Position numbers and translations under genes: made by a program. DNA of 64,000 nt from Lysobacter antibioticus (lineage in GTDB: Bacteria; Pseudomonadota; Gammaproteobacteria; Xanthomonadales; Xanthomonadaceae): contig NZ_JMTZ01000022.1 in assembly GCF_000731095.1 (NCBI RefSeq), forward strand, positions 1 through 64,000, in the 5' to 3' direction. Below, in pieces: positions 1 to 64,000 of the stretch (the first letter of the stretch is position 1; every line of letters starts with the position of its first letter). The notes under the pieces were generated by a model, which saw only the letters and a program-made list of their open reading frames with translations, did no database searches and was not told the origin of the DNA.

Positions 1-126
1 CCTGTCCCGATGAAAAACGGCGCGCATCCTTGCGCGCCGCCCTCCGGGTCTTCTATCGCCTTCGCTAGTGCGAAGCTGCGCACAGCAACAGCAACAGCAA
101 CAGCAACAGCGACAGCGACAGCCAAG
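1..126 (+). repeat. Dispersed hairpin repeat, copy A (cut by window edge)
   Basis: This stretch matches parts of two copies near the other end of the window (60576-60870, and inverted 60992-61306). Bases 3-8 (TGTCCC) look like the right arm of a hairpin whose left arm lies outside the window. Bases 19-38 form a clean hairpin, GGCGCGCA with a TCCT loop and TGCGCGCC. The shared phrase CCCTCCGGGTCTTC follows at about 40-53. The end of this copy is expanded into six CAGCRA hexamers (83-118) plus one CAGCCA (119-124), where the inverted copy has only a short CAACAGCAA. No gene is supported on either strand here. Confidence 0.7.
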
Positions 127-204
127 GCCGTGGCATCGAAATAGACTGTGCCGACTTGGAGCCCCGCGGTCGCGGCTCACGCCGCTCTACAGGGGCATTG
201 GCGC

Positions 205-1233
205 TTATTGCTGCTGCGGCCGCACCCCGGGCGCATTCGGATTCGGGCAACGCGGCACGCCCGAGCCCACCACGCACTGCACGCAACAGCCCTGCGGGGT
301 CGGCGCCGGCGGCGCCATCTGCGGGGCATACAAGGGAATCGCAGGCGCGAGCTGGGCCAGCGAGGCCTCGGGTTTGAGCTTCAGCAGCGCCGCCCAGTCC
401 AACTTGTTCATGTCGCAGGCCGAAGCCGTGTCGGGCGAACACTCGACCTGGGTCTCGCTGCGACGCGGCAAGGGCCAGAATTCGCCGTTGCGGTTGACCG
501 CCATGATCCGCATCGTCGCGCCCTGCTGGACGTTGCCGCCGATCAGATAGGCCTTGCCGTCGTTGTTGGGATTGACCGCGACGACGATGTCGCAATGCAT
601 GTTGAGCGCGCCGCTCGCGCCATCGAGCGCGGCGACCAGGCCTTCGTAACCGTAGACGCGACTGCCCGAACGCACCGCGCACAGCAGGTCGCCCGCCGCC
701 GGACGCGCGGTGCTCGGGTCAAGGTATTGGAACGGGCTCTGGTCGGGCGTGCGGTAGGCATCGCGGACATAGTCGTAATGGCTGGCCGACGGCCGGAACC
801 CAGGGACCGCGGCTTTCATCATCACGTAGGACACGAACGCCGCCGACCAGGGGTTGTCGACCAGGAAGGCGCGGCAGGCGACGGCCGGATAGCTGCCGCC
901 GTAGGGATCGCTGCATTGGTTGGCGCCGGCGAAACCGGCCATGCGCTGCAGCAGGCCGGTGTCGCGCCAGTAACTGACGGTGCGGCGCCAAGTCTCGGTG
1001 GCGCCGTCCTCGAGCCGGCTGGTCTCGGCTTCGCTGAGGGTCGCGCTGGCCAGGCGCCCCTGCACGTCGATGAAGGGGCGAAACCACTGCAGGTTCTCGG
1101 TGCAGGCGGCCGCGGCGATGCGGGTCGCCGCATCCGGCGCCGTGGTCTGCCCACGCAACGCCGGACAGGCATCGGCGGCGACGGCGGCGCCCGCCGACAG
1201 CCACAGACAGGCGAACACGAGCGAACGGAACAT
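205..1233 (-). CDS. Secreted DUF2272-type protein
   Basis: Predicted exported protein of 342 residues. The start at 1233 is chosen because it opens directly with a signal peptide (MFRSLVFACLWLSAGAAVAA). The same frame runs further upstream, but with no recognisable protein features. Residues 128-138 read PWSAAFVSYVM and residues 151-156 SHYDYV, the signature of the DUF2272 family. That segment resembles the active-site helix of CHAP/NlpC-type proteins with Ser in place of the catalytic Cys; this comparison is my inference and makes enzyme activity doubtful. The C-terminus is Pro-rich, carries four Cys, and ends in QQQ. The biochemical role of the family is not known to me. It is monocistronic and divergent from the hydrolase at 1491. 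Confidence 0.65.
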   Translation of the reverse strand: MFRSLVFACLWLSAGAAVAADACPALRGQTTAPDAATRIAAAACTENLQWFRPFIDVQGRLASATLSEAETSRLEDGATETWRRTVSYWRDTGLLQRMAGFAGANQCSDPYGGSYPAVACRAFLVDNPWSAAFVSYVMMKAAVPGFRPSASHYDYVRDAYRTPDQSPFQYLDPSTARPAAGDLLCAVRSGSRVYGYEGLVAALDGASGALNMHCDIVVAVNPNNDGKAYLIGGNVQQGATMRIMAVNRNGEFWPLPRRSETQVECSPDTASACDMNKLDWAALLKLKPEASLAQLAPAIPLYAPQMAPPAPTPQGCCVQCVVGSGVPRCPNPNAPGVRPQQQ

Positions 1234-1490
1234 CGGCACTTCTCCAAGGCGGTGCCGTGCGGCACGGCGAAACGACGGTACGGTCCGTCGAACGACGACG
1301 CCGCGTGGGGTGGCGGCATGATCGATCAATCGGCCGCCCTTGCCCAGCCTATGGATCGTCTGTGCAAGTCGTGTGATAGCGGCAGCGCTGGCGAGAAACC
1401 GACGCCGCGGGTTATCGTCGCCCGGATCGCACCGCGCGCGCGCAATCCAACGCCCGCGCTCCCTTGCCCGCCTTGGAAGGCCCCGCATCG

Positions 1491-2288
1491 ATGGCTCGTA
1501 ATCCGCGTCTGCTCCCATCCGTCACCATGCTCGCCGGCGTCGCCGCGGCCGGTTATCTCAGCGTCTGCGGCTGGCTCTACTTCAAGCAGCGCGATTTGCT
1601 GTATTTCCCGCAGAACACCCGTCTGGGCGTGGCGATGACCGACTACACGGTCAAGCACGGCAGCGTCGTCCTGCGCGGTTGGCGGCTCAATTCCGGCCAG
1701 GGCAAGGCACTGATCTATTTCGGCGGCAACGCCGAACGCATCGAGAACATGCGCGAGTCCCTGGCGCAGTGGTTTCCCGACCGCACCATTTACCTCATCT
1801 CGTACCGCGGTTTCGGCGCCAGCGACGGCCGTCCTGAGGAATCGGCGCTGTTCGCCGATGCCCTGGCAGTGTTCGACCAGGTCGCGCGCGAACACCCGGG
1901 GCAGCCGGTCGCCATCGTCGGCCGCAGCCTCGGCAGCGGCGTCGCCAGCTACGTGGCCGGCCATCGCCCGGTCGAACGGCTGGCGCTGGTGACGCCGTTC
2001 GACAGTCTGCGCGAGACCGCGCAGGCGCACTACCGCTGGCTGCCGACGCGTTGGCTGGTCAAGGACCGCTACGACTCGGTGACCCATCTGCGCAGCTATT
2101 TCGGCCCGGTCCTGGTGGTGCGCGCGACCGCCGACGACGTCATCCCGGCGCCGAACACCCAACGCCTGATCCACTCGCTGCAGACCCGGCCGCAAGGCGT
2201 CGACGTGGTGCAGCTGGAAGGCGCCGATCACCACAACATCGGCACCTACCCGGCCTACGGCGACTCGCTGCGCGAGTTCATGGACTGA
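1491..2288 (+). CDS. Membrane-anchored alpha/beta hydrolase
   Basis: Serine hydrolase of 265 residues of the ABHD13/'BAAT'-like alpha/beta-hydrolase type. The first ~25 residues hold one hydrophobic segment (PSVTMLAGVAAAGYLSVCGW) that should anchor the protein in the inner membrane. The nucleophile elbow GRSLGSG lies near residue 145, the likely acid Asp is in TADDVIPA, and the catalytic His is in GADHHNIG near the C-terminus. The ATG at 1491 has GGAAGG about 10 bases upstream; a TTG at 1464 in frame is less likely. The RidA-like gene follows after 10 bases and is probably co-transcribed. The substrate cannot be told from sequence. Confidence 0.85.
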   Translation: MARNPRLLPSVTMLAGVAAAGYLSVCGWLYFKQRDLLYFPQNTRLGVAMTDYTVKHGSVVLRGWRLNSGQGKALIYFGGNAERIENMRESLAQWFPDRTIYLISYRGFGASDGRPEESALFADALAVFDQVAREHPGQPVAIVGRSLGSGVASYVAGHRPVERLALVTPFDSLRETAQAHYRWLPTRWLVKDRYDSVTHLRSYFGPVLVVRATADDVIPAPNTQRLIHSLQTRPQGVDVVQLEGADHHNIGTYPAYGDSLREFMD

Positions 2289-2298
2289 GGACGCGGCC

Positions 2299-2667
2299 AT
2301 GCAGCGACGCGCCATTCACCCGACCGCGGTCTCGTACGCGCAGGCGCACGAGATCGGCGACTTCAAGCGGATGCTGTTCGTCAGCGGCCAGATTCCGCAA
2401 AGCGACGACGGCGCGCTCGCCGACGATTTCGACGGCCAATGCCGCCAGGCCTGGGCCAATGTCGCGCGCCAATTGGCGGCCGCCGGCATGGATTACAGCC
2501 ATCTGGTCAAGGTCACGACCTTTCTGACCGATCGCCGCCATCGCCAACGCAACTACGAGATTCGTCACGAGCTGCTCGGCGAACATTCGCCGGCGCTGAC
2601 CGTGATCATCACCGGCCTGTACGAAGAAGGCTGGCTGGTCGAGATCGAGGCGATCGCAGCCGACTGA
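2299..2667 (+). CDS. RidA/YjgF-family protein lacking the key arginine
   Basis: Small Rid-family protein of 122 residues, the usual size. Family features are visible: FVSGQIPQ near the N-terminus, QAWANVARQLAAAGM in the middle and the closing VEIEAIA. In E. coli RidA the imine-binding Arg105 sits in PARSCVEV. The aligned stretch here reads PALTVIIT, with equal spacing to VEIEAIA, so the Arg is Leu. Classical 2-aminoacrylate/imine deaminase activity is therefore unlikely, and it probably belongs to one of the divergent Rid subfamilies. It lies 10 bases after the alpha/beta hydrolase and converges on the chorismate mutase gene. Confidence 0.88.
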   Translation: MQRRAIHPTAVSYAQAHEIGDFKRMLFVSGQIPQSDDGALADDFDGQCRQAWANVARQLAAAGMDYSHLVKVTTFLTDRRHRQRNYEIRHELLGEHSPALTVIITGLYEEGWLVEIEAIAAD

Positions 2668-2670
2668 GCC

Positions 2671-3225
2671 TTACGGCATCCGGCACAGATCGCCGAAGGC
2701 CCGTACCAGCGCGGTGCGGTGCAAGGCATCCAGGCGATGACGCCGCGCCGCCAGCCGTTGCGCACGCTCGGCGTGCACCACACAGCCCTCGCCTTGCGCT
2801 TCGCGCACGGCCGGTGCGAGCGTATCCAACAGTTCGACGTTGATACGGTCCAGGCGCTCGCGCACCGGTCCCAGGTCGACCGCGGCGGACGCTCGACGCA
2901 CGAAACGGGGCTCGGCCAGCAAGCGGTACTGGATCAGTTTGTTGGCTTCCATCTGCGCCTTGAAGAACGCCGTGGCCTGGGCCTGGGTCAGGCCATGCGC
3001 GGCGGCTTGCGCGCCCAGGCGTTCGAGTTGCTCGCTCTCGCGTGCGGCGTCCTCGACCGGCTTGCCGGACTGGCGCTTGCTCGCCGCCACCGTGTCGGCG
3101 AGCAGCAGGCGTTGGGCGCTGAGCTCGGCCAAGCGGGTCAAGGCCGGCAGGGTCGGCTGCTTCGCGCCGACCGCGCCCGAACACGCCGCCAGGACCAGGG
3201 CGATCGCGGCGACCTCAATGCGCAC
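2671..3225 (-). CDS. Secreted chorismate mutase (AroQ-gamma type), probable lipoprotein
   Basis: A 184-residue all-helical protein of the exported AroQ chorismate mutase class, which turns chorismate into prephenate outside the cytoplasm. The N-terminus has a hydrophobic segment ending in VLAACSG, a good lipobox. The next segment has the family pattern: RLAELSAQRLLLADTVAASK, then GKPVED, then the FFKAQMEANKLIQ helix. It overlaps the 3' end of moeB by 11 bases, so it is the last gene of the mob/moe operon on this strand, although no metabolic link to molybdenum is obvious. The role of exported chorismate mutases is unclear; in some pathogens they are virulence-associated. Confidence 0.8.
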   Translation of the reverse strand: MRIEVAAIALVLAACSGAVGAKQPTLPALTRLAELSAQRLLLADTVAASKRQSGKPVEDAARESEQLERLGAQAAAHGLTQAQATAFFKAQMEANKLIQYRLLAEPRFVRRASAAVDLGPVRERLDRINVELLDTLAPAVREAQGEGCVVHAERAQRLAARRHRLDALHRTALVRAFGDLCRMP

Positions 3226-4351
3226 TGCAAAACGCCTGATAGTCGATGTAACCCGGGAACTCGCGACCCGCCGCGCACACCGGGCAATCCGGGTCGGGCG
3301 CCAGCCGGGTTTCGCGGAAGCGCATGCCCAGGGCGTCGAAATGCAGCAGACGGCCGGCCAGGGATTCGCCCAGCCCGAGGATCAACTTGATGACTTCGGT
3401 CGCCTGGACCAGCCCCACCACGCCCGGCAACACACCGAGCACGCCGGCCTCGGCGCAGTTCGGCGCCGCTTCCGGCGGCGGCGGCTCGGGGAACAAGCAG
3501 CGATAACAGGGACGCACGCCGCGCTGACGGCCGGCGTCGAACACGCTGACCTGCCCTTCGAAGCGATGGATCGCGCCGTAGACCAGAGGCTTGGCCAGTT
3601 TCACGCAGGCATCGTTGAGCAGATAGCGCACCGGAAAATTGTCGGCGCCGTCGAAGACCACGTCGGCCCCCTCGATCAGTCGCTCGACGTTGTCGGCGCC
3701 GATGCGCTCGGCAAAAGTTTCCACGCGCACACGCGGGTTCAAGGCCGCCAGCGCGATCCGCGCCGATTCGACCTTGGACACGCCGATGCGCTCCTCGGTG
3801 TGCAGGATCTGCCGCTGCAGGTTGCTGCGATCGACCACGTCGTCGTCGGCGAGCACCAAGGTGCCGATGCCGGCCGCGGCGAGATAGAACGCGGCCGGCG
3901 AGCCGAGGCCGCCGGCGCCGACCATCGCCACGCGCGCGGCCTGCAGCTTACGCTGCCCGGCCTCGCCGACTTCGGGCAAGCGCAGATGGCGCGAATAGCG
4001 GTCGTAGAAATCGCGTTCTTCGTCGGACTGCTCCAGCACCGCAAGCGGCAAGCGCTCGGCGATCCATCGCGAAGTGCCGCCCTCGACCGAGGCCACGCGC
4101 GCATAGCCGGCTTCGACCAAGGTTTGCGCGGCGCGCAGCGAACGCGCGCCGGATTGGCAGATCAGCAGGATCTCGGTGTCGCGGTCGGGCAAGAACGCGG
4201 CGGGGTCGGATTCGAGCGCGTCCTTGGCGATGCCGCGCGCGTGTTCGGCCTGACCGCCGGCACGTTCGTGGGCCTCGCGCACGTCGATCAGGACCGCGCC
4301 GGCCTGTTGCCGCCGACGCGCCTGCGCCGGGGAAATCTGTTCGATGCTCAT
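3215..4351 (-). CDS. moeB: MoeB-type adenylyltransferase with N-terminal rhodanese domain
   Basis: 378-residue fusion. Residues 1-105 form a rhodanese domain with active-site loop CQSGARS (Cys65). The rest is a ThiF/MoeB E1-like enzyme that adenylates the C-terminal Gly of the sulfur carrier MoaD. The ATP loop GAGGLGS lies at 145-151, followed by the acidic tip DDDVVDRSNLQRQ. Two Cys pairs, CYRC and CPVC, fit the structural zinc, and the conserved CAEAGVLG is present. In eukaryotic MOCS3/Uba4 the rhodanese sits at the C-terminus; here it leads. Having both activities in one chain suggests it both activates and sulfurates the carrier. It lies 78 bases downstream of moeA. Confidence 0.92.
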   Translation of the reverse strand: MSIEQISPAQARRRQQAGAVLIDVREAHERAGGQAEHARGIAKDALESDPAAFLPDRDTEILLICQSGARSLRAAQTLVEAGYARVASVEGGTSRWIAERLPLAVLEQSDEERDFYDRYSRHLRLPEVGEAGQRKLQAARVAMVGAGGLGSPAAFYLAAAGIGTLVLADDDVVDRSNLQRQILHTEERIGVSKVESARIALAALNPRVRVETFAERIGADNVERLIEGADVVFDGADNFPVRYLLNDACVKLAKPLVYGAIHRFEGQVSVFDAGRQRGVRPCYRCLFPEPPPPEAAPNCAEAGVLGVLPGVVGLVQATEVIKLILGLGESLAGRLLHFDALGMRFRETRLAPDPDCPVCAAGREFPGYIDYQAFCSAH

Positions 4352-4429
4352 GCGCGGATTATCCGCTTTCGGATGCTCATGCGCAGGTGGATCGGTCGCG
4401 CCTGCGGCGATGCTGTGTTGCGCCGGCCG

Positions 4430-5641
4430 TCAGTACGGCAGGACCTCCATCACCGCCCCCTCAGCCAGCGCCTGCGGCCCTTCGGCCACCACCATCAGGG
4501 CATCGGAATCGGCTGCGGCGCGCAAGCGGTGCGAACCGGTGGCCGGGTTCGGATCGACCCGCAGCACGCCCTCGTCGTCGCTGAACAACCGCGCGCGGAT
4601 GAATTCGCGGCGCGGATGGGTCTTGTCGATCGAGCCGACCAGGCGCGCGCGGAAACGCGGGCGCGCCTCGCTGCGGCCTTGCAGGCCGTCGATGAGGGCG
4701 CGGCCGAAGGTCATGTAGGTCGCCATCACCGAGACCGGGTTGCCCGGCAGACCGAGCATGCGCGCCTGGTCCATGCTGCCGAATAGCAGCGGCATGCCCG
4801 GGCGCATCTTCACCTTCCACAGGTGGATGCGGCCGAACTCGCGCAGCACCGCCGGGATATGGTCTTTTTCGCCGGCCGACACCGCGCCGCAGGTGAACAC
4901 CAGGTCGAAGGCGCAGGCGGCGTCGCGCAGGGCGATCTCGACCTGTTTCGGGTCGTCGGGCAGGCGCGGCCACGCAGTCGGCTCCAGGCCGTCGGCGCGC
5001 AACAGCCCCATCAACAGATCGCGGTTGCTGTCGTAGATCTGCCCCGGCTGCAGGCTCATGCCGGGCTCGACCAGCTCATCGCCGCTGGTGAACACCGCCA
5101 CGGTCGGCTTGCGCCGCACCCGTAACGAGGACAGGCCGAGCGAGGCCGCCAGCGACACCCGCGCCGGGGTCAGCCACTGTCCAGCGTGCAGGACGCGTTC
5201 GCCTTCGCGCACGTCTTCGCCGGCGTAGCGCACGTTCTGGCCGAGTGCGGTACGCGGCACACTCACCCGCTCGCCGTCGACGGCGACGTTCTCCTTGATC
5301 GCCACGGTGTCGGCGCCGGCCGGCAGCGGCGCGCCGGTGGTGATGCGCACGCACTCGCCGGCAGCGAGCGACCAGCCGCCATCGAGGCCGGCGAACTGCT
5401 CGCCGATCAAGGTCAGTACGGTCTGCTCGCCGGTCAGATCGGCATGGCGAAAGGCGAAGCCGTCCATCGCGCTGTTGTCGAACGGCGGCAAGGACAGCGG
5501 CGCATCGACGTCGCTGGCGAGCACGCGTCCGTGGCAACGCGACAAGGCCACGGTTTCGGCTTCGAGCCGGTGCGCGGCGGCAACTTCGGCGACGATCGCC
5601 ATCGCCTCGTCGAACAACAGGCCGCTCGGGAAATCGCTCAT
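4430..5641 (-). CDS. moeA: Molybdopterin molybdenumtransferase MoeA
   Basis: 403-residue cytoplasmic enzyme that inserts molybdate into adenylated molybdopterin, the last common step of Moco synthesis. It has normal family length and marks: the N-terminal LPPFDNSAMDGFAF, the central ITTGAPLPAGAD, then YDSNRDLL, the TCGAVSAGEKD loop of the MogA-like domain, and LPGNPVSVMATY. The C-terminal domain IV is present, ending AEGAVMEVLPY. It sits 27 bases downstream of mobA and 78 bases upstream of moeB on the same strand, forming a Moco maturation operon. Confidence 0.95.
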   Translation of the reverse strand: MSDFPSGLLFDEAMAIVAEVAAAHRLEAETVALSRCHGRVLASDVDAPLSLPPFDNSAMDGFAFRHADLTGEQTVLTLIGEQFAGLDGGWSLAAGECVRITTGAPLPAGADTVAIKENVAVDGERVSVPRTALGQNVRYAGEDVREGERVLHAGQWLTPARVSLAASLGLSSLRVRRKPTVAVFTSGDELVEPGMSLQPGQIYDSNRDLLMGLLRADGLEPTAWPRLPDDPKQVEIALRDAACAFDLVFTCGAVSAGEKDHIPAVLREFGRIHLWKVKMRPGMPLLFGSMDQARMLGLPGNPVSVMATYMTFGRALIDGLQGRSEARPRFRARLVGSIDKTHPRREFIRARLFSDDEGVLRVDPNPATGSHRLRAAADSDALMVVAEGPQALAEGAVMEVLPY

Positions 5642-5668
5642 GGGGGCATCGCTCGCAGAGGTGGCGGA

Positions 5669-6265
5669 TCAGCGGCCCGGCGCGTCGTCGGCGACGAAAC
5701 CGTGGGCAAGCAGATCCTCGGGGCTGTTGAGGTTGCCGAAGCGTAGGCCATCCAGGCGCAGCGCCGCCATGCCGAGTCCGGCCTGCAACTCGCGCACCGC
5801 CAGGCGCCGTTGCGCCAAGGCCTGGGCCAAGGCCGTGCGCAGGGCCGCTACAGGCCACAAGGCGAACAAGGGCTGCACGCCTTCGTCGTCGACCGCATAG
5901 GCGCCCTGCCCGTCCTGCGCGTCGATCAGCGCCGACAACACTCGACCGTCGGGCGCGACCGCATCGACCGGCAGAGTGAACAACCAGGGCGTGGTACAGG
6001 CCGCAGCCAGGGCCGCGAGGCCACCGAGCGGCCCGAGGTCGGGCGTGGAATCACTCACCGCCCGCAGGCCATGGCGCCGGTAGCGCGCGAGGTCGCGATT
6101 GGCGCTGACCCACACCTGCACGACCTGCTCTCGATACACACGCGCCAGGCGCAGCACCTGCGCTTCGCCGTCGCGGCGTAGCCAGGCTTTGTCGAGGCCG
6201 CCCAGGCGCGAGGCGCGGCCGCCGGCGAGGATGCCCAGGCTGAGGTCGGCGCGTATGCACTGCAT
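5669..6265 (-). CDS. mobA: Molybdenum cofactor guanylyltransferase MobA
   Basis: 198-residue GTP-dependent nucleotidyltransferase that adds GMP to Moco to make the guanine dinucleotide form used by DMSO-reductase-family enzymes. The signature LAGGRASRLGGLDK lies at residues 13-26. Later motifs are DLGPLGGLAAL and the metal-site segment FTLPVDAVAPD. In typical MobA the latter reads ...CDxP; here an Asp is followed by Ala-Val, so one acidic position looks shifted. The end NSPEDL(L) is family-typical. It is first in the mobA-moeA-moeB run and 43 bases downstream of der, so it could also be read from the der transcript. Confidence 0.88.
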   Translation of the reverse strand: MQCIRADLSLGILAGGRASRLGGLDKAWLRRDGEAQVLRLARVYREQVVQVWVSANRDLARYRRHGLRAVSDSTPDLGPLGGLAALAAACTTPWLFTLPVDAVAPDGRVLSALIDAQDGQGAYAVDDEGVQPLFALWPVAALRTALAQALAQRRLAVRELQAGLGMAALRLDGLRFGNLNSPEDLLAHGFVADDAPGR

Positions 6266-6308
6266 GGCCTCTCCTCGCGTGTCCTGGGCGCTCTCGCCGG
6301 CTGTGGAC

Positions 6309-7709
6309 TTACTTGCCGCGCTTGACGTGGCGGATCAGGCGCTTCTTCTTCGCCACCTGGCGTTCGGTCAGCACGTTCTTCTTGCCTTCGTAAGGATTGC
6401 TGCTGTCCTTGAAGACGAAGCGGATCGGCGTGCCGACCAGCTTGAAGCGCTTGCGGAAGAAGTTTTCCAGATAGCGCTTGTAGGTATCGCCGAGCGTGCG
6501 CAGGCGCGTGCCGTGGACGACGAAGGTCGGCGGATTGAGGCCGGCCGGATGGGCGAAGCGCAGCTTGGCCACGTGCCCGCGCACCACCGGCGGCGGGTTG
6601 GTTTCGTAGGCCACTTCCATGGCCTTGGTGACTTCGCTGGTGCCGATTTCGGTGGTCGCCGAGGCGTGCGCGCGATGGATCGCGCTGAACAACTCGCGCA
6701 GGCCGGAACCGTGCTTGGCGCTGATCCGCACCTTCTCGGCCCATTCCACGAACGCCAGCTTGCGCATCAGCAGGTTTTCGGTCTGCTGACGCTGGTATTC
6801 GGTTTGCCCGTCCCACTTGTTGACCGCGACCACGAGGGCGCGGCCGGAGTCGAGCGCATAACCCAGCACGCTGGCGTCCTGGTCGGTGACGCCTTCGCCG
6901 GCGTCGAGCATGACCACCGCGACCTGGCAGTTCTCGATCGCCTGCAGGGTCTTGATGATCGAGAACTTCTCGACCGCTTCCTCGACCTTGGACTTGCGGC
7001 GCACGCCGGCAGTGTCGACCAGGCGATACAGACGGCCGTCGCGCTCCATGTCGACGGCGACCGAGTCGCGCGTGGTGCCCGGCACTTCCGAGGCGATCAT
7101 GCGTTCTTCGCCGAGCAGGCGATTGACCAGGGTCGACTTGCCGACGTTCGGGCGGCCGATGAAGGCCACGCGCACGCGCGAGGGGTCGTTGTCGAGTTCG
7201 CTGGTGGTGCCCTCTTCCGGCAAGCGCGCGAACACTTCGGCGAGCAACTCGTCGATGCCCTGGCGGTGCGCCGAGGACACGGCGACCGCATCGCGGATGC
7301 CGTAGCGGGCGAAGTCGTTGACCGCGGCGCGCGCGTCGAGGCCGTCGGTCTTGTTGACCACCAGCAAGGTCGGGCGCGCGGTCTTGCGCAGCCAGGCCAG
7401 GATTTCGTCGTCGAGCGCCGAGGCGCCTTCGCGGCCGTCGACCAGGAACAGCACCAGATCGGCTTCCTCGGCGGCGGCGCGCGCCTGGCGCGCGGTCGCG
7501 CCGGCCAGGCCCTCGTCTTCGCCGGCGATGCCGCCGGTGTCCACGACCGCGAACGGGCGCTGGCCCTCGGGCCGGCACACACCGTAGTGACGATCGCGGG
7601 TGACGCCGGGCTCGTCGTGGACGAGCGCGTCGCGGCTGCGCGTGAGCGCATTGAAGAGGGTGGATTTTCCGACGTTGGGGCGGCCAACGAGGGCGACTAA
7701 GGGAAGCAT
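6309..7709 (-). CDS. der: Ribosome-assembly GTPase Der (EngA)
   Basis: Essential tandem-domain GTPase of 466 residues needed for 50S subunit maturation. The start at 7709 is chosen because [17 protein letters not shown] begins there, the exact family N-terminus. The first G domain has GRPNVGKST (9-17), DTGGIAGE and NKTDG. The second repeats [19 protein letters not shown] and NKWDG. A KH-like C-terminal domain ends in a basic tail, [13 protein letters not shown]. It follows bamB on the same strand, as in many gammaproteobacteria, but is separated from it by a 354-base space holding repeats. Confidence 0.97.
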
Positions 7710-8063
7710 GTGTTTGAAGCCGGGAATGGAGAATGGGGATTCGGGAATCGCAGGCAACGCAGCCGCCTGGTGCAGCGCCGGCCTGGAAACCCATCGGCGC
7801 GAGGCTGCCGAAACAGGCGCCATAGTGCCAGAGCGGGCGCGAAGACGCTTTCGCACGGCCGCCAACCGATGCCGCGAGGACGTCGCACGCAGGCATCTGA
7901 GGCCTGAATTCGGGCACCGTTCAAACAAACGGCCCGGGACGGCTGATCGCCACCCGGGCCGCGATAACTCAAGAAACGAGGGCCGGGAATCTAGCCGGAG
8001 GCACGGCAGCGGCAAACCGCGCGGAACCACCGATTCCCTGTTCCCGACTCCCTATTCCCGGTC
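7710..8063. repeat. Intergenic space bracketed by inverted GGGAATC-type repeats
   Basis: This 354-base gap between der and bamB holds no credible gene. At the left edge (about 7723-7750) is a run of GGGAATGG / GGGGATTCGGGAATCG units. At the right edge (about 8031-8061) the same units occur on the opposite strand (CGATTCCC, TTCCCGAC, TATTCCCGG). The same arrangement occurs at 16909-17081. The interior includes two CCCGGG-centred short palindromes near 7931-7960. Only the arms are similar between the two places, so this is a repeat pair and not one conserved element. Confidence 0.65.
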
Positions 8064-9299
8064 TTATTGCAGCTTGAACGCGGTCAGCTCGCCTTCGACG
8101 TTCTGCACGATCAGCACGCCGTCGGCGACCACCGGAGCGGCGCGCAGCAGCTTGCCGCCGACGCGCGCACGCGCGGCGAACTCGCCGTTGTCGAGCTTAA
8201 GCCAGTGCACGTAGCCGTCGAAATCGCCGACCACCGCGTAATCGCCCTGCACCGCCGCGCCGGTCAGGCTGCGACGCGCCAGGCCGGGCTGCTGCCACAG
8301 CGCGCTGCCGCCCGACTTGTCGAGGCCGAACACCAGGCCGGTCGGGTCGCTGACGACCAGGCGGTCGCTGGCGACGCCGAGACGGCCCACGCTGCCGTGT
8401 TCGCTGACCCACATCGGCCGGCCGCTCGGGGCGTCGATGGCGATGGTCTGCTTCTTGAAGCTGCTGGCGTACAGGGTGGTGCCTTCCAGGATCGGCGTGC
8501 CGTCGACGTCGGCCATGCGGTCGAGTTCGCTGCGGCCTTCCGGCTGCGCGACCGGCAGGTCCCAGGTCGGGCGGCCGTCGGTCGCCGACAGGGCGCTGAC
8601 GGTGCCGTCGTCGTTGCCGACGAAGACGAAGCCCGGGCCGAGGGTCGGCGAACCGTTGCCGCGCACCGTCAGCATCGGCACTTCATGCACCCAGAACCAG
8701 CGGCGCTCGCCGCTGGCGGCGTCGAAAGCGGTGACGCGGCCGTCGTTGGAACGCACGAACACCATGCCCAGGCCGATGGTCGGCGCGGCGATGACTTCGT
8801 TGGAGACCTTGGCGGTCCACTTCTGCGCGCCGGTGGCCGCGTCGAGCGCGATCACTTCGCCGTCCAGCCCGCCGACCACGACCAGGCCATCGCCCGCGCC
8901 CGGACCGCCGGACAGACGAATGTCTTTGTCCTTCTTGTCCTTGTCGGTGCGCATGGGCTGGAAGTGCCAGACCTGCTTGCCGGTCTGCAGGTCGTAGGCA
9001 TGCACGCCGCCTTTGACTGCCGCGGCATAGACGCGGCCGTCGGCCACAGCCGGGCCCTGGCGAATGCCGATGCGCTCCTCGCCCTTGCCGGCGTTGGCCG
9101 ACCAGATCTTGTCGACCTTGACGCTCGGGGTGATGTCGGTGAGCTCGGTCGGCTCGTTGGGCTTGCCGTCGTCCTTCTTGCCGCCGCCGAACCAACCCTT
9201 GATGGTCGTGCAACCGCTGAGCGCGAACGCGCACAGCACGATCGCGGCGGTGTTGCGGACGGCGGGGCGGCCGGAGAACCTGTTTTCAGCGGACTTCAT
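8064..9299 (-). CDS. bamB: Outer-membrane assembly lipoprotein BamB
   Basis: 411-residue beta-propeller lipoprotein of the BAM complex, which folds outer-membrane proteins. The start at 9299 gives an N-terminus with a basic head, a hydrophobic stretch and the lipobox LSGC, followed by TTIKGWFGGGKK. PQQ/quinoprotein-like blades repeat through the chain: GRVYAAAVKGGVHAYDLQTG, GLDGEVIALDAATG, NDGRVTAFDAASG and NDDGTVSALSATDG. The length is normal. Its ATG overlaps the stop of the upstream yfgM gene (ATGA), indicating coupled translation. Confidence 0.96.
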   Translation of the reverse strand: MKSAENRFSGRPAVRNTAAIVLCAFALSGCTTIKGWFGGGKKDDGKPNEPTELTDITPSVKVDKIWSANAGKGEERIGIRQGPAVADGRVYAAAVKGGVHAYDLQTGKQVWHFQPMRTDKDKKDKDIRLSGGPGAGDGLVVVGGLDGEVIALDAATGAQKWTAKVSNEVIAAPTIGLGMVFVRSNDGRVTAFDAASGERRWFWVHEVPMLTVRGNGSPTLGPGFVFVGNDDGTVSALSATDGRPTWDLPVAQPEGRSELDRMADVDGTPILEGTTLYASSFKKQTIAIDAPSGRPMWVSEHGSVGRLGVASDRLVVSDPTGLVFGLDKSGGSALWQQPGLARRSLTGAAVQGDYAVVGDFDGYVHWLKLDNGEFAARARVGGKLLRAAPVVADGVLIVQNVEGELTAFKLQ

Positions 9300-9928
9300 C
9301 AAGACTTGGCCTCGGGCTTGGCCGGCGTGCCGCCGGCTTCGGTGAGCTTGAGTTCGAGCAGGCGACGACGCGGCGAGGCCTCGTCGAGCTTGGCGAGCGC
9401 GGTGCCGTAATCGGCCCGGGCGAGATCGGCCTTGCCGAGCGCGAGCTGAGCGTCGCCGCGCACTTCGATCGCCATCGGCGAGATCGACTTGTCGAGCAAC
9501 TTGATCGCTTCGGCCGGCTGCTTGGCGTCGATCAGCAAGCGCGCCAGGCGCTGCTTGACGATCTCGGCGATGGCCGCGTCCTCGGTCTTGATCCCACGCA
9601 GGGTGGCGATCGCGGCGTCGCGCTGGTCGGCGTCGACCTGCGACTTGGCCAGATCGAGCGAGGCCAGGGTCTGGTACATGCCCGGGGGCAGCGCCTTGAC
9701 CTTGGCCGCGGCGGCCTTGTCCTTCGCCTGGACCGCATCGACCGCGGCCTGGAACTCGGTGGCGGCCTTGCCGTGGGTTTCGAGCTGGTGGTTGCCCCAC
9801 CACTTCCAGCCGCCGATCGCGGCCAGACCGAGGGCGATGCCGCCGATCAGGCCGGCACCGTTGGCGCGCAACCAGGCCAGTACCCGTTCGCTTTGTTCGT
9901 GTTCGTCGAGCAGATCGTCTATCGCCAT
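9299..9928 (-). CDS. YfgM-family periplasmic TPR protein
   Basis: 209-residue inner-membrane protein of the YfgM/UPF0070 family, an ancillary SecYEG-associated chaperone in E. coli. A cytoplasmic head (MAIDDLLDEHEQSERVLAWL) precedes one membrane segment at about residues 24-42. The rest is a periplasmic helical region of TPR type (around KSQVDADQRDAAIATLRGIK and AEAIKLLDKSISP). It overlaps bamB by one codon. In E. coli hisS and ispG lie just upstream; here the next gene upstream is the RodZ-like protein, across a 111-base gap with a hairpin. Confidence 0.88.
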   Translation of the reverse strand: MAIDDLLDEHEQSERVLAWLRANGAGLIGGIALGLAAIGGWKWWGNHQLETHGKAATEFQAAVDAVQAKDKAAAAKVKALPPGMYQTLASLDLAKSQVDADQRDAAIATLRGIKTEDAAIAEIVKQRLARLLIDAKQPAEAIKLLDKSISPMAIEVRGDAQLALGKADLARADYGTALAKLDEASPRRRLLELKLTEAGGTPAKPEAKS

Positions 9929-9991
9929 GAGTACGCCGTAGGCCGCCGTGCTAGGTCCTCGCCCGCGAGGGCGAAGCCGAAGTCAATGAGG

Positions 9992-10014
9992 ACCGGCCCG
10001 CAACGCGGGCCGGT
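9992..10014. terminator. Hairpin between rodZ-like gene and yfgM
   Basis: Perfect 10-base stem ACCGGCCCGC / GCGGGCCGGT with a 3-base loop. It lacks a T-run on either side, so intrinsic termination is uncertain. Its position fits the end of the ndk-side operon on the minus strand. Confidence 0.4.
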
Positions 10015-10039
10015 GATGGTCGCGAACCCGCAGCGCGGA

Positions 10040-10876
10040 TCAATTAGACGCTGGCGCGAGGGAACCGTCAGAGGATAGCGTAAAGCGGGCCACGCTTCCG
10101 CGGCTGAACGGCGCCAGATCGACCGACTCGCCGGTCTTGCGGACTTCCACGCCGGAGGCGTTGCCGAGCTTGACGTAGCCGACTTCGCCGAGGTTGTAGC
10201 TGCGCGTCTGGCCGGCCTGGACGGTGCCCTCGTCGAGCACCTGGCCGCCGGTTCCGCGTACTTGCATCCAGCTTTCGCCGGTGAAATTCAGGGTCAGGGT
10301 CTTGCTGGCCTGGATATGCGACAACGCCGGCGCCATCGAGGCGACCAGGGGCGTGCGCTGCGGCGGCGTGGCCGCGGCCGTGGCCGATCGCGCGGCGACC
10401 TGCGCCACAGCATGCTCGGCGCCGGCCAGATTGGCGGGCATTTCCAGCGATTGCACGTTGCCACTGTTGCTCAGGTGCGGCCGCGTCGCCAGGATCACCG
10501 GCACCGCGATCGCCGCGGTCATCACGATGTAGATGGCGCGGCGGGTGGTCTGTTCGAACACGCGGCGATAGCGCGGCGTGTGGGTATGGCTGATGAGTTC
10601 CGACGGTGCGGTCGATGCGAGCGGCGTGCCGCTGAGCTGATCTTCCAGGTCGATGCCGACCAGGCGCGCGTAGCTGCGCAATTGGCCGCGCACGAAGACC
10701 GGCGCACCGGCGCTGCCGGTGTCGTCGTTTTCCAGCGACAGCACAACCCGCGACGGCATTTTCAGCCGTGCCGCGACGTCTTCGATGGACAGCCCCGCTG
10801 CCTCGCGGGCCTGTTTCAGACGCGCGCCACAGCTTCCGCCGCCTTCAGGCGCGAATTCGTTCGACTGCATCTTCAC
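10040..10876 (-). CDS. RodZ-like membrane protein (HTH_25 + DUF4115)
   Basis: 278-residue bitopic protein of the RodZ family, the cytoskeletal link between MreB and the cell-wall elongation machinery. Residues ~15-80 are a Cro/CI-like helix-turn-helix (GARLKQAREAAGLSIEDVAA). A membrane segment (IYIVMTAAIAVPVILATRP) lies near residues 115-135. The C-terminal domain (ESWMQVRGTGGQVLDEG ... VKLGNASGVEVRKTG) is the DUF4115 periplasmic fold. The start is a GTG at 10876 forming a GTGA overlap with the pilF stop; an ATG at 10870 is possible. The order pilF-rodZ after rlmN is family-typical. Confidence 0.85.
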   Translation of the reverse strand: MKMQSNEFAPEGGGSCGARLKQAREAAGLSIEDVAARLKMPSRVVLSLENDDTGSAGAPVFVRGQLRSYARLVGIDLEDQLSGTPLASTAPSELISHTHTPRYRRVFEQTTRRAIYIVMTAAIAVPVILATRPHLSNSGNVQSLEMPANLAGAEHAVAQVAARSATAAATPPQRTPLVASMAPALSHIQASKTLTLNFTGESWMQVRGTGGQVLDEGTVQAGQTRSYNLGEVGYVKLGNASGVEVRKTGESVDLAPFSRGSVARFTLSSDGSLAPASN

Positions 10877-11763
10877 CTACCGCCATCCCCCGTTCCGGAG
10901 CCCTGCGCGTCAGGGAACTCCGCCCTCATTCGCTGAACGTATCTTGCGGCGGCAGCCGTGTCGCCGAGTTTTTGTTCGATCTGTGACGCAATCATCAGCG
11001 CTTCAGCTGTGATTGGCTCAACGGCCAGCCGGCGTTCAGAAAAGGCCCTCGCCTCGAAGGCATTGCCCAAACGCAACTGCCGCTTGGCCATCGCGCCGAG
11101 CGCCATGGCATTGGTCGGATCGAGCGAGATCGCCAGACGCAGGTCGCGATCGGCGCGATCGCCCTGCCCCAGCGTGTCGGCGCAGGCGCCGCTGTTGGCC
11201 AGCACCACCGCCGGAGTCCCGTAGCGCGGATCCGCTAGGGCTTTGTCGAACCAGGTCAGGCCCTCGCTGGCGCGGTTGTTCGCGCACAGCCAGACCCCGT
11301 AGTTGTTGAGCGCGGCGCCGCGGTCGGGCGCCAGCTCGGCGGCCTTACGGTAATGGGCGCCGGCCTGGGCGTTGTTGCCGTCCTGCTCGGCCATCACCGC
11401 CAGCAGGCTGTAGGCCTCGGCCGATTTCGAATCGAACTGCAGGGCCTGCTTGATCTCGGAGCGGGCCTTGTCGCGGTCGCCGGCCATCAGATGGCTCTGC
11501 GCGGACTGGACGCGGCCCAGCGCGCTGGCTTCGCCGCCCGAACGGCCGCCGCGCTTGTCGCCGATGTCGTATTCCACCGCCGTCTGCTTGAAGCCTTTGC
11601 GCTCCATGTTCGGACGGATGAAGCTGAGCCGGTTGCAAGCGCTGGCCGCCAGGACGACGACGGTCAGCAGGGCGATGGTGCGTACGGCGCGGACGCGCAG
11701 CGCAGCGGGACGACGGTTCGATGCGGTGGAGCGCGGAAACTCAGGCAGCAGCATCGCCGACAT
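10873..11763 (-). CDS. pilF: Type IV pilus assembly TPR lipoprotein PilF/PilW
   Basis: 296-residue protein. After a basic N-terminal extension, a hydrophobic segment ends in the lipobox ASAC (near residue 43). The mature part is a run of TPR units ([59 protein letters not shown]). PilF/PilW is the pilotin that brings the PilQ secretin to the outer membrane for type IV pili. The N-terminus is long for a lipoprotein, so the true start may be downstream, for example the Met at residue 4. It overlaps the 3' end of rlmN by 23 bases. Confidence 0.82.
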
Positions 11764-13060
11764 CCTGGTCGAGGCCTTGGGCTTGCAGTTGTTTGCGGAA
11801 CTCGGCCTGGCGCCGGGTCCGGTCCATGACCTGGCCCTTGAGCTGGCCGCAAGCCGCGTCGATGTCGTCGCCGCGGGTGCGGCGCACCGGCGCGATCATG
11901 CCGGCGTCGTTGAGCAGTTTCTGAAAGGCGCGGATCGCGGTCTCGTCCGGGCGTTCGAAGCGGGTGCCCGGGAACGGGTTGAACGGAATCAGGTTGACCT
12001 TGGCGGCGTCCTTCATCTGCACCGCGTTGTCGAACTGGCGCAGCAGGCGGACCAACTGGCGCGCATGCGTCGGCTGATCGTTGACGCCCTTCATCAGGGT
12101 GTACTCGAAGGTCACCGAGGTGCCGCGCTTGCGCAGCGCGTAGCGCACGCAGGCGTCCATCAGTTGCTCGATCGGGTATTTCTTGTTGAGCGGCACCAGC
12201 TCGGTGCGCAGCTCGTCGTTGGGCGCATGCAGCGACACCGCCAGCGAGACGTCGCTGACTTCGCCGAGCTTGTCGATCATCGGCACCATGCCGGCGGTCG
12301 ACAGCGTCACCCGCTTGTTGGCCAGGCCGTAGCCGAGGTCGTCGCGCATGATGCTCATGGCGCGCACGACGTTGTCGAAATTCATCAGCGGCTCGCCCAT
12401 GCCCATCATCACCACGTTGGTGAGCTTGCGCTGCTGGTGCGGGACGTTGCCGAGGTGACGCGCCGCCACCCAGACCTGGCCGATGATCTCGGCGGTCGAC
12501 AGGTTGCGGTTGAAGCCCTGGGTCGCGGTGGAGCAGAACTGGCAGTTCAGCGCGCAGCCGACCTGCGAGGACACGCACAGCGTGCCGCGGCCCTTGTCGG
12601 GGATGTAGACCGCCTCGATGGCGTTCTTCGCGTCCATGCCGAGCAGCCACTTGTGGGTGCCGTCGGTGGAGGGCTTGTCGAAGATGACCATCGGCGCGCG
12701 CACTTGCGCATGCGCCTCGAGCTTGCCGCGCAGGGCCTTGCCCAGGTCGGTCATGTCGTTGAAGTCGGTGACGTAGCGGTGGTGGATCCACTTCATCACC
12801 TGGTGCGCGCGGTAGCGCTTTTCGCCCAGCGTCTGCTCGAAGAAATCCTCGAGTTGCACGCGGTCGAAATCGAACAGGTTGGTCTTGCCGTTGTCGGGAA
12901 CGGCGGTGCCGGCCGAAGCCGGCGCCGCCGCGTTACCGATCAGCACGCTCGGGATCGCGCCCGGGGTGCCGCCGACATCCGCGCGCGCGGCCGCGGTTTC
13001 CGTCGCCTGCGCGGTGCCGGCAAGAGGAAGATCGTTGGCGTTGTCGCGAATGTCGTTCAC
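11741..13060 (-). CDS. rlmN: Dual-specificity RNA methyltransferase RlmN
   Basis: Radical-SAM enzyme of 439 residues that makes 2-methyladenosine at A2503 of 23S rRNA and A37 of some tRNAs. The cluster motif is in GCALNCQFC (CxxxCxxC), and the accepting Cys is in AACGQLKGQ near the C-terminus. The family core begins at [16 protein letters not shown]. About 55 residues before it are Ala-rich and low in complexity, with no counterpart in E. coli RlmN, so the true start could lie further in. It is second in the ndk-rlmN-pilF-rodZ operon, 21 bases after ndk. Confidence 0.95.
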
Positions 13061-13081
13061 TGTCGTGCTCTAAGGTTTCGC

Positions 13082-13507
13082 TTAGCGCGCGTAGACGTCG
13101 GTGGCCGGGAAGAAGTACGCGATTTCGATCGCGGCGTTCTCCAGGCTGTCCGAACCGTGCACGGCGTTGGCGTCGATGCTGTCGGCGAAGTCGGCGCGGA
13201 TCGTGCCCGGCGCTGCGTCCTTCGGATTGGTGGCGCCCATCAGCTCGCGGTTCTTGAGCACGGCATTGTCGCCCTGCAGCGCCTGGATCATCACCGGACC
13301 GCTGATCATGAATTCGACCAGGGCGGCGAAGAACGGACGCTCGCGATGCACGGCGTAGAAACCTTCGGCTTCCTGCTTCGAGAGGTGCTTCATCTTGGCG
13401 GCGACGACCTTCAGGCCGGCCTTCTCGAAACGGGTGTAGATCTCGCCGACCACGTTCTTGGCAACGGCGTCGGGCTTGATGATGGACAGGGTGCGCTCCA
13501 GCGCCAT
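13082..13507 (-). CDS. ndk: Nucleoside diphosphate kinase
   Basis: 141-residue cytoplasmic kinase that balances NTP and dNTP pools through a phosphohistidine intermediate. The full family pattern is present: [12 protein letters not shown] at the start, the nucleotide-site segment [17 protein letters not shown], and the catalytic His in NAVHGSDS. The length matches the bacterial family. It is the first gene of a minus-strand operon. A candidate promoter lies at 13603-13631 (-10 TAGAAT, -35 TGTAAA, 17-base spacer on the minus strand), and a terminator-like hairpin lies in its leader. Confidence 0.97.
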
Positions 13508-13559
13508 GGAAAGTCTCCGGGTAGGCGGGCCGCTTTACGGTCGGCCCGAGAATAACAGA

Positions 13560-13583
13560 AAACCCGCGACGGGACGCGGGTTT
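13560..13583 (-). promoter_or_regulatory. Terminator-like hairpin in the ndk leader
   Basis: On the minus strand a 9-base perfect stem AAACCCGCG / CGCGGGTTT (6-base loop) is followed directly by TTCTGTTATTC, giving a T-rich tail. It lies about 50 bases before the ndk start and downstream of the candidate ndk promoter. No minus-strand gene upstream needs a terminator, since the neighbour is the divergent tetR, so attenuation or a short leader RNA is possible. Confidence 0.45.
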
Positions 13584-13672
13584 AGCCGATATGGCTGCGG
13601 TAATTCTAACGGAATAATCACTTGGTTTACATCCTCCCGCCGGCCAGCCGACGGGTCTCGGCGGCGCCGAGA

Positions 13673-13701
13673 TTGACGATTCCGGGGACCCGGACTAGCA
13701 T
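13673..13701 (+). promoter_or_regulatory. Promoter of the psrA-like gene
   Basis: -35 TTGACG at 13673-13678 (5 of 6 to consensus), a 17-base spacer and -10 TAGCAT at 13696-13701 (4 of 6). It lies 58 bases before the tetR start codon, and the operator at 13701-13716 begins on its last base. Confidence 0.65.
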
Positions 13702-13716
13702 CAAACAAGCGTTTGA
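13701..13716. promoter_or_regulatory. PsrA-type operator
   Basis: Perfect inverted repeat TCAAAC-AAGC-GTTTGA. It fits the Pseudomonas PsrA consensus CAAAC-N2-4-GTTTG. It overlaps the end of the -10 box and the expected transcription start of the adjacent tetR gene, the usual place for autorepression. Confidence 0.7.
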
Positions 13717-13758
13717 TTCAGGCCGTCGCAACGGTCGTCCAGGAGTAGCCCGCGCCCC

Positions 13759-14379
13759 ATGACCACGACCGCCCATTTTTCGACCAAGGACCGCATCCTC
13801 GGCGCCGCCGAAGAGCTGTTCGCCCAGTTCGGCTTCACCGGCACCTCGTTGCGCCAGGTCACCAGCCGCGCCGACGTGAATATCGCCGCGGTCAATTACC
13901 ACTTCGGCAGCAAGGAAAACCTCGTCAACGAGGTATTCCGCCGGCGCATGGACGAGATGACCGAGCAACGCATGGGCGCGCTCAAGACCGCGGTCGAACA
14001 GCACCCCGGCGAGCTCGAACCGATCCTGGCCGCCTTCGTCGAGCCCGCGCTGGCGCTGGCCCAGGACCGCAACGGCGGCGGCGCCTTCGTGCGGGTGATC
14101 GCCCGCGCCTACGCCGAGAAGAACGACAGCCTGCGCAAGTTCCTGTCCGACCACTACGGCCATGTCCTGCGCGAATTCGCCAAGGCCATCGCCGGCGCGG
14201 TGCCGAACCTGAGCAAGGAAGAGCTGTACTGGCGCCTCGACTTCCTGGCCGGTTCGCTGACCTATGCCATGGCCGATTTCGGCCTGATCAAGCGACCCGC
14301 CGGTGTCACCGAAGCAGCGCACCGTGAACGTGCCGCCCGCGAACTGATCCGTTTCGCCGCCGCCGGCTTCAAGAGCTGA
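13759..14379 (+). CDS. PsrA-like TetR regulator of fatty-acid oxidation
   Basis: 206-residue TetR-family repressor. The DNA-binding head is in residues ~5-50: DRILGAAEELFAQFGF, then TSLRQVTSRADVNIAAVNYH and FGSKENLV. The C-terminal half (ALAQDRNGG, FVRVIARAYAEK, EELYWRLDFLAGSL) follows the layout of Pseudomonas PsrA, which senses long-chain fatty acids. Its promoter carries a PsrA-type operator, and beta-oxidation genes follow on the same strand 153 bases later. This supports a role as fatty-acid-responsive repressor of itself and possibly of those genes. AGGAG at 13741-13745 lies 13 bases before the ATG, a rather long spacing. Confidence 0.82.
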   Translation: MTTTAHFSTKDRILGAAEELFAQFGFTGTSLRQVTSRADVNIAAVNYHFGSKENLVNEVFRRRMDEMTEQRMGALKTAVEQHPGELEPILAAFVEPALALAQDRNGGGAFVRVIARAYAEKNDSLRKFLSDHYGHVLREFAKAIAGAVPNLSKEELYWRLDFLAGSLTYAMADFGLIKRPAGVTEAAHRERAARELIRFAAAGFKS

Positions 14380-14390
14380 GCGGCGCCAGA

Positions 14391-14414
14391 TGCCGGTCCC
14401 GGCGGGGACCGGCA
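14391..14414. terminator. Hairpin after the psrA-like gene
   Basis: Perfect 10-base stem TGCCGGTCCC / GGGACCGGCA with loop GGCG, 11 bases after the tetR stop. No T-run follows, so it may be a weak terminator or an mRNA-stabilising hairpin. Confidence 0.45.
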
Positions 14415-14532
14415 TCGCCGGACGGCCCGCGCCGCCGGTCGTTCCTGGATTCCCCAGGATTTCCCTCTGGACCCCCGCCCTCTCCCTCGCTCACATCCAA
14501 GATTCTCGTTTTTCTTCAAGGAGTTGTAGACG

Positions 14533-16908
14533 ATGTCTAAGCAATTGCTTGTCCGCCGTGCCGCGGTCCTCGGGGCCGGCGTCATGGGCGCCCAGATCGC
14601 CGCGCACCTCACCAATGCCGGTGTCGACACGGTGTTGTTCGACCTGGCCGCGAAGGAAGGCGACCCCAACGGTATCGTCAACAAGGCCATCGCCAACCTG
14701 GCCAAGCTGAGCCCGGCGCCGCTGGCCAGCAAGGCCCTGGCCGAGCGCCTGACCGCCGCCAACTACGACACCGGCCTGGAACAGCTGCGCGGTTGCGACC
14801 TGGTCATCGAGGCCATCGCCGAACGCATGGACTGGAAGCAGGACCTGTACAAGAAGATCGCCGACTACGTGCCCGATCACGCCGTGCTGGCCTCCAACAC
14901 CTCCGGCCTGGGCATCAACAAGCTCGCCGAAGTGCTGCCAGAGCAATTGCGCCACCGCTTCCTCGGCGTGCATTTCTTCAACCCGCCGCGCTACATGCAC
15001 CTGGCCGAGCTGATCCCGGCCAAGACCACCGACGCGGCGGTGCTGGAAGGTCTGGAAACCTTCCTGACCACCACCCTCGGCAAGGGCGTGGTGATCGCCA
15101 AGGACACCCCGAACTTCATCGGCAACCGCATCGGCGTGTTCTCGATGCTGGCCGCCATGCACCACACCGAGCAGTTCGGCTTGGGCTTCGACACCGTCGA
15201 CGCGCTGACCGGCCCGGCCATCGGCCGGCCGAAGTCGGCGACCTTCCGCACCGCCGACGTGGTCGGCCTGGACACGATGGCCCACGTCATCAAGACCATG
15301 GCCGACACCCTGCCCGACGACCCGTGGCACTCGTACTTCCAGGCGCCGAAGTGGCTGTCGGCGCTGATCGGCAAGGGTGCGCTCGGCCAGAAGACCGGCG
15401 CCGGCGTCTACACCAAGCGCGGCAAGGACATCCTGGTGCTCGACCTGAAGGCGCAGGATTACCGCGCCTCGGCCGGCGAGCTCGATGCCGACATCGCCGC
15501 CCTGCTCAAGGAAAAGGACCCGGCCAAGAAGTTCGCCGCGCTGCGCTCCAGCGAGCATCCGCAGGCGCAGTTCCTGTGGGCGGTGTTCCGCGACAGCTTC
15601 CACTACAGCGCCTTCCACCTGGAAACCATCGCCGACACCGCGCGCGACGTCGATTTCGCCATGCGCTGGGGCTACGGCTGGTCGCTCGGCCCGTTCGAGA
15701 CCTGGCAGGCCGCCGGCTGGAAGCAGGTCGCCGACTGGATCGCCGAGGACATCATCAAAGGCAAGGCCATGGCCAGCGCGCCGCTGCCGAACTGGGTGTT
15801 CGACGGCCGCGACGGCGTGCACGGCAAGGACGGCAGCTACAGCCCGGGCCGCAACGCCCAGGTGCCGCGCTCGTCCAACCCGGTGTACGCGCGCCAGCGC
15901 TTCCCCGACGCGCTGCTCGGCGAGCGTTTCTCGCAGGGCCAGACCGTGTTCGAGAACGACGGCATCCGCCTGTGGGCCGACGACGGCGACGACATCGCCG
16001 TGATCAGCTTCAAGACCAAGATGCACACGGTCAACGACCACGTGCTCAACGGCATCCAGGAAGCCATCGCCATCGCCGAGAAGAAGTTCAAGGGCGTGGT
16101 GATCTGGCAGCCGAAGGAGCCGTTCTCGGCCGGCGCCGACCTGTCCGGCGCGCTGGGCTTGCTGCAGGCCGGCGACCTCAAGGGCTTCGAGGCGATGGTC
16201 GCCAACTTCCAGGCCACCAGCCAGCGCATCAAGTACTCGCTGGTGCCGGTGGTCGCGGCGGTGCGCGGTCTCGCGCTCGGCGGCGGTTGCGAGTTCCAGA
16301 TGCATTCCGCGCGTACGGTGTTCGCGCTGGAAAGCTACATCGGCCTGGTCGAGGCCGGCGTCGGCCTGCTGCCGGCCGGCGGCGGCCTGAAGGAGTTCGC
16401 GGTGCGCGCTTCCGACGCGGCCGGTCCGGGCGGCGATGTGTTCGCCGAACTCAAGACCGCGTTCGAGAGCGTGGCGATGGGCAAGGTCTCGGCCTCGGCC
16501 TTCGAAGCGCGCGAACTCAAGCTCGCCCGCGAAGGCGACCGCGTCGTCTTCAACGCCTTCGAGCTGCTGCACGTGGCCAAGGCGCAGGCGCGCGCGCTGG
16601 CCGAAAGCGGCTACCGCCCGCCCCTGCCCGGCCGCCGCATCCAGGTCGCCGGCGACGTCGGCATCGCCACCTTCAAGATGCTGCTGGTCAACATGCTCGA
16701 AGGCCGCTTCATCTCGCCGCACGACTACGAAATCGCCAGCCGCATCGCCACGGTGATCTGCGGCGGCGAAGTCGACCGCGGCGCCCTGGTCGACGAGGAA
16801 TGGCTGCTCAAGCTCGAACGCGAGCATTTCGTCGCCCTGGCGCAGATGCCGAAGACGCAAGAGCGCATCGCGCACATGCTCAAGACCGGCAAGCCGCTGC
16901 GGAACTGA
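14533..16908 (+). CDS. FadN-type 3-hydroxyacyl-CoA dehydrogenase / enoyl-CoA hydratase
   Basis: 791-residue bifunctional beta-oxidation enzyme. The NAD-binding fold comes first (VLGAGVMGAQIAAHL, GAGVMG at 14-19), with the dehydrogenase motif FLGVHFFNPPRYMHL. The dehydrogenase C-terminal domain follows, then a crotonase domain at ~495-680 with SAGADLSGAL and VRGLALGGGCEFQMHSA, and the second Glu in LVEAGVGLLPAGGG. This order is opposite to E. coli FadB and equals FadN of Bacillus subtilis, including length. It hydrates enoyl-CoA and oxidises the hydroxy product; FadA completes the cycle. AAGGAG lies 9 bases before the ATG. No PsrA-type site was seen in its own upstream 150 bases. Confidence 0.92.
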   Translation: MSKQLLVRRAAVLGAGVMGAQIAAHLTNAGVDTVLFDLAAKEGDPNGIVNKAIANLAKLSPAPLASKALAERLTAANYDTGLEQLRGCDLVIEAIAERMDWKQDLYKKIADYVPDHAVLASNTSGLGINKLAEVLPEQLRHRFLGVHFFNPPRYMHLAELIPAKTTDAAVLEGLETFLTTTLGKGVVIAKDTPNFIGNRIGVFSMLAAMHHTEQFGLGFDTVDALTGPAIGRPKSATFRTADVVGLDTMAHVIKTMADTLPDDPWHSYFQAPKWLSALIGKGALGQKTGAGVYTKRGKDILVLDLKAQDYRASAGELDADIAALLKEKDPAKKFAALRSSEHPQAQFLWAVFRDSFHYSAFHLETIADTARDVDFAMRWGYGWSLGPFETWQAAGWKQVADWIAEDIIKGKAMASAPLPNWVFDGRDGVHGKDGSYSPGRNAQVPRSSNPVYARQRFPDALLGERFSQGQTVFENDGIRLWADDGDDIAVISFKTKMHTVNDHVLNGIQEAIAIAEKKFKGVVIWQPKEPFSAGADLSGALGLLQAGDLKGFEAMVANFQATSQRIKYSLVPVVAAVRGLALGGGCEFQMHSARTVFALESYIGLVEAGVGLLPAGGGLKEFAVRASDAAGPGGDVFAELKTAFESVAMGKVSASAFEARELKLAREGDRVVFNAFELLHVAKAQARALAESGYRPPLPGRRIQVAGDVGIATFKMLLVNMLEGRFISPHDYEIASRIATVICGGEVDRGALVDEEWLLKLEREHFVALAQMPKTQERIAHMLKTGKPLRN

Positions 16909-17081
16909 GAATCGGGAATGGGGAATCGGGAATCGAAGAAGCTCGGCTTCTTCTCCCGCCTCCCCTCTCCTGTCCCCATATTGAAAAAACCGGGAGCAAG
17001 AATCGAATCGGAATGCCGCCGGGCCTTTGCCTCGACGATTCCCGATTTTCGATTCCCGATTCCCGGCTTTCGGAGAAAGCC
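16909..17081. repeat. Inverted GGGAATC-type repeats between fadN-like gene and fadA
   Basis: GGGAATGGGGAATCGGGAATC-type units at 16911-16938 are mirrored by CGATTCCCGATT / CGATTCCCGATTCCC units at 17035-17065. The 96 bases between them show no gene; there is a short A-run (16984-16990). The repeat pair sits inside what should be one operon, directly before the fadA ribosome-binding site (GGAG at 17072-17075). Confidence 0.65.
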
Positions 17082-18284
<1,203 letters not shown>

Positions 18285-18320
18285 GCGGCTGCGGCCCGCA
18301 CGCGGGTCCTAGGCAAGAAG

Positions 18321-18351
18321 AACCCCGGAGCGATCCGGGGTTTTTCGTTTT
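18321..18351 (+). terminator. Rho-independent terminator of the fad genes
   Basis: Nine-base stem AACCCCGGA / TCCGGGGTT with a GCGA loop, followed by TTTCGTTTT. It lies 37 bases after the fadA stop. Confidence 0.85.
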
Positions 18352-18402
18352 AGATGCCGCACCTTTGCTTGAAGCCGGATTACTACGTGAGAACGCCGGC
18401 GT

Positions 18403-18759
18403 TTAAGCCAGCCGCGTACCGTTCGGCACCGGCCGCTCGAGGGCGGTGATGACCACGCCTTGCTCGGTCGGGAAACCGGTCAGCAGGAACTCGGACACGA
18501 ACGGCCCGATCTGCTTCGGCGGGAAATTGATCACCCCGACGATCTGCCGCCCGACCAGTTCCTCGGCCGAATACAGGTCGCGGATCTGCGCGCTGGTCTT
18601 GCGCAGGCCGTGCGGGCCGAAATCGACCCACAGCTTCCAGGCCGGCTTGCGCGCCTGCGGAAATTCCTCGACCTGGGTGACGGTGCCGGCGCAGATCACG
18701 ACTTTCTCGAAGTCGCTCCACGCGATCAGGCCCGTCTCGTTGCTGTTCGTATCGCTCAT
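18403..18759 (-). CDS. tRNA-binding (CsaA-like) protein
   Basis: 118-residue OB-fold protein of the CsaA/tRNA-binding-domain family, related to the C-terminal domain of methionyl-tRNA synthetase. Family marks are ICAGTVTQVEEFPQARKPAWKL, the LRKTSAQI strand, GRQIVGVINFPPKQIG and the final VVITALERPVPNGTRLA. CsaA has been linked to tRNA binding and chaperone-like activity; its role in this group is unclear. The start at 18759 forms an ATGA overlap with the stop of the upstream oxidase, so the two are co-translated. Confidence 0.88.
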   Translation of the reverse strand: MSDTNSNETGLIAWSDFEKVVICAGTVTQVEEFPQARKPAWKLWVDFGPHGLRKTSAQIRDLYSAEELVGRQIVGVINFPPKQIGPFVSEFLLTGFPTEQGVVITALERPVPNGTRLA

Positions 18760-20051
18760 CCTGCCCTTCCTTCGCTGCGTTCTTTGTAGGCGTCCTTGAG
18801 TTGCGCCCAGGTATAGCTCAACTGCGCCGCCAACAGGCCGGCGGGCTTCATCGCCGAGACCAGGCCGTAGTCGGACAGCTCGCGCCAACGCTCGTCGCCT
18901 TGGGCGATCGCCGCGGCGACGGTTTCGCCGGCGAAGGTCGTCGGCGCAACGCCGTGACCGCCGAACGCCTGGGCCAGCCACAGGCCCTCGCCGATGCGGC
19001 CGATCTGCGGCATCTGATGGCGCGCATAACTCATCAGGCCCGACCAGGCGTAGTCGATCCGGGTCCCGGCCAATTGCGGAAATACCTTGAGCAGGTCGCG
19101 GTAGAGCAAGCGCTTGACCGCTTCAGGCGAGCGATCCAGCACCGAGATGCGCCCGCCCCAGAGCAGGCGTGTGTCCGGCAGCGGCCGATAGTAGTCGAAG
19201 GCGAAACGCGTGTCGTAGACCGCGGCACGCGTATGTAAAGCGCTATCGAGCCGATCGCCGAGCGGCTCGGTCACCATCACATAGGTCGCGATCGGCATCA
19301 CCGCGGCATCGACCTCGCGGCGCAGACCGGCCAGGTAACCGCCGCAGGCCAACACGACTTGCTCGGCCTCGATCTCGCCGTGTTCGGTCTTGATCCGCCA
19401 GGTCGACCCGTGACGCTCCAACGCGAGCGCCGGACTGCGTTCGTGCACGGCGACACCGAGAACTTCGGCCAAGGCCGCCAAGCCGTGGGCGTACTTGAGC
19501 GGATGAAAATGCAAAGCCTGCGGTTCGAACAAGGCCTCGTGATAGCGCTCGCTGCGCACCTGCTCGCGCAGGCGTTCGCGCGACCACCATTGCCAGTCGA
19601 CGCCGTAGTGGTCGGCCAATAAGGCCCGGCGCGAGCGCAGCACTTCAGTATCTCGAAACCAGTTGGCCCAGATCACCCCGGCCTCGGTGGCATCGCAGGC
19701 GATGCCGTGGCGATGGATGCGCGAACGGATCAGCTCGACCGCGTCGGTGGTGCCGGCGTACAGCGCGCGGGCGCGCTGCGGACCGAGCTCGCGCAACAAG
19801 GCATCCTCGCCGCGCGAGAAGCCGCCGAACACGAAGCCGCCGTTACGGCCCGAGGCCCCGTGGCCGATCTCCTGCGCTTCGATCAGGGTCACTTCGCTCA
19901 GGCCGCGCTCGGCCAAGCCCAAGGCGGTGTTGAGCCCGGCGAAACCGCCGCCGATCACGCACACCCGCGTTTGCCGCTTTTCTTCGAACACAGGCCACGA
20001 AGGCTGGCGTTCGAGACTGGCGCGGTAATAGCTTTCGGCGGGTATGGACAT
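18756..20051 (-). CDS. FAD-dependent amine oxidoreductase (PuuB-like)
   Basis: 431-residue DAO-family flavoenzyme. The start at 20051 (MSIPAESYYRASLERQPSWP) is chosen because the N-terminus matches gamma-glutamylputrescine oxidase PuuB and related enzymes; the longer frame upstream is low-complexity Arg/Ala. The FAD-binding motif VCVIGGGFAGLNTALGLAERG starts near residue 30, the flavin-contact segment is GASGRNGGFV, and a C-terminal GLWLAQAFGGHGVAPTTFAGE closes the FAD site. The likely substrate is a secondary amine such as gamma-glutamylputrescine, but no other puu gene is near. The aguA/aguB putrescine genes lie about 10 kb away, which is suggestive at most. Confidence 0.8.
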   Translation of the reverse strand: MSIPAESYYRASLERQPSWPVFEEKRQTRVCVIGGGFAGLNTALGLAERGLSEVTLIEAQEIGHGASGRNGGFVFGGFSRGEDALLRELGPQRARALYAGTTDAVELIRSRIHRHGIACDATEAGVIWANWFRDTEVLRSRRALLADHYGVDWQWWSRERLREQVRSERYHEALFEPQALHFHPLKYAHGLAALAEVLGVAVHERSPALALERHGSTWRIKTEHGEIEAEQVVLACGGYLAGLRREVDAAVMPIATYVMVTEPLGDRLDSALHTRAAVYDTRFAFDYYRPLPDTRLLWGGRISVLDRSPEAVKRLLYRDLLKVFPQLAGTRIDYAWSGLMSYARHQMPQIGRIGEGLWLAQAFGGHGVAPTTFAGETVAAAIAQGDERWRELSDYGLVSAMKPAGLLAAQLSYTWAQLKDAYKERSEGRAG

Positions 20052-20143
20052 GAGCGGGCCGCAACGGGTTTGATGATGCCGGTCGGCCGTCGCGGCGACC
20101 GGTGCCTGACCGCGCCGCCACACCGAACGCCGAGACGCAGACG

Positions 20144-20572
20144 ATGGACATCCACCGCGCCGACCTAGCCTACCGCAGACGCAGCCTGTGGCTGCTGGCC
20201 GCGCTCCTGGGCGTTTGCGCGATCGGGCTGTGGCTGTTGCACGGCTGGCTGCAGACGGTGCAGGCGCATGCGCTGGCGAGCGCGCCACAGGAAGCGCGGC
20301 GCTGGCTGCGCGGCGCGATCGCCGCGATGCTGATCATGCCGGCCTTGCCTAGTGCCCTGTGGGGGCACAGCCTGCGCCGGCTCGGCCGGGCCGCACGCGA
20401 GGAAGGCCGGTTTCCGCCGCGCGCCTGGAAGACTTACCGCGACGTGCGGGTGCTGCGCGAACAGGCCGCATTGCGATGGTCGCGGCGCAGCGAGCGCCTG
20501 GGCCGTATCGCGCAAGGCGCCGCCGGAGCATTCGCGGCGGCGGCCGTAGCGGCCTGGATCTGGCTCAGTTGA
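20144..20572 (+). CDS. Small inner-membrane protein of unknown function
   Basis: 142-residue protein, not recognised. The start MDIHRADLAYRRRSLW at 20144 is followed by hydrophobic segments at ~15-35 (LWLLAALLGVCAIGLWLLHGW), ~55-75 (GAIAAMLIMPALPSALWG) and at the C-terminus (AAGAFAAAAVAAWIWLS). A basic, Arg-rich cytoplasmic loop lies between the second and third. It is divergent from the PuuB-like gene and convergent with galU. Codon use is in line with neighbours, so it is probably a real gene. Confidence 0.62.
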   Translation: MDIHRADLAYRRRSLWLLAALLGVCAIGLWLLHGWLQTVQAHALASAPQEARRWLRGAIAAMLIMPALPSALWGHSLRRLGRAAREEGRFPPRAWKTYRDVRVLREQAALRWSRRSERLGRIAQGAAGAFAAAAVAAWIWLS

Positions 20573-20601
20573 TCCCAGCAATCCCATCCAGAAACGAACA
20601 C

Positions 20602-20619
20602 GGGCCGCATTCGCGGCCC
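20602..20619. terminator. Hairpin between convergent genes
   Basis: Seven-base stem GGGCCGC / GCGGCCC with an ATTC loop, between the small membrane-protein gene and galU. No T-run; a weak bidirectional terminator at best. Confidence 0.35.
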
Positions 20620-20651
20620 ATGAATCGCACGGCTATGCCCTGCCCCGCTAA

Positions 20652-21551
20652 TTACTCGAGGTCTTCGACACCGAGTTCGTTGAGCGCGTTCTGCATCAGT
20701 TGGCGCGCCGAGTCGCTGAGCTTTTCGTGGTCGAGGGCGTAACGGATCGTGGCCTCGATCAGGCCGAGGTGGGTACCGCAGTCGAAGCGCGTGCCCTGGA
20801 AACGGTAGGCGTTGACGGTCTCGCGTTCGAGCAGGGTCGCGATAGCGTCGGTGAGCTGGATCTCGCCGCCGGCGCCAGGCGTGGTGGTTTCGAGCAGTTC
20901 GAAGATGCCCGGATTGAGCACGTAACGGCCGACCACGGCGAGCGTGCTCGGCGCCACGTCCGGCTCGGGTTTCTCGACGATGGCGCGAATCCGGCCCTGT
21001 CGGGCCTGGAAGGCGTCGGTGGCGACGATGCCGTAGCTGGCGGTCTGTTCGCGAGGCACGTCCTGCACGGCGATGACGCTGGCGCCGCTGCTCTGCGCGG
21101 CGTCGGCCATCTGCTTGAGCGCGCCGGGGCCGCGGTTCCAGATCACGTCGTCGGGCAGCAGCACCGCGAAGGGTTCGTTGCCGATCACTTCCTTGGCGCA
21201 CAGCACCGCATGGCCCAGGCCCAGCGCTTCGGCCTGGGTCACGAACACCGCACGCACGCCCTCGGGCAGCACGTTGCGGATCAGTTCGAGTTGTTCGGTC
21301 TTGCCGGAGCGTTCGAGCTTGTGTTCGAGCTCGTAGGCCTTGTCGAAGTAGTCGGCAACCGCGTGCTTGTAGCGGTTGGTGATGAATACCAGGGTGTCGC
21401 AACCGGCTTCGATCGCCTCATCCACGGCGTACTGGATCAGCGGCCGGTCGATGATCGGCAGCATCTCCTTCGGCACGGTCTTGGTCGCGGGGAGAAAACG
21501 GGTGCCGAGGCCGGCGACCGGAAAAACAGCCTTGCGAATACGTGTTTCCAT
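20652..21551 (-). CDS. galU: UTP-glucose-1-phosphate uridylyltransferase GalU
   Basis: 299-residue cytoplasmic enzyme that makes UDP-glucose, the glucosyl donor for exopolysaccharide, LPS and trehalose. Signature stretches are VFPVAGLGTRFLPATK, KEMLPIIDRPLIQY, the GLGHAVLCAKEVIG nucleotide segment, LLPDDVIW and the C-terminal RFDCGTHLGLIEATI. The length is normal. Its ATG shares one base with the stop of the capD-like gene (TAATG), so it is the last gene of the polysaccharide run on this strand. Confidence 0.97.
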   Translation of the reverse strand: METRIRKAVFPVAGLGTRFLPATKTVPKEMLPIIDRPLIQYAVDEAIEAGCDTLVFITNRYKHAVADYFDKAYELEHKLERSGKTEQLELIRNVLPEGVRAVFVTQAEALGLGHAVLCAKEVIGNEPFAVLLPDDVIWNRGPGALKQMADAAQSSGASVIAVQDVPREQTASYGIVATDAFQARQGRIRAIVEKPEPDVAPSTLAVVGRYVLNPGIFELLETTTPGAGGEIQLTDAIATLLERETVNAYRFQGTRFDCGTHLGLIEATIRYALDHEKLSDSARQLMQNALNELGVEDLE

Positions 21552-23461
21552 TAAATCTTCCTGGCGTTGCGGGCGGGGAACGCCACCACCGTAGCCGACT
21601 CCTTGTAATCGGGATGTTCACCTACCGGGCGGAATTCCGGTACCGCGATGCGCAACAGCGTGCTGAGCGCCTCGCGGTCGTAGCGGATCGAAGCCTCGCG
21701 CAGTTGCTGCAAGGAGTTCTCCAGCGCCCCGGCCGACACGTCGCGCGGCTCGGCCTGGAGAATCTTCGGGTGCACCGTCGGGCGATAACGCTCGTCGGCG
21801 TGGAACAAGGTCTCGTGCAGCTTCTCGCCCGGACGCAGGCCGGTGTAGACGATGGCGACATCGCGGCCCGGCGTCTTGCCGGCCAGGCGGATCATCTGCT
21901 CGGCCAGCAGGCGGATCGGCACCGGTTCGCCCATGTCGAGGGTGTAGATCGCCTCGTGGGTGCCGATCGCCGAAGCCTGCAGGATCAACTGGCAGGCTTC
22001 CGGAATGGTCATGAAGAAACGCGTGACTTCCGGATCGGTGACAGTGACCGGACCGCCGCTGCGGATCTGTTCGCGGAACAGCGGCACCACGCTGCCGGCC
22101 GAGTCGAGCACGTTGCCGAAGCGCACGGTGACGAAACGGGTGGCGCGCTGATCGGCCAGCGACTGGCAGGTCATCTCGGCCAGGCGCTTGGTCGCGCCGA
22201 GCACGTTGACCGGGTCGACCGCCTTGTCCGTGGAGATCAGCACGAAGGTGCCGACGCCGGCCGCGCGGCAGGCGCGTGCCACCGTCTCGGTGGTCAGTAC
22301 GTTGTTGCGCACCGCCTCGCGCAACTGCGCTTCCAGCAACGGCACCTGCTTGTAGGCGGCGGCGTGGAAGGCGGCGTCCGGCGCGGCGAGCTTGAGCGCG
22401 TACTCGATGAGCGCCTTGTCGCCGCAGTCGCCGAGGATCGGAATGAATTCGACGTCGGGGAAGTCGCGGCGCAGCGCGGTCTCGGTGGTGACCAGGGCCA
22501 GCTCGTCGATCTCGATCAGGGCGATGCGCCCGGCACCGTGGCGCGCGCACTGGCGGCACAACTCAGAACCGATCGAACCGCCAGCACCGGTCACCAGAAC
22601 CGAACGCGCACCGAGCCAGGCGCGGATCGCCTTCCAGTCCGGCAGCACCGGCTTGCGGCCGAGCAAGTCCTCGATCGCGACTTCCTTGAGCTCGCCGGGC
22701 AGCGAGCGCCCTTCAAGCACGTCCTGCAGGCGCGGCACCATGCGGAACGGCACGCCGGTGCGTTCGCAGGCCATGACCACGCGCTGCATCGCATTGGCAT
22801 CGGCCGAGGGCATGGCGATGACCAGCAGCTTGGCCGCGGTCTCGCGCGCGATCTCGGCGACGTCGTCGACGTTGCCGAGCACCGGCACGCCCTGGACCTT
22901 ACTGCCGCGCAGGCGCGCGGCGTCGTCGAGGAAACCGACCGGGTGATAGGTGCCGAATCGGCGCAGGTCGCGGACCAGGGCCTCGCCGGCGCGGCCGGCG
23001 CCGAGGATCAAAATCCTCACCGAGACCGCATTGGCGCTATCGATGCGGCTATCCTTCCAGGCCCGGTACAGCAGGCGCGGCGCGCCCAGCATGCCCATCA
23101 GCACCAGCGGGTACAGCACCAGCACGGTGCGCGGCACGGCATCGACGCGGTTATAGAGGAACAGGCCCAGGACGATCGCGAACAGGCCCAGCATGCAGGC
23201 CTTGAAGATGTTCCACAGGTCGGGCACGCCGGCGAAACGCCACAGGCCGCGGTACAGGCCGACCTGCCAGAAGACCAGGCCTTGCGCGGCCAGAACCAGG
23301 GCGATCTCGGTCGACCACAGCGGCAGGGTCGGAGGGGTCGCGGTGATGCCGAAGCGCAACTTGTGCAGCGCCTGCCAGACCAGCCAAACCATCGCGAGAT
23401 CGTGCGCAACCACCGCCAACCGGGGCAGGCCGCTTTTCAGACGATCGCGCAATGAACTCAT
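21551..23461 (-). CDS. Membrane-bound nucleotide-sugar 4,6-dehydratase (CapD/WbpM/PglF-like)
   Basis: 636-residue enzyme of O-antigen or capsule sugar synthesis. The first ~140 residues carry about four membrane segments. A first Rossmann-like domain follows (ILILGAGRAGEALVRDL), then the long-SDR catalytic domain with GAGGSIGSELCRQC near residue 293 and STDKAVDPVNVLGATKR, the modified active site of UDP-GlcNAc C4/C6 dehydratases. The product is probably a UDP-4-keto-6-deoxy-HexNAc used by the next transferase. It lies between the wecA-like gene and galU on the same strand. Confidence 0.92.
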   Translation of the reverse strand: MSSLRDRLKSGLPRLAVVAHDLAMVWLVWQALHKLRFGITATPPTLPLWSTEIALVLAAQGLVFWQVGLYRGLWRFAGVPDLWNIFKACMLGLFAIVLGLFLYNRVDAVPRTVLVLYPLVLMGMLGAPRLLYRAWKDSRIDSANAVSVRILILGAGRAGEALVRDLRRFGTYHPVGFLDDAARLRGSKVQGVPVLGNVDDVAEIARETAAKLLVIAMPSADANAMQRVVMACERTGVPFRMVPRLQDVLEGRSLPGELKEVAIEDLLGRKPVLPDWKAIRAWLGARSVLVTGAGGSIGSELCRQCARHGAGRIALIEIDELALVTTETALRRDFPDVEFIPILGDCGDKALIEYALKLAAPDAAFHAAAYKQVPLLEAQLREAVRNNVLTTETVARACRAAGVGTFVLISTDKAVDPVNVLGATKRLAEMTCQSLADQRATRFVTVRFGNVLDSAGSVVPLFREQIRSGGPVTVTDPEVTRFFMTIPEACQLILQASAIGTHEAIYTLDMGEPVPIRLLAEQMIRLAGKTPGRDVAIVYTGLRPGEKLHETLFHADERYRPTVHPKILQAEPRDVSAGALENSLQQLREASIRYDREALSTLLRIAVPEFRPVGEHPDYKESATVVAFPARNARKI

Positions 23462-23519
23462 TCCCTGCCCCTACTGAAGAAAATCAATCGGTTCGGCCCG
23501 CTCGGCCGCTCGGTTCGTC

Positions 23520-24497
23520 CTAGCTGATCGGGTCGCCGGTTTCGCGTCCGGTCTTCTGGATCAGCCACCAAAAAAAAGCGCCGGACATATACCACGCGGC
23601 TGCCATACATAAGATGAAACCGGTTCGGACTTCGGTCACATAGCGCACGCAGACTACGGACAGCAGCGTGAAAACCGCATAGGCGAGGGTCACCCGGGTG
23701 TGGCCGATGCGCCTGGCCCAGACCTGGTAAGCGTGCTGAGTATGCGGTGTCCACCAGCGTTCGCCGCGCCGGACCCGCCGTAGCAGGGTCAGGCCGGAGT
23801 CGACCATGAATGCGGCCAGCGGCAACAGCAACAGGCCTGAACGCAGGCCGAGCCCGCTCGCGGCGAGCACACATAATGCGGCGACGGCGTAGCCGATTGC
23901 GCCGCTGCCGACGTCGCCCATGAAGATGCGCGCGCGCGGGAAATTGAACGGCAGAAACCCGACGCAGGCCGCCAGCAAGGCCAGCGCCAGCCAGCTCCAG
24001 ACCGGCCCTCCGAGCCAGACCAGGGCCAGCGCGACCAACGCCGCCTGCGAAGCGGCCATGCCGTTGATGCCGTCCATGAAATTCCAGACGTTGGTCAGTC
24101 CGACCGCCAGGGCGAACGCCGCCAGCGCCAGCCAGACATTGCCCAGGACGTACCAGACTGCGAACGCCAGCAAGGCCGCAGCGAAGGCATGCACCCCCAG
24201 GCGCAGCCACGGCGACAGCGGGCGATGGTCGTCGACCCAGCCGATACCGGCGATCGCCAACAGGCCGATGCCGAACGCCAATGCGAGCGGCGCATGCGAG
24301 GGGAAGCGAATGCCGAGCGCAGCCGTGGCGATCAACACCGCGGCGACGATGGCGATGCCGCCGCCGCGCGGCGTGGCGACGCTATGGCTGCGGCGTTCGC
24401 CGGGCTCGTCGATGAGCCGGCTGTGCAGCGCATAGACGCGCGCCAGCCAGGTACCGGCGGCGCCGAGCGCCGCGTAGATCGCGATCCATTGCCACAT
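23520..24497 (-). CDS. Undecaprenyl-phosphate HexNAc-1-phosphate transferase (WecA/WbpL-like)
   Basis: 325-residue integral membrane protein of the MraY/WecA family with about ten hydrophobic segments. It should start lipid-linked glycan assembly by moving a sugar-1-phosphate to undecaprenyl phosphate. Family motifs are DEPGERRSHSVATPRGGG near the N-terminus, the metal-site WVDDH, NVWNFMDGINGMAASQ, and FMGDVGSGAIGY. The WbpL-WbpM style neighbour (capD-like, 58 bases downstream) suggests O-antigen initiation. It follows lapB with a 3-base gap. Confidence 0.9.
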   Translation of the reverse strand: MWQWIAIYAALGAAGTWLARVYALHSRLIDEPGERRSHSVATPRGGGIAIVAAVLIATAALGIRFPSHAPLALAFGIGLLAIAGIGWVDDHRPLSPWLRLGVHAFAAALLAFAVWYVLGNVWLALAAFALAVGLTNVWNFMDGINGMAASQAALVALALVWLGGPVWSWLALALLAACVGFLPFNFPRARIFMGDVGSGAIGYAVAALCVLAASGLGLRSGLLLLPLAAFMVDSGLTLLRRVRRGERWWTPHTQHAYQVWARRIGHTRVTLAYAVFTLLSVVCVRYVTEVRTGFILCMAAAWYMSGAFFWWLIQKTGRETGDPIS

Positions 24498-24500
24498 CGC

Positions 24501-25679
24501 TCAGACCACCGCGTAGTTCAGCAGCGGCTTGACCGAACCCCATTCCTTGCAGCTCGGGCATTGCCAGTGGTGACTACGGGCGCCGAAGCCGCAGCGGTTG
24601 CAGCGGTAACTCGGATTGCGCACCAGCAACTGGTCGGTAATGTGCTTGAGGTCGTGCAGGGTCGCCAGCGGGTCGGCGTTCTCGGCGATGGTCAGGTCGA
24701 TCAGCGCCGCTTCGCCGCGTACCGAGGGCCGGTCCTTGAGCTGGCGCGCCAGATAGGCGCGCGCGGCCGGCACGCCGTCTTCGGCTTCGACCATGCGGGT
24801 CAGCGCCAGCACCGGGGCGATGCCGCGGTAGTGTTCGCACATCTCGGCCAGGAAGGCGCGCGCGCCGGTGGCGTCGCCGTCGCGTTCGTAGCAACTCAGC
24901 AACGCCGGCAATACTTCCGGCAGGTAATCGGGGTCGGCGCGGGCGACGCGCTCGAAGGCGCGGATCGCCGCGGCATCGTTGCCGGTTTCCACTTCGATGC
25001 GGCCTTCCAGCATGCCGGCGCGGACCGAATTGGCATCGGCCTCGTAGGCGCGCTTGACCGCCGCGCGCGCGGCATCGGTGTCGCCGGCGGCGCGGTAGCG
25101 GTCGGCCAGCTCGCACTCGAACTGGGCGATCAGCTTGCCCATCGGTTCGCCGGTCGCAGCCTCGTAGCGCTGGGCGTTCTCGATCGCCTTGTCCCAGTCG
25201 CGTTCGGACTGATAGATGCCGATCAGATGGCGCAGCGCCAGCGGCGCGCGCATGTCCAGCGCGACCAGATCGCTGAACACCGTCTCGGCGCGGTCGAGCA
25301 AGCCCGAACGCATGTAGTCCTCGCCGAGCGCGAGCAAGGCCTGGACCTTCTGCTGATCGCTCAGGCCCGGCCGTTGCACCAGGGCCTGGTGCAGGCGGAT
25401 CGCGCGGTCGACTTCGCCGCGGCGGCGAAACAAGTGGCCGAGCGCGACCTGGGTCTCGAAGGTGTCCTTGTCGAGCTCGGCGATGTGCAGGAACAACTCG
25501 ATCGCCTTGTCGGGCTGTTCGTTGAGCAGGTAGTTGAGGCCGCGGAAATAGGTGGTCGACAACCGGCTGACCTGGTTGTCGCTATGCCGCTCGCCCCCTC
25601 GCCGCCCGATCACCCAGCCGCTCACGGCCGCGACCGGCAGCAACAGGAAGAACCAGAACCACTGGCTGATGAATTCCAT
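24501..25679 (-). CDS. lapB: LPS assembly protein LapB (YciM)
   Basis: 392-residue inner-membrane protein that, in E. coli, works with FtsH to control LpxC turnover and so balances LPS output. An N-terminal membrane anchor (WFWFFLLLPVAAVSGWVIG) is followed by about nine TPR-like repeats (e.g. YFRGLNYLLNEQPDKAIELF) and a C-terminal rubredoxin-like metal site with two Cys pairs, CNRC and CPSC. Length and order match the family. It sits 2 bases after lapA, as in E. coli. Confidence 0.95.
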   Translation of the reverse strand: MEFISQWFWFFLLLPVAAVSGWVIGRRGGERHSDNQVSRLSTTYFRGLNYLLNEQPDKAIELFLHIAELDKDTFETQVALGHLFRRRGEVDRAIRLHQALVQRPGLSDQQKVQALLALGEDYMRSGLLDRAETVFSDLVALDMRAPLALRHLIGIYQSERDWDKAIENAQRYEAATGEPMGKLIAQFECELADRYRAAGDTDAARAAVKRAYEADANSVRAGMLEGRIEVETGNDAAAIRAFERVARADPDYLPEVLPALLSCYERDGDATGARAFLAEMCEHYRGIAPVLALTRMVEAEDGVPAARAYLARQLKDRPSVRGEAALIDLTIAENADPLATLHDLKHITDQLLVRNPSYRCNRCGFGARSHHWQCPSCKEWGSVKPLLNYAVV

Positions 25680-25681
25680 GC

Positions 25682-25960
25682 TCAGACCTCGGGGCCGGCG
25701 AGCGGGGGCGCCGGCGCGGCGCTCGCAGCGCGCTCGGCGCGACTGAGGCGGCGCCGCAACGGCAGGACCACGCTGGCGCTGATGGCCAGGCCGCCGATCA
25801 GGGCGCCGAGCAACAGCGCGACGATCAGGGCGATGCCGAGCGAGGTCGCCGGGACGAAACCGATACCGAGGTCGATGCTGACGATCTGGCGGTTCAAAGC
25901 GCCGAGGATCGCCCCTGCCGCGAGGCAGGCCAGGGCGATGAGGAGTCGGATCACGCGCAT
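25682..25960 (-). CDS. lapA: LapA-domain membrane protein
   Basis: 92-residue LapA/YciS-type protein with two membrane segments (RLLIALACLAAGAILGALN and LGIALIVALLLGALIGGLAI) and a basic cytoplasmic stretch, LRRRLSRAERAA. The start MRVIRLLIA at 25960 is preferred, since it matches the family N-terminus; an ATG eight codons upstream is possible. It is the partner of LapB and lies directly before it. Confidence 0.82.
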   Translation of the reverse strand: MRVIRLLIALACLAAGAILGALNRQIVSIDLGIGFVPATSLGIALIVALLLGALIGGLAISASVVLPLRRRLSRAERAASAAPAPPLAGPEV

Positions 25961-26118
25961 GGGAGAGTTCCGGAGGTCGTGCACGATCTCGTGCGTGTCG
26001 CGCCTAGCTTAACGGACAGGCGCGGCCACAGCGTAGACGCCGGGCGGGCTGGGATTAAGGGAAGGGACGAGGAAGGCCCGCCCTGAAGCCGGCCCGAAGG
26101 TCGGTGGTGCGGTCGGGA

Positions 26119-26130
26119 CCTTATATAAGG
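26119..26130. promoter_or_regulatory. AT-rich perfect palindrome upstream of lapA
   Basis: CCTTATATAAGG is a 12-base perfect palindrome in an otherwise GC-rich gap between ihfB and lapA. It is flanked by the short hairpin CGGCAT/ATGCCG at 26131-26148. It could be an operator or contain a -10 box for lapA. No further evidence. Confidence 0.35.
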
Positions 26131-26175
26131 CGGCATCGCGGGATGCCGGGACTAAACCTGGCCGAACGCGGGCGC

Positions 26176-26478
26176 TCAGGCCTCTTCGTCGAGCGGCGTT
26201 ACGCCGCTGACGCGTTCGCGCAGTTCCTTGCCGGGCTTGAAATGCGGGACGTGCTTGCCGGGCAATGCGACCGACTCGCCGGTCTTCGGGTTGCGGCCCA
26301 GGCGTGGCGGACGGTAGTGCAGCGAGAAGCTGCCGAAGCCGCGGATTTCGATCCGCTCGCCGGCCGACAGGGCGCCGCCCATCATTTCCAGCAAAGCCTT
26401 CACCGCCAGATCCACATCGTCGCCCTTGAGATGGGCCTGACGCTGCGAAAGGATCTCGATGAGTTCGGACTTGGTCAT
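26176..26478 (-). CDS. ihfB: Integration host factor subunit beta
   Basis: 100-residue DNA-bending protein of the HU/IHF family that pairs with IhfA. It reads [14 protein letters not shown] at the start, [13 protein letters not shown] in the first helix region, [18 protein letters not shown], then [20 protein letters not shown] with the intercalating Pro, and [11 protein letters not shown]. Its position directly downstream of rpsA on the same strand is the standard gammaproteobacterial arrangement. Confidence 0.96.
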
Positions 26479-26661
26479 GGACGAAGCGTGGCCTTGCCTT
26501 AGGAAGGTCGTGAGAGAGTCGTGCGGACGTCGCGATCAGCTGCGATCCCCTACCGCAGACCGAAGGCGACCCGGCCATGCCGGGCCGCCTCGGCGGATAC
26601 TTCGGTGTTGCCGGCCCGGATCGACCGGGCCGTATTGCCTGTAGCGTGACGCGTGCAGCGA

Positions 26662-28350
26662 TTACTCGGACTTGCCGCCCAGACGCTCGCGCAGCAACGC
26701 GCCGAGGCTGGTGGTGCCGCTGGCGGCTTCGGAGGTCTGGCGGTTGTAATCGGCCATCGCTTCCTGCTGCTCGTGCTCGTCCTTGGCCTTGATCGACAGC
26801 TGCATGCTGCGGCCCTTGCGGTCGGTGCCGATGATCTTGGCTTCGACTTCCTGGCCGACCTTGAGGTACTGCGAAGCGTCTTCGACGCGCTCCTTGGCGA
26901 TGTCGCGCGCGGCGACGTAGCCTTCGATGCCGTCGGCCAGTTCGATCGTCGCACCCTTGGCGTCGACTTCCTTGACCGTGCCCTTGACGATCGAGCCCTT
27001 GGCGTTGGAAGCCACGTACTGACCCATCGGGTCCTGCTCGAGCTGCTTCACGCCGAGGCTGATGCGCTCGCGCTCCGGATCCACGGCCAGGACCACGGCT
27101 TCCAGCGTGTCGCCCTTCTTGTAGTTGCGGACCACGTCTTCGCCGGTGGTGTTCCAGCTGATGTCGGACAGGTGGACCAGGCCATCGATACCGCCGTCCA
27201 GGCCGATGAAGATGCCGAAGTCGGTGATCGACTTGATCTGGCCTTCGACCTTGTCGCCCTTCTTGTGGATGGCCGCGAAGGTCTCCCACGGGTTCGAGGT
27301 GACCTGCTTCATGCCCAGCGAGATACGACGACGCTCTTCATCGACGTCGAGGACCATGACCTGAACTTCGTCGCCGACCTGCACGATCTTGGACGGGTTG
27401 ACGTTCTTGTTGGTCCAATCCATCTCGGACACGTGCACCAGGCCTTCGACGCCCGGCTCGATCTCGACGAACGCGCCGTAATCGGTGACGTTGCTGACCT
27501 TGCCGAACACGCGGGTGTTGGCCGGGTAGCGACGGGCGATGTTGTCCCACGGATCCTCGCCCAGCTGCTTGAGGCCGAGGCTGACGCGGTTGCGCTCGCG
27601 GTCGTACTTGAGCACGCGGACGTCGAGTTCCTGACCGACTTCCACGACTTCCGACGGGTGACGCACGCGCTTCCACGCCATGTCGGTGATGTGCAGCAGG
27701 CCATCGATGCCGCCGAGGTCGACGAACGCACCGTAATCGGTGAGGTTCTTGACGACGCCCTTGAGGATCGCGCCTTCCTGCAGCTTCTCCATCAGCTGTT
27801 CGCGCTCGACGCTGTACTCGCTCTCGACCACCGCACGGCGGGAGACGACGATGTTATTGCGCTTGCGGTCCAGCTTGATCAGCTTGAACTCGAGTTCCTT
27901 GCCTTCCAGGTAGGCGGAGTCGCGCACCGGGCGCACGTCCACCAGCGAACCCGGCAGGAAGCCGCGGACATCCTTGATGTCGACGGTGAAACCACCCTTG
28001 ACCTTGCCGCTGATGCGGCCGGTGATGGTCTCGTTCTTTTCGAGCGCCTCTTCGAGCTCGTCCCACACCATTGCGCGCTTGGCTTTCTCGCGCGACAGCA
28101 CGGTTTCGCCAAAGCCGTTCTCGATCGAGTCGAGTGCGACCTTGACCTCGTCGCCCACGGCAACGTCGATCTCGCCGGCGTCGTTACGGAACTGTTCGAT
28201 CGGCACAATGCCTTCGGACTTCAGGCCGGCGTTGATCACCACCACGTCGCCGCGGACTTCCACGACGGTACCGGTGACGATGGCGCCGGGCTTCAGCTTG
28301 GCGAGGTATTGCTGACTCTGCTCGAACAGTTCGGCAAATGATTCGGTCAT
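26662..28350 (-). CDS. rpsA: 30S ribosomal protein S1
   Basis: 562-residue RNA-binding protein with six S1 repeats that guides mRNAs to the 30S subunit. The start is at 28350 ([11 protein letters not shown]); the longer frame upstream is not family-like. Repeats are marked by [81 protein letters not shown] and [20 protein letters not shown]. The region before the ATG has no good Shine-Dalgarno sequence (…GATATCCAATCC), as in other rpsA genes whose leader is recognised structurally and autoregulated. It lies between cmk and ihfB, the normal order. Confidence 0.97.
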
Positions 28351-28605
28351 TGGATTGGATATCTCGGTTAAACACACGGGCCGCACCGTCTGACATCGTT
28401 GCCGGACTGGCAACGCAAGCAGTACGTGGTCGACCCACCCGTTATGTGGCGCGATGGAACTGCACCATGTGTTATTGGTTGATCCGGCGCAGGATTGCGA
28501 CGGGGCTGTGGAACAACGTTTGCAACATGCGTAACGAAAACCAGCTGTAACGAAACCCTGTTACGACTGCATCTGCCACGGACGCATCGCGTGCGCTCGT
28601 GCCGT

Positions 28606-29298
28606 TCAGCGCGCAGGCAACAAAGCCAGCACCTGTTCGACTACCGTGTCGATGCCCAGACCGGTGGTATCGATGCGGACGGCATCTTCGGCCGGACGCA
28701 ACGGCGCCACCGAACGCTGGGCGTCGCGGGCGTCGCGGGCAAGAATCTCCCGTAGCAGACCATCTAAAGTAACCGAAACCCCTTTGTCTTTCAACTGCTT
28801 ATAGCGCCTTTCGGCCCTTTCGTCGGCGCTGGCGGTCAGGAACACCTTGAACGGGGCGTCCGGGAAGATCACCGTGCCCATGTCGCGGCCATCCGCGACC
28901 AGCCCCGGCGCCTGCCTGAACGCGCGTTGGCGGTCCTTGAGAGCGGCCCGGACTTCCGGGATGGCGGCGATCGCCGAGGCCGCGGCGCCGGCGGTTTCGG
29001 TGCGCAGCTCGTCGGTGGCGTCGACCTCGTTGACCAGGACCCTCAGCTCGCCGCGCTCGTCGTCGCGGAAGCCGATGTGGGTGTCGAAGGCGCAGCGGAC
29101 CAGGGCCGCCGGGTCGGCCAGGTCGAGATCGGCCCAGCCCGCGGCCACGCCGACCGCACGGTAGAGGGCGCCGGAATCGAGGTAATGCCAGCCCAGGCGC
29201 TGCGCGACCAGGCGGCTGATGGTGCCCTTGCCCGAGCCCGAGGGCCCGTCGATGGTGAGGACGGGGATACTGCTGTTGTCTGAGGATGCGCTGTTCAT
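28606..29298 (-). CDS. cmk: Cytidylate kinase
   Basis: 230-residue kinase for CMP and dCMP. The P-loop GPSGSGKGT is near residue 16. [17 protein letters not shown] follows, then [21 protein letters not shown] and [14 protein letters not shown], all typical. An ATG three codons upstream (29307) is an alternative start. It precedes rpsA on the same strand with a 255-base leader between them. Confidence 0.94.
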
Positions 29299-29518
29299 GC
29301 GTATCATTATGCGACGGCAGCAGGGGTTTTCGGCTCGCGATCGCAGCCGATCGGCGCCAGGTGCCTCTGGGCGCAGGCCCCGGCTCGCCGCGCCCGACCC
29401 GCCGAATCGGGCCGCCAAACCCGAGCCCGGCCCCCGCGGCCACGGCTCTCGGCGCATCGTCGCCAGCGTGGCGATTTCGCCCCTCGTCGGCGCCGGCTGG
29501 ATTTTTTCACGCAAGCAC

Positions 29519-29548
29519 TTGATCGGACGAAGATTTGTCCGCTACAAT
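29519..29548 (+). promoter_or_regulatory. Probable rpmJ promoter
   Basis: -35 TTGATC (29519-29524), an 18-base spacer and -10 TACAAT (29543-29548). It lies about 55 bases before rpmJ in the 305-base divergent gap with cmk. Apart from this, nothing was recognised in that gap (29299-29603). Confidence 0.65.
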
Positions 29549-29603
29549 CGCGGGCTAACTTTTCCACCCCGCTTCTTTCACCTAATTTTTGCCGAGGTCT
29601 CTC

Positions 29604-29729
29604 ATGAAGGTCCTGTCCTCCCTGAAGTCGGCGAAGGCCCGTCACCGCGACTGCAAAGTCGTCCGCCGCCGCGGCAAGGTCTTCGTGATTTGCAAGTCGA
29701 ACCCGCGTTTCAAAGCGCGCCAGCGCTGA
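29604..29729 (+). CDS. rpmJ: 50S ribosomal protein L36
   Basis: Small ribosomal protein of 41 residues. It starts [20 protein letters not shown] and ends [10 protein letters not shown], the YkgO-like (C-minus) type: the usual four zinc ligands are not all present (only Cys17 and Cys30). It is monocistronic with its own promoter and a strong terminator. The last 17 coding bases plus the next few are repeated 35 bases downstream (29746-29767) with one mismatch. Confidence 0.95.
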
Positions 29730-29767
29730 AACGAACCAACCGGGTCAAAGCGCGTCAGCGCTGAAAC
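29711..29767 (+). repeat. Short direct repeat of the rpmJ 3' end
   Basis: 29711-29732 and 29746-29767 are 22-base direct repeats with one mismatch (CAAAGCGCGCCAGCGCTGAA versus CAAAGCGCGTCAGCGCTGAA, plus AC). The first includes the rpmJ stop codon; the second lies in the 3' untranslated region. Confidence 0.8.
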
Positions 29768-29803
29768 CCGCCGGACGGCTCCTCGCCGTTCGAGGTTCGA
29801 AGC

Positions 29804-29836
29804 AGAAAGCCGCCGCAAGGCGGCTTTCTTCGTTAT
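29804..29836 (+). terminator. Rho-independent terminator of rpmJ
   Basis: Eleven-base perfect stem AGAAAGCCGCC / GGCGGCTTTCT with a GCAA tetraloop, followed by TCGTTAT. A strong hairpin 75 bases after the rpmJ stop. Confidence 0.85.
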
Positions 29837-29943
29837 CCAGCCCGATCCTCCCTCGGCTTCGCCAAACCGTGACGGCCGCACGCTGCCGTTAAGCGTCAGC
29901 TTGTGACTAGAATCCCCGCGTCCTTTGACGAGGTGGCTCTTCC

Positions 29944-30276
29944 ATGAAATCGCGTATCGCCGTTGCCCCGCTGTTGCTCGCCCTGCTCGCCTTTTCCGGC
30001 GCCGTCTCTGCCGAGACTCTGCTGATCCAGCGCGTGCAGGAGGAAGGCAAGGCTTTGCTGCCGACCCGTGGCCAGAGCATGGACCAGGTCAAGGCGCGCT
30101 ACGGCGAGCCGACCCAGCGCATGGATCCGCGCGGCGGCCAGAAGCGCCAGTGGCCGCAGATCAACCGTTGGGTCTACCCGGCTTTCACCGTCTACTTCGA
30201 GAAGAGCCGGGTGATCGACGTGGTCGCCAACAAGGCCGACGCCGAGGAAATCGGGCCGAAACCGCCTATCCTTTGA
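29944..30276 (+). CDS. Small periplasmic protein, BamE/OmlA-like pattern
   Basis: 110-residue exported protein. The signal peptide is MKSRIAVAPLLLALLAFSGAVSA with cleavage before ETLL. The mature part has SMDQVKARYGEPTQRMDP ... RWVYPAFTVYFEKSRVIDVV, the 'M-x-x-V-x-x-x-x-G-x-P' pattern of SmpA/OmlA-fold proteins, but there is no lipobox. It is conserved-looking but without an assigned role that I can name. It ends 4 bases before aguA and may share its transcript. Confidence 0.75.
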   Translation: MKSRIAVAPLLLALLAFSGAVSAETLLIQRVQEEGKALLPTRGQSMDQVKARYGEPTQRMDPRGGQKRQWPQINRWVYPAFTVYFEKSRVIDVVANKADAEEIGPKPPIL

Positions 30277-30280
30277 GGCT

Positions 30281-31321
30281 ATGAATAAAAACGTATTGCG
30301 CTTCCCCGCGGAGTGGGAACCCCAGTCCGCGGTTCTTATCGCTTGGCCGAACGCCGACACCGACTGGGCCGAGCGCCTGGGCGAGGTCGAGGAAACCTAC
30401 ATCGCCCTGGTCGCGGCCATCGTCCGCTACCAACCCGCGTTGATCTGCGTGGCCGACGACGACGTCCAGGCCTATGCCCGCGCGCGCCTGTCTTCGGCGC
30501 GCATCGACATGGCCCGGGTGCACTTCATCGAAGCGCCGTACGACGACACCTGGCTGCGCGACTCCGGTCCGATCAGCCTGCGCGACGGCGATGGCTTCCG
30601 ACTGCTCGACTTCCGCTTCACCGGCTGGGGCGGCAAGTTCGACGCCAGCCAGGACGACCTGCTGGTCGAACGCCTCACCGAGATGGGAACCTTCTCGAAC
30701 AGTGTTCGTCAAAGCATTGATTTTGCTTTGGAAGGCGGCGCCATTGAGACCGACGGCGCCGGCACCTTGCTGAGTACCTGGCAGTGCCTGCACGAGCGCC
30801 ACCCGCAGGCCAGCCGCGAGGACATCACCGCCAAGCTGGCCGGCTGGCTGCAGCAGGACCGGGTGCTGTGGCTGGACCACGGTTATCTCGAGGGCGACGA
30901 CACCGACGCCCACATCGACACCCTGGCCCGCTTCGCCGCGCCCGATGCCATCGTCTACCAGGGCTGCGACGACCCCGCCGATTCGCACTACGCCGAACTG
31001 CAGGCCATGGCGGCCGAACTGGCGGCGCTGCGCACCCGCGACGGCCAACCTTATCGCCTGTTCGCGTTGCCGTGGGCGCAGCCGGTGATCGATGAAAACC
31101 GAAGACTGGCGGCGAGTTACGCCAACTTCCTGATCATCAACGGCGCCGTGCTGATGCCGGCCTACGGCGATGCCGTCGACGCCGAAGCCCAGGCCGTGCT
31201 GGCCCAGGCCTTCCCTGGCCGCGACATCGTCCCGGTGCCCTGCCGCGCCCTGATCTGGCAGAACGGCAGCCTGCATTGCGTCACCATGCAGTTGCCGCAG
31301 GGGTTGGTGGCGGGCGACTGA
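30281..31321 (+). CDS. aguA: Agmatine deiminase
   Basis: 346-residue enzyme of the guanidino-group-modifying family; it converts agmatine to N-carbamoylputrescine and ammonia. Motifs are FPAEWEPQSAVLIAWP at the start, DDTWLRDSGPI, LEGGAIETDGAGTLLST, the catalytic His region DDTDAHIDTLARF, and the nucleophile Cys in NGSLHCVTMQLPQG near the C-terminus. Bacterial peptidyl-arginine deiminases share the fold, but the length and the presence of aguB downstream favour agmatine. It is the first step of arginine-decarboxylase-dependent putrescine synthesis. Confidence 0.93.
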   Translation: MNKNVLRFPAEWEPQSAVLIAWPNADTDWAERLGEVEETYIALVAAIVRYQPALICVADDDVQAYARARLSSARIDMARVHFIEAPYDDTWLRDSGPISLRDGDGFRLLDFRFTGWGGKFDASQDDLLVERLTEMGTFSNSVRQSIDFALEGGAIETDGAGTLLSTWQCLHERHPQASREDITAKLAGWLQQDRVLWLDHGYLEGDDTDAHIDTLARFAAPDAIVYQGCDDPADSHYAELQAMAAELAALRTRDGQPYRLFALPWAQPVIDENRRLAASYANFLIINGAVLMPAYGDAVDAEAQAVLAQAFPGRDIVPVPCRALIWQNGSLHCVTMQLPQGLVAGD

Positions 31322-31330
31322 GCCCGCTCC

Positions 31331-31663
31331 ATGCAGGACATGCGCATCGCCTTGCTGATCGCCACCGCTGTGGCGATCAGCCTGTATTGCCTCGGCCTGA
31401 TCGCGGCCGCATGGTGGGCGCCGTCATTGCGGCGGCTGATGCCGTTCCGTCCGCGTTGGCAGGACGGTGTGCGCACAGGCCCTTGGGGCATGACTGCGCA
31501 AGCGCTTAGCCTGCAATGCCTGGTACTGATGATCGCTACCAAATCGATCGGTTGGGACCATGCGTTCAAATGGACTTTTACCGGCTTTCTCATCAGCGGC
31601 GTAGCCACCTTCGCAATCTGGGCCTGCGAAGCCGCGATCGATCAGGAAAGAAATCGCGATTGA
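31331..31663 (+). CDS. Small membrane protein between aguA and aguB
   Basis: 110-residue protein, not recognised. It has three probable membrane segments: ALLIATAVAISLYCLGLIAAAWW, an internal one around ALSLQCLVLMIATKSIG, and TFTGFLISGVATFAIWACEA, ending in a charged tail DQERNRD. It lies 9 bases after aguA and 81 bases before aguB, so it is probably transcribed with them, but nothing in it suggests polyamine chemistry. Confidence 0.6.
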   Translation: MQDMRIALLIATAVAISLYCLGLIAAAWWAPSLRRLMPFRPRWQDGVRTGPWGMTAQALSLQCLVLMIATKSIGWDHAFKWTFTGFLISGVATFAIWACEAAIDQERNRD

Positions 31664-31744
31664 AGGCGATCGACGCCGCCACCGCGCGGACGTCCGACGC
31701 GTCCCGTCTACAATGACATCGCACCTCGTCTGGACCGCTTACCC

Positions 31745-32632
31745 ATGAAGAAGACCACCCTGCCCGTCGCCCTGATCCAGGACCGCGACCACGGCTCGCG
31801 CGAGGCCAACCTGGCCAACATCGAAGCCCGCGTCGGCGAAGCGGCCAAGCGCGGCGCGCGCCTGGTGCTGCTGCAGGAACTGCATAACGGGCCGTACTTC
31901 TGCCAGCACGAGTCGGTCGCCGAGTTCGACTTGGCCGAGCCGATTCCCGGCCCGAGCACCGAGCGCCTGGCCGCCCTGGCCAAGCAACACGGTGTGGTCC
32001 TGGTCAGTTCGCTGTTCGAGCGTCGCGCGGCCGGGCTGTACCACAACACTGCGGTGGTCTATGAGGCCGACGGCTCGATCGCCGGCAAGTACCGCAAGAT
32101 GCATATCCCCGACGATCCGGGCTTCTACGAGAAGTTCTACTTCACCCCGGGCGACATCGGTTTCGAGCCGATCGACACCTCGGTCGGCCGCCTCGGCGTG
32201 CTGGTGTGCTGGGACCAGTGGTATCCGGAAGGCGCACGCCTGATGGCGCTGGCCGGCGCCGAGCTGCTGCTGTATCCGACCGCCATCGGCTGGGACCCGG
32301 ACGACCAGCAGGACGAGAAGGACCGCCAGCGCAACGCCTGGATCCTCAGCCATCGCGGCCATGCGGTCGCCAACGGCCTGCCGGTGCTCAGCGTCAACCG
32401 CGTCGGCCACGAACCCTCTCCGATCGGTGCCTCCGGCATCCAGTTCTGGGGTTCCAGCCATGTGCTCGGACCGCAGGGCGAGTTCCTGGCCGAGGCCAAG
32501 ACCCAGGAGCCCGAAATCGTGATGGCCGAAGTCGACCTCGGCCGCAGCGAACACGTGCGACGGATCTGGCCGTTCCTGCGTGATCGCCGCATCGACGCCT
32601 ACGCCGACCTGCTCAAGCGGTACCGCGATTGA
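31745..32632 (+). CDS. aguB: N-carbamoylputrescine amidase
   Basis: 295-residue nitrilase-superfamily amidase that releases putrescine, CO2 and ammonia from N-carbamoylputrescine. The catalytic triad is visible: Glu in VLLQELHNGPYFCQ, Lys in YRKMHIPDDPGFYEKFYF, Cys in GVLVCWDQWYPEGAR. The segment PTAIGWDPDDQQDEKDRQ is typical of AguB and plant homologues. It follows aguA and the small membrane protein, and overlaps the GNAT gene by 4 bases. Confidence 0.95.
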   Translation: MKKTTLPVALIQDRDHGSREANLANIEARVGEAAKRGARLVLLQELHNGPYFCQHESVAEFDLAEPIPGPSTERLAALAKQHGVVLVSSLFERRAAGLYHNTAVVYEADGSIAGKYRKMHIPDDPGFYEKFYFTPGDIGFEPIDTSVGRLGVLVCWDQWYPEGARLMALAGAELLLYPTAIGWDPDDQQDEKDRQRNAWILSHRGHAVANGLPVLSVNRVGHEPSPIGASGIQFWGSSHVLGPQGEFLAEAKTQEPEIVMAEVDLGRSEHVRRIWPFLRDRRIDAYADLLKRYRD

Positions 32633-33192
32633 ACGCGGGCGCTCGTCCGTCGCCCTTGCTGCGTCCGGCGGTCGACGCCGACCTCGACGCAATCACCGTG
32701 CTGTATGCGCGGGAAGTGCGCGAGGGCCTGGCGACCTACGAGTACGACGAACCCGATGCCGTCGAAATGCGGCGACGCTGGCGCACGATCGTCGACGCCG
32801 GCTATCCCTACCTGGTCGCCGAGCACGACGGCGCTTTCGCCGGCTATGCCTATGCGACGGCCTACCGCAGCCGCATCGGCTATCGCTGGACGGTCGAGAA
32901 CTCGGTCTACGTCGCCCCGGACTTCCACGGCCGCGGCATCGGCCGTGCCCTGATGCAGCGCTTGATCGAGGACTGCACCGCGCTCGGCTTCCGACAGATG
33001 GTCGCGGTGATCGGCGACGGCAGCAACCAGGCCTCGGTGGCTTTGCACGAACGCCTGGGTTTCAAGCCCGGCGGCGTATTCCCCGGCCTGGGCCGCAAGC
33101 ACGGCCGCTGGCTCGACACCGTGCAGTTGGTACGCGCGCTCGGCGACGGCGACCAGGGCGAGCCCGACGAAGGCGTGCCGGGCCTGCGCTGA
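32629..33192 (+). CDS. GNAT acetyltransferase, phosphinothricin-acetyltransferase type
   Basis: 187-residue N-acetyltransferase. LLRPAVDADLDAITVLYAREV begins the fold, WRTIVDAGYPYLVAEHDGAFAGYAYA follows, the acetyl-CoA loop is in PDFHGRGIGRALM, and the end SVALHERLGFKPGGVFPGLG ... GRWLDTVQL is characteristic of the PAT/Bar/methionine-sulfoximine group. The start is a TTG at 32629 overlapping the aguB stop (TTGA); no ATG precedes the first conserved strand. The natural substrate is probably an amino acid or analogue, not tied to agmatine by sequence. Confidence 0.85.
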   Translation: MNAGARPSPLLRPAVDADLDAITVLYAREVREGLATYEYDEPDAVEMRRRWRTIVDAGYPYLVAEHDGAFAGYAYATAYRSRIGYRWTVENSVYVAPDFHGRGIGRALMQRLIEDCTALGFRQMVAVIGDGSNQASVALHERLGFKPGGVFPGLGRKHGRWLDTVQLVRALGDGDQGEPDEGVPGLR

Positions 33193-33419
33193 TCGCCATC
33201 CGGCGACAGCTTCGAAGCATCGCGACGTCCATCGAAGCGTCGGCCTCCCCTGCGTTGAACACTCCGCGCCCGGTGTCCCATACCGAGCGCCCGACCGTGG
33301 CCGCGGATGGCCGCGGTCCGAGTTCTCATTACAGGCAGTCGCACAACCCTCGGGACCGCACTGCGACCCAGGCCCGTGGCAAGGCCGGCGTGGTCCGGTA
33401 AGCTGAACGGCGATTGCCG

Positions 33420-33448
33420 ACGAACGGTCGCAATAAAACGAACGGACG
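33420..33448 (+). promoter_or_regulatory. Candidate TetR operator, two ACGAACGG half-repeats
   Basis: ACGAACGGTCG (33420-33430) and ACGAACGGACG (33438-33448) are direct repeats 18 bases apart, 16-44 bases before the tetR start. A related motif, ACGACCGTTCGT (34125-34136), which is the inverse complement of ACGAACGGTCGT, lies at the start of the neighbouring hydrolase gene. Confidence 0.45.
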
Positions 33449-33463
33449 TGCTATTTTGAATTC

Positions 33464-34078
33464 ATGTCGATGCTGACCGCCACCGTCAAAGGCGCCGCCA
33501 CCCGCGACGCGATCCTCGAACAGGCCTACGGCATCGCCTCGTCGGCCGGCCTGGAAGGCTTGTCGATCGGCCCGCTCGCGGCCGCGGTCGGCATGTCCAA
33601 GAGCGGCGTGTTCGCCCACTTCGGTTCGCGCGAAGACTTGCAACTGGCGGTGCTGGACATGGCCAGCCAGCGTTTCGTCGAATATGTGCTGTTGCCGGCA
33701 TTGCAACACCCGCGCGGCCTGCCGCGCCTGCGCGCGATCGTCGATGCCTGGTTCGATTGGGCGCGCCACACCGAAGGCGGCTGCGTGCTGCTCGGCGCGG
33801 TCAGCGAGTACGACGACCGCCCCGGCACGCTGCGCGATGCCGTGGTCGACCAGCAAAAGCGCTGGCACCAGGTGCTGGGCAAGGCCGTGCAACTGGCCAT
33901 CGACACCGGCGAGCTCGGCGCCGACACCGACACCGCGCAACTGGCTTTCGAGATCTACGGCGTGGCCCTGGTCGTGCACCACGACTCCGGCCTGTTCGGC
34001 TACGACTCCGCGACCGAACGCGGGCGCCGCGCCTACGAACGCCTGATCGGTTCCTACGCTTCTTCCCCCACCGCCTGA
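33464..34078 (+). CDS. TetR/AcrR-family regulator
   Basis: 204-residue repressor. The helix-turn-helix lies in residues ~12-58 (TRDAILEQAYGIASSAGLEG, then LAAAVGMSKSGVFAHFGSRE). The ligand domain carries WFDWARHTEGGCVLLGAVSEYDDRPG, a pattern of the TetR_C_6-like group found beside alpha/beta-hydrolase genes. ATGs at 33464 and 33470 are both possible. It is 19 bases upstream of a hydrolase and probably controls it together with itself. The inducer is unknown. Confidence 0.87.
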   Translation: MSMLTATVKGAATRDAILEQAYGIASSAGLEGLSIGPLAAAVGMSKSGVFAHFGSREDLQLAVLDMASQRFVEYVLLPALQHPRGLPRLRAIVDAWFDWARHTEGGCVLLGAVSEYDDRPGTLRDAVVDQQKRWHQVLGKAVQLAIDTGELGADTDTAQLAFEIYGVALVVHHDSGLFGYDSATERGRRAYERLIGSYASSPTA

Positions 34079-34097
34079 GCGACCGACGAGGTTCGTC

Positions 34098-35024
34098 ATG
34101 TATCCGCTTATCGCCAAAATTAGCACGACCGTTCGTAACATGTTGAAACTATACGGCCTGCGCCTGGGTTTCCTGGTCGGCGCCTGGTTCGCGCCCGACG
34201 CCACCATGCACCGGGTGGCGACCTTGTTCTGCACGCCGTTCGCCTCGACCCGCACTCGCGCGCTCGCCGCGCCGACCCACGGCGCCCGCGAGGAGTCGCT
34301 GGAGGTCGACGGCCAGCGCATCGCCACCTATGTCTGGGGCAACCCGCAGCGCCAGCCTTATGTGTTGTTCGCCCACGGCTGGTCGAGCCACGGCACCCGC
34401 ATCGCCAAATGGTTGCCGGCGCTGTCCGCTGCCGGCTATGCGGTGGTGGCGTTCGACCAACCCGCTCACGGCAAGAGCGCCGGCCGCCTCGCCACCCTGC
34501 CCGACTTCACCCGCCATCTGTTCGCCGTCGGCCAGCACTACGGCCCGGCGGCGGTGGTGATCGGCCATTCGCTCGGCGGCGCCGCGGCGTTGCTGGCGAT
34601 GGCGCGCGGCATGCGCGCCGAACGCGCGGTGCTGATCGCGCCCGCGGCCGACCCGGTCGCGGCGGTGAAGCGTTTCGCCCGCTTTTTGTGGGTCGGCGAA
34701 GACATCTGCCGGCGCCTGTTCGCCTATTACGAGGCGCATATCGGCATCAGCTTCGATTCGCAGCAGGCGCATCGCAACGCGCCCGGCATCGCCAGCCCGG
34801 CCCTGATCGTGCACGACCTGGACGACCGCGAAGTGCCTTGGGCCGAGGGCGAGCGTTATGCACGCTACTGGCCCGATTCGCGTCTGCTCAGCACCCAGGG
34901 ACTGGGCCACAACCGCATCGCCGACGACGGCAGCGTGATCCTCGCCGCCTTGCGTTTCCTGCACGGCGAACAGGTCGGCGACAAAGTGGTGTCCAGCGAG
35001 AACCTGCCCTACGGCTTCGCCTGA
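34098..35024 (+). CDS. Alpha/beta hydrolase
   Basis: 308-residue serine hydrolase. It has an N-terminal hydrophobic stretch (LKLYGLRLGFLVGAWFAP), the oxyanion-hole HGWSSHG, the nucleophile elbow VIGHSLGGAAALLA near residue 157, the acid in IVHDLDDREVPW and the His in GLGHNRIADDG. The start at 34098 has GAGG six bases upstream; an ATG at 34140 would place the operator-like motif at 34125-34136 outside the gene. It follows the TetR gene by 19 bases, a common regulator-plus-target pair. Confidence 0.86.
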   Translation: MYPLIAKISTTVRNMLKLYGLRLGFLVGAWFAPDATMHRVATLFCTPFASTRTRALAAPTHGAREESLEVDGQRIATYVWGNPQRQPYVLFAHGWSSHGTRIAKWLPALSAAGYAVVAFDQPAHGKSAGRLATLPDFTRHLFAVGQHYGPAAVVIGHSLGGAAALLAMARGMRAERAVLIAPAADPVAAVKRFARFLWVGEDICRRLFAYYEAHIGISFDSQQAHRNAPGIASPALIVHDLDDREVPWAEGERYARYWPDSRLLSTQGLGHNRIADDGSVILAALRFLHGEQVGDKVVSSENLPYGFA

Positions 35025-35257
35025 ACCCGGCCCCGCAGCGGCCGCCAAAACCGGCCGCCGCGGTTCGATGGGAGATCGCTCGTGGGGAGAGCCACCGTGG
35101 CGGGCGCGCTGCAATGCCCTCCCGGCCGTTTCGTGAACGCGACCGCGTTCATTGCCGGCCCCGGTTGCAGGCTCTAAGCTCTGCCCCCATACGGTAGGAG
35201 TCGCCGTCCGGCAACGGAGCGGCTTTACCCCATCGATTCCACCCGCTTCGGCACAAG

Positions 35258-35284
35258 ACGGCGCCCTTGGGCGCCGTTGTGTTT
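35258..35284 (+). terminator. Hairpin with T-rich tail after the hydrolase
   Basis: Nine-base stem ACGGCGCCC / GGGCGCCGT with a 2-base loop, followed by TGTGTTT. It lies within the 335-base gap 35025-35359. Nothing else was recognised in that gap apart from GC-rich short palindromes near 35040-35100. Confidence 0.55.
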
Positions 35285-35359
35285 GCCGGGGCCGCCACCG
35301 GGCCGCTGCATGCATCCGTTCTCGAGTTCGTCCCTCCGTCGACTGCGCGGGCTGCGCGC

Positions 35360-36589
35360 ATGAGCGAGTCGTTGTTGGCGCAGGCGGGCACCGGCCTGCA
35401 GGACGTGCTCGCCACGCAACCGCACGCAGTGGTCGAACGCGACGGCGTGCGCTACACCTTGCTAGGCACCGCCCACGTATCGCAGGCCAGCGTCGACGCG
35501 GTGCGCGATGCGGTCGGCAGCGGCGCCTTCGATGCGGTCGCGGTCGAACTCGATCCGCAGCGCCTGCAGGCCCTGACCGATCCGGACGCGCTGGCCAAGC
35601 TCGACCTGATCCAGGTGATCCGTTCCGGCAAGACCGCACTGTTCGCCGCCAACCTGGCCTTGGCCGCATACCAGCGCCGGCTCGCCGAACAGCTCGGCAT
35701 CGAACCCGGCGCCGAGCTCAAGCGTGCGGTGCTGGAGGCGCGGCAGCGCGACCTGCCGGTGCACCTGATCGATCGCGAAGTCGGCCTGACCTTCAAACGC
35801 GCCTCCTCCAAGCTCGGTTTCTGGGGCCGGGCCAAGCTCGGTGTCGGCCTGATCAGCGGCCTGTTCGCCGCCGACGAGGTCGGCGAGGAAGAGATCGAGA
35901 AACTCAAGCAAGGCGACATGCTCGAATCGAGCTTCGGCGAATTCGCCGCCGAAAGCCCGGAGCTGTACGAGACCGTGATCGCCGAACGCGACCGCTACAT
36001 GGCCGCACGCCTGCGCGAGACCCACGGCGATGCGCGCGAAGTGCTGGCCGTGGTCGGCGCCGGCCACCTGCAAGGTCTGGCCCGGCATCTGCGCGAAGAC
36101 ACCGAAGACCCGGTCGCCCAACGCACCGCGCTCGAACAGGTCACCACCAAGAGCAAGGTGCCGTGGGTGATGATCGTGATCACCTCGCTGATCATCGCCG
36201 GCATCGCCTGGGGCTTCTGGAAGGGCGGCGCGGCGATGGGCGCCGACCTGCTGCTGCAATGGGTGCTGTTCACCGGCGGCCTGGCCGCGCTGGGCTGCCT
36301 GCTCGCCGGCGGCCATCCCTTCAGCATCATCACCGCCGCGGTGGTCGCCCCGTTGAAACCGTTCCGCCCCGGCGTGCCGACCGGCGCGCTCAGCGCCCTG
36401 GTCGAAGTGCATCGGCGCAAGCCGGCCTACGGCGACTTCATGGCGCTGCGCGACGACGCGCAGACGCTCAAAGGCTGGTACCGCAACCGCGTCGCCCGCG
36501 TGGTGCTGAACTTCATGCTGACCAACATCGGCACCGGCATCGGCGTGTGGCTGGCTGGGTTCCGCATCGCGAGCAAGCTGGTCGGTTAA
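35360..36589 (+). CDS. TraB/PrgY-family membrane protein
   Basis: 409-residue member of the TraB/PrgY/GumN-related family. The N-terminal soluble half opens YTLLGTAHVSQASVDAVRDA and has VELDPQRLQAL, then a Glu/Asp-rich helical part (EEIEKLKQG), the ERDRYMAARLRE segment and AVVGAGHLQGLARHL; these His/Glu motifs fit a metal-dependent protease-like fold. The C-terminal half has about four membrane segments (VPWVMIVITSLIIAGIAWGF onward). Enterococcal PrgY blocks pheromone activity; the bacterial role here is unknown. The ATG at 35360 is chosen since the earlier in-frame ATG at 35267 lies inside the terminator hairpin. Confidence 0.85.
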   Translation: MSESLLAQAGTGLQDVLATQPHAVVERDGVRYTLLGTAHVSQASVDAVRDAVGSGAFDAVAVELDPQRLQALTDPDALAKLDLIQVIRSGKTALFAANLALAAYQRRLAEQLGIEPGAELKRAVLEARQRDLPVHLIDREVGLTFKRASSKLGFWGRAKLGVGLISGLFAADEVGEEEIEKLKQGDMLESSFGEFAAESPELYETVIAERDRYMAARLRETHGDAREVLAVVGAGHLQGLARHLREDTEDPVAQRTALEQVTTKSKVPWVMIVITSLIIAGIAWGFWKGGAAMGADLLLQWVLFTGGLAALGCLLAGGHPFSIITAAVVAPLKPFRPGVPTGALSALVEVHRRKPAYGDFMALRDDAQTLKGWYRNRVARVVLNFMLTNIGTGIGVWLAGFRIASKLVG

Positions 36590-37006
36590 GGGGCGGGTTT
36601 AAGCGGCACAGCTTCGCCGTCACGCCCTATTGCCCCTTTTGTGAGGGGCAAGTGCCCGACGCGGGATTCGTTGCAGACGAGCAAACGGAGCGCGGAGGTT
36701 GCCTTCGTGCCGATGACGTTGCGTGGAAGTGCAAGAGCAAATCCCCCTTGCCCCCTCACAAAGGGGGAGGACTGTTACGCGGTGTGACTACAGTTGGAGC
36801 CACTGAACTCCTGTACCGCGAACGCCCTCGCGCAGAGCGAACCAGCAGTTTCATGCGCCGTACCTGTTGCCCCCTTTGGAAAGGGGGCAAGCGCCCGGCG
36901 CAGGATTCGTTGCAGACGAGAAAACGTAGCGCCGGGGATTTGCCTTCGTGCCGATTACGCTGCGCAGAAGCGGCTATCGGAGACGGAGCTTCCGTATCGC
37001 CAAGGC
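36590..37006. repeat. Intergenic space with a ~90-base direct repeat and G/C-run hairpins
   Basis: This gap of 417 bases contains two related units, 36631-36720 and 36868-36960. Both begin with a TGCCCC(TTT...)GGGGCA-type hairpin and then share GATTCGTTGCAGACGAG and TTGCCTTCGTGCCGAT, with scattered differences. Between them is another hairpin, CCCCCTT / AAGGGGG (36743-36767). No gene is credible here. The pattern looks like a small dispersed repeat family. Confidence 0.7.
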
Positions 37007-37813
37007 TCAACGAATCGGCAGTTTCAGGCGCCGTCCGTTCCAGTCCAGGACCACACCGTCGGTCCTGATCGCGACCAGCACGGCATCGCCGATGCGGCCG
37101 CCTTCGGACAGGCGCTGGCCGTCGATGATCACGAACCGCTGCGCCGGTGCGTCGTTCCACATGTGCATGCTCAGTTTGAGCGGCGGCAGCTGTTTGCGCT
37201 CGGCGGCCGGAAGGTCGGCGAGTAGCAGCAGGCCTTCGTTGCGTTCGACGGCCACCGGCGCCGGCGGCGCGGGCGGTGCTACCTGCAACGGTTCCGGCAC
37301 CGCGATGGGCGGCGCCGGCCGAGGTTCCGGCGCCGGCGGCGCGCGCGGCGCGACCGCGACGGTCTCTTTATTTGTCTCTCTCTCCGGCTTCGTATCCGCA
37401 GGCGCCGGGGGCGCTGGCGCCGCGACGACGGCCGGGCTCGCCGGCACCGGTGCGGGTGCTGCCGGCCTCTGCTCTGGTTCCGATTCTGATTCTGGCACCG
37501 GTTTGACCGGAGCAGCAGGCGACTCGGCGATCGCGGGCGCTTCGATCCGAGGCGGCCCGGCATCGGCGATCCGATCGCGCTGGCCGACTTCGCCCGTGCT
37601 ATCGGCGAGAGGTTCGACGGGCGGGCTCTGCCGGCTGCCGAACCACCAGGCAAGCGCAGCGACGACGACCGCAGCGAGCACCAGCCACCACCCGATCGGC
37701 GTGGATTGACGCTGCACGCGGGCGACCGGCGGCAGTTCCGCATACAGGTCGGGCGACTCGCCGCGGCGGCGTTCGGCCTCGGATTTGCGCAGGGCTTCGA
37801 GAATCAACGACAT
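37007..37813 (-). CDS. gspB: GspB-type general secretion pathway protein
   Basis: 268-residue inner-membrane protein. The opening MSLILEALRKSEAERRRG is the exact hallmark of GspB/ExeB. A membrane segment (WWLVLAAVVVAALAWWFG) at about 43-60 precedes a long Pro/Ala-rich periplasmic linker. The C-terminal domain (PPLKLSMHMWNDAPAQRFVI, IGDAVLVAIRTDGVVLDWNG) is the GspB fold that resembles GspC HR-type domains. With GspA it helps insert the type II secretion secretin through peptidoglycan. It is 3 bases downstream of gspA. Confidence 0.9.
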   Translation of the reverse strand: MSLILEALRKSEAERRRGESPDLYAELPPVARVQRQSTPIGWWLVLAAVVVAALAWWFGSRQSPPVEPLADSTGEVGQRDRIADAGPPRIEAPAIAESPAAPVKPVPESESEPEQRPAAPAPVPASPAVVAAPAPPAPADTKPERETNKETVAVAPRAPPAPEPRPAPPIAVPEPLQVAPPAPPAPVAVERNEGLLLLADLPAAERKQLPPLKLSMHMWNDAPAQRFVIIDGQRLSEGGRIGDAVLVAIRTDGVVLDWNGRRLKLPIR

Positions 37814-37816
37814 CCT

Positions 37817-39508
37817 TTACTCCAGCACCGACTGCAGACGCGGGCCTGCGTCGCCGGACGACAGCGCCAGCATGGTCTCCGGACCGACGACGCCGTCGCT
37901 GAGCAAACCGCGTGCGGTCTGGAAACGACGCACGTCCTCGATGCTCGCGCCACCGGCCGCGGTCGCGCCGAGCCGCGTGCGCAACCACTCGCCGCGTACA
38001 CCGCCGGCGCGCGGCGACAACGACGACGCCAAGCCCTCCGGGCCGCGCCATACAGCGGCATACTCGCCAGTCCATAAACGTTCGAGTGCGGCGCGCTCAG
38101 TGTCGAATGAAGTCCCGTCCAGCGACAAACGCACCTTGCTCGCATCTACCCCGCTCAGCAGCACCCAGGGGTCGCGGACGCCGAGGCGCAGATGCAGCAG
38201 CACCGGACGGCCGAACTGGACCAGTTTTTCCAGACTCGCCTCGCCGCGCAGGCAATAGACTCCAGGAGCGATAGGAGGGACACATCGCGATGCTGCGGCA
38301 ACGGCCGCCTCATCCGTCGGCAGCTGCCACGCGCTCAGCAACTGCCGCCATGCCGGTAGCGAAGCGACCTCGGCCGCAGCGACACGCTGCGCGAAAGCGG
38401 TCTCGTCCAAATGCGGCGTTGCAGTCGGGTCCTTCGCTACAGCCGCCCGTTCCGTACTCGCTTCGGTCTTCGCTGCCGATGGCGTCTTATCCGCATCCGT
38501 GGTTCCGGCCTGGCCGCGCGGCTTGGCCGAGGTCTTCGCGATGAGCGCGCTGTTCCCCGCCCCGGCCTGGCCCGTCGATGCGTTCGCCGTGGCCGGTGGC
38601 GGCTGTGTCCACCACCACAGCGCGCCGAGCGCCAACGCCACTATGGCCGCGGCAGAAAGAATGGCGAGGCGTTGATGCGAAACGCCTCGCTGGCTCGGCG
38701 CCAGCGCTTCGGCAGCGGCCCGGTTCACGGTGCTCTCGTCGACCTGGATGTTGTCGTGAGCGTAACCGCCGAGCAAAGCGCGCTCGGCGATCACGTTGAT
38801 CAGTCTCGGCACGCCGCCGGAATGCGCGTGAATGCGCTTGATCGCGCCGGGCGTGAACGGCAAGCGCTGACCGCCCGCGATGCGGTAGCGATGGCGCAGG
38901 AAGGCCGTGGTTTCGTCCGCGCTCAACGGGGTCAAGTGGAAACGCGCGGTGATGCGCTGCGAGAGTTGGCGCATGTCGGGGCGCGCGAGCATGACGCGCA
39001 GCTCCGGCTGGCCGAGCAGGATGATCTGCAGCAGCTTCTGGGTATCGGTTTCCAGGTTGGTCAGCAACCGCACCTGCTCCAGCGCTTCCAGCGAGAGGTT
39101 TTGCGCCTCGTCGATGATCAACACCACCCGCAGGCCCTGCGCATAGGCGCCGAGCAGGTAGGCATTGAGCGCGTCGACCAAGGCCTTGACGCTGCCGCGC
39201 TTGCCGGCCAGATCGAGGTGCAGTTCCTCGCAGATCGTTTCCAGCAGCTCGACCGGGGTCAGGCGCGGGTTCAGCACCAGGGCGACGTGGGTCTTCTCCG
39301 GCAGTTGTTCGAGCAGCAACCGGCACAGGGTGGTCTTGCCGGTGCCGACTTCGCCGGTGAGCTGGACGAAACCGCCGCCCCCACCCTGGCCGATGCCGAA
39401 CAGCAGGTGCGCGAGCGCATCCCGGTGACGCTCGCTGAGAAACACGAAGCGCGGGTCGGGGGTGATCGAGAACGGCGGCTCCTTCAGGCCATAGTGCTCG
39501 AGGTACAT
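37817..39508 (-). CDS. gspA: GspA/ExeA ATPase with peptidoglycan-binding tail
   Basis: 563-residue AAA-type ATPase. The start at 39508 gives MYLEHYGLKEPPFSITPDPR, the standard ExeA opening; the longer frame upstream is not family-like. Walker A is GEVGTGKTT (52-60), Walker B VVLIIDEAQNLS, then the sensor segment QIILLGQPELR. A membrane segment (LAILSAAAIVALALGALWWW) lies near residue 310, and the end (DVRRFQTARGLLSDGVVGPETML) is a peptidoglycan-binding domain. It works with GspB in secretin assembly. No other gsp/xps gene is in the window. Confidence 0.92.
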   Translation of the reverse strand: MYLEHYGLKEPPFSITPDPRFVFLSERHRDALAHLLFGIGQGGGGGFVQLTGEVGTGKTTLCRLLLEQLPEKTHVALVLNPRLTPVELLETICEELHLDLAGKRGSVKALVDALNAYLLGAYAQGLRVVLIIDEAQNLSLEALEQVRLLTNLETDTQKLLQIILLGQPELRVMLARPDMRQLSQRITARFHLTPLSADETTAFLRHRYRIAGGQRLPFTPGAIKRIHAHSGGVPRLINVIAERALLGGYAHDNIQVDESTVNRAAAEALAPSQRGVSHQRLAILSAAAIVALALGALWWWTQPPPATANASTGQAGAGNSALIAKTSAKPRGQAGTTDADKTPSAAKTEASTERAAVAKDPTATPHLDETAFAQRVAAAEVASLPAWRQLLSAWQLPTDEAAVAAASRCVPPIAPGVYCLRGEASLEKLVQFGRPVLLHLRLGVRDPWVLLSGVDASKVRLSLDGTSFDTERAALERLWTGEYAAVWRGPEGLASSLSPRAGGVRGEWLRTRLGATAAGGASIEDVRRFQTARGLLSDGVVGPETMLALSSGDAGPRLQSVLE

Positions 39509-39745
39509 GCGCGTCGTCGTGGCTTCGAGGCGCTTAGCCTGCCACGAATCGGGGGCATCGTCGCTGCGAGGCAGCGCACGGATTCGGCGGTCGCGCCTCG
39601 CGAACGGGGTGCCGCAATGCCCAGGTCCGAGCGGGCCTCTCGGCCGGGGTGGCCGGCCGCGCCCCTCGTACAGGGGCACGGCCATGCGCTCAGGCCGCAC
39701 TTCGCAGGTGGGTCGGCGGCTCAGGCCTATGGGCGAATCTGCCGC

Positions 39746-42700
39746 TCAAACCGGCAATCCAGCGCCCTCGCCCGCCTGCGCATCCGACGCTGCGGACTTG
39801 CCGCGCGCCCGGCCTACGATCCGGGCGGTGCCGGCACGCATATCGTCGAGGATGCTGTAGATCGTCGGCAGGAACAGCAGGCTGACCACGGTCGAGAACG
39901 CCAGGCCGCCGGCCACCGCGCGCGCCATCGGCGAATAGGCCAGGCCGCCCAGCACCACGGTGTCGCTCAACGAAATCGGCACCATCGCCAGGATCGCCGT
40001 GCCCATGGTCATCATGATCGGGCGCAGGCGCTCGCGGCTGCCTTCGACCAGGGCCTCGTTGCGCGACAGGCCGCGTCTGCGCAGGTTGTTGATGTGCTCG
40101 ACCATGACGATGCCGTTGTTCACCACCACGCCCATCAGCACCAGGATGCCGATGAAGGCCATGACCGTGAACGAACTGCCGGTCAGCCAGAACAACCAGA
40201 ACACGCCGAAGATCGAGAACACCACGCAGCTCATGATCGCCGCCGGGAACAGCAGCGACTCGAACACCGCCGCCATCACCACGTAGATCATCACCAGGGC
40301 GATGATGAGGTTGAACATCATCTGCTTGCCCGCGTCGTCGTCGCGCTCGAACGAGCTGCCGTCGAAGCTGTAGCTGTAGCCGGCCGGGAAGGCGATCTTC
40401 TTCAGCGCTTCCTCCATTGCCTTGCGCGCGTCCGGCGTGGTCGCCTTGCCGTTGAGGCTGGCCAGGATGGTCAGCGTGGTCTGCCGGTCGTTGCGGTTGA
40501 TCTGGCTCGCGGTCGGGCGCAGGTTGACGTCGACCATCGCCAGCAGCGGCACGCTGCGACCGTCGCTGGAACGCACGGTGAACTCGGCCAGATTCTCGAT
40601 GCCGTACTTTTCCGCGCCGGCGAAACGCGCCCACACCGGCACTTCGGTTTCCCCGCGCTGGAAGTCGCGCAACTGCGCGCCGCGCAGCGCCAAGCCGACG
40701 AAGCGCGAGACCTCCTCGACGCTGAAACCGAACGACGCCGCGCGTTCGCGGTCTACCTTCACGTTGAGCTCGGTATTGCGGTCGCCGACGTCCACGCGCA
40801 CATCGCGCAGCTCGGGGCGGCGCGCGAGCATCGGGATGATGTCGCGGGCCAGTTCGGTCAGCGTCTCGGTCGAGTCGCCGACCAACTGGACCTGGACGTT
40901 CTTGCCCCCGCCCTGACCACCGTCCTGATCCTGGCCCACGCTGATCTCGGCCTTGGCCGATTTCGGCAGCGCCTTGGCGATCGCGTCGACCAGCGGCTTG
41001 TTGTTTTCGACTTCGTTCTCGTTGAACTGCAAACGCGTGCCGCCCTCGCGCCCTTGCTCGCTGAAGAACGAATAGATCTGCTTGATGTGGTACTGCTTGC
41101 GCCGCGCCTCCAGGAATTGCTCGACCTTGAGGATCTCCTGCGACATCTGTTCGCGGGTGTAGCTGCCCTTCCATTGGTATCCGATGAAGGCTTCCTTGCC
41201 GCCGTCGTTGCCGAACATGTCGAACTTGGTCTGGGTCGCCGGAAACAGGCTGATAAGCACCACCAGCGCGATGCCGATCACGCTGAGGCCGCGATGCTCC
41301 AGGGTCCAGCGCAGGAACCGCGCATACGAGCGCTGCAGCCACGGGATCAGCCCGGTGGTGGTGTTGACCGCGGGCGGCGTCTTCATCCGCGCCGAGATCA
41401 TCGGAATCAGACTCACCGCGACCAGCCACGACGCCAGCAGCGAGACCGAAATCGTGATGGCGATCTGCGACATGAAGATGCTGATGTCGTTGGTTTCGCC
41501 GATCAGGTTGGGCAGGAACACGATGCAGTGGCACAAGGTGCCGGCCGACAGCGCGATGGCGACGTGGCGCGTGCCCAGGATCGAGGCCAGCTGCGGCTGC
41601 TCGGGCATCTTCTCGCGTTCCTGGTAGATGCTCTCGACCACGACCACGGCGTTGTCGACCAGCATGCCCACCGCAAGCAGCAAGCCCATCAGCGACAACA
41701 CGTTGAGGGTCACGCCGATGAAGTGCATGAAGCCCAAGGTCATCACGAAGCAGATCGGGATCGCCAGGGTCACCATCAGGGTGGAGGGCCAGTGGCGCAG
41801 GAAGAAGAACAGCACCGCGATCGACAGCAGCAGGCCGATCGCGCCGGCTTCGCCCAGCTCCAGCAGGGAGCTGGTCACGTCCTCGCCCTGGTTCTGCACC
41901 ACCTTGATCTCGATGTTGCTGAGCGCCGGCTGGGCGCGGATCGCCTCGACTTCGGCCAAGGCCAGTTTCGACACCTCCACCAGATTGGCGCTGCGTTCCT
42001 TGAAGATGTCCAGGCCGATCGCCGGGCGGCCGTCGAGACGCCGGCCGGTCTCCAGACGCGCGGGCTTGAGCCGCACGTCGGCGATGTCGCGCAGCTTGAG
42101 GCCGCTGGTGTTGATGACCAGGTTGCGGAACTGCTCCAGGTCGGCGACCTGCCCGATCGGCTGCACCCGCAGCCGTCGTCCGCCGTCCTCGATCTGGCCG
42201 GCGGAAATCGAGAAGTTGAGCGCCTGCAGGCTCTTGGTCAGGGTATTGAGATCGACGCCGTGCGCGACCATGCGGTCGGGCAGGATCGCGATCTCGACCT
42301 CGTTGGGCGATGCGCCGCCGATTTCGACCTTGGCCACGCCGGGAATGCGCTCCAGGCGACGCTTGAACTCGCGGTCGATCAGGTCGTACTCGCGGCTGAG
42401 GTCCATGTCGCCGGCCAGCCGCACTTGCAGGATCGCCTGGTCGGCGCTCGACCACTTGAACACGAAGTAGCGCTGAAAGCCCTCGGGCAGATCGTCGACG
42501 ATAGCGTCGATGCGTTCGCGCGCCTCCGAGGCCGCGATGGCGATATCGCGGTCCCAGTCCTTGAACTCCATCTGGATGGTCGCGGAGTCCGAGGTAGCGC
42601 TGCCGCGCATGGTCTTGATGCCGGTCATCGTCGCCAGCGCCTCTTCGGCGGGGCGCAGGATGGTGCGCTCGACTTCTTCCGGGGTGGACCCGTCGTAAGG

Positions 42701-42847
42701 CAGTTGCACCACCAGGAACGGCGCGGTGATGTCCGGCAGCGACTCCAGCGGCAGGCGCACCGCCGCGATCAGGCCGATCACGAACATCGACACGAACAAC
42801 ATGATGGTCGTGATCGGCCGCTTGATGCTGATCTCGGCAACGCTCAT
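39746..42847 (-). CDS. RND efflux permease A
   Basis: 1033-residue inner-membrane RND transporter of the AcrB/hydrophobe-amphiphile superfamily with twelve predicted membrane helices in two repeats. It starts MSVAEISIKRPITTIMLFVS; the proton-relay region contains GLLLAVGMLVDNAVVVVESI, and the repeat at the C-terminal half GILVLMGVVVNNGIVMVEHI. The standard AcrB Asp pair is reduced to one Asp in the first helix, as in many RND-2 proteins. It is the last gene of the operon, one base after the second permease. Substrate not deducible. Confidence 0.9.
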   Translation of the reverse strand: MSVAEISIKRPITTIMLFVSMFVIGLIAAVRLPLESLPDITAPFLVVQLPYDGSTPEEVERTILRPAEEALATMTGIKTMRGSATSDSATIQMEFKDWDRDIAIAASEARERIDAIVDDLPEGFQRYFVFKWSSADQAILQVRLAGDMDLSREYDLIDREFKRRLERIPGVAKVEIGGASPNEVEIAILPDRMVAHGVDLNTLTKSLQALNFSISAGQIEDGGRRLRVQPIGQVADLEQFRNLVINTSGLKLRDIADVRLKPARLETGRRLDGRPAIGLDIFKERSANLVEVSKLALAEVEAIRAQPALSNIEIKVVQNQGEDVTSSLLELGEAGAIGLLLSIAVLFFFLRHWPSTLMVTLAIPICFVMTLGFMHFIGVTLNVLSLMGLLLAVGMLVDNAVVVVESIYQEREKMPEQPQLASILGTRHVAIALSAGTLCHCIVFLPNLIGETNDISIFMSQIAITISVSLLASWLVAVSLIPMISARMKTPPAVNTTTGLIPWLQRSYARFLRWTLEHRGLSVIGIALVVLISLFPATQTKFDMFGNDGGKEAFIGYQWKGSYTREQMSQEILKVEQFLEARRKQYHIKQIYSFFSEQGREGGTRLQFNENEVENNKPLVDAIAKALPKSAKAEISVGQDQDGGQGGGKNVQVQLVGDSTETLTELARDIIPMLARRPELRDVRVDVGDRNTELNVKVDRERAASFGFSVEEVSRFVGLALRGAQLRDFQRGETEVPVWARFAGAEKYGIENLAEFTVRSSDGRSVPLLAMVDVNLRPTASQINRNDRQTTLTILASLNGKATTPDARKAMEEALKKIAFPAGYSYSFDGSSFERDDDAGKQMMFNLIIALVMIYVVMAAVFESLLFPAAIMSCVVFSIFGVFWLFWLTGSSFTVMAFIGILVLMGVVVNNGIVMVEHINNLRRRGLSRNEALVEGSRERLRPIMMTMGTAILAMVPISLSDTVVLGGLAYSPMARAVAGGLAFSTVVSLLFLPTIYSILDDMRAGTARIVGRARGKSAASDAQAGEGAGLPV

Positions 42848-42848
42848 G

Positions 42849-45800
42849 TCAATGCGCCTCTGCCAGCGGATCGTTGTCGTGGCCGATCTTGTCGGCGGCC
42901 ACTCTGGCTTCGCGCTCGGCCTTGCGCACGCGGTTGCGGTAATACTCGTCGCCGCGGCGGTCGAGCAGGTCGTAGACCACCGGGATCACCACCAGGGTCA
43001 ACAGGGTCGATACCAGCAGGCCGCCGATCACCGTGATCGCCATCGGCGAGCGCACTTCGGCGCCCTCGCCGGTGGCGATCGCCAGCGGCAGGAAACCGAA
43101 CAAGGTGCACAGGGTGGTCATGATGATGGGGCGCAGTCGCGAGCGCGCGCCCTCGATCAGGGCCTCGCGCTTGGGCATGCCGTGCTCGCGCAACTGGTTG
43201 ACCTTGTCGATCAGGATGATCGCGTTCTTCACCACCAGGCCGACCAGCAGGATCAAGCCGATGAACACCACCACCGACACCGCCGAACGGGTCAGCAGCA
43301 GCGCCAGCACGGCGCCGACCAGGGCCAGCGGGATGGTGAACAAGATCACGAACGGATGCAGCAGCGACTCGAACTGCGACGCCATGACCAGATACACCAG
43401 GAAGATCGCCAGACCGAACGCGAACAACAGCGAGTTGATCGACTGCTGCAGTTCCTCGCCCTGGCCGCCGATGTGCATGCGCACTTCCGCGCTCAGCGGT
43501 TGCTCGCGGACCAGCTTCTGTACTTCGGCAATGGCGCCGCCGAGGTCGATATCGCGCAGGTTCGAGGACACGATCGCCACGCGCACCTGATCGGCACGGT
43601 GGATCTCGCTGGGACCGCTGGTGGCGACGACGTCGGCCACCGACTCCAGGGTCACCGGGCGGTTGCTGCCGGGATTGACGATCAGGCGCCGGATGCTATC
43701 GATCGAGGCGCGGTCGGACTCGCGGGCGCGCACCAGCACGTCGATCTTGCGGTCGCGGAAGCTGTAGCGCGTGGCGACGTCGCCGCGCACTTTCTTCACC
43801 ACCACGTCGGCGATATCGCGGGTGGCCAGGCCGAACGCGCCGGCGCGGTCCTGGTCGAAACGGATCTGGATCTCCGGGAAGCCCTGTTCGACCGTAGATT
43901 TGACGTCGGCGAAATGCGGGCTGCCGCGCAACAACTTGGCCATGTGCTGGCCGGCGCGCTGAATGGTTTCCAGGTCCTGGCCGCGCAACTCGATTTCCAG
44001 CGGCGTGGAGAAGCTGAAGAGCTGCGGCCGTGCGAAGTCGACCTGCGCGCCGGGATGGCCCTGCATGGTGCGGCGCAGGCGCTCGGTTTCTTCGGCTTCG
44101 ATCTCCTTGCTGCCGCCGTCGGCCATCACCACGGTGATCTTGCCGATGTTCTCGCCGCTCTCGGTCGGGTTGGCGTCCAGGCGCGTACCGCTGCCGCTGA
44201 CGCCGAACCAGGCGTGGATACCCGGGTCCTTGGCGTGCTTCTCCTGGATTTCGCGCACCAGCCGGTCGGTCTCGCGCAAGGGCGTGCCCGGCGGCAGCTT
44301 GACGGTCATGTCGAAGCGGTCCTGGGCCAACTGCGGAATCAGGTCGGCGCCGAGCAGCGGCACCGCCGCCAGAGTCGCCACGAAGGCCGCGCCGGCCAGG
44401 CCGAGCACCAGCACCCGATGGCCCATCGCCGCCGGCAACAGCTTCAGATAGCCGCGTTCGGCGCGCTCGTAAGGCGCCATCGCCAGATCGCTGGCCTTGC
44501 CCATGACCGGCCCGACCACCGCACCGAGGACGCGCCAAACGCGCGTCACCGCCCAGGCGATGCCGAAGAAGGTCCCGCGCACCGCCGTAGCGATCGCATA
44601 AGGCGGCCACGCCAGCACCTTCAGCAACCGGTTGCGCGGCTGCCAGCGCGGATGCGGCGCTTCTTCCTGGAAGCCTAGCGTCGGCCGGCCACGCAATGCA
44701 CTCAGCATCGGGATCAGGGTCATCGATACGATCAACGAGATGCCGATCGCCAAAGCCACGGTCAAGGCCTGGTCGCGGAACAACTGGCCGGCGATGCCTT
44801 CGACGAACACCAGCGGCAGGAACACCGCGATCGTGGTCAGGGTCGAGGCGACCACCGCCATGCTGACCTCGCGGGTACCGGTGACGGCCGCTTCGAGAAT
44901 GCCGAGCCCGCGTTCGCGCGCCTTGGCGATGCTCTCCAATACGACGATCGAATCGTCCACCACCAGGCCGGTGGCCAACGCCAGGCCGCCCAGCGACATC
45001 ACGTTGAGGCTCAGCCCCAGGCGATCCATGAAGAAGAACGTGGCGATGATCGAGACCGGCAGCGACAGGCCGATCACGAAGGTGCTCCAGCCGTCGCGCA
45101 GGAACAGAAAGATGATCAAGACCGCCAGGAAACCGCCGATCACCGCATCTTTCTTGACGTCGGCGATGGCGTGGCGGATGAACTGCGACTGGTCGTCGAT
45201 CGTGGTCAGTTCCACGTCCGGCGGAATCTGCTCCTTGATCTGCTTCAGGCGTTCCTGGATCGCGTCGGCGGTGGCGACGGTGTTGGCGTCGCCTTCCTTG
45301 TAGATCGCCAGTTCGACCGCTTCGGTGCCTCCCAGGCGGATGATCGCCTCGCGCTCCTTGAAGCTCTGGCGGACCTCGGCGATGTCCTTCAGACGCACCG
45401 GCTTGCCGCCGGCCGCGGTGCTCTGCTCGCCCGAGGACGCGCTCTGCACCGAAGCCGCCGCTGCCATCGCGTCGGCCGAACCGGAAGCCGCGGCCACGCG
45501 CGCCATTTCCGCGGCGGCGTCGGCCGCGGCATTGCCGCCGGCCTTCTGCGTGGTCACCAGCATCTCGCGGATTTCCGGCACGCTGGCGAATTCGTTGACG
45601 GTGCGCACCAGATAGCGCTGCGCGCCCTCTTCCAGGCGCCCGCCGGAAATGTTGATGTTTTCCTGCTTCAGGCGCTGGATGACGGTGTCGATCGGCAGGT
45701 TGAGCTGGGAAATCTTCTGCTGGTCGATATCGACCTGGATCTCGTCCTCGAGACCGCCGCCGACCTTGACCGCGGCGACACCGTCGACCGGTTCGAGCTT

Positions 45801-46340
45801 TTTCTTCAGGTCGTCGTCGGCGTAGCGGCGCAGTGCCGTCAGCTGACGGATCGCCTCGCTGTCGCCGGCCTTGGCGCCATTCTTATTGGACAGCGCGATG
45901 CGCAGGATCGGCTCGGTCGAGGGATTGAAACGCAGCAGCACCGGCTTCTTGGCTTCCAGCGGCAACTGCACGATTTCCATCTTGTCGCGCACCTCCAGGC
46001 TGGCCTGGTCCATGTCGGTGCCCCAGGCGAACTCGAGCACGACGTCGCTCTGGCCGGTGCGCGAGACCGACTTGAGCTTGCGCAAGCCCTTGACCACGCC
46101 GACCGCCTCTTCCAGCGGTTCGGAGATCAGGGTTTCGATTTCGGTCGGCGCCGCGCCGGTGTACTCGGTGCGCACGGTCAAGGTCGGATAACTCAGATCC
46201 GGCAGCAGGTTGACCTTGAGGCTGTTCAGCGCAATCAGGCCGAACAGCAGGAAAGTGATCGTCACCATCGCCACGGTGACGCGGCGGCGGGTGGAAAACT
46301 CCACCAAGTTGAAGGACGTCGTGTCCGAAGGCTGAGCCAC
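42849..46340 (-). CDS. RND efflux permease B with Ala-rich insertion
   Basis: 1163-residue RND transporter, about 120 residues longer than usual. Motifs include LGGLALATGLVVDDSIVVLESI and GLILLVGLVVKNAIILIDKV. Two insertions explain the length: an Ala/Ser-rich stretch at residues ~266-312 (GGNAAADAAAEMARVAAASG…) inside the first periplasmic loop, and an extended cytoplasmic/membrane segment before the second half (HPRWQPRNRLLKVLAWPPYA…VVGPVMGKASDLA). It is different in sequence from permease A, so the pair may form a heteromeric pump like MdtB-MdtC. Confidence 0.9.
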   Translation of the reverse strand: MAQPSDTTSFNLVEFSTRRRVTVAMVTITFLLFGLIALNSLKVNLLPDLSYPTLTVRTEYTGAAPTEIETLISEPLEEAVGVVKGLRKLKSVSRTGQSDVVLEFAWGTDMDQASLEVRDKMEIVQLPLEAKKPVLLRFNPSTEPILRIALSNKNGAKAGDSEAIRQLTALRRYADDDLKKKLEPVDGVAAVKVGGGLEDEIQVDIDQQKISQLNLPIDTVIQRLKQENINISGGRLEEGAQRYLVRTVNEFASVPEIREMLVTTQKAGGNAAADAAAEMARVAAASGSADAMAAAASVQSASSGEQSTAAGGKPVRLKDIAEVRQSFKEREAIIRLGGTEAVELAIYKEGDANTVATADAIQERLKQIKEQIPPDVELTTIDDQSQFIRHAIADVKKDAVIGGFLAVLIIFLFLRDGWSTFVIGLSLPVSIIATFFFMDRLGLSLNVMSLGGLALATGLVVDDSIVVLESIAKARERGLGILEAAVTGTREVSMAVVASTLTTIAVFLPLVFVEGIAGQLFRDQALTVALAIGISLIVSMTLIPMLSALRGRPTLGFQEEAPHPRWQPRNRLLKVLAWPPYAIATAVRGTFFGIAWAVTRVWRVLGAVVGPVMGKASDLAMAPYERAERGYLKLLPAAMGHRVLVLGLAGAAFVATLAAVPLLGADLIPQLAQDRFDMTVKLPPGTPLRETDRLVREIQEKHAKDPGIHAWFGVSGSGTRLDANPTESGENIGKITVVMADGGSKEIEAEETERLRRTMQGHPGAQVDFARPQLFSFSTPLEIELRGQDLETIQRAGQHMAKLLRGSPHFADVKSTVEQGFPEIQIRFDQDRAGAFGLATRDIADVVVKKVRGDVATRYSFRDRKIDVLVRARESDRASIDSIRRLIVNPGSNRPVTLESVADVVATSGPSEIHRADQVRVAIVSSNLRDIDLGGAIAEVQKLVREQPLSAEVRMHIGGQGEELQQSINSLLFAFGLAIFLVYLVMASQFESLLHPFVILFTIPLALVGAVLALLLTRSAVSVVVFIGLILLVGLVVKNAIILIDKVNQLREHGMPKREALIEGARSRLRPIIMTTLCTLFGFLPLAIATGEGAEVRSPMAITVIGGLLVSTLLTLVVIPVVYDLLDRRGDEYYRNRVRKAEREARVAADKIGHDNDPLAEAH

Positions 46341-46371
46341 AGTCAGTCCCCACGTTCATAAAGGTTGCGAA

Positions 46372-46396
46372 CGACGCGACCGCAGCGGTCGCGTCG
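46372..46396. other. Long hairpin between adaptor and permease genes
   Basis: Twelve-base perfect inverted repeat CGACGCGACCGC / GCGGTCGCGTCG with a 1-base centre, in the 74-base gap between the adaptor and permease B. No T-run follows, so it may act as an mRNA processing or stabilising hairpin that sets the ratio of adaptor to permeases. Confidence 0.5.
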
Positions 46397-46414
46397 GGCT
46401 GCGGCCGCGCCGGC

Positions 46415-47563
46415 TTACTGCTTGGCAGCGGGGCCGGTGGCGGCGCTGGCGACGGCCTTGGGCTGGGCCGTATTGATCAACTGCACCTCGGTGCCTTCGC
46501 GCAACGCGGTCTTGCCCGCGACCACGACCTGGTCGCCGAGCTTGAGGCCGTTGCGGACCTCGGCCCAGGCGCCGTCGAGATAGCCCAGCTTGACCGGGAC
46601 GCGCGCGACCTTCTTGCCGCGCACCACGAACACCGCCGGGTCGCCCTCGTCGTCGAGCAGCGCCGCACGCGGCACGACCAGCGCGTCGGCACGATTGTCG
46701 TAATCGATGCGCAGGCGGCCGAACATGCCGGGCTGCAGCGTGCCGCCGCCTTCGAAGGCGCAGATCACCCGGAACGTGCCACTGCCGGAATCGACCACCG
46801 GGGCGACGCGGTCGACCGTGCCGGTGAAGACCTTGCCGGGCATGGCATCGACCTGCATCTGCACCGGCAAGCCCGCTTTCAGCGTGGCCAGCTCGCGCTC
46901 GGGCACGTTGAGCGTGGCCTCCAGGCGCGAGGTGTCGACGATGCGGATGATCGGCGAGTTGATCTGGACGAAGTTGCCGGTCTTGATCGAACGCGAGGCG
47001 ACGATGCCCGAGATCGGCGCTTCGACCTTGGCGTAGGACAACTCCAGGTTCGCCATGCGATTGGCGGCGCGGGCGTTCTCCAGGTCGTAGCGCAGTTGGT
47101 CGTTGTCGTTGGCGCTGAGCAGGCGTTGTTCGGCCAGTTGCTTGGAGCGGGCGTAGTTGGCCTCGAGCTTGCGCATGGTGGCGTTGGTCTGGGCGGCCTG
47201 CAGCTCGGCGCGCGCCGAGTCGAGCCGGACCAGGATTTGGCCGGCCTGCACGTGCTGGCCTTCCTCGACCATCACCGCGAGCGCCACGCCCGAGGTCTTG
47301 GCCACCACCTGTGATTCGGCCCGCGCCTCCAGCGGCGCAGTACCGGTGTAGCTGGCCGCGATCGCGCGCCGCGTCGCCTGGGCGACCTCGACCGGAACCG
47401 CTTCCGATGCTTTGTCCTTGGCTTCCTTGGCCTGCGCTTCCGCAGCGCCGGCGCCGCCCTTGCAGGCCGACAGGCCGAGCACACAGGCCAGGGCCAGGGC
47501 GGCGACTGCCACCGTGCCGCCCATTGCCGGACCGCTCTTGCGGATATTGGTGAGTTGACGCAT
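46415..47563 (-). CDS. RND efflux periplasmic adaptor lipoprotein
   Basis: 382-residue membrane-fusion protein. The ATG at 47563 (MRQLTNIRKSG) is preferred to a TTG five codons upstream. The signal sequence ends in the lipobox LSAC followed by KGG. The lipoyl half-motifs SYTGTAPLEARAESQVVAKT and ELSYAKVEAPISGIVASRSI enclose a coiled-coil hairpin (AQTNATMRKLEANYARSKQLA). The beta-barrel domain has NVPERELATLKAGLPVQMQV. It heads the three-gene operon; no outer-membrane factor (TolC-like) gene is present, so it must use one encoded elsewhere. Confidence 0.92.
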   Translation of the reverse strand: MRQLTNIRKSGPAMGGTVAVAALALACVLGLSACKGGAGAAEAQAKEAKDKASEAVPVEVAQATRRAIAASYTGTAPLEARAESQVVAKTSGVALAVMVEEGQHVQAGQILVRLDSARAELQAAQTNATMRKLEANYARSKQLAEQRLLSANDNDQLRYDLENARAANRMANLELSYAKVEAPISGIVASRSIKTGNFVQINSPIIRIVDTSRLEATLNVPERELATLKAGLPVQMQVDAMPGKVFTGTVDRVAPVVDSGSGTFRVICAFEGGGTLQPGMFGRLRIDYDNRADALVVPRAALLDDEGDPAVFVVRGKKVARVPVKLGYLDGAWAEVRNGLKLGDQVVVAGKTALREGTEVQLINTAQPKAVASAATGPAAKQ

Positions 47564-47610
47564 TCGAGACGACCCCAAGCTCTAGTTTTTTCGTCGGTTA
47601 CCGGTCGTAT

Positions 47611-47640
47611 GCCGGTGTTGTATATAGGTATATCACCGGC
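47611..47640. promoter_or_regulatory. Candidate operator/promoter of the RND operon
   Basis: Seven-base arms GCCGGTG and CACCGGC enclose an AT-rich core holding ATATA-GG-TATAT, itself an inverted repeat. It is 48-77 bases upstream of the adaptor start on the minus strand, and the AT-rich core could supply the -10 box. The rest of the 337-base gap 47564-47900 shows nothing I can name. Confidence 0.45.
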
Positions 47641-47900
47641 CCTGAAAACCACCATCCGCCGAAGGTAATGGTGACTGGAGCCATGCATTTATTCTGAGGC
47701 ACGGTTAGCGCGAGCGATGCCGATCGCGCGCCTGCGGCGGCCTCGGGCGGCGCGCCAGCGCCACCCGCCGAGTATGGATGCGCTCAAGGACGACTTCGTT
47801 GCAGTCGCATGGCCGGCTATACTCGCCGACTTATGCGCGGCTCCGGCCCTGCACAGCCAGCCACCACCTTTCGCTAGCCATTCGAGATTGCGGACTAGAC

Positions 47901-48302
47901 ATGATGCGACCGCTGATGACCGCCGCCTGCTTTGCCCTGACCCTGGCCGCCATGACGGCGCACGCCGAGGAACCCGCCAAGGCGCCGGCCCCCACCGCCG
48001 CCGCCGCCATTCCGGCGCCCTCGGCCACTCCGGCCGCCGCGCCGGCCATCAAGGGCAGTGCCGAGACCGGCCGCCAACTGACCTATACCTGCCAGGGCTG
48101 CCACGGCGTCACCGGCTACAAGAACGCGTACCCGAACTATCACGTTCCCAAGATCGTCGGGCAGTCGCCGGAATACCTGACGAATGCGCTGACCGAATAC
48201 AAGAAAGGCACGCGCAAGCACCCGACGATGCAGGCCCAGGCTCAGAGCTTCTCTGACCAGGACATCGCCGATATCGCCGCCTTCCTTTCCAGCGCCAAGT
48301 GA
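47901..48302 (+). CDS. Periplasmic class I cytochrome c
   Basis: 133-residue exported c-type cytochrome. The start at 47901 gives the signal peptide MMRPLMTAACFALTLAAMTAHA. A Pro/Ala-rich linker leads to the haem site CQGCH and a C-terminal Met-containing segment (HPTMQAQAQSFSDQDIADIAAFL). It resembles one half of a cytochrome c4. A second mono-haem cytochrome follows 8 bases later, so the two may act together as electron carriers to a terminal oxidase or nitrogen-oxide reductase. Confidence 0.88.
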   Translation: MMRPLMTAACFALTLAAMTAHAEEPAKAPAPTAAAAIPAPSATPAAAPAIKGSAETGRQLTYTCQGCHGVTGYKNAYPNYHVPKIVGQSPEYLTNALTEYKKGTRKHPTMQAQAQSFSDQDIADIAAFLSSAK

Positions 48303-48310
48303 GCCGCCCC

Positions 48311-48766
48311 ATGACGAACTCCAGCTTCTTCAAGAGCGGCCTCGCCATCGCCCTGTTCTCGGTCCTGACCCTCGCCGCCTGCTCGCAGGGCGGTGAAGTC
48401 CCGGCCGGCCATTCTTCGGCCGACCGCGACGCCGGCCATACTTCGTCGTCGGCGGGCCTGCCGGCCGGCAACGTCGCCGCGGGCGAGAAGCTCGCCAGCG
48501 TCAAGGGCAAGGCCACCGGCCAGTCCTGCGTCGACTGCCACGGCGCCGAAGGCAATGCGCCGATCGACCCGACCTACCCGAAGCTCGCCGGCCAGTACCA
48601 CGATTACATCGCGCACTCGCTGCAGATGTACCGCGATGGCGACCGCGAGCACCCGCTGATGTCGAGCCAGGCCAAGGATCTGAACGATCAACAGATCGCC
48701 GATCTCTCCGCCTACTTCGGTTCGCGCCAGAAAAGCCAACTGCGCGACCTGCACGGCATCCACTGA
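48311..48766 (+). CDS. Cytochrome c lipoprotein
   Basis: 151-residue mono-haem cytochrome. The N-terminus (MTNSSFFKSGLAIALFSVLTLAACSQGG) ends in a lipobox LAAC, so it is probably membrane-tethered. Haem binds at CVDCHGAEGN; the axial Met is likely in HPLMSSQAKDLNDQQIADLSAYF. A GTG at 48299 is an alternative start. It is paralogous in layout to the preceding cytochrome (same C-terminal 'HP-M...DQ-IAD-AF/Y' pattern), suggesting a gene duplication with different anchoring. A terminator follows. Confidence 0.88.
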   Translation: MTNSSFFKSGLAIALFSVLTLAACSQGGEVPAGHSSADRDAGHTSSSAGLPAGNVAAGEKLASVKGKATGQSCVDCHGAEGNAPIDPTYPKLAGQYHDYIAHSLQMYRDGDREHPLMSSQAKDLNDQQIADLSAYFGSRQKSQLRDLHGIH

Positions 48767-48803
48767 GCCGTCGCGCGGCCTCGCCGCGCAGTCGATCAGA
48801 CAC

Positions 48804-48835
48804 AAACGGCCCGCATCAGCGGGCCGTTTTCGTTT
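48804..48835 (+). terminator. Rho-independent terminator of the cytochrome pair
   Basis: Eleven-base stem AAACGGCCCGC / GCGGGCCGTTT with an ATCA loop, followed by TCGTTT. Confidence 0.85.
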
Positions 48836-48949
48836 GCGGCGGCATTTGCGAAAGAGCCGCTGCGGCCCGCAGCCCTGGCGAACTGCGCTACCGCGACAAC
48901 TAGCGCAGCCCAGCCCTCTGGAACCAGGCATCCAATCCAGCGACCGCCT

Positions 48950-50677
48950 TCACCCGCCCGGCGGCGGCCGCACGCTGCCGTTGTCTTCCTGCAGATGCGG
49001 CTTGAACGGGATATCCGGCGGCGGGCGCGCGGTGGCCGGTTGTTCGTTGAGGTTCGGGTCGTTGATCCCGCAACTGCCGCCGAGCATCAGCAGGGCGACC
49101 GAACACTGGATGCTTTTGCCCTTGCTGCCCGGGATCGGAATCATCACCGTCTGCACGCTGCGCCGGACCCACTCGGCCAGCAGGGTCTCGTTCGGGCGCC
49201 AGTACTTGTCGAGCGCGGTCGGCTCGTAATCGGTGGGCTTGCGCCGCAACCAGGTGCCGGCGCGGTCGAGGTCCTTGATCTCGGCGGTGATCGTGCCCGG
49301 CGGTTTGCCCGGCGAAGCCGAGCCCGGCGCATCGGCCAGACGCACGCTGCCGTCGCTGTTGTACAGGCCCGGCGTGTCGCCGCGCTGACCGCCGGGCTGG
49401 TTGCGGGTGGAATCGCCCCAATCGTCGCCGCGCTTCGGCGACGACCAGGTCCCGGGCGCGGGCGTCGGTTTCGGGCCGGCGCCGGCGGTCGCCGCCGGCG
49501 GGCTCGAACTCGCGGCCGGGGCCGAACTCGAGGCGGCGGGCTTGGAACTGGACACGTTGGAGCTGGACGCGCTTGCCGGCGCGCTGGTGGCGGTCGCAGC
49601 AGAGGCCGGAAACGGCGGCGCAGCCGGCGCGGTGCTCGGCGACGGCGCGGTCGAGGCGGCCGCGGACGGCGTGGGGATGTCGGCGATGCGCACCTGCGGC
49701 GCGGTCGAACGCAGCTGCGGCGCCGCGATCGATGGCGTCGGCAACTCGCGCACCGGCACCCGCGACAGCGGCGCAGGCACGTCGCGCACGCTCACTTCGC
49801 GCGGCTGCACCGCGATGCTCGGCGCGGCGATCTCGCGCTGCGGCAATTCGCGCGCGATCGGCTGCACCGGCGCCGGCACGTCGAGCGACGGCACCGGCTG
49901 GGTCTTGGCTTCGAGTTGCGGCACGCGCGGGATGTCGTCGAGGCGGCGACGCGTCGGCGGCAACACGAAGATCTGCGGCGAATCCGGCACTTCCTTGCTG
50001 ACCATCACCGGTTGCTCGACGGTCGGCGCCGGCAGTTGCGGTTCGGGCACGTCGCGCTGCGGCACCTCGGGCAAGGTCGCCTGCAGTTCCGGGGTCGGCA
50101 AGGGCGCATCCGCCGCCAGTTGCGGCGGCGAAGGCTCGGCCGGGGCCGGCTGTTGCTGGGTGGGCTGTTGCGCTTGCGGTGTCTCGGCCTGCGGCTGGTC
50201 GCTCGGCTGCTGCGAGCCGCCGCCGGGTTCCTTCGGCGTGCCCTCGCCGATGTATTCGATCATGGTGACGTTCTCGCCTTCCGGCGGCGGCCGGGTGGCG
50301 AAGAACTGCAGATACATCAGCCAGATCAGCAGGCCGGCGACGAAGATATGCCAGACCAGCGAGAACGCGCCGGCGATCCAGCGCAGCCAGCGCTCCTCGC
50401 GCTCCGGCGGTTGCCATTGCTGACGCCACAGAGTCGCGAAGGCCTGCCAACGGTTGAGCATGGCCGCGCGCGGCGGCGGTTGCGCCAAGGGCCGCTGCGC
50501 GATCACCGCGACCAACGCGTCCGAAGTCGCGCCGGTTACCGCGCCGCTGCATTCCTGCAACGACTCCAGCCAGCTTTGCCAGCCCGCCGGGAATTCGCCC
50601 GGCGGGGGCGAATCGCGCCGCATGGAAAGCCGCAACCGGCGTTGCAGTGCTTCGATGACGGAGGCGGCGGTGGGCAT
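48950..50677 (-). CDS. Transmembrane repetitive protein, function unknown
   Basis: 575-residue protein. A cytoplasmic head of ~100 residues has Arg-rich helices (MPTAASVIEALQRRLRL). One membrane segment follows (GAFSLVWHIFVAGLLIWLMY), then about 350 residues dominated by Pro, Gln, Val and Ala with recurring P-x-V-x-x-R-x-x-P-like steps. Next is a Ser/Ala-rich stretch with an A-S-S-S repeat, and a compact C-terminal domain with three Cys-containing or hydrophobic strands (VQTVMIPIPGSKGKSIQCSV, LLMLGGSCGINDPN). The layout recalls TonB (anchor, Pro-rich spanner, C-terminal domain), but the C-terminal domain is not TonB-like. Xanthomonads have similar proteins under this name. It is 19 bases downstream of nfuA. 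Confidence 0.72.
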   Translation of the reverse strand: MPTAASVIEALQRRLRLSMRRDSPPPGEFPAGWQSWLESLQECSGAVTGATSDALVAVIAQRPLAQPPPRAAMLNRWQAFATLWRQQWQPPEREERWLRWIAGAFSLVWHIFVAGLLIWLMYLQFFATRPPPEGENVTMIEYIGEGTPKEPGGGSQQPSDQPQAETPQAQQPTQQQPAPAEPSPPQLAADAPLPTPELQATLPEVPQRDVPEPQLPAPTVEQPVMVSKEVPDSPQIFVLPPTRRRLDDIPRVPQLEAKTQPVPSLDVPAPVQPIARELPQREIAAPSIAVQPREVSVRDVPAPLSRVPVRELPTPSIAAPQLRSTAPQVRIADIPTPSAAASTAPSPSTAPAAPPFPASAATATSAPASASSSNVSSSKPAASSSAPAASSSPPAATAGAGPKPTPAPGTWSSPKRGDDWGDSTRNQPGGQRGDTPGLYNSDGSVRLADAPGSASPGKPPGTITAEIKDLDRAGTWLRRKPTDYEPTALDKYWRPNETLLAEWVRRSVQTVMIPIPGSKGKSIQCSVALLMLGGSCGINDPNLNEQPATARPPPDIPFKPHLQEDNGSVRPPPGG

Positions 50678-50696
50678 AGGCTGCGCCGCGCCGGAA

Positions 50697-51293
50697 TCAG
50701 GCGGCGGTGTCTCGAGGGATGTACGGCGCGTCACCGGTCTCGTGATCGGTGGCGTCGCGTACCGCGGTCACGCCCGGCACCTTGGTCATCAAGGTGGTTT
50801 CGATGCCCTGCTTGAGGGTCACGTCGGCCATGCCGCAACCGTGGCAGCCGCCGCCGAAGCGCAGCACGACCACGCCGTCGGCGGTCACTTCCTGCACCGA
50901 GACATGGCCGCGGTGCTGGGCGAGCTGCGGGTTGACCTCGTGTTCGACCACCCAGCGCACCCGCTCGACCAGCGAGGCCGAATCGGTCGGCGCCTCGCCC
51001 TTGATCTTGGGCGCGCGGATCTGCAACTGGCCGCCGGTGGCCTTGACCTCGTAATCGATCTCCGCGCCGTCCAGGTACTGCACGCTGTCGGCGCGCAGCC
51101 ACAGGGTGAAGCCCTCGCAATCCACCGCCCATTCGTCGCCGGCCAGATCGGCCGGTTCGGCGAACTCCAGGCGCACGTCGGCGCGCGGCGTGCCCGGATG
51201 CACCGCCGACAGCCGCACTCCGAGCCCCGGCAGGGCCTCGCGCTCGAGGAGTTTGCGGAAGTGGGTTTGCGCGGATTCGGAAATATTGATCAT
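50697..51293 (-). CDS. nfuA: Fe-S biogenesis protein NfuA
   Basis: 198-residue iron-sulfur carrier. An A-type-like N-terminal domain ([19 protein letters not shown] ... [21 protein letters not shown]) precedes the Nfu domain with the cluster ligands in [19 protein letters not shown]. The N-terminal domain lacks the A-type Cys residues, as is normal in NfuA. It delivers 4Fe-4S clusters to target enzymes, especially under stress. It is divergent from the pterin dehydratase gene and upstream of the transmembrane repetitive protein. Confidence 0.94.
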
Positions 51294-51436
51294 CGGGCTA
51301 TTCTAACGGGGTCAGCACGGCATGAAGCCGTGCATGCATCCTACGACCGTCGGCGATACGATTCCGTTCATGGAAGGCGGTCGCGGCGCAGAAACAACGC
51401 CGCGGCGCCATCGCCGGGCCGCCAGGAGTCCGCAGC

Positions 51437-51778
51437 ATGAACGATCTCATCCCGCTTTCTCAGGCTCATTGCATCGCCCGCCGCGGCAGCGAGCACCGGC
51501 TCAGCGAAGCCCGGGTCCGCGAACTGCTGCCCGAGGTGCCGGGCTGGGAGCTCGCCGAAGACGGACATGCCCTCACCCGGACCTTCCGTTTCGACGACTA
51601 TTATCGAACGATGGCTTTCGTGAACGCCCTGGCCTTCATGGCCAATCGCGAAGACCATCATCCCGATCTCGGCGTCCACTACGACCGTTGTGTGGTGCGG
51701 TATTCGACCCACGATGTCGGTGGCCTGAGCGAGAACGACTTCATCTGCGCGGCCAAGGCCGACGCTCTGACCGGTTGA
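51437..51778 (+). CDS. Pterin-4a-carbinolamine dehydratase
   Basis: 113-residue enzyme that dehydrates 4a-hydroxytetrahydropterin, recycling the cofactor of phenylalanine hydroxylase. The active-site pattern is complete: [33 protein letters not shown]. It begins [20 protein letters not shown]. No phenylalanine hydroxylase gene is in the window. It is 7 bases before the TonB-like lipoprotein and probably co-transcribed. Confidence 0.93.
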
Positions 51779-51785
51779 TCCCGCC

Positions 51786-52202
51786 ATGAACCCAATCCGC
51801 AGCAACTCCCGCCTCTCGCCGCGTCTGCTCCCGGTAATCGGCGCCGCTCTGCTCGCTCTGGTCGCCGCCGGCTGCGGCGAACGCGCCGCGGATGCGCCGA
51901 TCATTCCATCCACGCCGCTGCGCGCGGTCGACACGCCGCCGCCGGATTACCCGCAGGAGATCGGTTGCGACCAGATCGGCGGCAAGGTCGTGCTGCAGCT
52001 CAGCGTCGGCCCGGACGGCAAGCCGAAGAAAGTCGACGTGCTCGAAAGCAGCCGCACCCCGGCGCTGGACCAGGCCGCGATCAAGGGCGTGCAGCGTTGG
52101 CGCTTCGAAGCCGCGACCCGCAACGGCAAGCCGGTGTCCACCGACATCCAGGTTCCGGTGACCTTCCACTCGCCGGCGACACGCCCGGAGCATTGCGGCT
52201 GA
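51786..52202 (+). CDS. TonB C-terminal-domain lipoprotein
   Basis: 138-residue exported protein. The signal sequence ends in LVAAGCGERA, a lipobox. The mature part is a single TonB C-terminal domain: PPDYPQEIGCDQIGGKVVLQ, VGPDGKPKKVDVLESSRTPA, QRWRFEAATRNGKPVSTDIQ. There is no membrane anchor-plus-Pro-rich linker, so it cannot span the periplasm like true TonB. Two Cys (in IGCDQIGG and the final EHCG) could form a disulfide. Its role is unknown, perhaps partner binding at the membrane. Confidence 0.85.
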   Translation: MNPIRSNSRLSPRLLPVIGAALLALVAAGCGERAADAPIIPSTPLRAVDTPPPDYPQEIGCDQIGGKVVLQLSVGPDGKPKKVDVLESSRTPALDQAAIKGVQRWRFEAATRNGKPVSTDIQVPVTFHSPATRPEHCG

Positions 52203-52233
52203 GGCCACTGGCGCAGTAAATCCAGCCAGACGA

Positions 52234-52257
52234 CAACGCCGGCCTGAGCCGGCGTTG
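52234..52257. terminator. Bidirectional hairpin between tonB-like gene and rluC
   Basis: Ten-base perfect stem CAACGCCGGC / GCCGGCGTTG with a CTGA loop, between convergent genes; TTCGTTC follows on the plus strand. Confidence 0.6.
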
Positions 52258-52353
52258 TTCGTTCGGAGCCGCCGCATCAGGCCGGAGCGCCCGGTACCGA
52301 AGCCTGATCCCCGTACCGCTCCCCGCAGGCAGCGACTGCGCGGGGACTTCGGC

Positions 52354-53310
52354 TCAGCCCAGGCGATCCAGCACTTCGACCAGCTCCGGAGCCAGCGGCG
52401 CGTTGAGCAGATACGGCTCGCGGCCGCCGTCGAGGGCGAACTCCAGGGTCGAGGCGTGCAGGAACAGGCGCTTGAGACCGGCCTGCTCGCGCAGGCGCTT
52501 GTTGGCCTCGACTTCGCCGTACTTGTCGTCGCCGGCGACCGGATGGCCGATGTGCTGGGCATGCACGCGGATCTGGTGGGTGCGGCCGGTTTCGATCCGC
52601 ACCTCGCAATACGATTGCCCGCCGCGCCGTTCCAGCACTTTGAAGTGGCTCAGCGACGGCTTTCCGTCGCGGTGCACCTGGACATGGCGCTCGCCGCCCT
52701 GGCGCAGGCCGATGTGCAGGGCCGCGTCCACGCTCATCACGCCCTCGGGCATGCGCCCGGTCAGCAGCGCCAGATAGCGCTTGGCGATCCCGCCCTCTTC
52801 GCGCATCAAGGCCTGCATCTCGGTCAGCGCCGAACGCTTCTTGGCCACGATCAGCAGCCCGGAGGTGTCGCGGTCGAGCCGGTGCACCAGCTCCAGGGTC
52901 TGACCCGGGCGCAGCGCGCGCAGGGTCTCGATGGCGCCGAAACTGATCCCGCTGCCGCCGTGGCTGGCGACCCCGGAGGGCTTGTTCAGGGCGAGCAGGC
53001 GCGCGTCCTCGAACACGATCGCCGCGTCGAGGGCGTCCATGAACCCCTTCGGCGGGGTCGGCTTGTCGCCCTGTTCGCTGAGACGAACCGGCGGAATGCG
53101 CACCTCGTCGCCGGCCTCGAGCTTGCGCTCGGCCTTGGCGCGGCCGCCGTTCACGCGCACCTGGCCGGAGCGCACGAGCTTGTAGATCAAGGACCTGGGC
53201 GCACCTTTGAGTTGGCCCAGGAGGAAATTGTCGAGCCGTTGACCTTCACGATCTTCGGGTACACGCACCGTCCGTGCGCCGGTGTTACCGGAGTTTGCTG
53301 TCTGGGTCAT
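52354..53310 (-). CDS. rluC: 23S rRNA pseudouridine synthase RluC
   Basis: 318-residue enzyme that makes pseudouridine at positions 955, 2504 and 2580 of 23S rRNA in E. coli. An N-terminal S4 RNA-binding domain (GQRLDNFLLGQLKGAPRSLI) is followed by the RluA-type catalytic domain with HRLDRDTSGLLIVAK (catalytic Asp) and GRTHQIRVHAQHIGHPVAGD. Divergent from rne across 486 bases, the standard gammaproteobacterial arrangement. Confidence 0.95.
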   Translation of the reverse strand: MTQTANSGNTGARTVRVPEDREGQRLDNFLLGQLKGAPRSLIYKLVRSGQVRVNGGRAKAERKLEAGDEVRIPPVRLSEQGDKPTPPKGFMDALDAAIVFEDARLLALNKPSGVASHGGSGISFGAIETLRALRPGQTLELVHRLDRDTSGLLIVAKKRSALTEMQALMREEGGIAKRYLALLTGRMPEGVMSVDAALHIGLRQGGERHVQVHRDGKPSLSHFKVLERRGGQSYCEVRIETGRTHQIRVHAQHIGHPVAGDDKYGEVEANKRLREQAGLKRLFLHASTLEFALDGGREPYLLNAPLAPELVEVLDRLG

Positions 53311-53796
53311 CCCGAAGCGTTATCTGTTACACTCGCGACGCGAGATAAGGTTTTGATTTCGCTGGGAGTTGTACCCGACCGCGTCGCCTGACAAGCGTGC
53401 GGTTCGGTACGGGGCCGAAAGCCCCTCCCGCGATTCCGGTCCGCGTCTAACCACTGCCCACGGGGTAGCCATGTTAGCAGCGACGGACCGGCGGAACCGG
53501 CCAGCGCCCGATGGGTCAAACCGTCGAGATGAACACCCGTGCGGCGCCCAAGCACTCCGCTTGACGCGCCGCCGCCCGCCCCGAGCGACGTTCGCGTCGC
53601 CGGCCCCGAAAGAACCGAGTAGGTAAGAAGCGCTCCCGCGGCGTGCCGTGGTGATGTAGCGCTGGTAGTGGAGACCTCGCCGGCGCGCGGGCGGCCCGCA
53701 TTCGCTGCGGCCGACGATCGCGACGGCGAAGTCTCAGTTCCCAGATAGCGAAACGCCATGGCGTTCCGCGCGGTAGAGCGCGCGAGGAACGCAACA
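53311..53796 (+). promoter_or_regulatory. rne promoter and long 5' leader
   Basis: The gap of 486 bases between rluC and rne. An extended -10 box TGTTACACT (53325-53333) gives a likely start near 53340 and a leader of about 450 bases. Long leaders are known for rne of other gammaproteobacteria, where RNase E cuts its own leader to set its level. Several GC-rich complementary segments are visible (for example GGACCGGC with GGAACCGGCC near 53484-53500), but I could not derive a fold. No ORF is credible here. Confidence 0.55.
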
Positions 53797-56103
53797 ATGA
53801 AGCGCATGCTGATCAATGCGACGCAGGCGGAAGAACTGCGCGTCGCCATCGTCGACGGCCAATCCCTGTACGACATCGATATCGAACAGCCGTCGAAGGA
53901 ACAGAAGAAGTCCAACATTTACAAGGGCCGCATCACTCGGCTCGAACCTTCGCTGGAAGCGGCGTTCGTCGACTACGGCGCCGACCGCCACGGCTTCCTG
54001 CCGCTGAAGGAAATCTCCCGCGACTATTTCCAGCCCGGGGTCGACCATAACAAGGCCGGCTTGCGCGAGCTGTTGCGCGAAGGCCAGGAAATCGTCGTCC
54101 AGGTCGACAAGGAAGAGCGCGGCAACAAGGGCGCCGCCCTGACCAGCTTCATCTCCCTGGCCGGCCGCTACATGGTGCTGATGCCCAACTCCCCGACCGC
54201 CGGCGGCGTCTCGCGCCGGATCGAAGGCGAGGACCGCGCCGCGCTCAAGGACGCGATGGACAAGCTGACCATCCCCGACGACATGGGGGTGATCATCCGC
54301 ACCGCCGGCGTCGGCCGCGATGCCGAAGAACTGCAGTGGGACCTGGATTACCTGGTCAGCGTCTGGAAGGCCGTCACCGACGCCGCCCTGAGCAAGCAGG
54401 CCCCGTTCCTGATCTACCAGGAATCGCGCCTGATCATCCGCGCCCTGCGCGACTACATGCGTCCGGACATCGGCGAGATCCTGGTCGATACCGACGAGAT
54501 GTACGCCGAAGCGCGCGAGTTCGTCGAGCAGGTCATGCCGCACAACCTGCGCAAGCTGAAGAAGTACGCCGACGACACCCCGCTGTTCAACCGCTTCCAG
54601 ATCGAGTCGCAGATCGAGAACGCCTACGAGCGCACCGTCCGCCTGCCCTCCGGCGGCGCCCTGGTGATCGACCAGACCGAAGCCCTGACCGCGATCGACG
54701 TCAACTCGGCGCGCGCGACCAAGGGCGGCGACATCGAGGAAACCGCGTTCAACACCAACCTGGAAGCGGCCGAGGAAGTCGCGCGCCAGATGCGCCTGCG
54801 CGACCTCGGCGGCCTGGTGGTCATCGACTTCATCGACATGGCCTCCAACCGCCATCAGCGCGACGTTGAGAACCGCCTGCAGAACGCCCTCAAGCAGGAC
54901 CGCGCCCGCGTTCAGATCGGCCGCATCTCGCGCTTCGGCCTGCTCGAACTGAGCCGCCAGCGCCTGCGTCCGTCGCTCGGCGAGTCCAGCCAGTTGGTCT
55001 GCCCGCGTTGCGACGGCCACGGCCGTATGCGCAGCGTCGAGTCGATGTCGCTGTCGATCCTGCGCATCGCCGAAGAGCATGCGATGAAGGAGAACACCGG
55101 ACAGGTGCTGGTGCAGGCCCCGACCGAGATCGCCAATTACCTGCTCAACGAGAAGCGCCGCGCGCTGACCGAGATCGAACAGCGCCACGGCGCGCCGATC
55201 GTGATCGTCGCCGACGAGCAGCTCGAGACCCCGCATTACGAAGTCACCCGTGTGCGCGAAAACGAGATCGGCGAAGAGTCCTCCAAGCCCAGCTACCAGC
55301 GCGGCACCCAGCGCAAGCTGCCGCTGCATGCGCTGACCAAGGCCCATCTGAACATTCCGGATGCGCCGATCGTCACCAACGTCAAGCCGCTGCAACCGGC
55401 GCCGCTGCGCGAACCCCGCGAGCCCGCCGTGGCCGCGGCTCCCGCCCCGGCACCGGCGCCGGTCGCCGCGCCGACCCATTCGGTCGGTCTGGTCGAGCGC
55501 ATCCTGCGCATCTTCCGCGGCCCCTCGCAGCCCGCTCCGGCCCCGGCCGAACCGGCCGCGCGCAGTTCGGAAGGCCGCGGCCGCAACGACCGCAACGGCC
55601 AGCGCCGTGGCGAGAACCGCAACAACGCCGGCAAGGGAGGACGCGACGGCGGTCGCCGCGACGAGCAGCAGCGCCGCGATGAACCGCGTCGCGACGAGCA
55701 GCGTCGCGACAAGCCGGCGCAGAACGCCCAGCCGCAGGCCGCCCAGCACGCGACGAGCAGCGTCGCGACAAGCCGGCGCAGAACGCCCAGCCGCAGGCCG
55801 CCCAGCAGCCGCCCAAGCAGAAGCAGCCGCAAGCGCAGCAGCAGCCCAAGCCGCAGCAACCGCAGCAGGCGCAACAGCCCAAGCCGCCCAAGCCGCAGAA
55901 CGACGAGCGCGCCGCCCAGGCCGCCGGCGGGACCCCGCGTCCGCCGCGCGAACCCAGGCCGCCGCGCCAGGACGCTCCGGCTCCGGCTGAAGCCGTCAGC
56001 GCCGCGGCGATCGTGCCGGCCGCCGTGGCCGCCGCATCGGCCAGCGCCGGCGCTCCCATCGCCGTGCCGGCCGTGCCGAGCGTCAGCGACGAGACCGCAC
56101 TGA
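53797..56103 (+). CDS. rne: Ribonuclease E, C-terminal half lost by frameshift
   Basis: As written, this encodes 768 residues. The catalytic half is intact: S1 domain after [20 protein letters not shown], catalytic Asp residues in [13 protein letters not shown] (~301) and VVIDFIDM (~344), and the zinc-link CPRCDGHG (~402). From residue 651 the frame is wrong because of the 59-bp tandem duplication at 55691-55808, and the last ~118 residues are an Arg/Ser/Pro-rich out-of-frame tail ending at 56103. The normal C-terminal scaffold, about 476 residues with RNA-binding and degradosome-docking segments, lies in another frame at 55752-57236. Deleting one 59-bp copy gives one open frame of 1126 residues. 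In E. coli the catalytic half alone supports growth, so a true truncation could be viable. An assembly error is the main alternative. Confidence 0.93.
55691..55808 (+). repeat. 59-bp tandem duplication inside rne
   Basis: Copies 55691-55749 and 55750-55808 are identical over 58 bases and differ only at the last base (C versus G). Each starts GCGACGAGCAGCGTCGCGAC and encodes, in its proper frame, [18 protein letters not shown]. The unit length is not a multiple of three, so it shifts the reading frame by one base. The flanking region holds shorter repeats of the same RRDEQ-type codons, a good substrate for slippage. Confidence 0.93.
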
Positions 56104-57236
56104 AGACCGAAGTCGCTGTCGCGGCCGTCGCCGTCGACAATGCCGGCAGCGAGCCGCGCGACACCGACGAAGCCGCAGGCGAAGGCGGCGGCCGTCGCCG
56201 TCGTGGCCGCCGCGGTGGCCGTCGCCGTCGTCGTGGCAACGGTGAAGCCGCTGCCGGTGGCGAAGGTCAGGGCCAGGACGAGAACGCATTCGACGACGAA
56301 GACGAGATCGGCGGCGAACCCGCAGCGGCCCCGGCCGCGGCGAACCGTTCGCAGCCCGAGTTCGACTTCGACGACGAAGGCAGCGCACCGGCGCCGCGCG
56401 CCCAATCCACGGCACCCGCTGCTGCCGCAGTCGCTGCACCCGCAGCGGTTGCCGCCGTCGCCGCCAGCCGCGTCTACAGCCCGGCCCCGGAAACGGCGGC
56501 CGAGCCGAAGGCTTCGTTCGCGAACCTCGGCCACGAAGCCCAGCCTGCGGTCGGCGAGCCCGCCGCCAGCGAGCCGTCGTCCACGCAGCCGCAGATCGAG
56601 TCGGTCCGGGTCGAGCCCTCGCGCAACGCCTATGTCGCCGCCGAGCCGGTCGTGAACGAACACGTCGCTGAGCCCGTGCTGGAAGCGGCGATGCCGGTCA
56701 TCACCCGCCTGCCCGAGGAAGCGGTGGCGGTGCCTGCCGAAATCGTCACGCCTGCGCAGAGCGCCGTCGCCGCGATCGAACAGGCGCAGCCTGCCCTGCA
56801 ACAGCCCGCCCTGCAGGCTGCGGCGCCGCGCAACGAGGACGTCGAACCGGTCGTCGAGCCGACTTCGGCCCTGGTCGAAGAGACCCGCGTCGAGGACACC
56901 CTCGTCGAACAGGCCGTGATCGAGCAGACCCCGGTCGAATCGACCGTGATCGAGCCGGTGGCCCCGCCGGTACGGGTCGAGCCGAAGGCCGCTGCCGCTG
57001 AAGCCGCTTCGGTCGAAGCTGCTCCAGTCGAAACTGCCTCAGTCGAAACTGCTCCGGTCGAACCGGCCCAGGCCGACGCCGGCAACGCGGCGCCGGCAAC
57101 GACGCCGCGCACCGCTGGCCTGTTCGATGCCCTGCCCCATCCGGCCGAACCGGCCCGCACCGACGCGGCCAATGCCGCCGTCGAAGGCGAGCAGGATGCC
57201 ACCGACGGGTCGTCCGACGACGAGCGTCGCGCCTGA
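55752..57236 (+). pseudogene. rne: Out-of-frame C-terminal scaffold region of RNase E
   Basis: This frame carries the natural continuation of RNase [21 protein letters not shown], a basic RNA-binding cluster (GGRRRRGRRGGRRRRRGNGE), an acidic part (DENAFDDEDEIGGE), then a long Ala/Val/Glu-rich tail ending DDERRA. It has no start codon of its own with a ribosome-binding site; an ATG-less run from the duplication joins it. It is open to 57236, where the terminator follows. Unless translated separately, it is silent as the sequence stands. Confidence 0.85.
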
Positions 57237-57279
57237 CCGGCAACGCTCCGGCCGGGCCGTAATCCGGTAGGTAACCACC

Positions 57280-57314
57280 AAGAAACCGGCCGCTGATGCG
57301 GCCGGTTTCTTTTT
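57280..57314 (+). terminator. Rho-independent terminator of rne
   Basis: Fourteen-base stem beginning AAGAAACCGGCCGC and closing GCGGCCGGTTTCTT with a TGAT loop, followed by TTT. It is 44 bases after the stop of the original rne frame (57236), not the shifted stop at 56103, which supports 57236 as the ancestral gene end. Confidence 0.9.
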
Positions 57315-57527
57315 GCGCGTCGCATTGGCGGCGCTACTAGCTCGCACTTGCCGACACGCACCGGTCAGCGCCCCGGGACATCAGGCCTGGGTTGTGAATC
57401 GACGGCGTGGGCAACCGGGCTCGTTCGAGCCGGAGCGACAGCGCATTCATGCAGCGGCGGACCGCTTCAACCGGGGCCGCGCGCCCCGGAGCGACGCCGG
57501 CGCGAACTCAGCGCCGGCGCAGCCGCA

Positions 57528-58175
57528 TTACAGCGAATGCGCGGGATCGGCGAGTCCGTACTGCGCGGCCAGGCGGGCCAGCGCGATGCTGTCGGTGATG
57601 GCCAGCTTCTCGAACAAGCGGGTCTTGTGGGTGTTGACCGTCTTCGCGCTGAGGCTGAGGCGCTTGGCGATTTCTTCCTGGCGGAAACCCTGGACCAGCA
57701 GCAAGGCGATCTCCAACTCGCGCGGCGACAGCTCGTCGAACGGCGAATTGCCGCCGTCGATGTTCGACAACGCCAGATGCTGGGCGATGTTGCTGGCCAG
57801 ATAGCGCTTGCCGCGGGCGACGTCGCGGATGGCGCGCAGCAGTTCGCTGGCATCGCCGCCCTTGCCGACATAACCGGATGCGCCGACTTCGAGCAGACGC
57901 TTCGGCATCGGCCCGTCTTCCAGCACCGATACGATGATCACGCGCGTGCCGTGGTCGCCCTTGACGATGCGCTCGGTCACTTCCAGCCCGCTCACGCCGG
58001 GCAGGTGCAGATCGCACAGCACCACGTCGGGCTTGAGCTTGCGGATCAGCGGCATGGCCTCTTCGCCGCTCTCGACGTCGCCGAGCACTTCGATATCCGT
58101 CTCCGCCGACAGGATCATGCGCATGCCCGTGCGGACCAACGCATGGTCGTCAACGATGAATACACGGATAGTCAT
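57528..58175 (-). CDS. gacA: GacA/UvrY-like response regulator
   Basis: 215-residue two-component regulator. The receiver domain holds VFIVDDHALVRTGMRMIL, the phospho-Asp in VVLCDLHLPGVSGLEV, and Lys in GYVGKGG. The LuxR-type HTH is ELSPRELEIALLLVQGFRQEEI and KRLSLSAKTVNTHKTRLFEKL. Its similarity to GacA/UvrY is strong, including RYLASNIAQHLAL. GacA systems act through small RNAs that titrate CsrA/RsmA and control exoenzymes and antibiotics. The start at 58175 follows a good GGGGAAGGGA site. No uvrC or pgsA neighbours, unlike in Pseudomonas and E. coli. Confidence 0.87.
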   Translation of the reverse strand: MTIRVFIVDDHALVRTGMRMILSAETDIEVLGDVESGEEAMPLIRKLKPDVVLCDLHLPGVSGLEVTERIVKGDHGTRVIIVSVLEDGPMPKRLLEVGASGYVGKGGDASELLRAIRDVARGKRYLASNIAQHLALSNIDGGNSPFDELSPRELEIALLLVQGFRQEEIAKRLSLSAKTVNTHKTRLFEKLAITDSIALARLAAQYGLADPAHSL

Positions 58176-58314
58176 TGTCCCTTCCCCTACGACCCAGACC
58201 TGCAACGCCAACGAGGCTACGCGCCGCCATGGTGCGGTGCAAGGCATTCATAATGTGAAAGTGGGCACAATGCGCTTCACATCCGGCCCTCCAACGCTCT
58301 CTCGAGAAGACCCA

Positions 58315-59217
58315 ATGCGTTCTCAGAAACTCTCGCCGATCGTCACAACCGTCGTCACATCCCTGTTGTTGCTTTCAATGGCCGCCGCGAGCGCACGCGA
58401 AGCCGCTGCCGTTGCCGGCACGCCCGCCAGCGCGACCGGCTCGTGGCTCGGCGATGTCCGCAGCCTGTCGCAGGCCGGCGCCAGCAACCGCCGCGCGCCG
58501 ATCGAAAAGCGCCTGGATGGCCTGGGCCTGAAGTGGAAAGCGGTCGCCTTCGAAACCGCGAAGAAGCAACAAGGGCAGAACCTGATCGCCGAAGTCTCCG
58601 GCGCCGCCGCGGCGCCGTTGCTGCTGTTCGGCGCGCATTTCGACCAGGTCGAGGAAGGCCACGGCGCGACCGACAACGCTTCCGGCAGCGCCACCGTGCT
58701 GGCCCTGGCCGAACGCTTCAAGCACAAGCCGCTCGCCCACCATCGCGTCGCGGTGGCGTTCTGGGACCTGGAAGAAGCCGGCCTGCTCGGTTCCAGCGCC
58801 TACATCGCCCAGGGCAGCGAAAAGCCCGCGCTGTACGTCAATTTCGACGTATTCGGCTGGGGCGACACCTTGTGGATGATGACGCCCGATGCCGACAGCG
58901 CCCTGGTCGGCGCCAGCCGCGATGCGGTGAAAGCCTCCGGTCTGCAGTTGTCCGCCGGCCGCGAATATCCGCCGAGCGACCACTTGCCCTTCATCAAGGC
59001 CGGCTGGCCGGCGGTGTCGTATTCGCTGATCGGCAACGAAGAAGTGCCGTTGATCCTGTCGTTCTTCAAGGGCGAGAAAACAGCGACCCAGGCCAAGGTC
59101 ATCAAAGTCATCCACAGCAGCAACGACACCGTCGAACAGATCGACGCGGCCGCCACCGCGCGCGGCGTCGACGCGGTCGAACGGGCGATCCGCCAGTGGG
59201 ATGCGGCTCAAAATTGA
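58315..59217 (+). CDS. Secreted M28-family metallopeptidase
   Basis: 300-residue exported zinc aminopeptidase-like enzyme. The signal peptide is within MRSQKLSPIVTTVVTSLLLL ... ASA. Two-zinc ligands are in place: GAHFDQVEEGHGATDNASGS (His, bridging Asp), DLEEAGLLGS (Glu pair), VNFDVFGWGD (Asp) and SDHLPFIKAG (His). It is compact for M28, with no PA or extra domains. An ATG at 58270 is in frame but would precede the signal peptide. Probably secreted to the periplasm or beyond for peptide breakdown. Confidence 0.9.
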   Translation: MRSQKLSPIVTTVVTSLLLLSMAAASAREAAAVAGTPASATGSWLGDVRSLSQAGASNRRAPIEKRLDGLGLKWKAVAFETAKKQQGQNLIAEVSGAAAAPLLLFGAHFDQVEEGHGATDNASGSATVLALAERFKHKPLAHHRVAVAFWDLEEAGLLGSSAYIAQGSEKPALYVNFDVFGWGDTLWMMTPDADSALVGASRDAVKASGLQLSAGREYPPSDHLPFIKAGWPAVSYSLIGNEEVPLILSFFKGEKTATQAKVIKVIHSSNDTVEQIDAAATARGVDAVERAIRQWDAAQN

Positions 59218-59322
59218 CCGATCACGTCAATAGCCGAAAACAGCGAGTCCGCGGGCGCGCGGCGTGAGATTCTTACGCCCTCGCCTCTCTCTTCTCGCCT
59301 TTTTTCTTTCGGAGTCTTTCGC

Positions 59323-60135
59323 ATGAGCGCACAAGCCCAACAAGCCGATCACTTCCACAGCCTGCACCGCGACGGCCTGCTGCTGCTCGCCAATGCCTGG
59401 GACGCCGGCACTGCGCGCCTGATCGAAAGCCTCGGCGCCAAGGCGGTCGCCACCACCAGCGCCGGCGTGGCCTGGTCGCACGGTTATCCCGACGGCGACT
59501 TGCTGCCGGTGCGGCGTCTGGTCGCCACCGTCGCCGACATCGTCCGCGTCATCCGCGTGCCGCTCACCGTCGATGTCGAAGGTGGCTATTCCGACGATCC
59601 GGCCGCGGTCGCCGAAACCGTGGCCGGCCTGATCGACGTCGGCGCGGTCGGTATCAACCTCGAAGACGGCGGCGGCGATCCCAAGCTGCTGTGCGCGAAG
59701 ATCGAACACATCAAGCGCGCCAGCGCACGCCTCGGCGTGGCCCTGTTCGTCAACACCCGCACCGACGTGTACCTGCGCGGCCTGGCACCGCCGGAGCGCC
59801 GCGTCGAGGAGACCCTGGCGCGCGCCGCACGCTATCGCGCCGCCGGCGCCGACGGCCTGTTCGTGCCCGGCCTGACCGAGGAAGCGCAAGTGCGCGCGAT
59901 CGCCGCCGATGCCGGCCTGCCCTTGAACTTGCTCGCCCGCCCGGCCTTGCCGCCCGCGGCCGAACTGGAACGCTGGGGCGTGCGCCGGCTGAGCGCAGGC
60001 TCGGATATTTCGCAGTCGATGTTCGCGCGCACCAGCGCGCTGGCCAGTGGTTTCCTGCGCGACGGCGATTCGGCGCCGCTCGGCGCCGACGTCATGGCTT
60101 ACTCGCAACTCAACGCACTGTTCGTCGACCGCTGA
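59323..60135 (+). CDS. Isocitrate lyase/PEP-mutase superfamily protein
   Basis: 270-residue TIM-barrel protein of the PEP mutase/oxaloacetate decarboxylase-like branch. Motifs are LLLLANAWDAGTARLIESLG, TTSAGVAWSHGYPDGD, the metal site VDVEGGYSDDP, VGINLEDGGGDPKLL and the NTRTDVYLRG loop. The isocitrate lyase signature KKCGH is absent, as in other PEP-mutase-like members. The reaction is probably C-C or C-P bond chemistry on a 2-oxoacid, unproven. It is monocistronic, 105 bases after the M28 gene. Confidence 0.88.
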   Translation: MSAQAQQADHFHSLHRDGLLLLANAWDAGTARLIESLGAKAVATTSAGVAWSHGYPDGDLLPVRRLVATVADIVRVIRVPLTVDVEGGYSDDPAAVAETVAGLIDVGAVGINLEDGGGDPKLLCAKIEHIKRASARLGVALFVNTRTDVYLRGLAPPERRVEETLARAARYRAAGADGLFVPGLTEEAQVRAIAADAGLPLNLLARPALPPAAELERWGVRRLSAGSDISQSMFARTSALASGFLRDGDSAPLGADVMAYSQLNALFVDR

Positions 60136-60148
60136 GCGGCGTCTCCGC

Positions 60149-60460
60149 TCAGCGCATCAGTCCGTAATCCTCGAAGCGGACCTTGAACCTCAGCGCATCC
60201 TGGTACTTCGGCGGAATATCGCCGAGGTGCCGGTCGATGCGCTGATCGTCGTCATCGTCGAACAGATAGAACGGCAGGCCATTCGCCGGCGTGATCTTGA
60301 CGATGCGCCCCGGCCGGCCGGGCTCTCGGTATTCGCGAATCACGTCGTCGCCGGCATAACGCACGCGCACCTGTGGGTCGACCAGGCCCGCGGTCGGGTC
60401 CGGCAGACTGGCGCAGGCCGCCAACGCGGCCACGGTCGATAACAGCACGGCATACCGCAT
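60149..60460 (-). CDS. DUF2782-like lipoprotein
   Basis: 103-residue exported protein. The start MRYAVLLSTVAALAACASLP has a lipobox LAAC. The core VRVRYAGDDVIREYREPG ... RIVKITPANGLPFYLFDDD matches the DUF2782 pattern (…EYR…KVTP..G.PYYL.D.DGDG), with DDDDDQRID in place of the Gly-containing acidic loop. The function is unknown. In pseudomonads DUF2782 genes often lie by polA; here no such neighbour is present. It converges on the PEP-mutase-like gene. Confidence 0.72.
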   Translation of the reverse strand: MRYAVLLSTVAALAACASLPDPTAGLVDPQVRVRYAGDDVIREYREPGRPGRIVKITPANGLPFYLFDDDDDQRIDRHLGDIPPKYQDALRFKVRFEDYGLMR

Positions 60461-60533
60461 GGCAGTCTCCTTGCGATTCGCACCGGACTATACCCGGGCC
60501 GCGGTCCCCCACTGCAAGGGCACGGTTTCCGGG

Positions 60534-60557
60534 CAGGAGCGGCGCAAGCCGCGACCG
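60534..60557 (+). repeat. REP-like element
   Basis: GGCAGGAGCGGCGCAAGCCGCGAC: a G-rich head followed by the imperfect hairpin GCGGC-GCAA-GCCGC. It matches the left arm of the REPIN at 60872-60991 at nearly every position and resembles REP sequences of Pseudomonas in form. Confidence 0.7.
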
Positions 60558-60575
60558 GGCTGCAACAGTCTCGCA

Positions 60576-60870
60576 ACGTATCGCTTAAACAAGATAAAGA
60601 TCAGGATCAAACGCCTAGAGCTTCCGCCACTAAAGCGGCGGGTAACTTTCTTTTGGCCAAAGCCCCAAAAGAAAGTCACCAAAGAAAAGTGCTTTTCCTT
60701 GACGAAGCTCCCCTGCGAGTACGATGTTCGCGCCGGGATTTTTCGATAAGACATCCTTGTCTTATCGAAAAACGCCGCACGTCCTGTGCGGCGCCCTCCA
60801 GGTCTACAGTTGCATCGCAAGTCCGAAACTGCGCCGAGCTTTCAAGGCAACGGCAACAGCTGCCGTGCTC
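60576..60870 (+). repeat. Dispersed hairpin repeat, copy B
   Basis: Aligned with the inverted copy at 60992-61306. In order it holds GATCAGGATCAAACGC, then AAAGCGGCGGGTAACTTTCT, a hairpin ACTTTCTTTTGG / CCAAAAGAAAGT (60645-60676), CACCAAAGAAAAGTGCTTTT, a perfect 15-base hairpin TTTTTCGATAAGACA / TGTCTTATCGAAAAA (60739-60772, loop TCCT), a second hairpin CGCCGCAC / GTGCGGCG (60773-60793), and GCCCTCCAGGTCTAC. No protein frame here looks genuine. Confidence 0.75.
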
Positions 60871-60871
60871 T

Positions 60872-60991
60872 AAGGGTAGGAGCGGCGCAAGCCGCGACTG
60901 CGAATCCACGGCTGCCGGCGCGGGCGATCGTGACTGCGTGCTCGCGACTTGTGATCGCAGGAAATCCCTGTGCGACGCAGCTCCTACCCTT
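60872..60991. repeat. REPIN-like unit between the two inverted repeat copies
   Basis: A 120-base unit with perfect 12-base inverted ends, AAGGGTAGGAGC (60872-60883) and GCTCCTACCCTT (60980-60991). Behind the left end is the hairpin GCGGC-GCAA-GCCGC; behind the right end is a different Cys-less sequence with GTGCGACGCAG. Two inverted REP-like arms bounding a short unique spacer is the form of a REPIN. It sits at the symmetry centre of the B/C inverted pair. Confidence 0.65.
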
Positions 60992-61306
60992 TGAAGCGCC
61001 GTCGCTGCAGGATTGCTGTTGCTCTGTGCGCGGCCCGCACTCGCGAAAGCCATCGAAGACCCGGAGGGCGGCCCGCATGAATGGGGACCGTTTTTCATCG
61101 GGACAGGGATGTCCCGTATGTAGAGCCCCGCGGAGGCACCGCTCGTGCGGGCCTTGACCCAAAGAAAAGCAACTTCTTTGGTTACCTTTGACCGAAGAGA
61201 ATCCAGACGGACTTTTGTCGCTTATGACAAAAGAAAGTAACCCGCCGCTTTATCGAAAGCAGCTCTAAGCGTTTGATCTTGATCGTGATCTTGCTTGAGC
61301 GCTACG
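60992..61306 (-). repeat. Dispersed hairpin repeat, copy C (inverted)
   Basis: Read on the minus strand it repeats the order of copy B: GATCAAGATCAAACGC, AAAGCGGCGGGTTACTTTCT, the hairpin beginning ACTTTCTTTTGTC, then CCAAAGAAGTTGCTTTTCTT, the hairpin CGGGACA / TGTCCCG (61099-61116 on the plus strand), a second imperfect hairpin (61070-61089), and GCCCTCCGGGTCTTCGATGG. It also has a segment of ~50 bases (61117-61165) richer in CCCGCACGAGCGG that copy B lacks. With copy B it makes a 730-base imperfect palindrome. The rest of the gap, 61307-61494, shows nothing I recognise. Confidence 0.75.
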
Positions 61307-61494
61307 CCGCGAGACCTAAACAGGCACTTCTCGCCCGGCGGGATGCAGCTCGCCGGCTAGCCGCAACGGGCTATTTCGCCGCATCCGCGCCTGCCGTAGC
61401 TTGTGCCGTAAGCCGGATCGGCGCGTCCTCCAACGCATGCGCCGCCCCGGTCGATAGGCAGGCAGTTCAATGGATGGACTACCGAGGGATGATC

Positions 61495-62973
61495 ATGAAC
61501 GATCCGAACCGAGCGCCGGCGGACACCGCCGGATGGACCGACGCGCAGCGCGCTTTGTGGCAACGCCTGTGCGATTACCGATTCGACGACGACGATTCGA
61601 ACGAGTTCCTGACCCGCGTCGCGACGACCTCTCTGCTCGCTCTGAGCGAAGCGCGAGCGGCGCTCGACGAATACCGCCGCTTCTGTTTTCTCGCCGTCAC
61701 CGTCGCCCATGCGGTCACTCCCAGTCAGCTCGTCGACGAGGTCTGGCACACGCATATCGTCGACACCCGGCGCTACGAGCGCTTCCGCACCGAAGTGCTG
61801 CAGTACGACTTGCACCATGTGCCTTCGCGCGGCGGCGGCGGCGAAGAGCTGAAACACCAACGCCAGTACGCCGACACCATCGACAGCTACCGGCGTTTCT
61901 TCGGCCTGCCGCCGAACCGGTTCTGGCCGGAACCGCGCGCACCACGCCCGCCGTCGATCGCGGCCACCGTCGCGCTCGCTGAGCCGCGCGCACCGTGGCG
62001 GCCGATGCGGTTCGGCATCGTCGCCGTCGTCGGCACCTATGCGCTGTTGGCGTTGATCGCCAACGAGAGCAATCCGCTGCATTGGACCGGCGGCCTGTTC
62101 CTGGCCTGGTTCGTCGTCCTGATGGTCGCCGCGCTGATCGCCGGCTCCTGGCTGCGGCAAGGCATGCGCGGGCCGAACTGCCCGGGGCGGAGTCACGAGG
62201 CCGACCGTTGGGAGCTGGCCTATCTGTCCGGCGGCAGCGATCGTGTCGCCGACGCGATCGTGGTCGACCTGCTCGCGCGCGACGCGGTCAGCCTGGAGTA
62301 CGACCGCAAGAAGGCGCGCGAAGCCTACGAGAACGATCGCGTGTGGTTGCGCCCGCGCCTGCCCCCCGAGCAGCTCGAAACGCTGTCGCCGGTGCTGCGC
62401 GACGCTCTGGAAGTGGTCGCCGAGAAACAGACCCTCTCCCGAATCCTGTTGGCGCTCCGCGAACGTCATCGATCGCAGGACGAACACTTGCACCGCAAGG
62501 GCTGGCTGATGAGCCCGCGGCAGCAAGCCTGGGCGGCCTTGCTGTCGGCCCTGCCCCTGGCCGCGGTCGCCGCCCTGGGCCTGCGCAAGATCATGATCGG
62601 TCTGCAGCTGGAACGCCCGGTCGGGTTCCTCATCGCCCTGACCGTCCTGGCCGTGCTCATCGCACTGTTTCGCGCGCTATCGACCCAGGAGCGGCCCCGC
62701 ACCTGGGCCGGCGACTGGGAACTGTACAAAGCCGACCGGCAACGACGCGCAGACGGCAGCGATCCGGCCGCCACGGTCGCGCTGGCCGGCACGGCGGTCC
62801 TGATCGGCACCCCGTTCTCCGACTATCAACAGATCCGTACGCCCTCCTCGTTCAACAACGACGGCAGCGGAGGTGGCGGCGATGGAGGAGGTGGCGACGG
62901 CGGCGGAGGCGGAGGTTGCGGCGGCGGAGGCGGAGGTTGCGGCGGCGGCTGCGGTGGCTGCGGCGGAAGTTGA
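61495..62973 (+). CDS. GRDP-like/TIGR04222-type membrane protein with Gly-Cys-rich tail
   Basis: 492-residue protein. The ATG at 61495 follows GAGGG with a 6-base gap; ATGs at 61474 and 61489 are alternatives. The N-terminal ~140 residues resemble the glycine-rich-domain-protein (GRDP) fold, with VDEVWHTHIVDTRRYERFRT. Two membrane segments follow (FGIVAVVGTYALLALIANES, LFLAWFVVLMVAALIAGSWL), a soluble domain of ~150 residues (LSGGSDRVADAIVVDLLARD), two more membrane segments, and a C-terminal tail of Gly runs with single Cys residues (positions ~470-492). Tails of this kind are typical of TIGR04222 proteins; their role is unknown to me. Confidence 0.75.
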   Translation: MNDPNRAPADTAGWTDAQRALWQRLCDYRFDDDDSNEFLTRVATTSLLALSEARAALDEYRRFCFLAVTVAHAVTPSQLVDEVWHTHIVDTRRYERFRTEVLQYDLHHVPSRGGGGEELKHQRQYADTIDSYRRFFGLPPNRFWPEPRAPRPPSIAATVALAEPRAPWRPMRFGIVAVVGTYALLALIANESNPLHWTGGLFLAWFVVLMVAALIAGSWLRQGMRGPNCPGRSHEADRWELAYLSGGSDRVADAIVVDLLARDAVSLEYDRKKAREAYENDRVWLRPRLPPEQLETLSPVLRDALEVVAEKQTLSRILLALRERHRSQDEHLHRKGWLMSPRQQAWAALLSALPLAAVAALGLRKIMIGLQLERPVGFLIALTVLAVLIALFRALSTQERPRTWAGDWELYKADRQRRADGSDPAATVALAGTAVLIGTPFSDYQQIRTPSSFNNDGSGGGGDGGGGDGGGGGGCGGGGGGCGGGCGGCGGS

Positions 62974-63053
62974 TCGACCGCTTCGCGATGATCCGTATTG
63001 GGACCTGCAGCCACGGCGCTCGCCCGCGAGGACGAACGCCGTGGCCCGATGCA

Positions 63054-64000
63054 TCAATCCACGTTGATCACGACCACGCTCATCCACGGCACCGACACCA
63101 CCACCCGCCCCTGCGAGAACGCTCTCGCCGTGGCGATCTTCACCGGCGGCAGGAACTGCGCGCCGCTGGTGAAGTTGGCCGGGTCCATGCCGCGACCGTA
63201 TCGCCATGCCGTGTAGGTGCCGCTGCTCTTGCCGGTCAGGGCGAGCACGGCCTGGCGATCGGTGGTCTCGGACTTGTTGATCAGGACGATCTTCTTGGCG
63301 TTGTCGGTGGCGAACACTTCCAGGTCCGGCACCGCCGTCGTCGCCGCGACCATGCGCTGGCCGTAGCGCCGCGACCAGGCGCCGCCGCTCCAGGCCGACA
63401 CGCCCCAGTACGCCGGCAAGCGAACGTGGCGGCCGCCGGGCTGATCGTTGAGGTCGGTGCCGTCGCTGATCAATCCCAGCGGGCCGTTGTTGTCGGAGTA
63501 CTGATAAGCGCTGCCGCCGGCACGCAGCACGTGGCCGATCACCGAAGCGGTGTGGACGACGTTGCGCGAGGTGTAGAACGAATTACGCCACTGCGCATCG
63601 TAGCGCGTGTGGTAGTTGAACTCGCCGACCTGGATGGCGATGCCATTGGCGCGGTCGCCGAAGCTCAGGTCGATTTCGTTGCGCAGCCATGCGATCGCGT
63701 CGCCGTACTGCGAGGTCACGCCCAGGTTGCCCAGCGGCTGGCCGTCGCCGTACTTGTGGAAATCGACCACGTCGGTATCGGCGTGGCTGCTGGCGAAGAA
63801 CTGGCGGAAATCGCCGTACTTGTAGTCGGCCCAGGTCACCAGCGACGGCCCGGCCAGCGATAGCGGTTGCGCGCTGGCCTGGCGCATCGCCACCGCGATG
63901 TTGTGGAAGCCATCGCTGCCGTTGCCGCCGGCGATGTAGTTGCCGACGCCGAAGCCGTTGTCGGGCTCGTTGCCGATGATGTAGTCGACCACCGGGCCGC
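63054..64000 (-). CDS. Glycoside hydrolase of clan-A type, partial
   Basis: The C-terminal ~315 residues of a longer protein whose start lies beyond base 64000. The first residues seen, GPVVDYIIGNEPDNGFGVG, hold an acid/base-type NEP, and IAIQVGEFNYHT holds a nucleophile-type Glu, the two-Glu arrangement of (beta/alpha)8 clan GH-A enzymes. A beta-sandwich-like end (LEVFATDNAKKIVLINKSET … VVVSVPWMSVVVINVD) fits the accessory domain of GH39/GH51-like enzymes. The exact family and substrate cannot be set from this fragment. Stop at 63054-63056. Confidence 0.68.
   Translation of the reverse strand, partial: GPVVDYIIGNEPDNGFGVGNYIAGGNGSDGFHNIAVAMRQASAQPLSLAGPSLVTWADYKYGDFRQFFASSHADTDVVDFHKYGDGQPLGNLGVTSQYGDAIAWLRNEIDLSFGDRANGIAIQVGEFNYHTRYDAQWRNSFYTSRNVVHTASVIGHVLRAGGSAYQYSDNNGPLGLISDGTDLNDQPGGRHVRLPAYWGVSAWSGGAWSRRYGQRMVAATTAVPDLEVFATDNAKKIVLINKSETTDRQAVLALTGKSSGTYTAWRYGRGMDPANFTSGAQFLPPVKIATARAFSQGRVVVSVPWMSVVVINVD

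Follow-up and report, generated by a model that had tools for sequence, protein, structure and literature searches.

Does the sequenced strain of Lysobacter antibioticus make an RNase E that has lost its C-terminal scaffold, or does the break in its rne gene exist in the draft assembly only? The question is raised by the window, i.e. the 64-kb stretch of DNA analyzed here, in which the rne frame (53797-56103, 768 codons and a stop; all coordinates at this locus refer to the plus strand) encodes the catalytic part of RNase E and, after a duplication, runs on out of the ancestral frame. Its product matches the Pfam families RNase_E_G (341.6 bits), RNase_E_G_Thio (113.1 bits) and S1 (35.6 bits) as well as two NCBIfam models, TIGR00757 (536.6 bits, above the cut-off) and PRK10811, the ribonuclease E equivalog (901.3 bits, slightly below the curated cut-off of 908). 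The RNase E/G catalytic domain and the S1 domain that characterize an RNase E are both present. A further characteristic, a C-terminal scaffold half that continues the catalytic frame, is found in the single-contig congener G005; here, that half occupies positions 55809-57236 in a different frame (475 open codons, 55809-57233, and a stop). Aligned to the C-terminal half of the G005 enzyme, it is identical in 421 of 492 columns (86%). Searched alone, it has no match in Pfam or NCBIfam, which is no surprise in a scaffold that is disordered. Upstream of the duplication, the catalytic frame includes a candidate amphipathic segment of 13 residues (55483-55521), which we take to be a possible membrane anchor. 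In this assembly, a Gly/Arg-rich block (GGGRRRRGRRGGRRRRRGNG; 56184-56243), presumably RNA-binding, does not share the frame of the catalytic part.

An earlier note on this DNA had attributed the break to a 59-base tandem duplication, and this reading of the deposited sequence stands: the frame opened at 53797 ends after 768 codons, a different frame carries the C-terminal half on to 57236, and the arithmetic of the note holds, as the span measures 3440 bases and 59 is not a multiple of three. By eye, an inverted repeat with a T-run just past 57280 also resembles a terminator, an element that the note had placed just after 57236. The duplication itself consists of two abutting copies, 55690-55748 and 55749-55807, and was recovered both by TRF (55690-55807, period 59, 2.0 copies, 100% matches) and by an exact-run scan, in which a period-59 run of 59 bases begins at 55690. 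The copies are hence identical at 59 of 59 positions; the earlier coordinates, 55691-55808, lie one base too far to the right, and this displaced start accounts for the 58 of 59 given there. Not a single matching base extends beyond the unit on either side of the joint. A scan of the whole 64-kb window for tandem units of 15-400 bases with an exact run of at least the unit length returned two entries, namely the rne duplication and, at 62898, a 21-base array. A GC-rich perfect hairpin (55688-55710) with a stem of nine pairs and a loop of five bases is located at the left edge of the 59-base unit; its folding energy as DNA is -12.3 kcal/mol (z -3.24 against shuffles).

What do related genomes contain at this position? 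The comparison of rne with close relatives that the note had called for was run across the joint in G005. The first 631 residues of the G005 enzyme are identical to those encoded in the window, the 59-base stretch occurs once and at the same place, and rne is one continuous open frame of 1133 codons. A DNA search found a match in every one of the 20 available genomes of the genus, including this one, the alignment at the joint being that of G005 only. An open frame of at least 1119 codons containing rne is present in 18 of the 19 congeners; the exception is the draft G010, with 835 codons. In that draft (contig C139, L007), 540 bases separate the start of the contig from the rne match, and the C-terminal half runs into the contig edge; assembly of the rne region may be difficult in other drafts as well. 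For the N-terminal part, the comparison with G005 gives a dN of 0 and a dS of 0.084 (631 codons). For the C-terminal half, dN is 0.046 and dS is 0.162 (464 codons); therefore, constraint acted on this half at least until a short time ago.

The duplication at rne is not an isolated case in this genome (G000), which comprises 5,527,310 bases in 168 contigs. Together with 76 further stretches, the window makes up a sample of 1,562,752 bases (28% of the genome), in which we counted units of at least 30 bases present in two fully exact copies. Twelve such duplications were found, with units of 31-67 bases: 59 in the window, 45 at L122, 41 at L123, 57 at L128, 40 each at L129 and L183, 61 at L201, 66 at L202, 38 at L289, 56 at L299, 31 at L300 and 67 at L306. 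According to the same criterion, none occurs in 864,000 bases from six congeners, neither in the single-contig genomes G005, G001, G007 and G016 (464,000 bases, 24 stretches) nor in the drafts G010 and G006 (400,000 bases, 20 stretches). Duplications made by assembly would be expected to recur in one assembly and to be missing from comparable ones, and both are observed. For the 11 duplications found beyond the window, the probability that every one falls in this genome is 0.0067; it is 0.05 against the single-contig controls alone and 0.07 against the drafts alone. The spread is patchy, with 4, 3, 0 and 4 duplications in samples a, b, c and d, of which sample c covers 378,752 bases.

The stricter criterion had been adopted before samples c and d and both draft controls were scanned. 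These data yield four duplications in 778,752 bases against none in 400,000 bases, which points in the same direction and is not significant alone. A looser first scan (units from 25 bases, exact run of at least the unit length minus one) had additionally returned a 27-base unit at L189, a 30-base unit with a run of 29 at L193 and a 28-base unit at L202 in this genome, all left out of the twelve, and one 73-base array with a run of 72 (L177) in a control genome, also left out of the count. Further arrays were found in both sets when imperfect repeats (at least 88%) were admitted, with samples c and d and the drafts outside the scope of that scan. The sites L123 and L183 were kept among the twelve, even though they resemble natural arrays with degenerate neighboring copies. 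Over all twelve sites, the joints share a mean of 1.17 extra bases, compared with 0.78 expected for a blunt joint; exact copies and a joint devoid of microhomology, a second mark of duplications made by assembly, are found here.

The hairpin, too, recurs. In the unit and the 20 bases on its left, a perfect stem of at least eight pairs is present at 8 of the 12 sites, and three of these stems are stronger than that at rne (20 pairs at L122, 14 at L129 and 13 at L289); those at L123, L183, L299 and L306 have four to seven pairs, and the hairpin at L201 folds no better than its shuffles (z -1.0). In a background of stretches drawn at random from this genome and not matched for G+C, such a stem is present in 139 of 4000 cases at 75 bases (3.475%), 111 of 3000 at 77 bases and 121 of 3000 at 81 bases. 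The G+C content of the duplicated units is high (0.62-0.90), and more hairpins are to be expected by chance for this reason.

All sites but L123, L183 and L289, nine of the twelve, were compared with G005. At six of these nine, G005 is shorter by exactly one unit: by 59 bases at rne, 45 at L122 (in gaps of 23 and 22), 40 at L129, 61 at L201, 56 at L299 (412 versus 356 bases) and 31 at L300 (360 versus 329 bases). At L128, the difference is 42 bases and not 57; the alignment at L202 failed to cross the duplication site, and the search for L306 in G005 found nothing. One of these six is L201:5655-5776 (contig C12), where an exact 61-base duplication lies between a tRNA and a gene for NADH-quinone oxidoreductase subunit A, identified by a family match below the curated cut-off: over 301 bases, the aligned positions are identical to G005, and the second copy is the sole difference.

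Four duplications could be placed in coding frames. Three of them (rne, L299 and L300) shift a frame that is continuous in G005, and one (L122) is in frame; this proportion is as expected if reading frames are not respected, although four cases are few. At L299:11546-11657 (contig C30), an exact 56-base duplication breaks a gene similar to diaminopropionate ammonia-lyase; both pieces match the ammonia-lyase family, partially and below the cut-off, and a single frame of 391 residues in G005 aligns in two frames flanking the duplication. At L300:19517-19578 on the same contig, an exact 31-base duplication breaks a minus-strand gene that is a continuous frame of 409 residues in G005; one piece has a weak match to a fucose operon activator (24.2 bits against a cut-off of 259). 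The in-frame case is L122:10233-10322 (contig C6), where an exact 45-base duplication on the 20-pair hairpin adds 15 residues to the protein-disulfide reductase DsbD (dsbD; 695.9 bits).

Considering these results, we believe that the second 59-base copy most likely reflects an error of the draft assembly rather than a true loss of the RNase E tail. A GC-rich hairpin such as that at 55688-55710 is difficult to read in sequencing; probably, two contig ends, both carrying the 59-base stretch, were set head to tail with their overlap left unmerged, and the living strain would then possess an ordinary full-length rne like that of G005. Such overlapping contig ends are suggested by several features in combination: the copies are exact, the joints lack microhomology, hairpins are frequent, and the duplications recur in this one assembly but are absent in relatives. 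Among the three options that the note had offered, i.e. recent loss, reversible switch and assembly artefact, the last is hence the best supported (12 versus 0 in recurrence, hairpins at 8 of 12 sites, a single copy in G005 at 6 of 9), while the switch fares poorly. Likewise, the claim that the RNase E scaffold is cut off is true of the deposited sequence, but of that only.

Some observations count against an artefact. The units range from 31 to 67 bases, and one fixed k-mer overlap was rejected as the cause on the grounds of this variation. The 1,562,752 bases of this genome contain no N characters, so scaffold gaps are not visible. Contig breaks at hairpins, sought within 75 bases of the start of 17 contigs, received no direct support: a stem of nine pairs is present in 4 of the 17, and the starts are not clearly placed at hairpins. 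By eye, 11 of the 17 contig starts share a few dispersed-repeat themes. Positions 1-75 of the window and the starts of contigs C2, C5, C11 and C13 have a common one, a CCTGTCCCGATGAAAAACGG-like core with a hairpin, and at least four other contigs begin in a second theme (GCAAAAGAAAGTAACCC).

The alternative that survives best, although we regard it as rather unlikely, is that the sequenced strain really carries this duplication and acquired it recently; it would then make an RNase E of 768 residues. Such an enzyme would retain the catalytic core as well as the possible membrane segment, end in out-of-frame residues and lack both the Arg-rich block and the distal scaffold. The deposited sequence does read so, the C-terminal half still looks constrained, as expected for a very recent break, and viability would be no obstacle, E. 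coli mutants without the C-terminal region being described as viable (PMC13390384). Against this alternative stand the similar exact duplications that recur in this assembly and are absent from the controls, and the two further genes broken in the same manner (L299 and L300). Hairpins are generally known to provoke true rearrangements as well, and the genome encodes Ku. In an extended form, which we hold to be somewhat more doubtful still, the strain would be undergoing a burst of tandem duplications of 31-67 bases at GC-rich hairpins, joined without microhomology, one of which would just have removed the RNase E scaffold and others broken further genes; perhaps hairpin cleavage, fill-in and Ku-dependent joining would be involved. 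The Ku gene is located on contig C38 (25042-25596, 143.7 bits), and given its presence the organism may be capable of non-homologous end joining.

A reversible length switch, in which slippage between the copies toggles the RNase E scaffold in the population, appears very improbable to us. Two identical 59-base copies could, as is generally known, recombine, slip or revert. The 59-base stretch is present once in G005 and twice in the deposited sequence. The joint at rne lacks a direct repeat that could seed slippage in a phase-variable repeat; since no base matches past the unit, slippage between direct repeats was also rejected as the origin of the duplication. Furthermore, the single copy in G005 speaks against a switch, as do the long rne frames that are open in 18 of the 19 congeners. 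Programmed frameshifting that restores full-length RNase E across the duplication is the least credible of all, for although both halves are open and the C-terminal half is constrained relative to G005, that genome with its one copy and one continuous frame has no need of recoding, and the constraint is equally explained by a duplication that is recent or unreal.

As biology, the locus is of low interest; it is a useful warning about this assembly. If the duplication is an assembly error, as we consider likely, one should refrain from citing this genome as an example of RNase E truncation in nature, and its other broken genes, of which two more were seen, are equally suspect. Exact tandem duplications that are free of microhomology and lie on hairpins would then provide a cheap error flag for GC-rich drafts. 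A real duplication would make the strain a degradosome-loss mutant that arose naturally, and would point to an unusual mutation process. Among the literature matches listed, we recognized no report of this genome or of a tandem artefact in this hairpin-linked form.

Two known systems allow a comparison. False duplications in genome assemblies have been reported for vertebrates (PMC9516828), where they reportedly involve haplotype duplication. The likeness lies in sequence that is doubled by assembly and leads to false conclusions at the gene level; unlike those vertebrate cases as described there, the present ones are short exact tandem units on hairpins in the draft of a haploid bacterium. 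The other system is E. coli RNase E, for which C-terminal truncations such as rne131 are described (PMC13390384). If the duplication were real, the strain would resemble rne131 in that the catalytic part is kept and the C-terminal scaffold is gone; however, rne131 is a laboratory allele, whereas the tandem duplication seen here is exact, comes from a draft genome and is probably not real.
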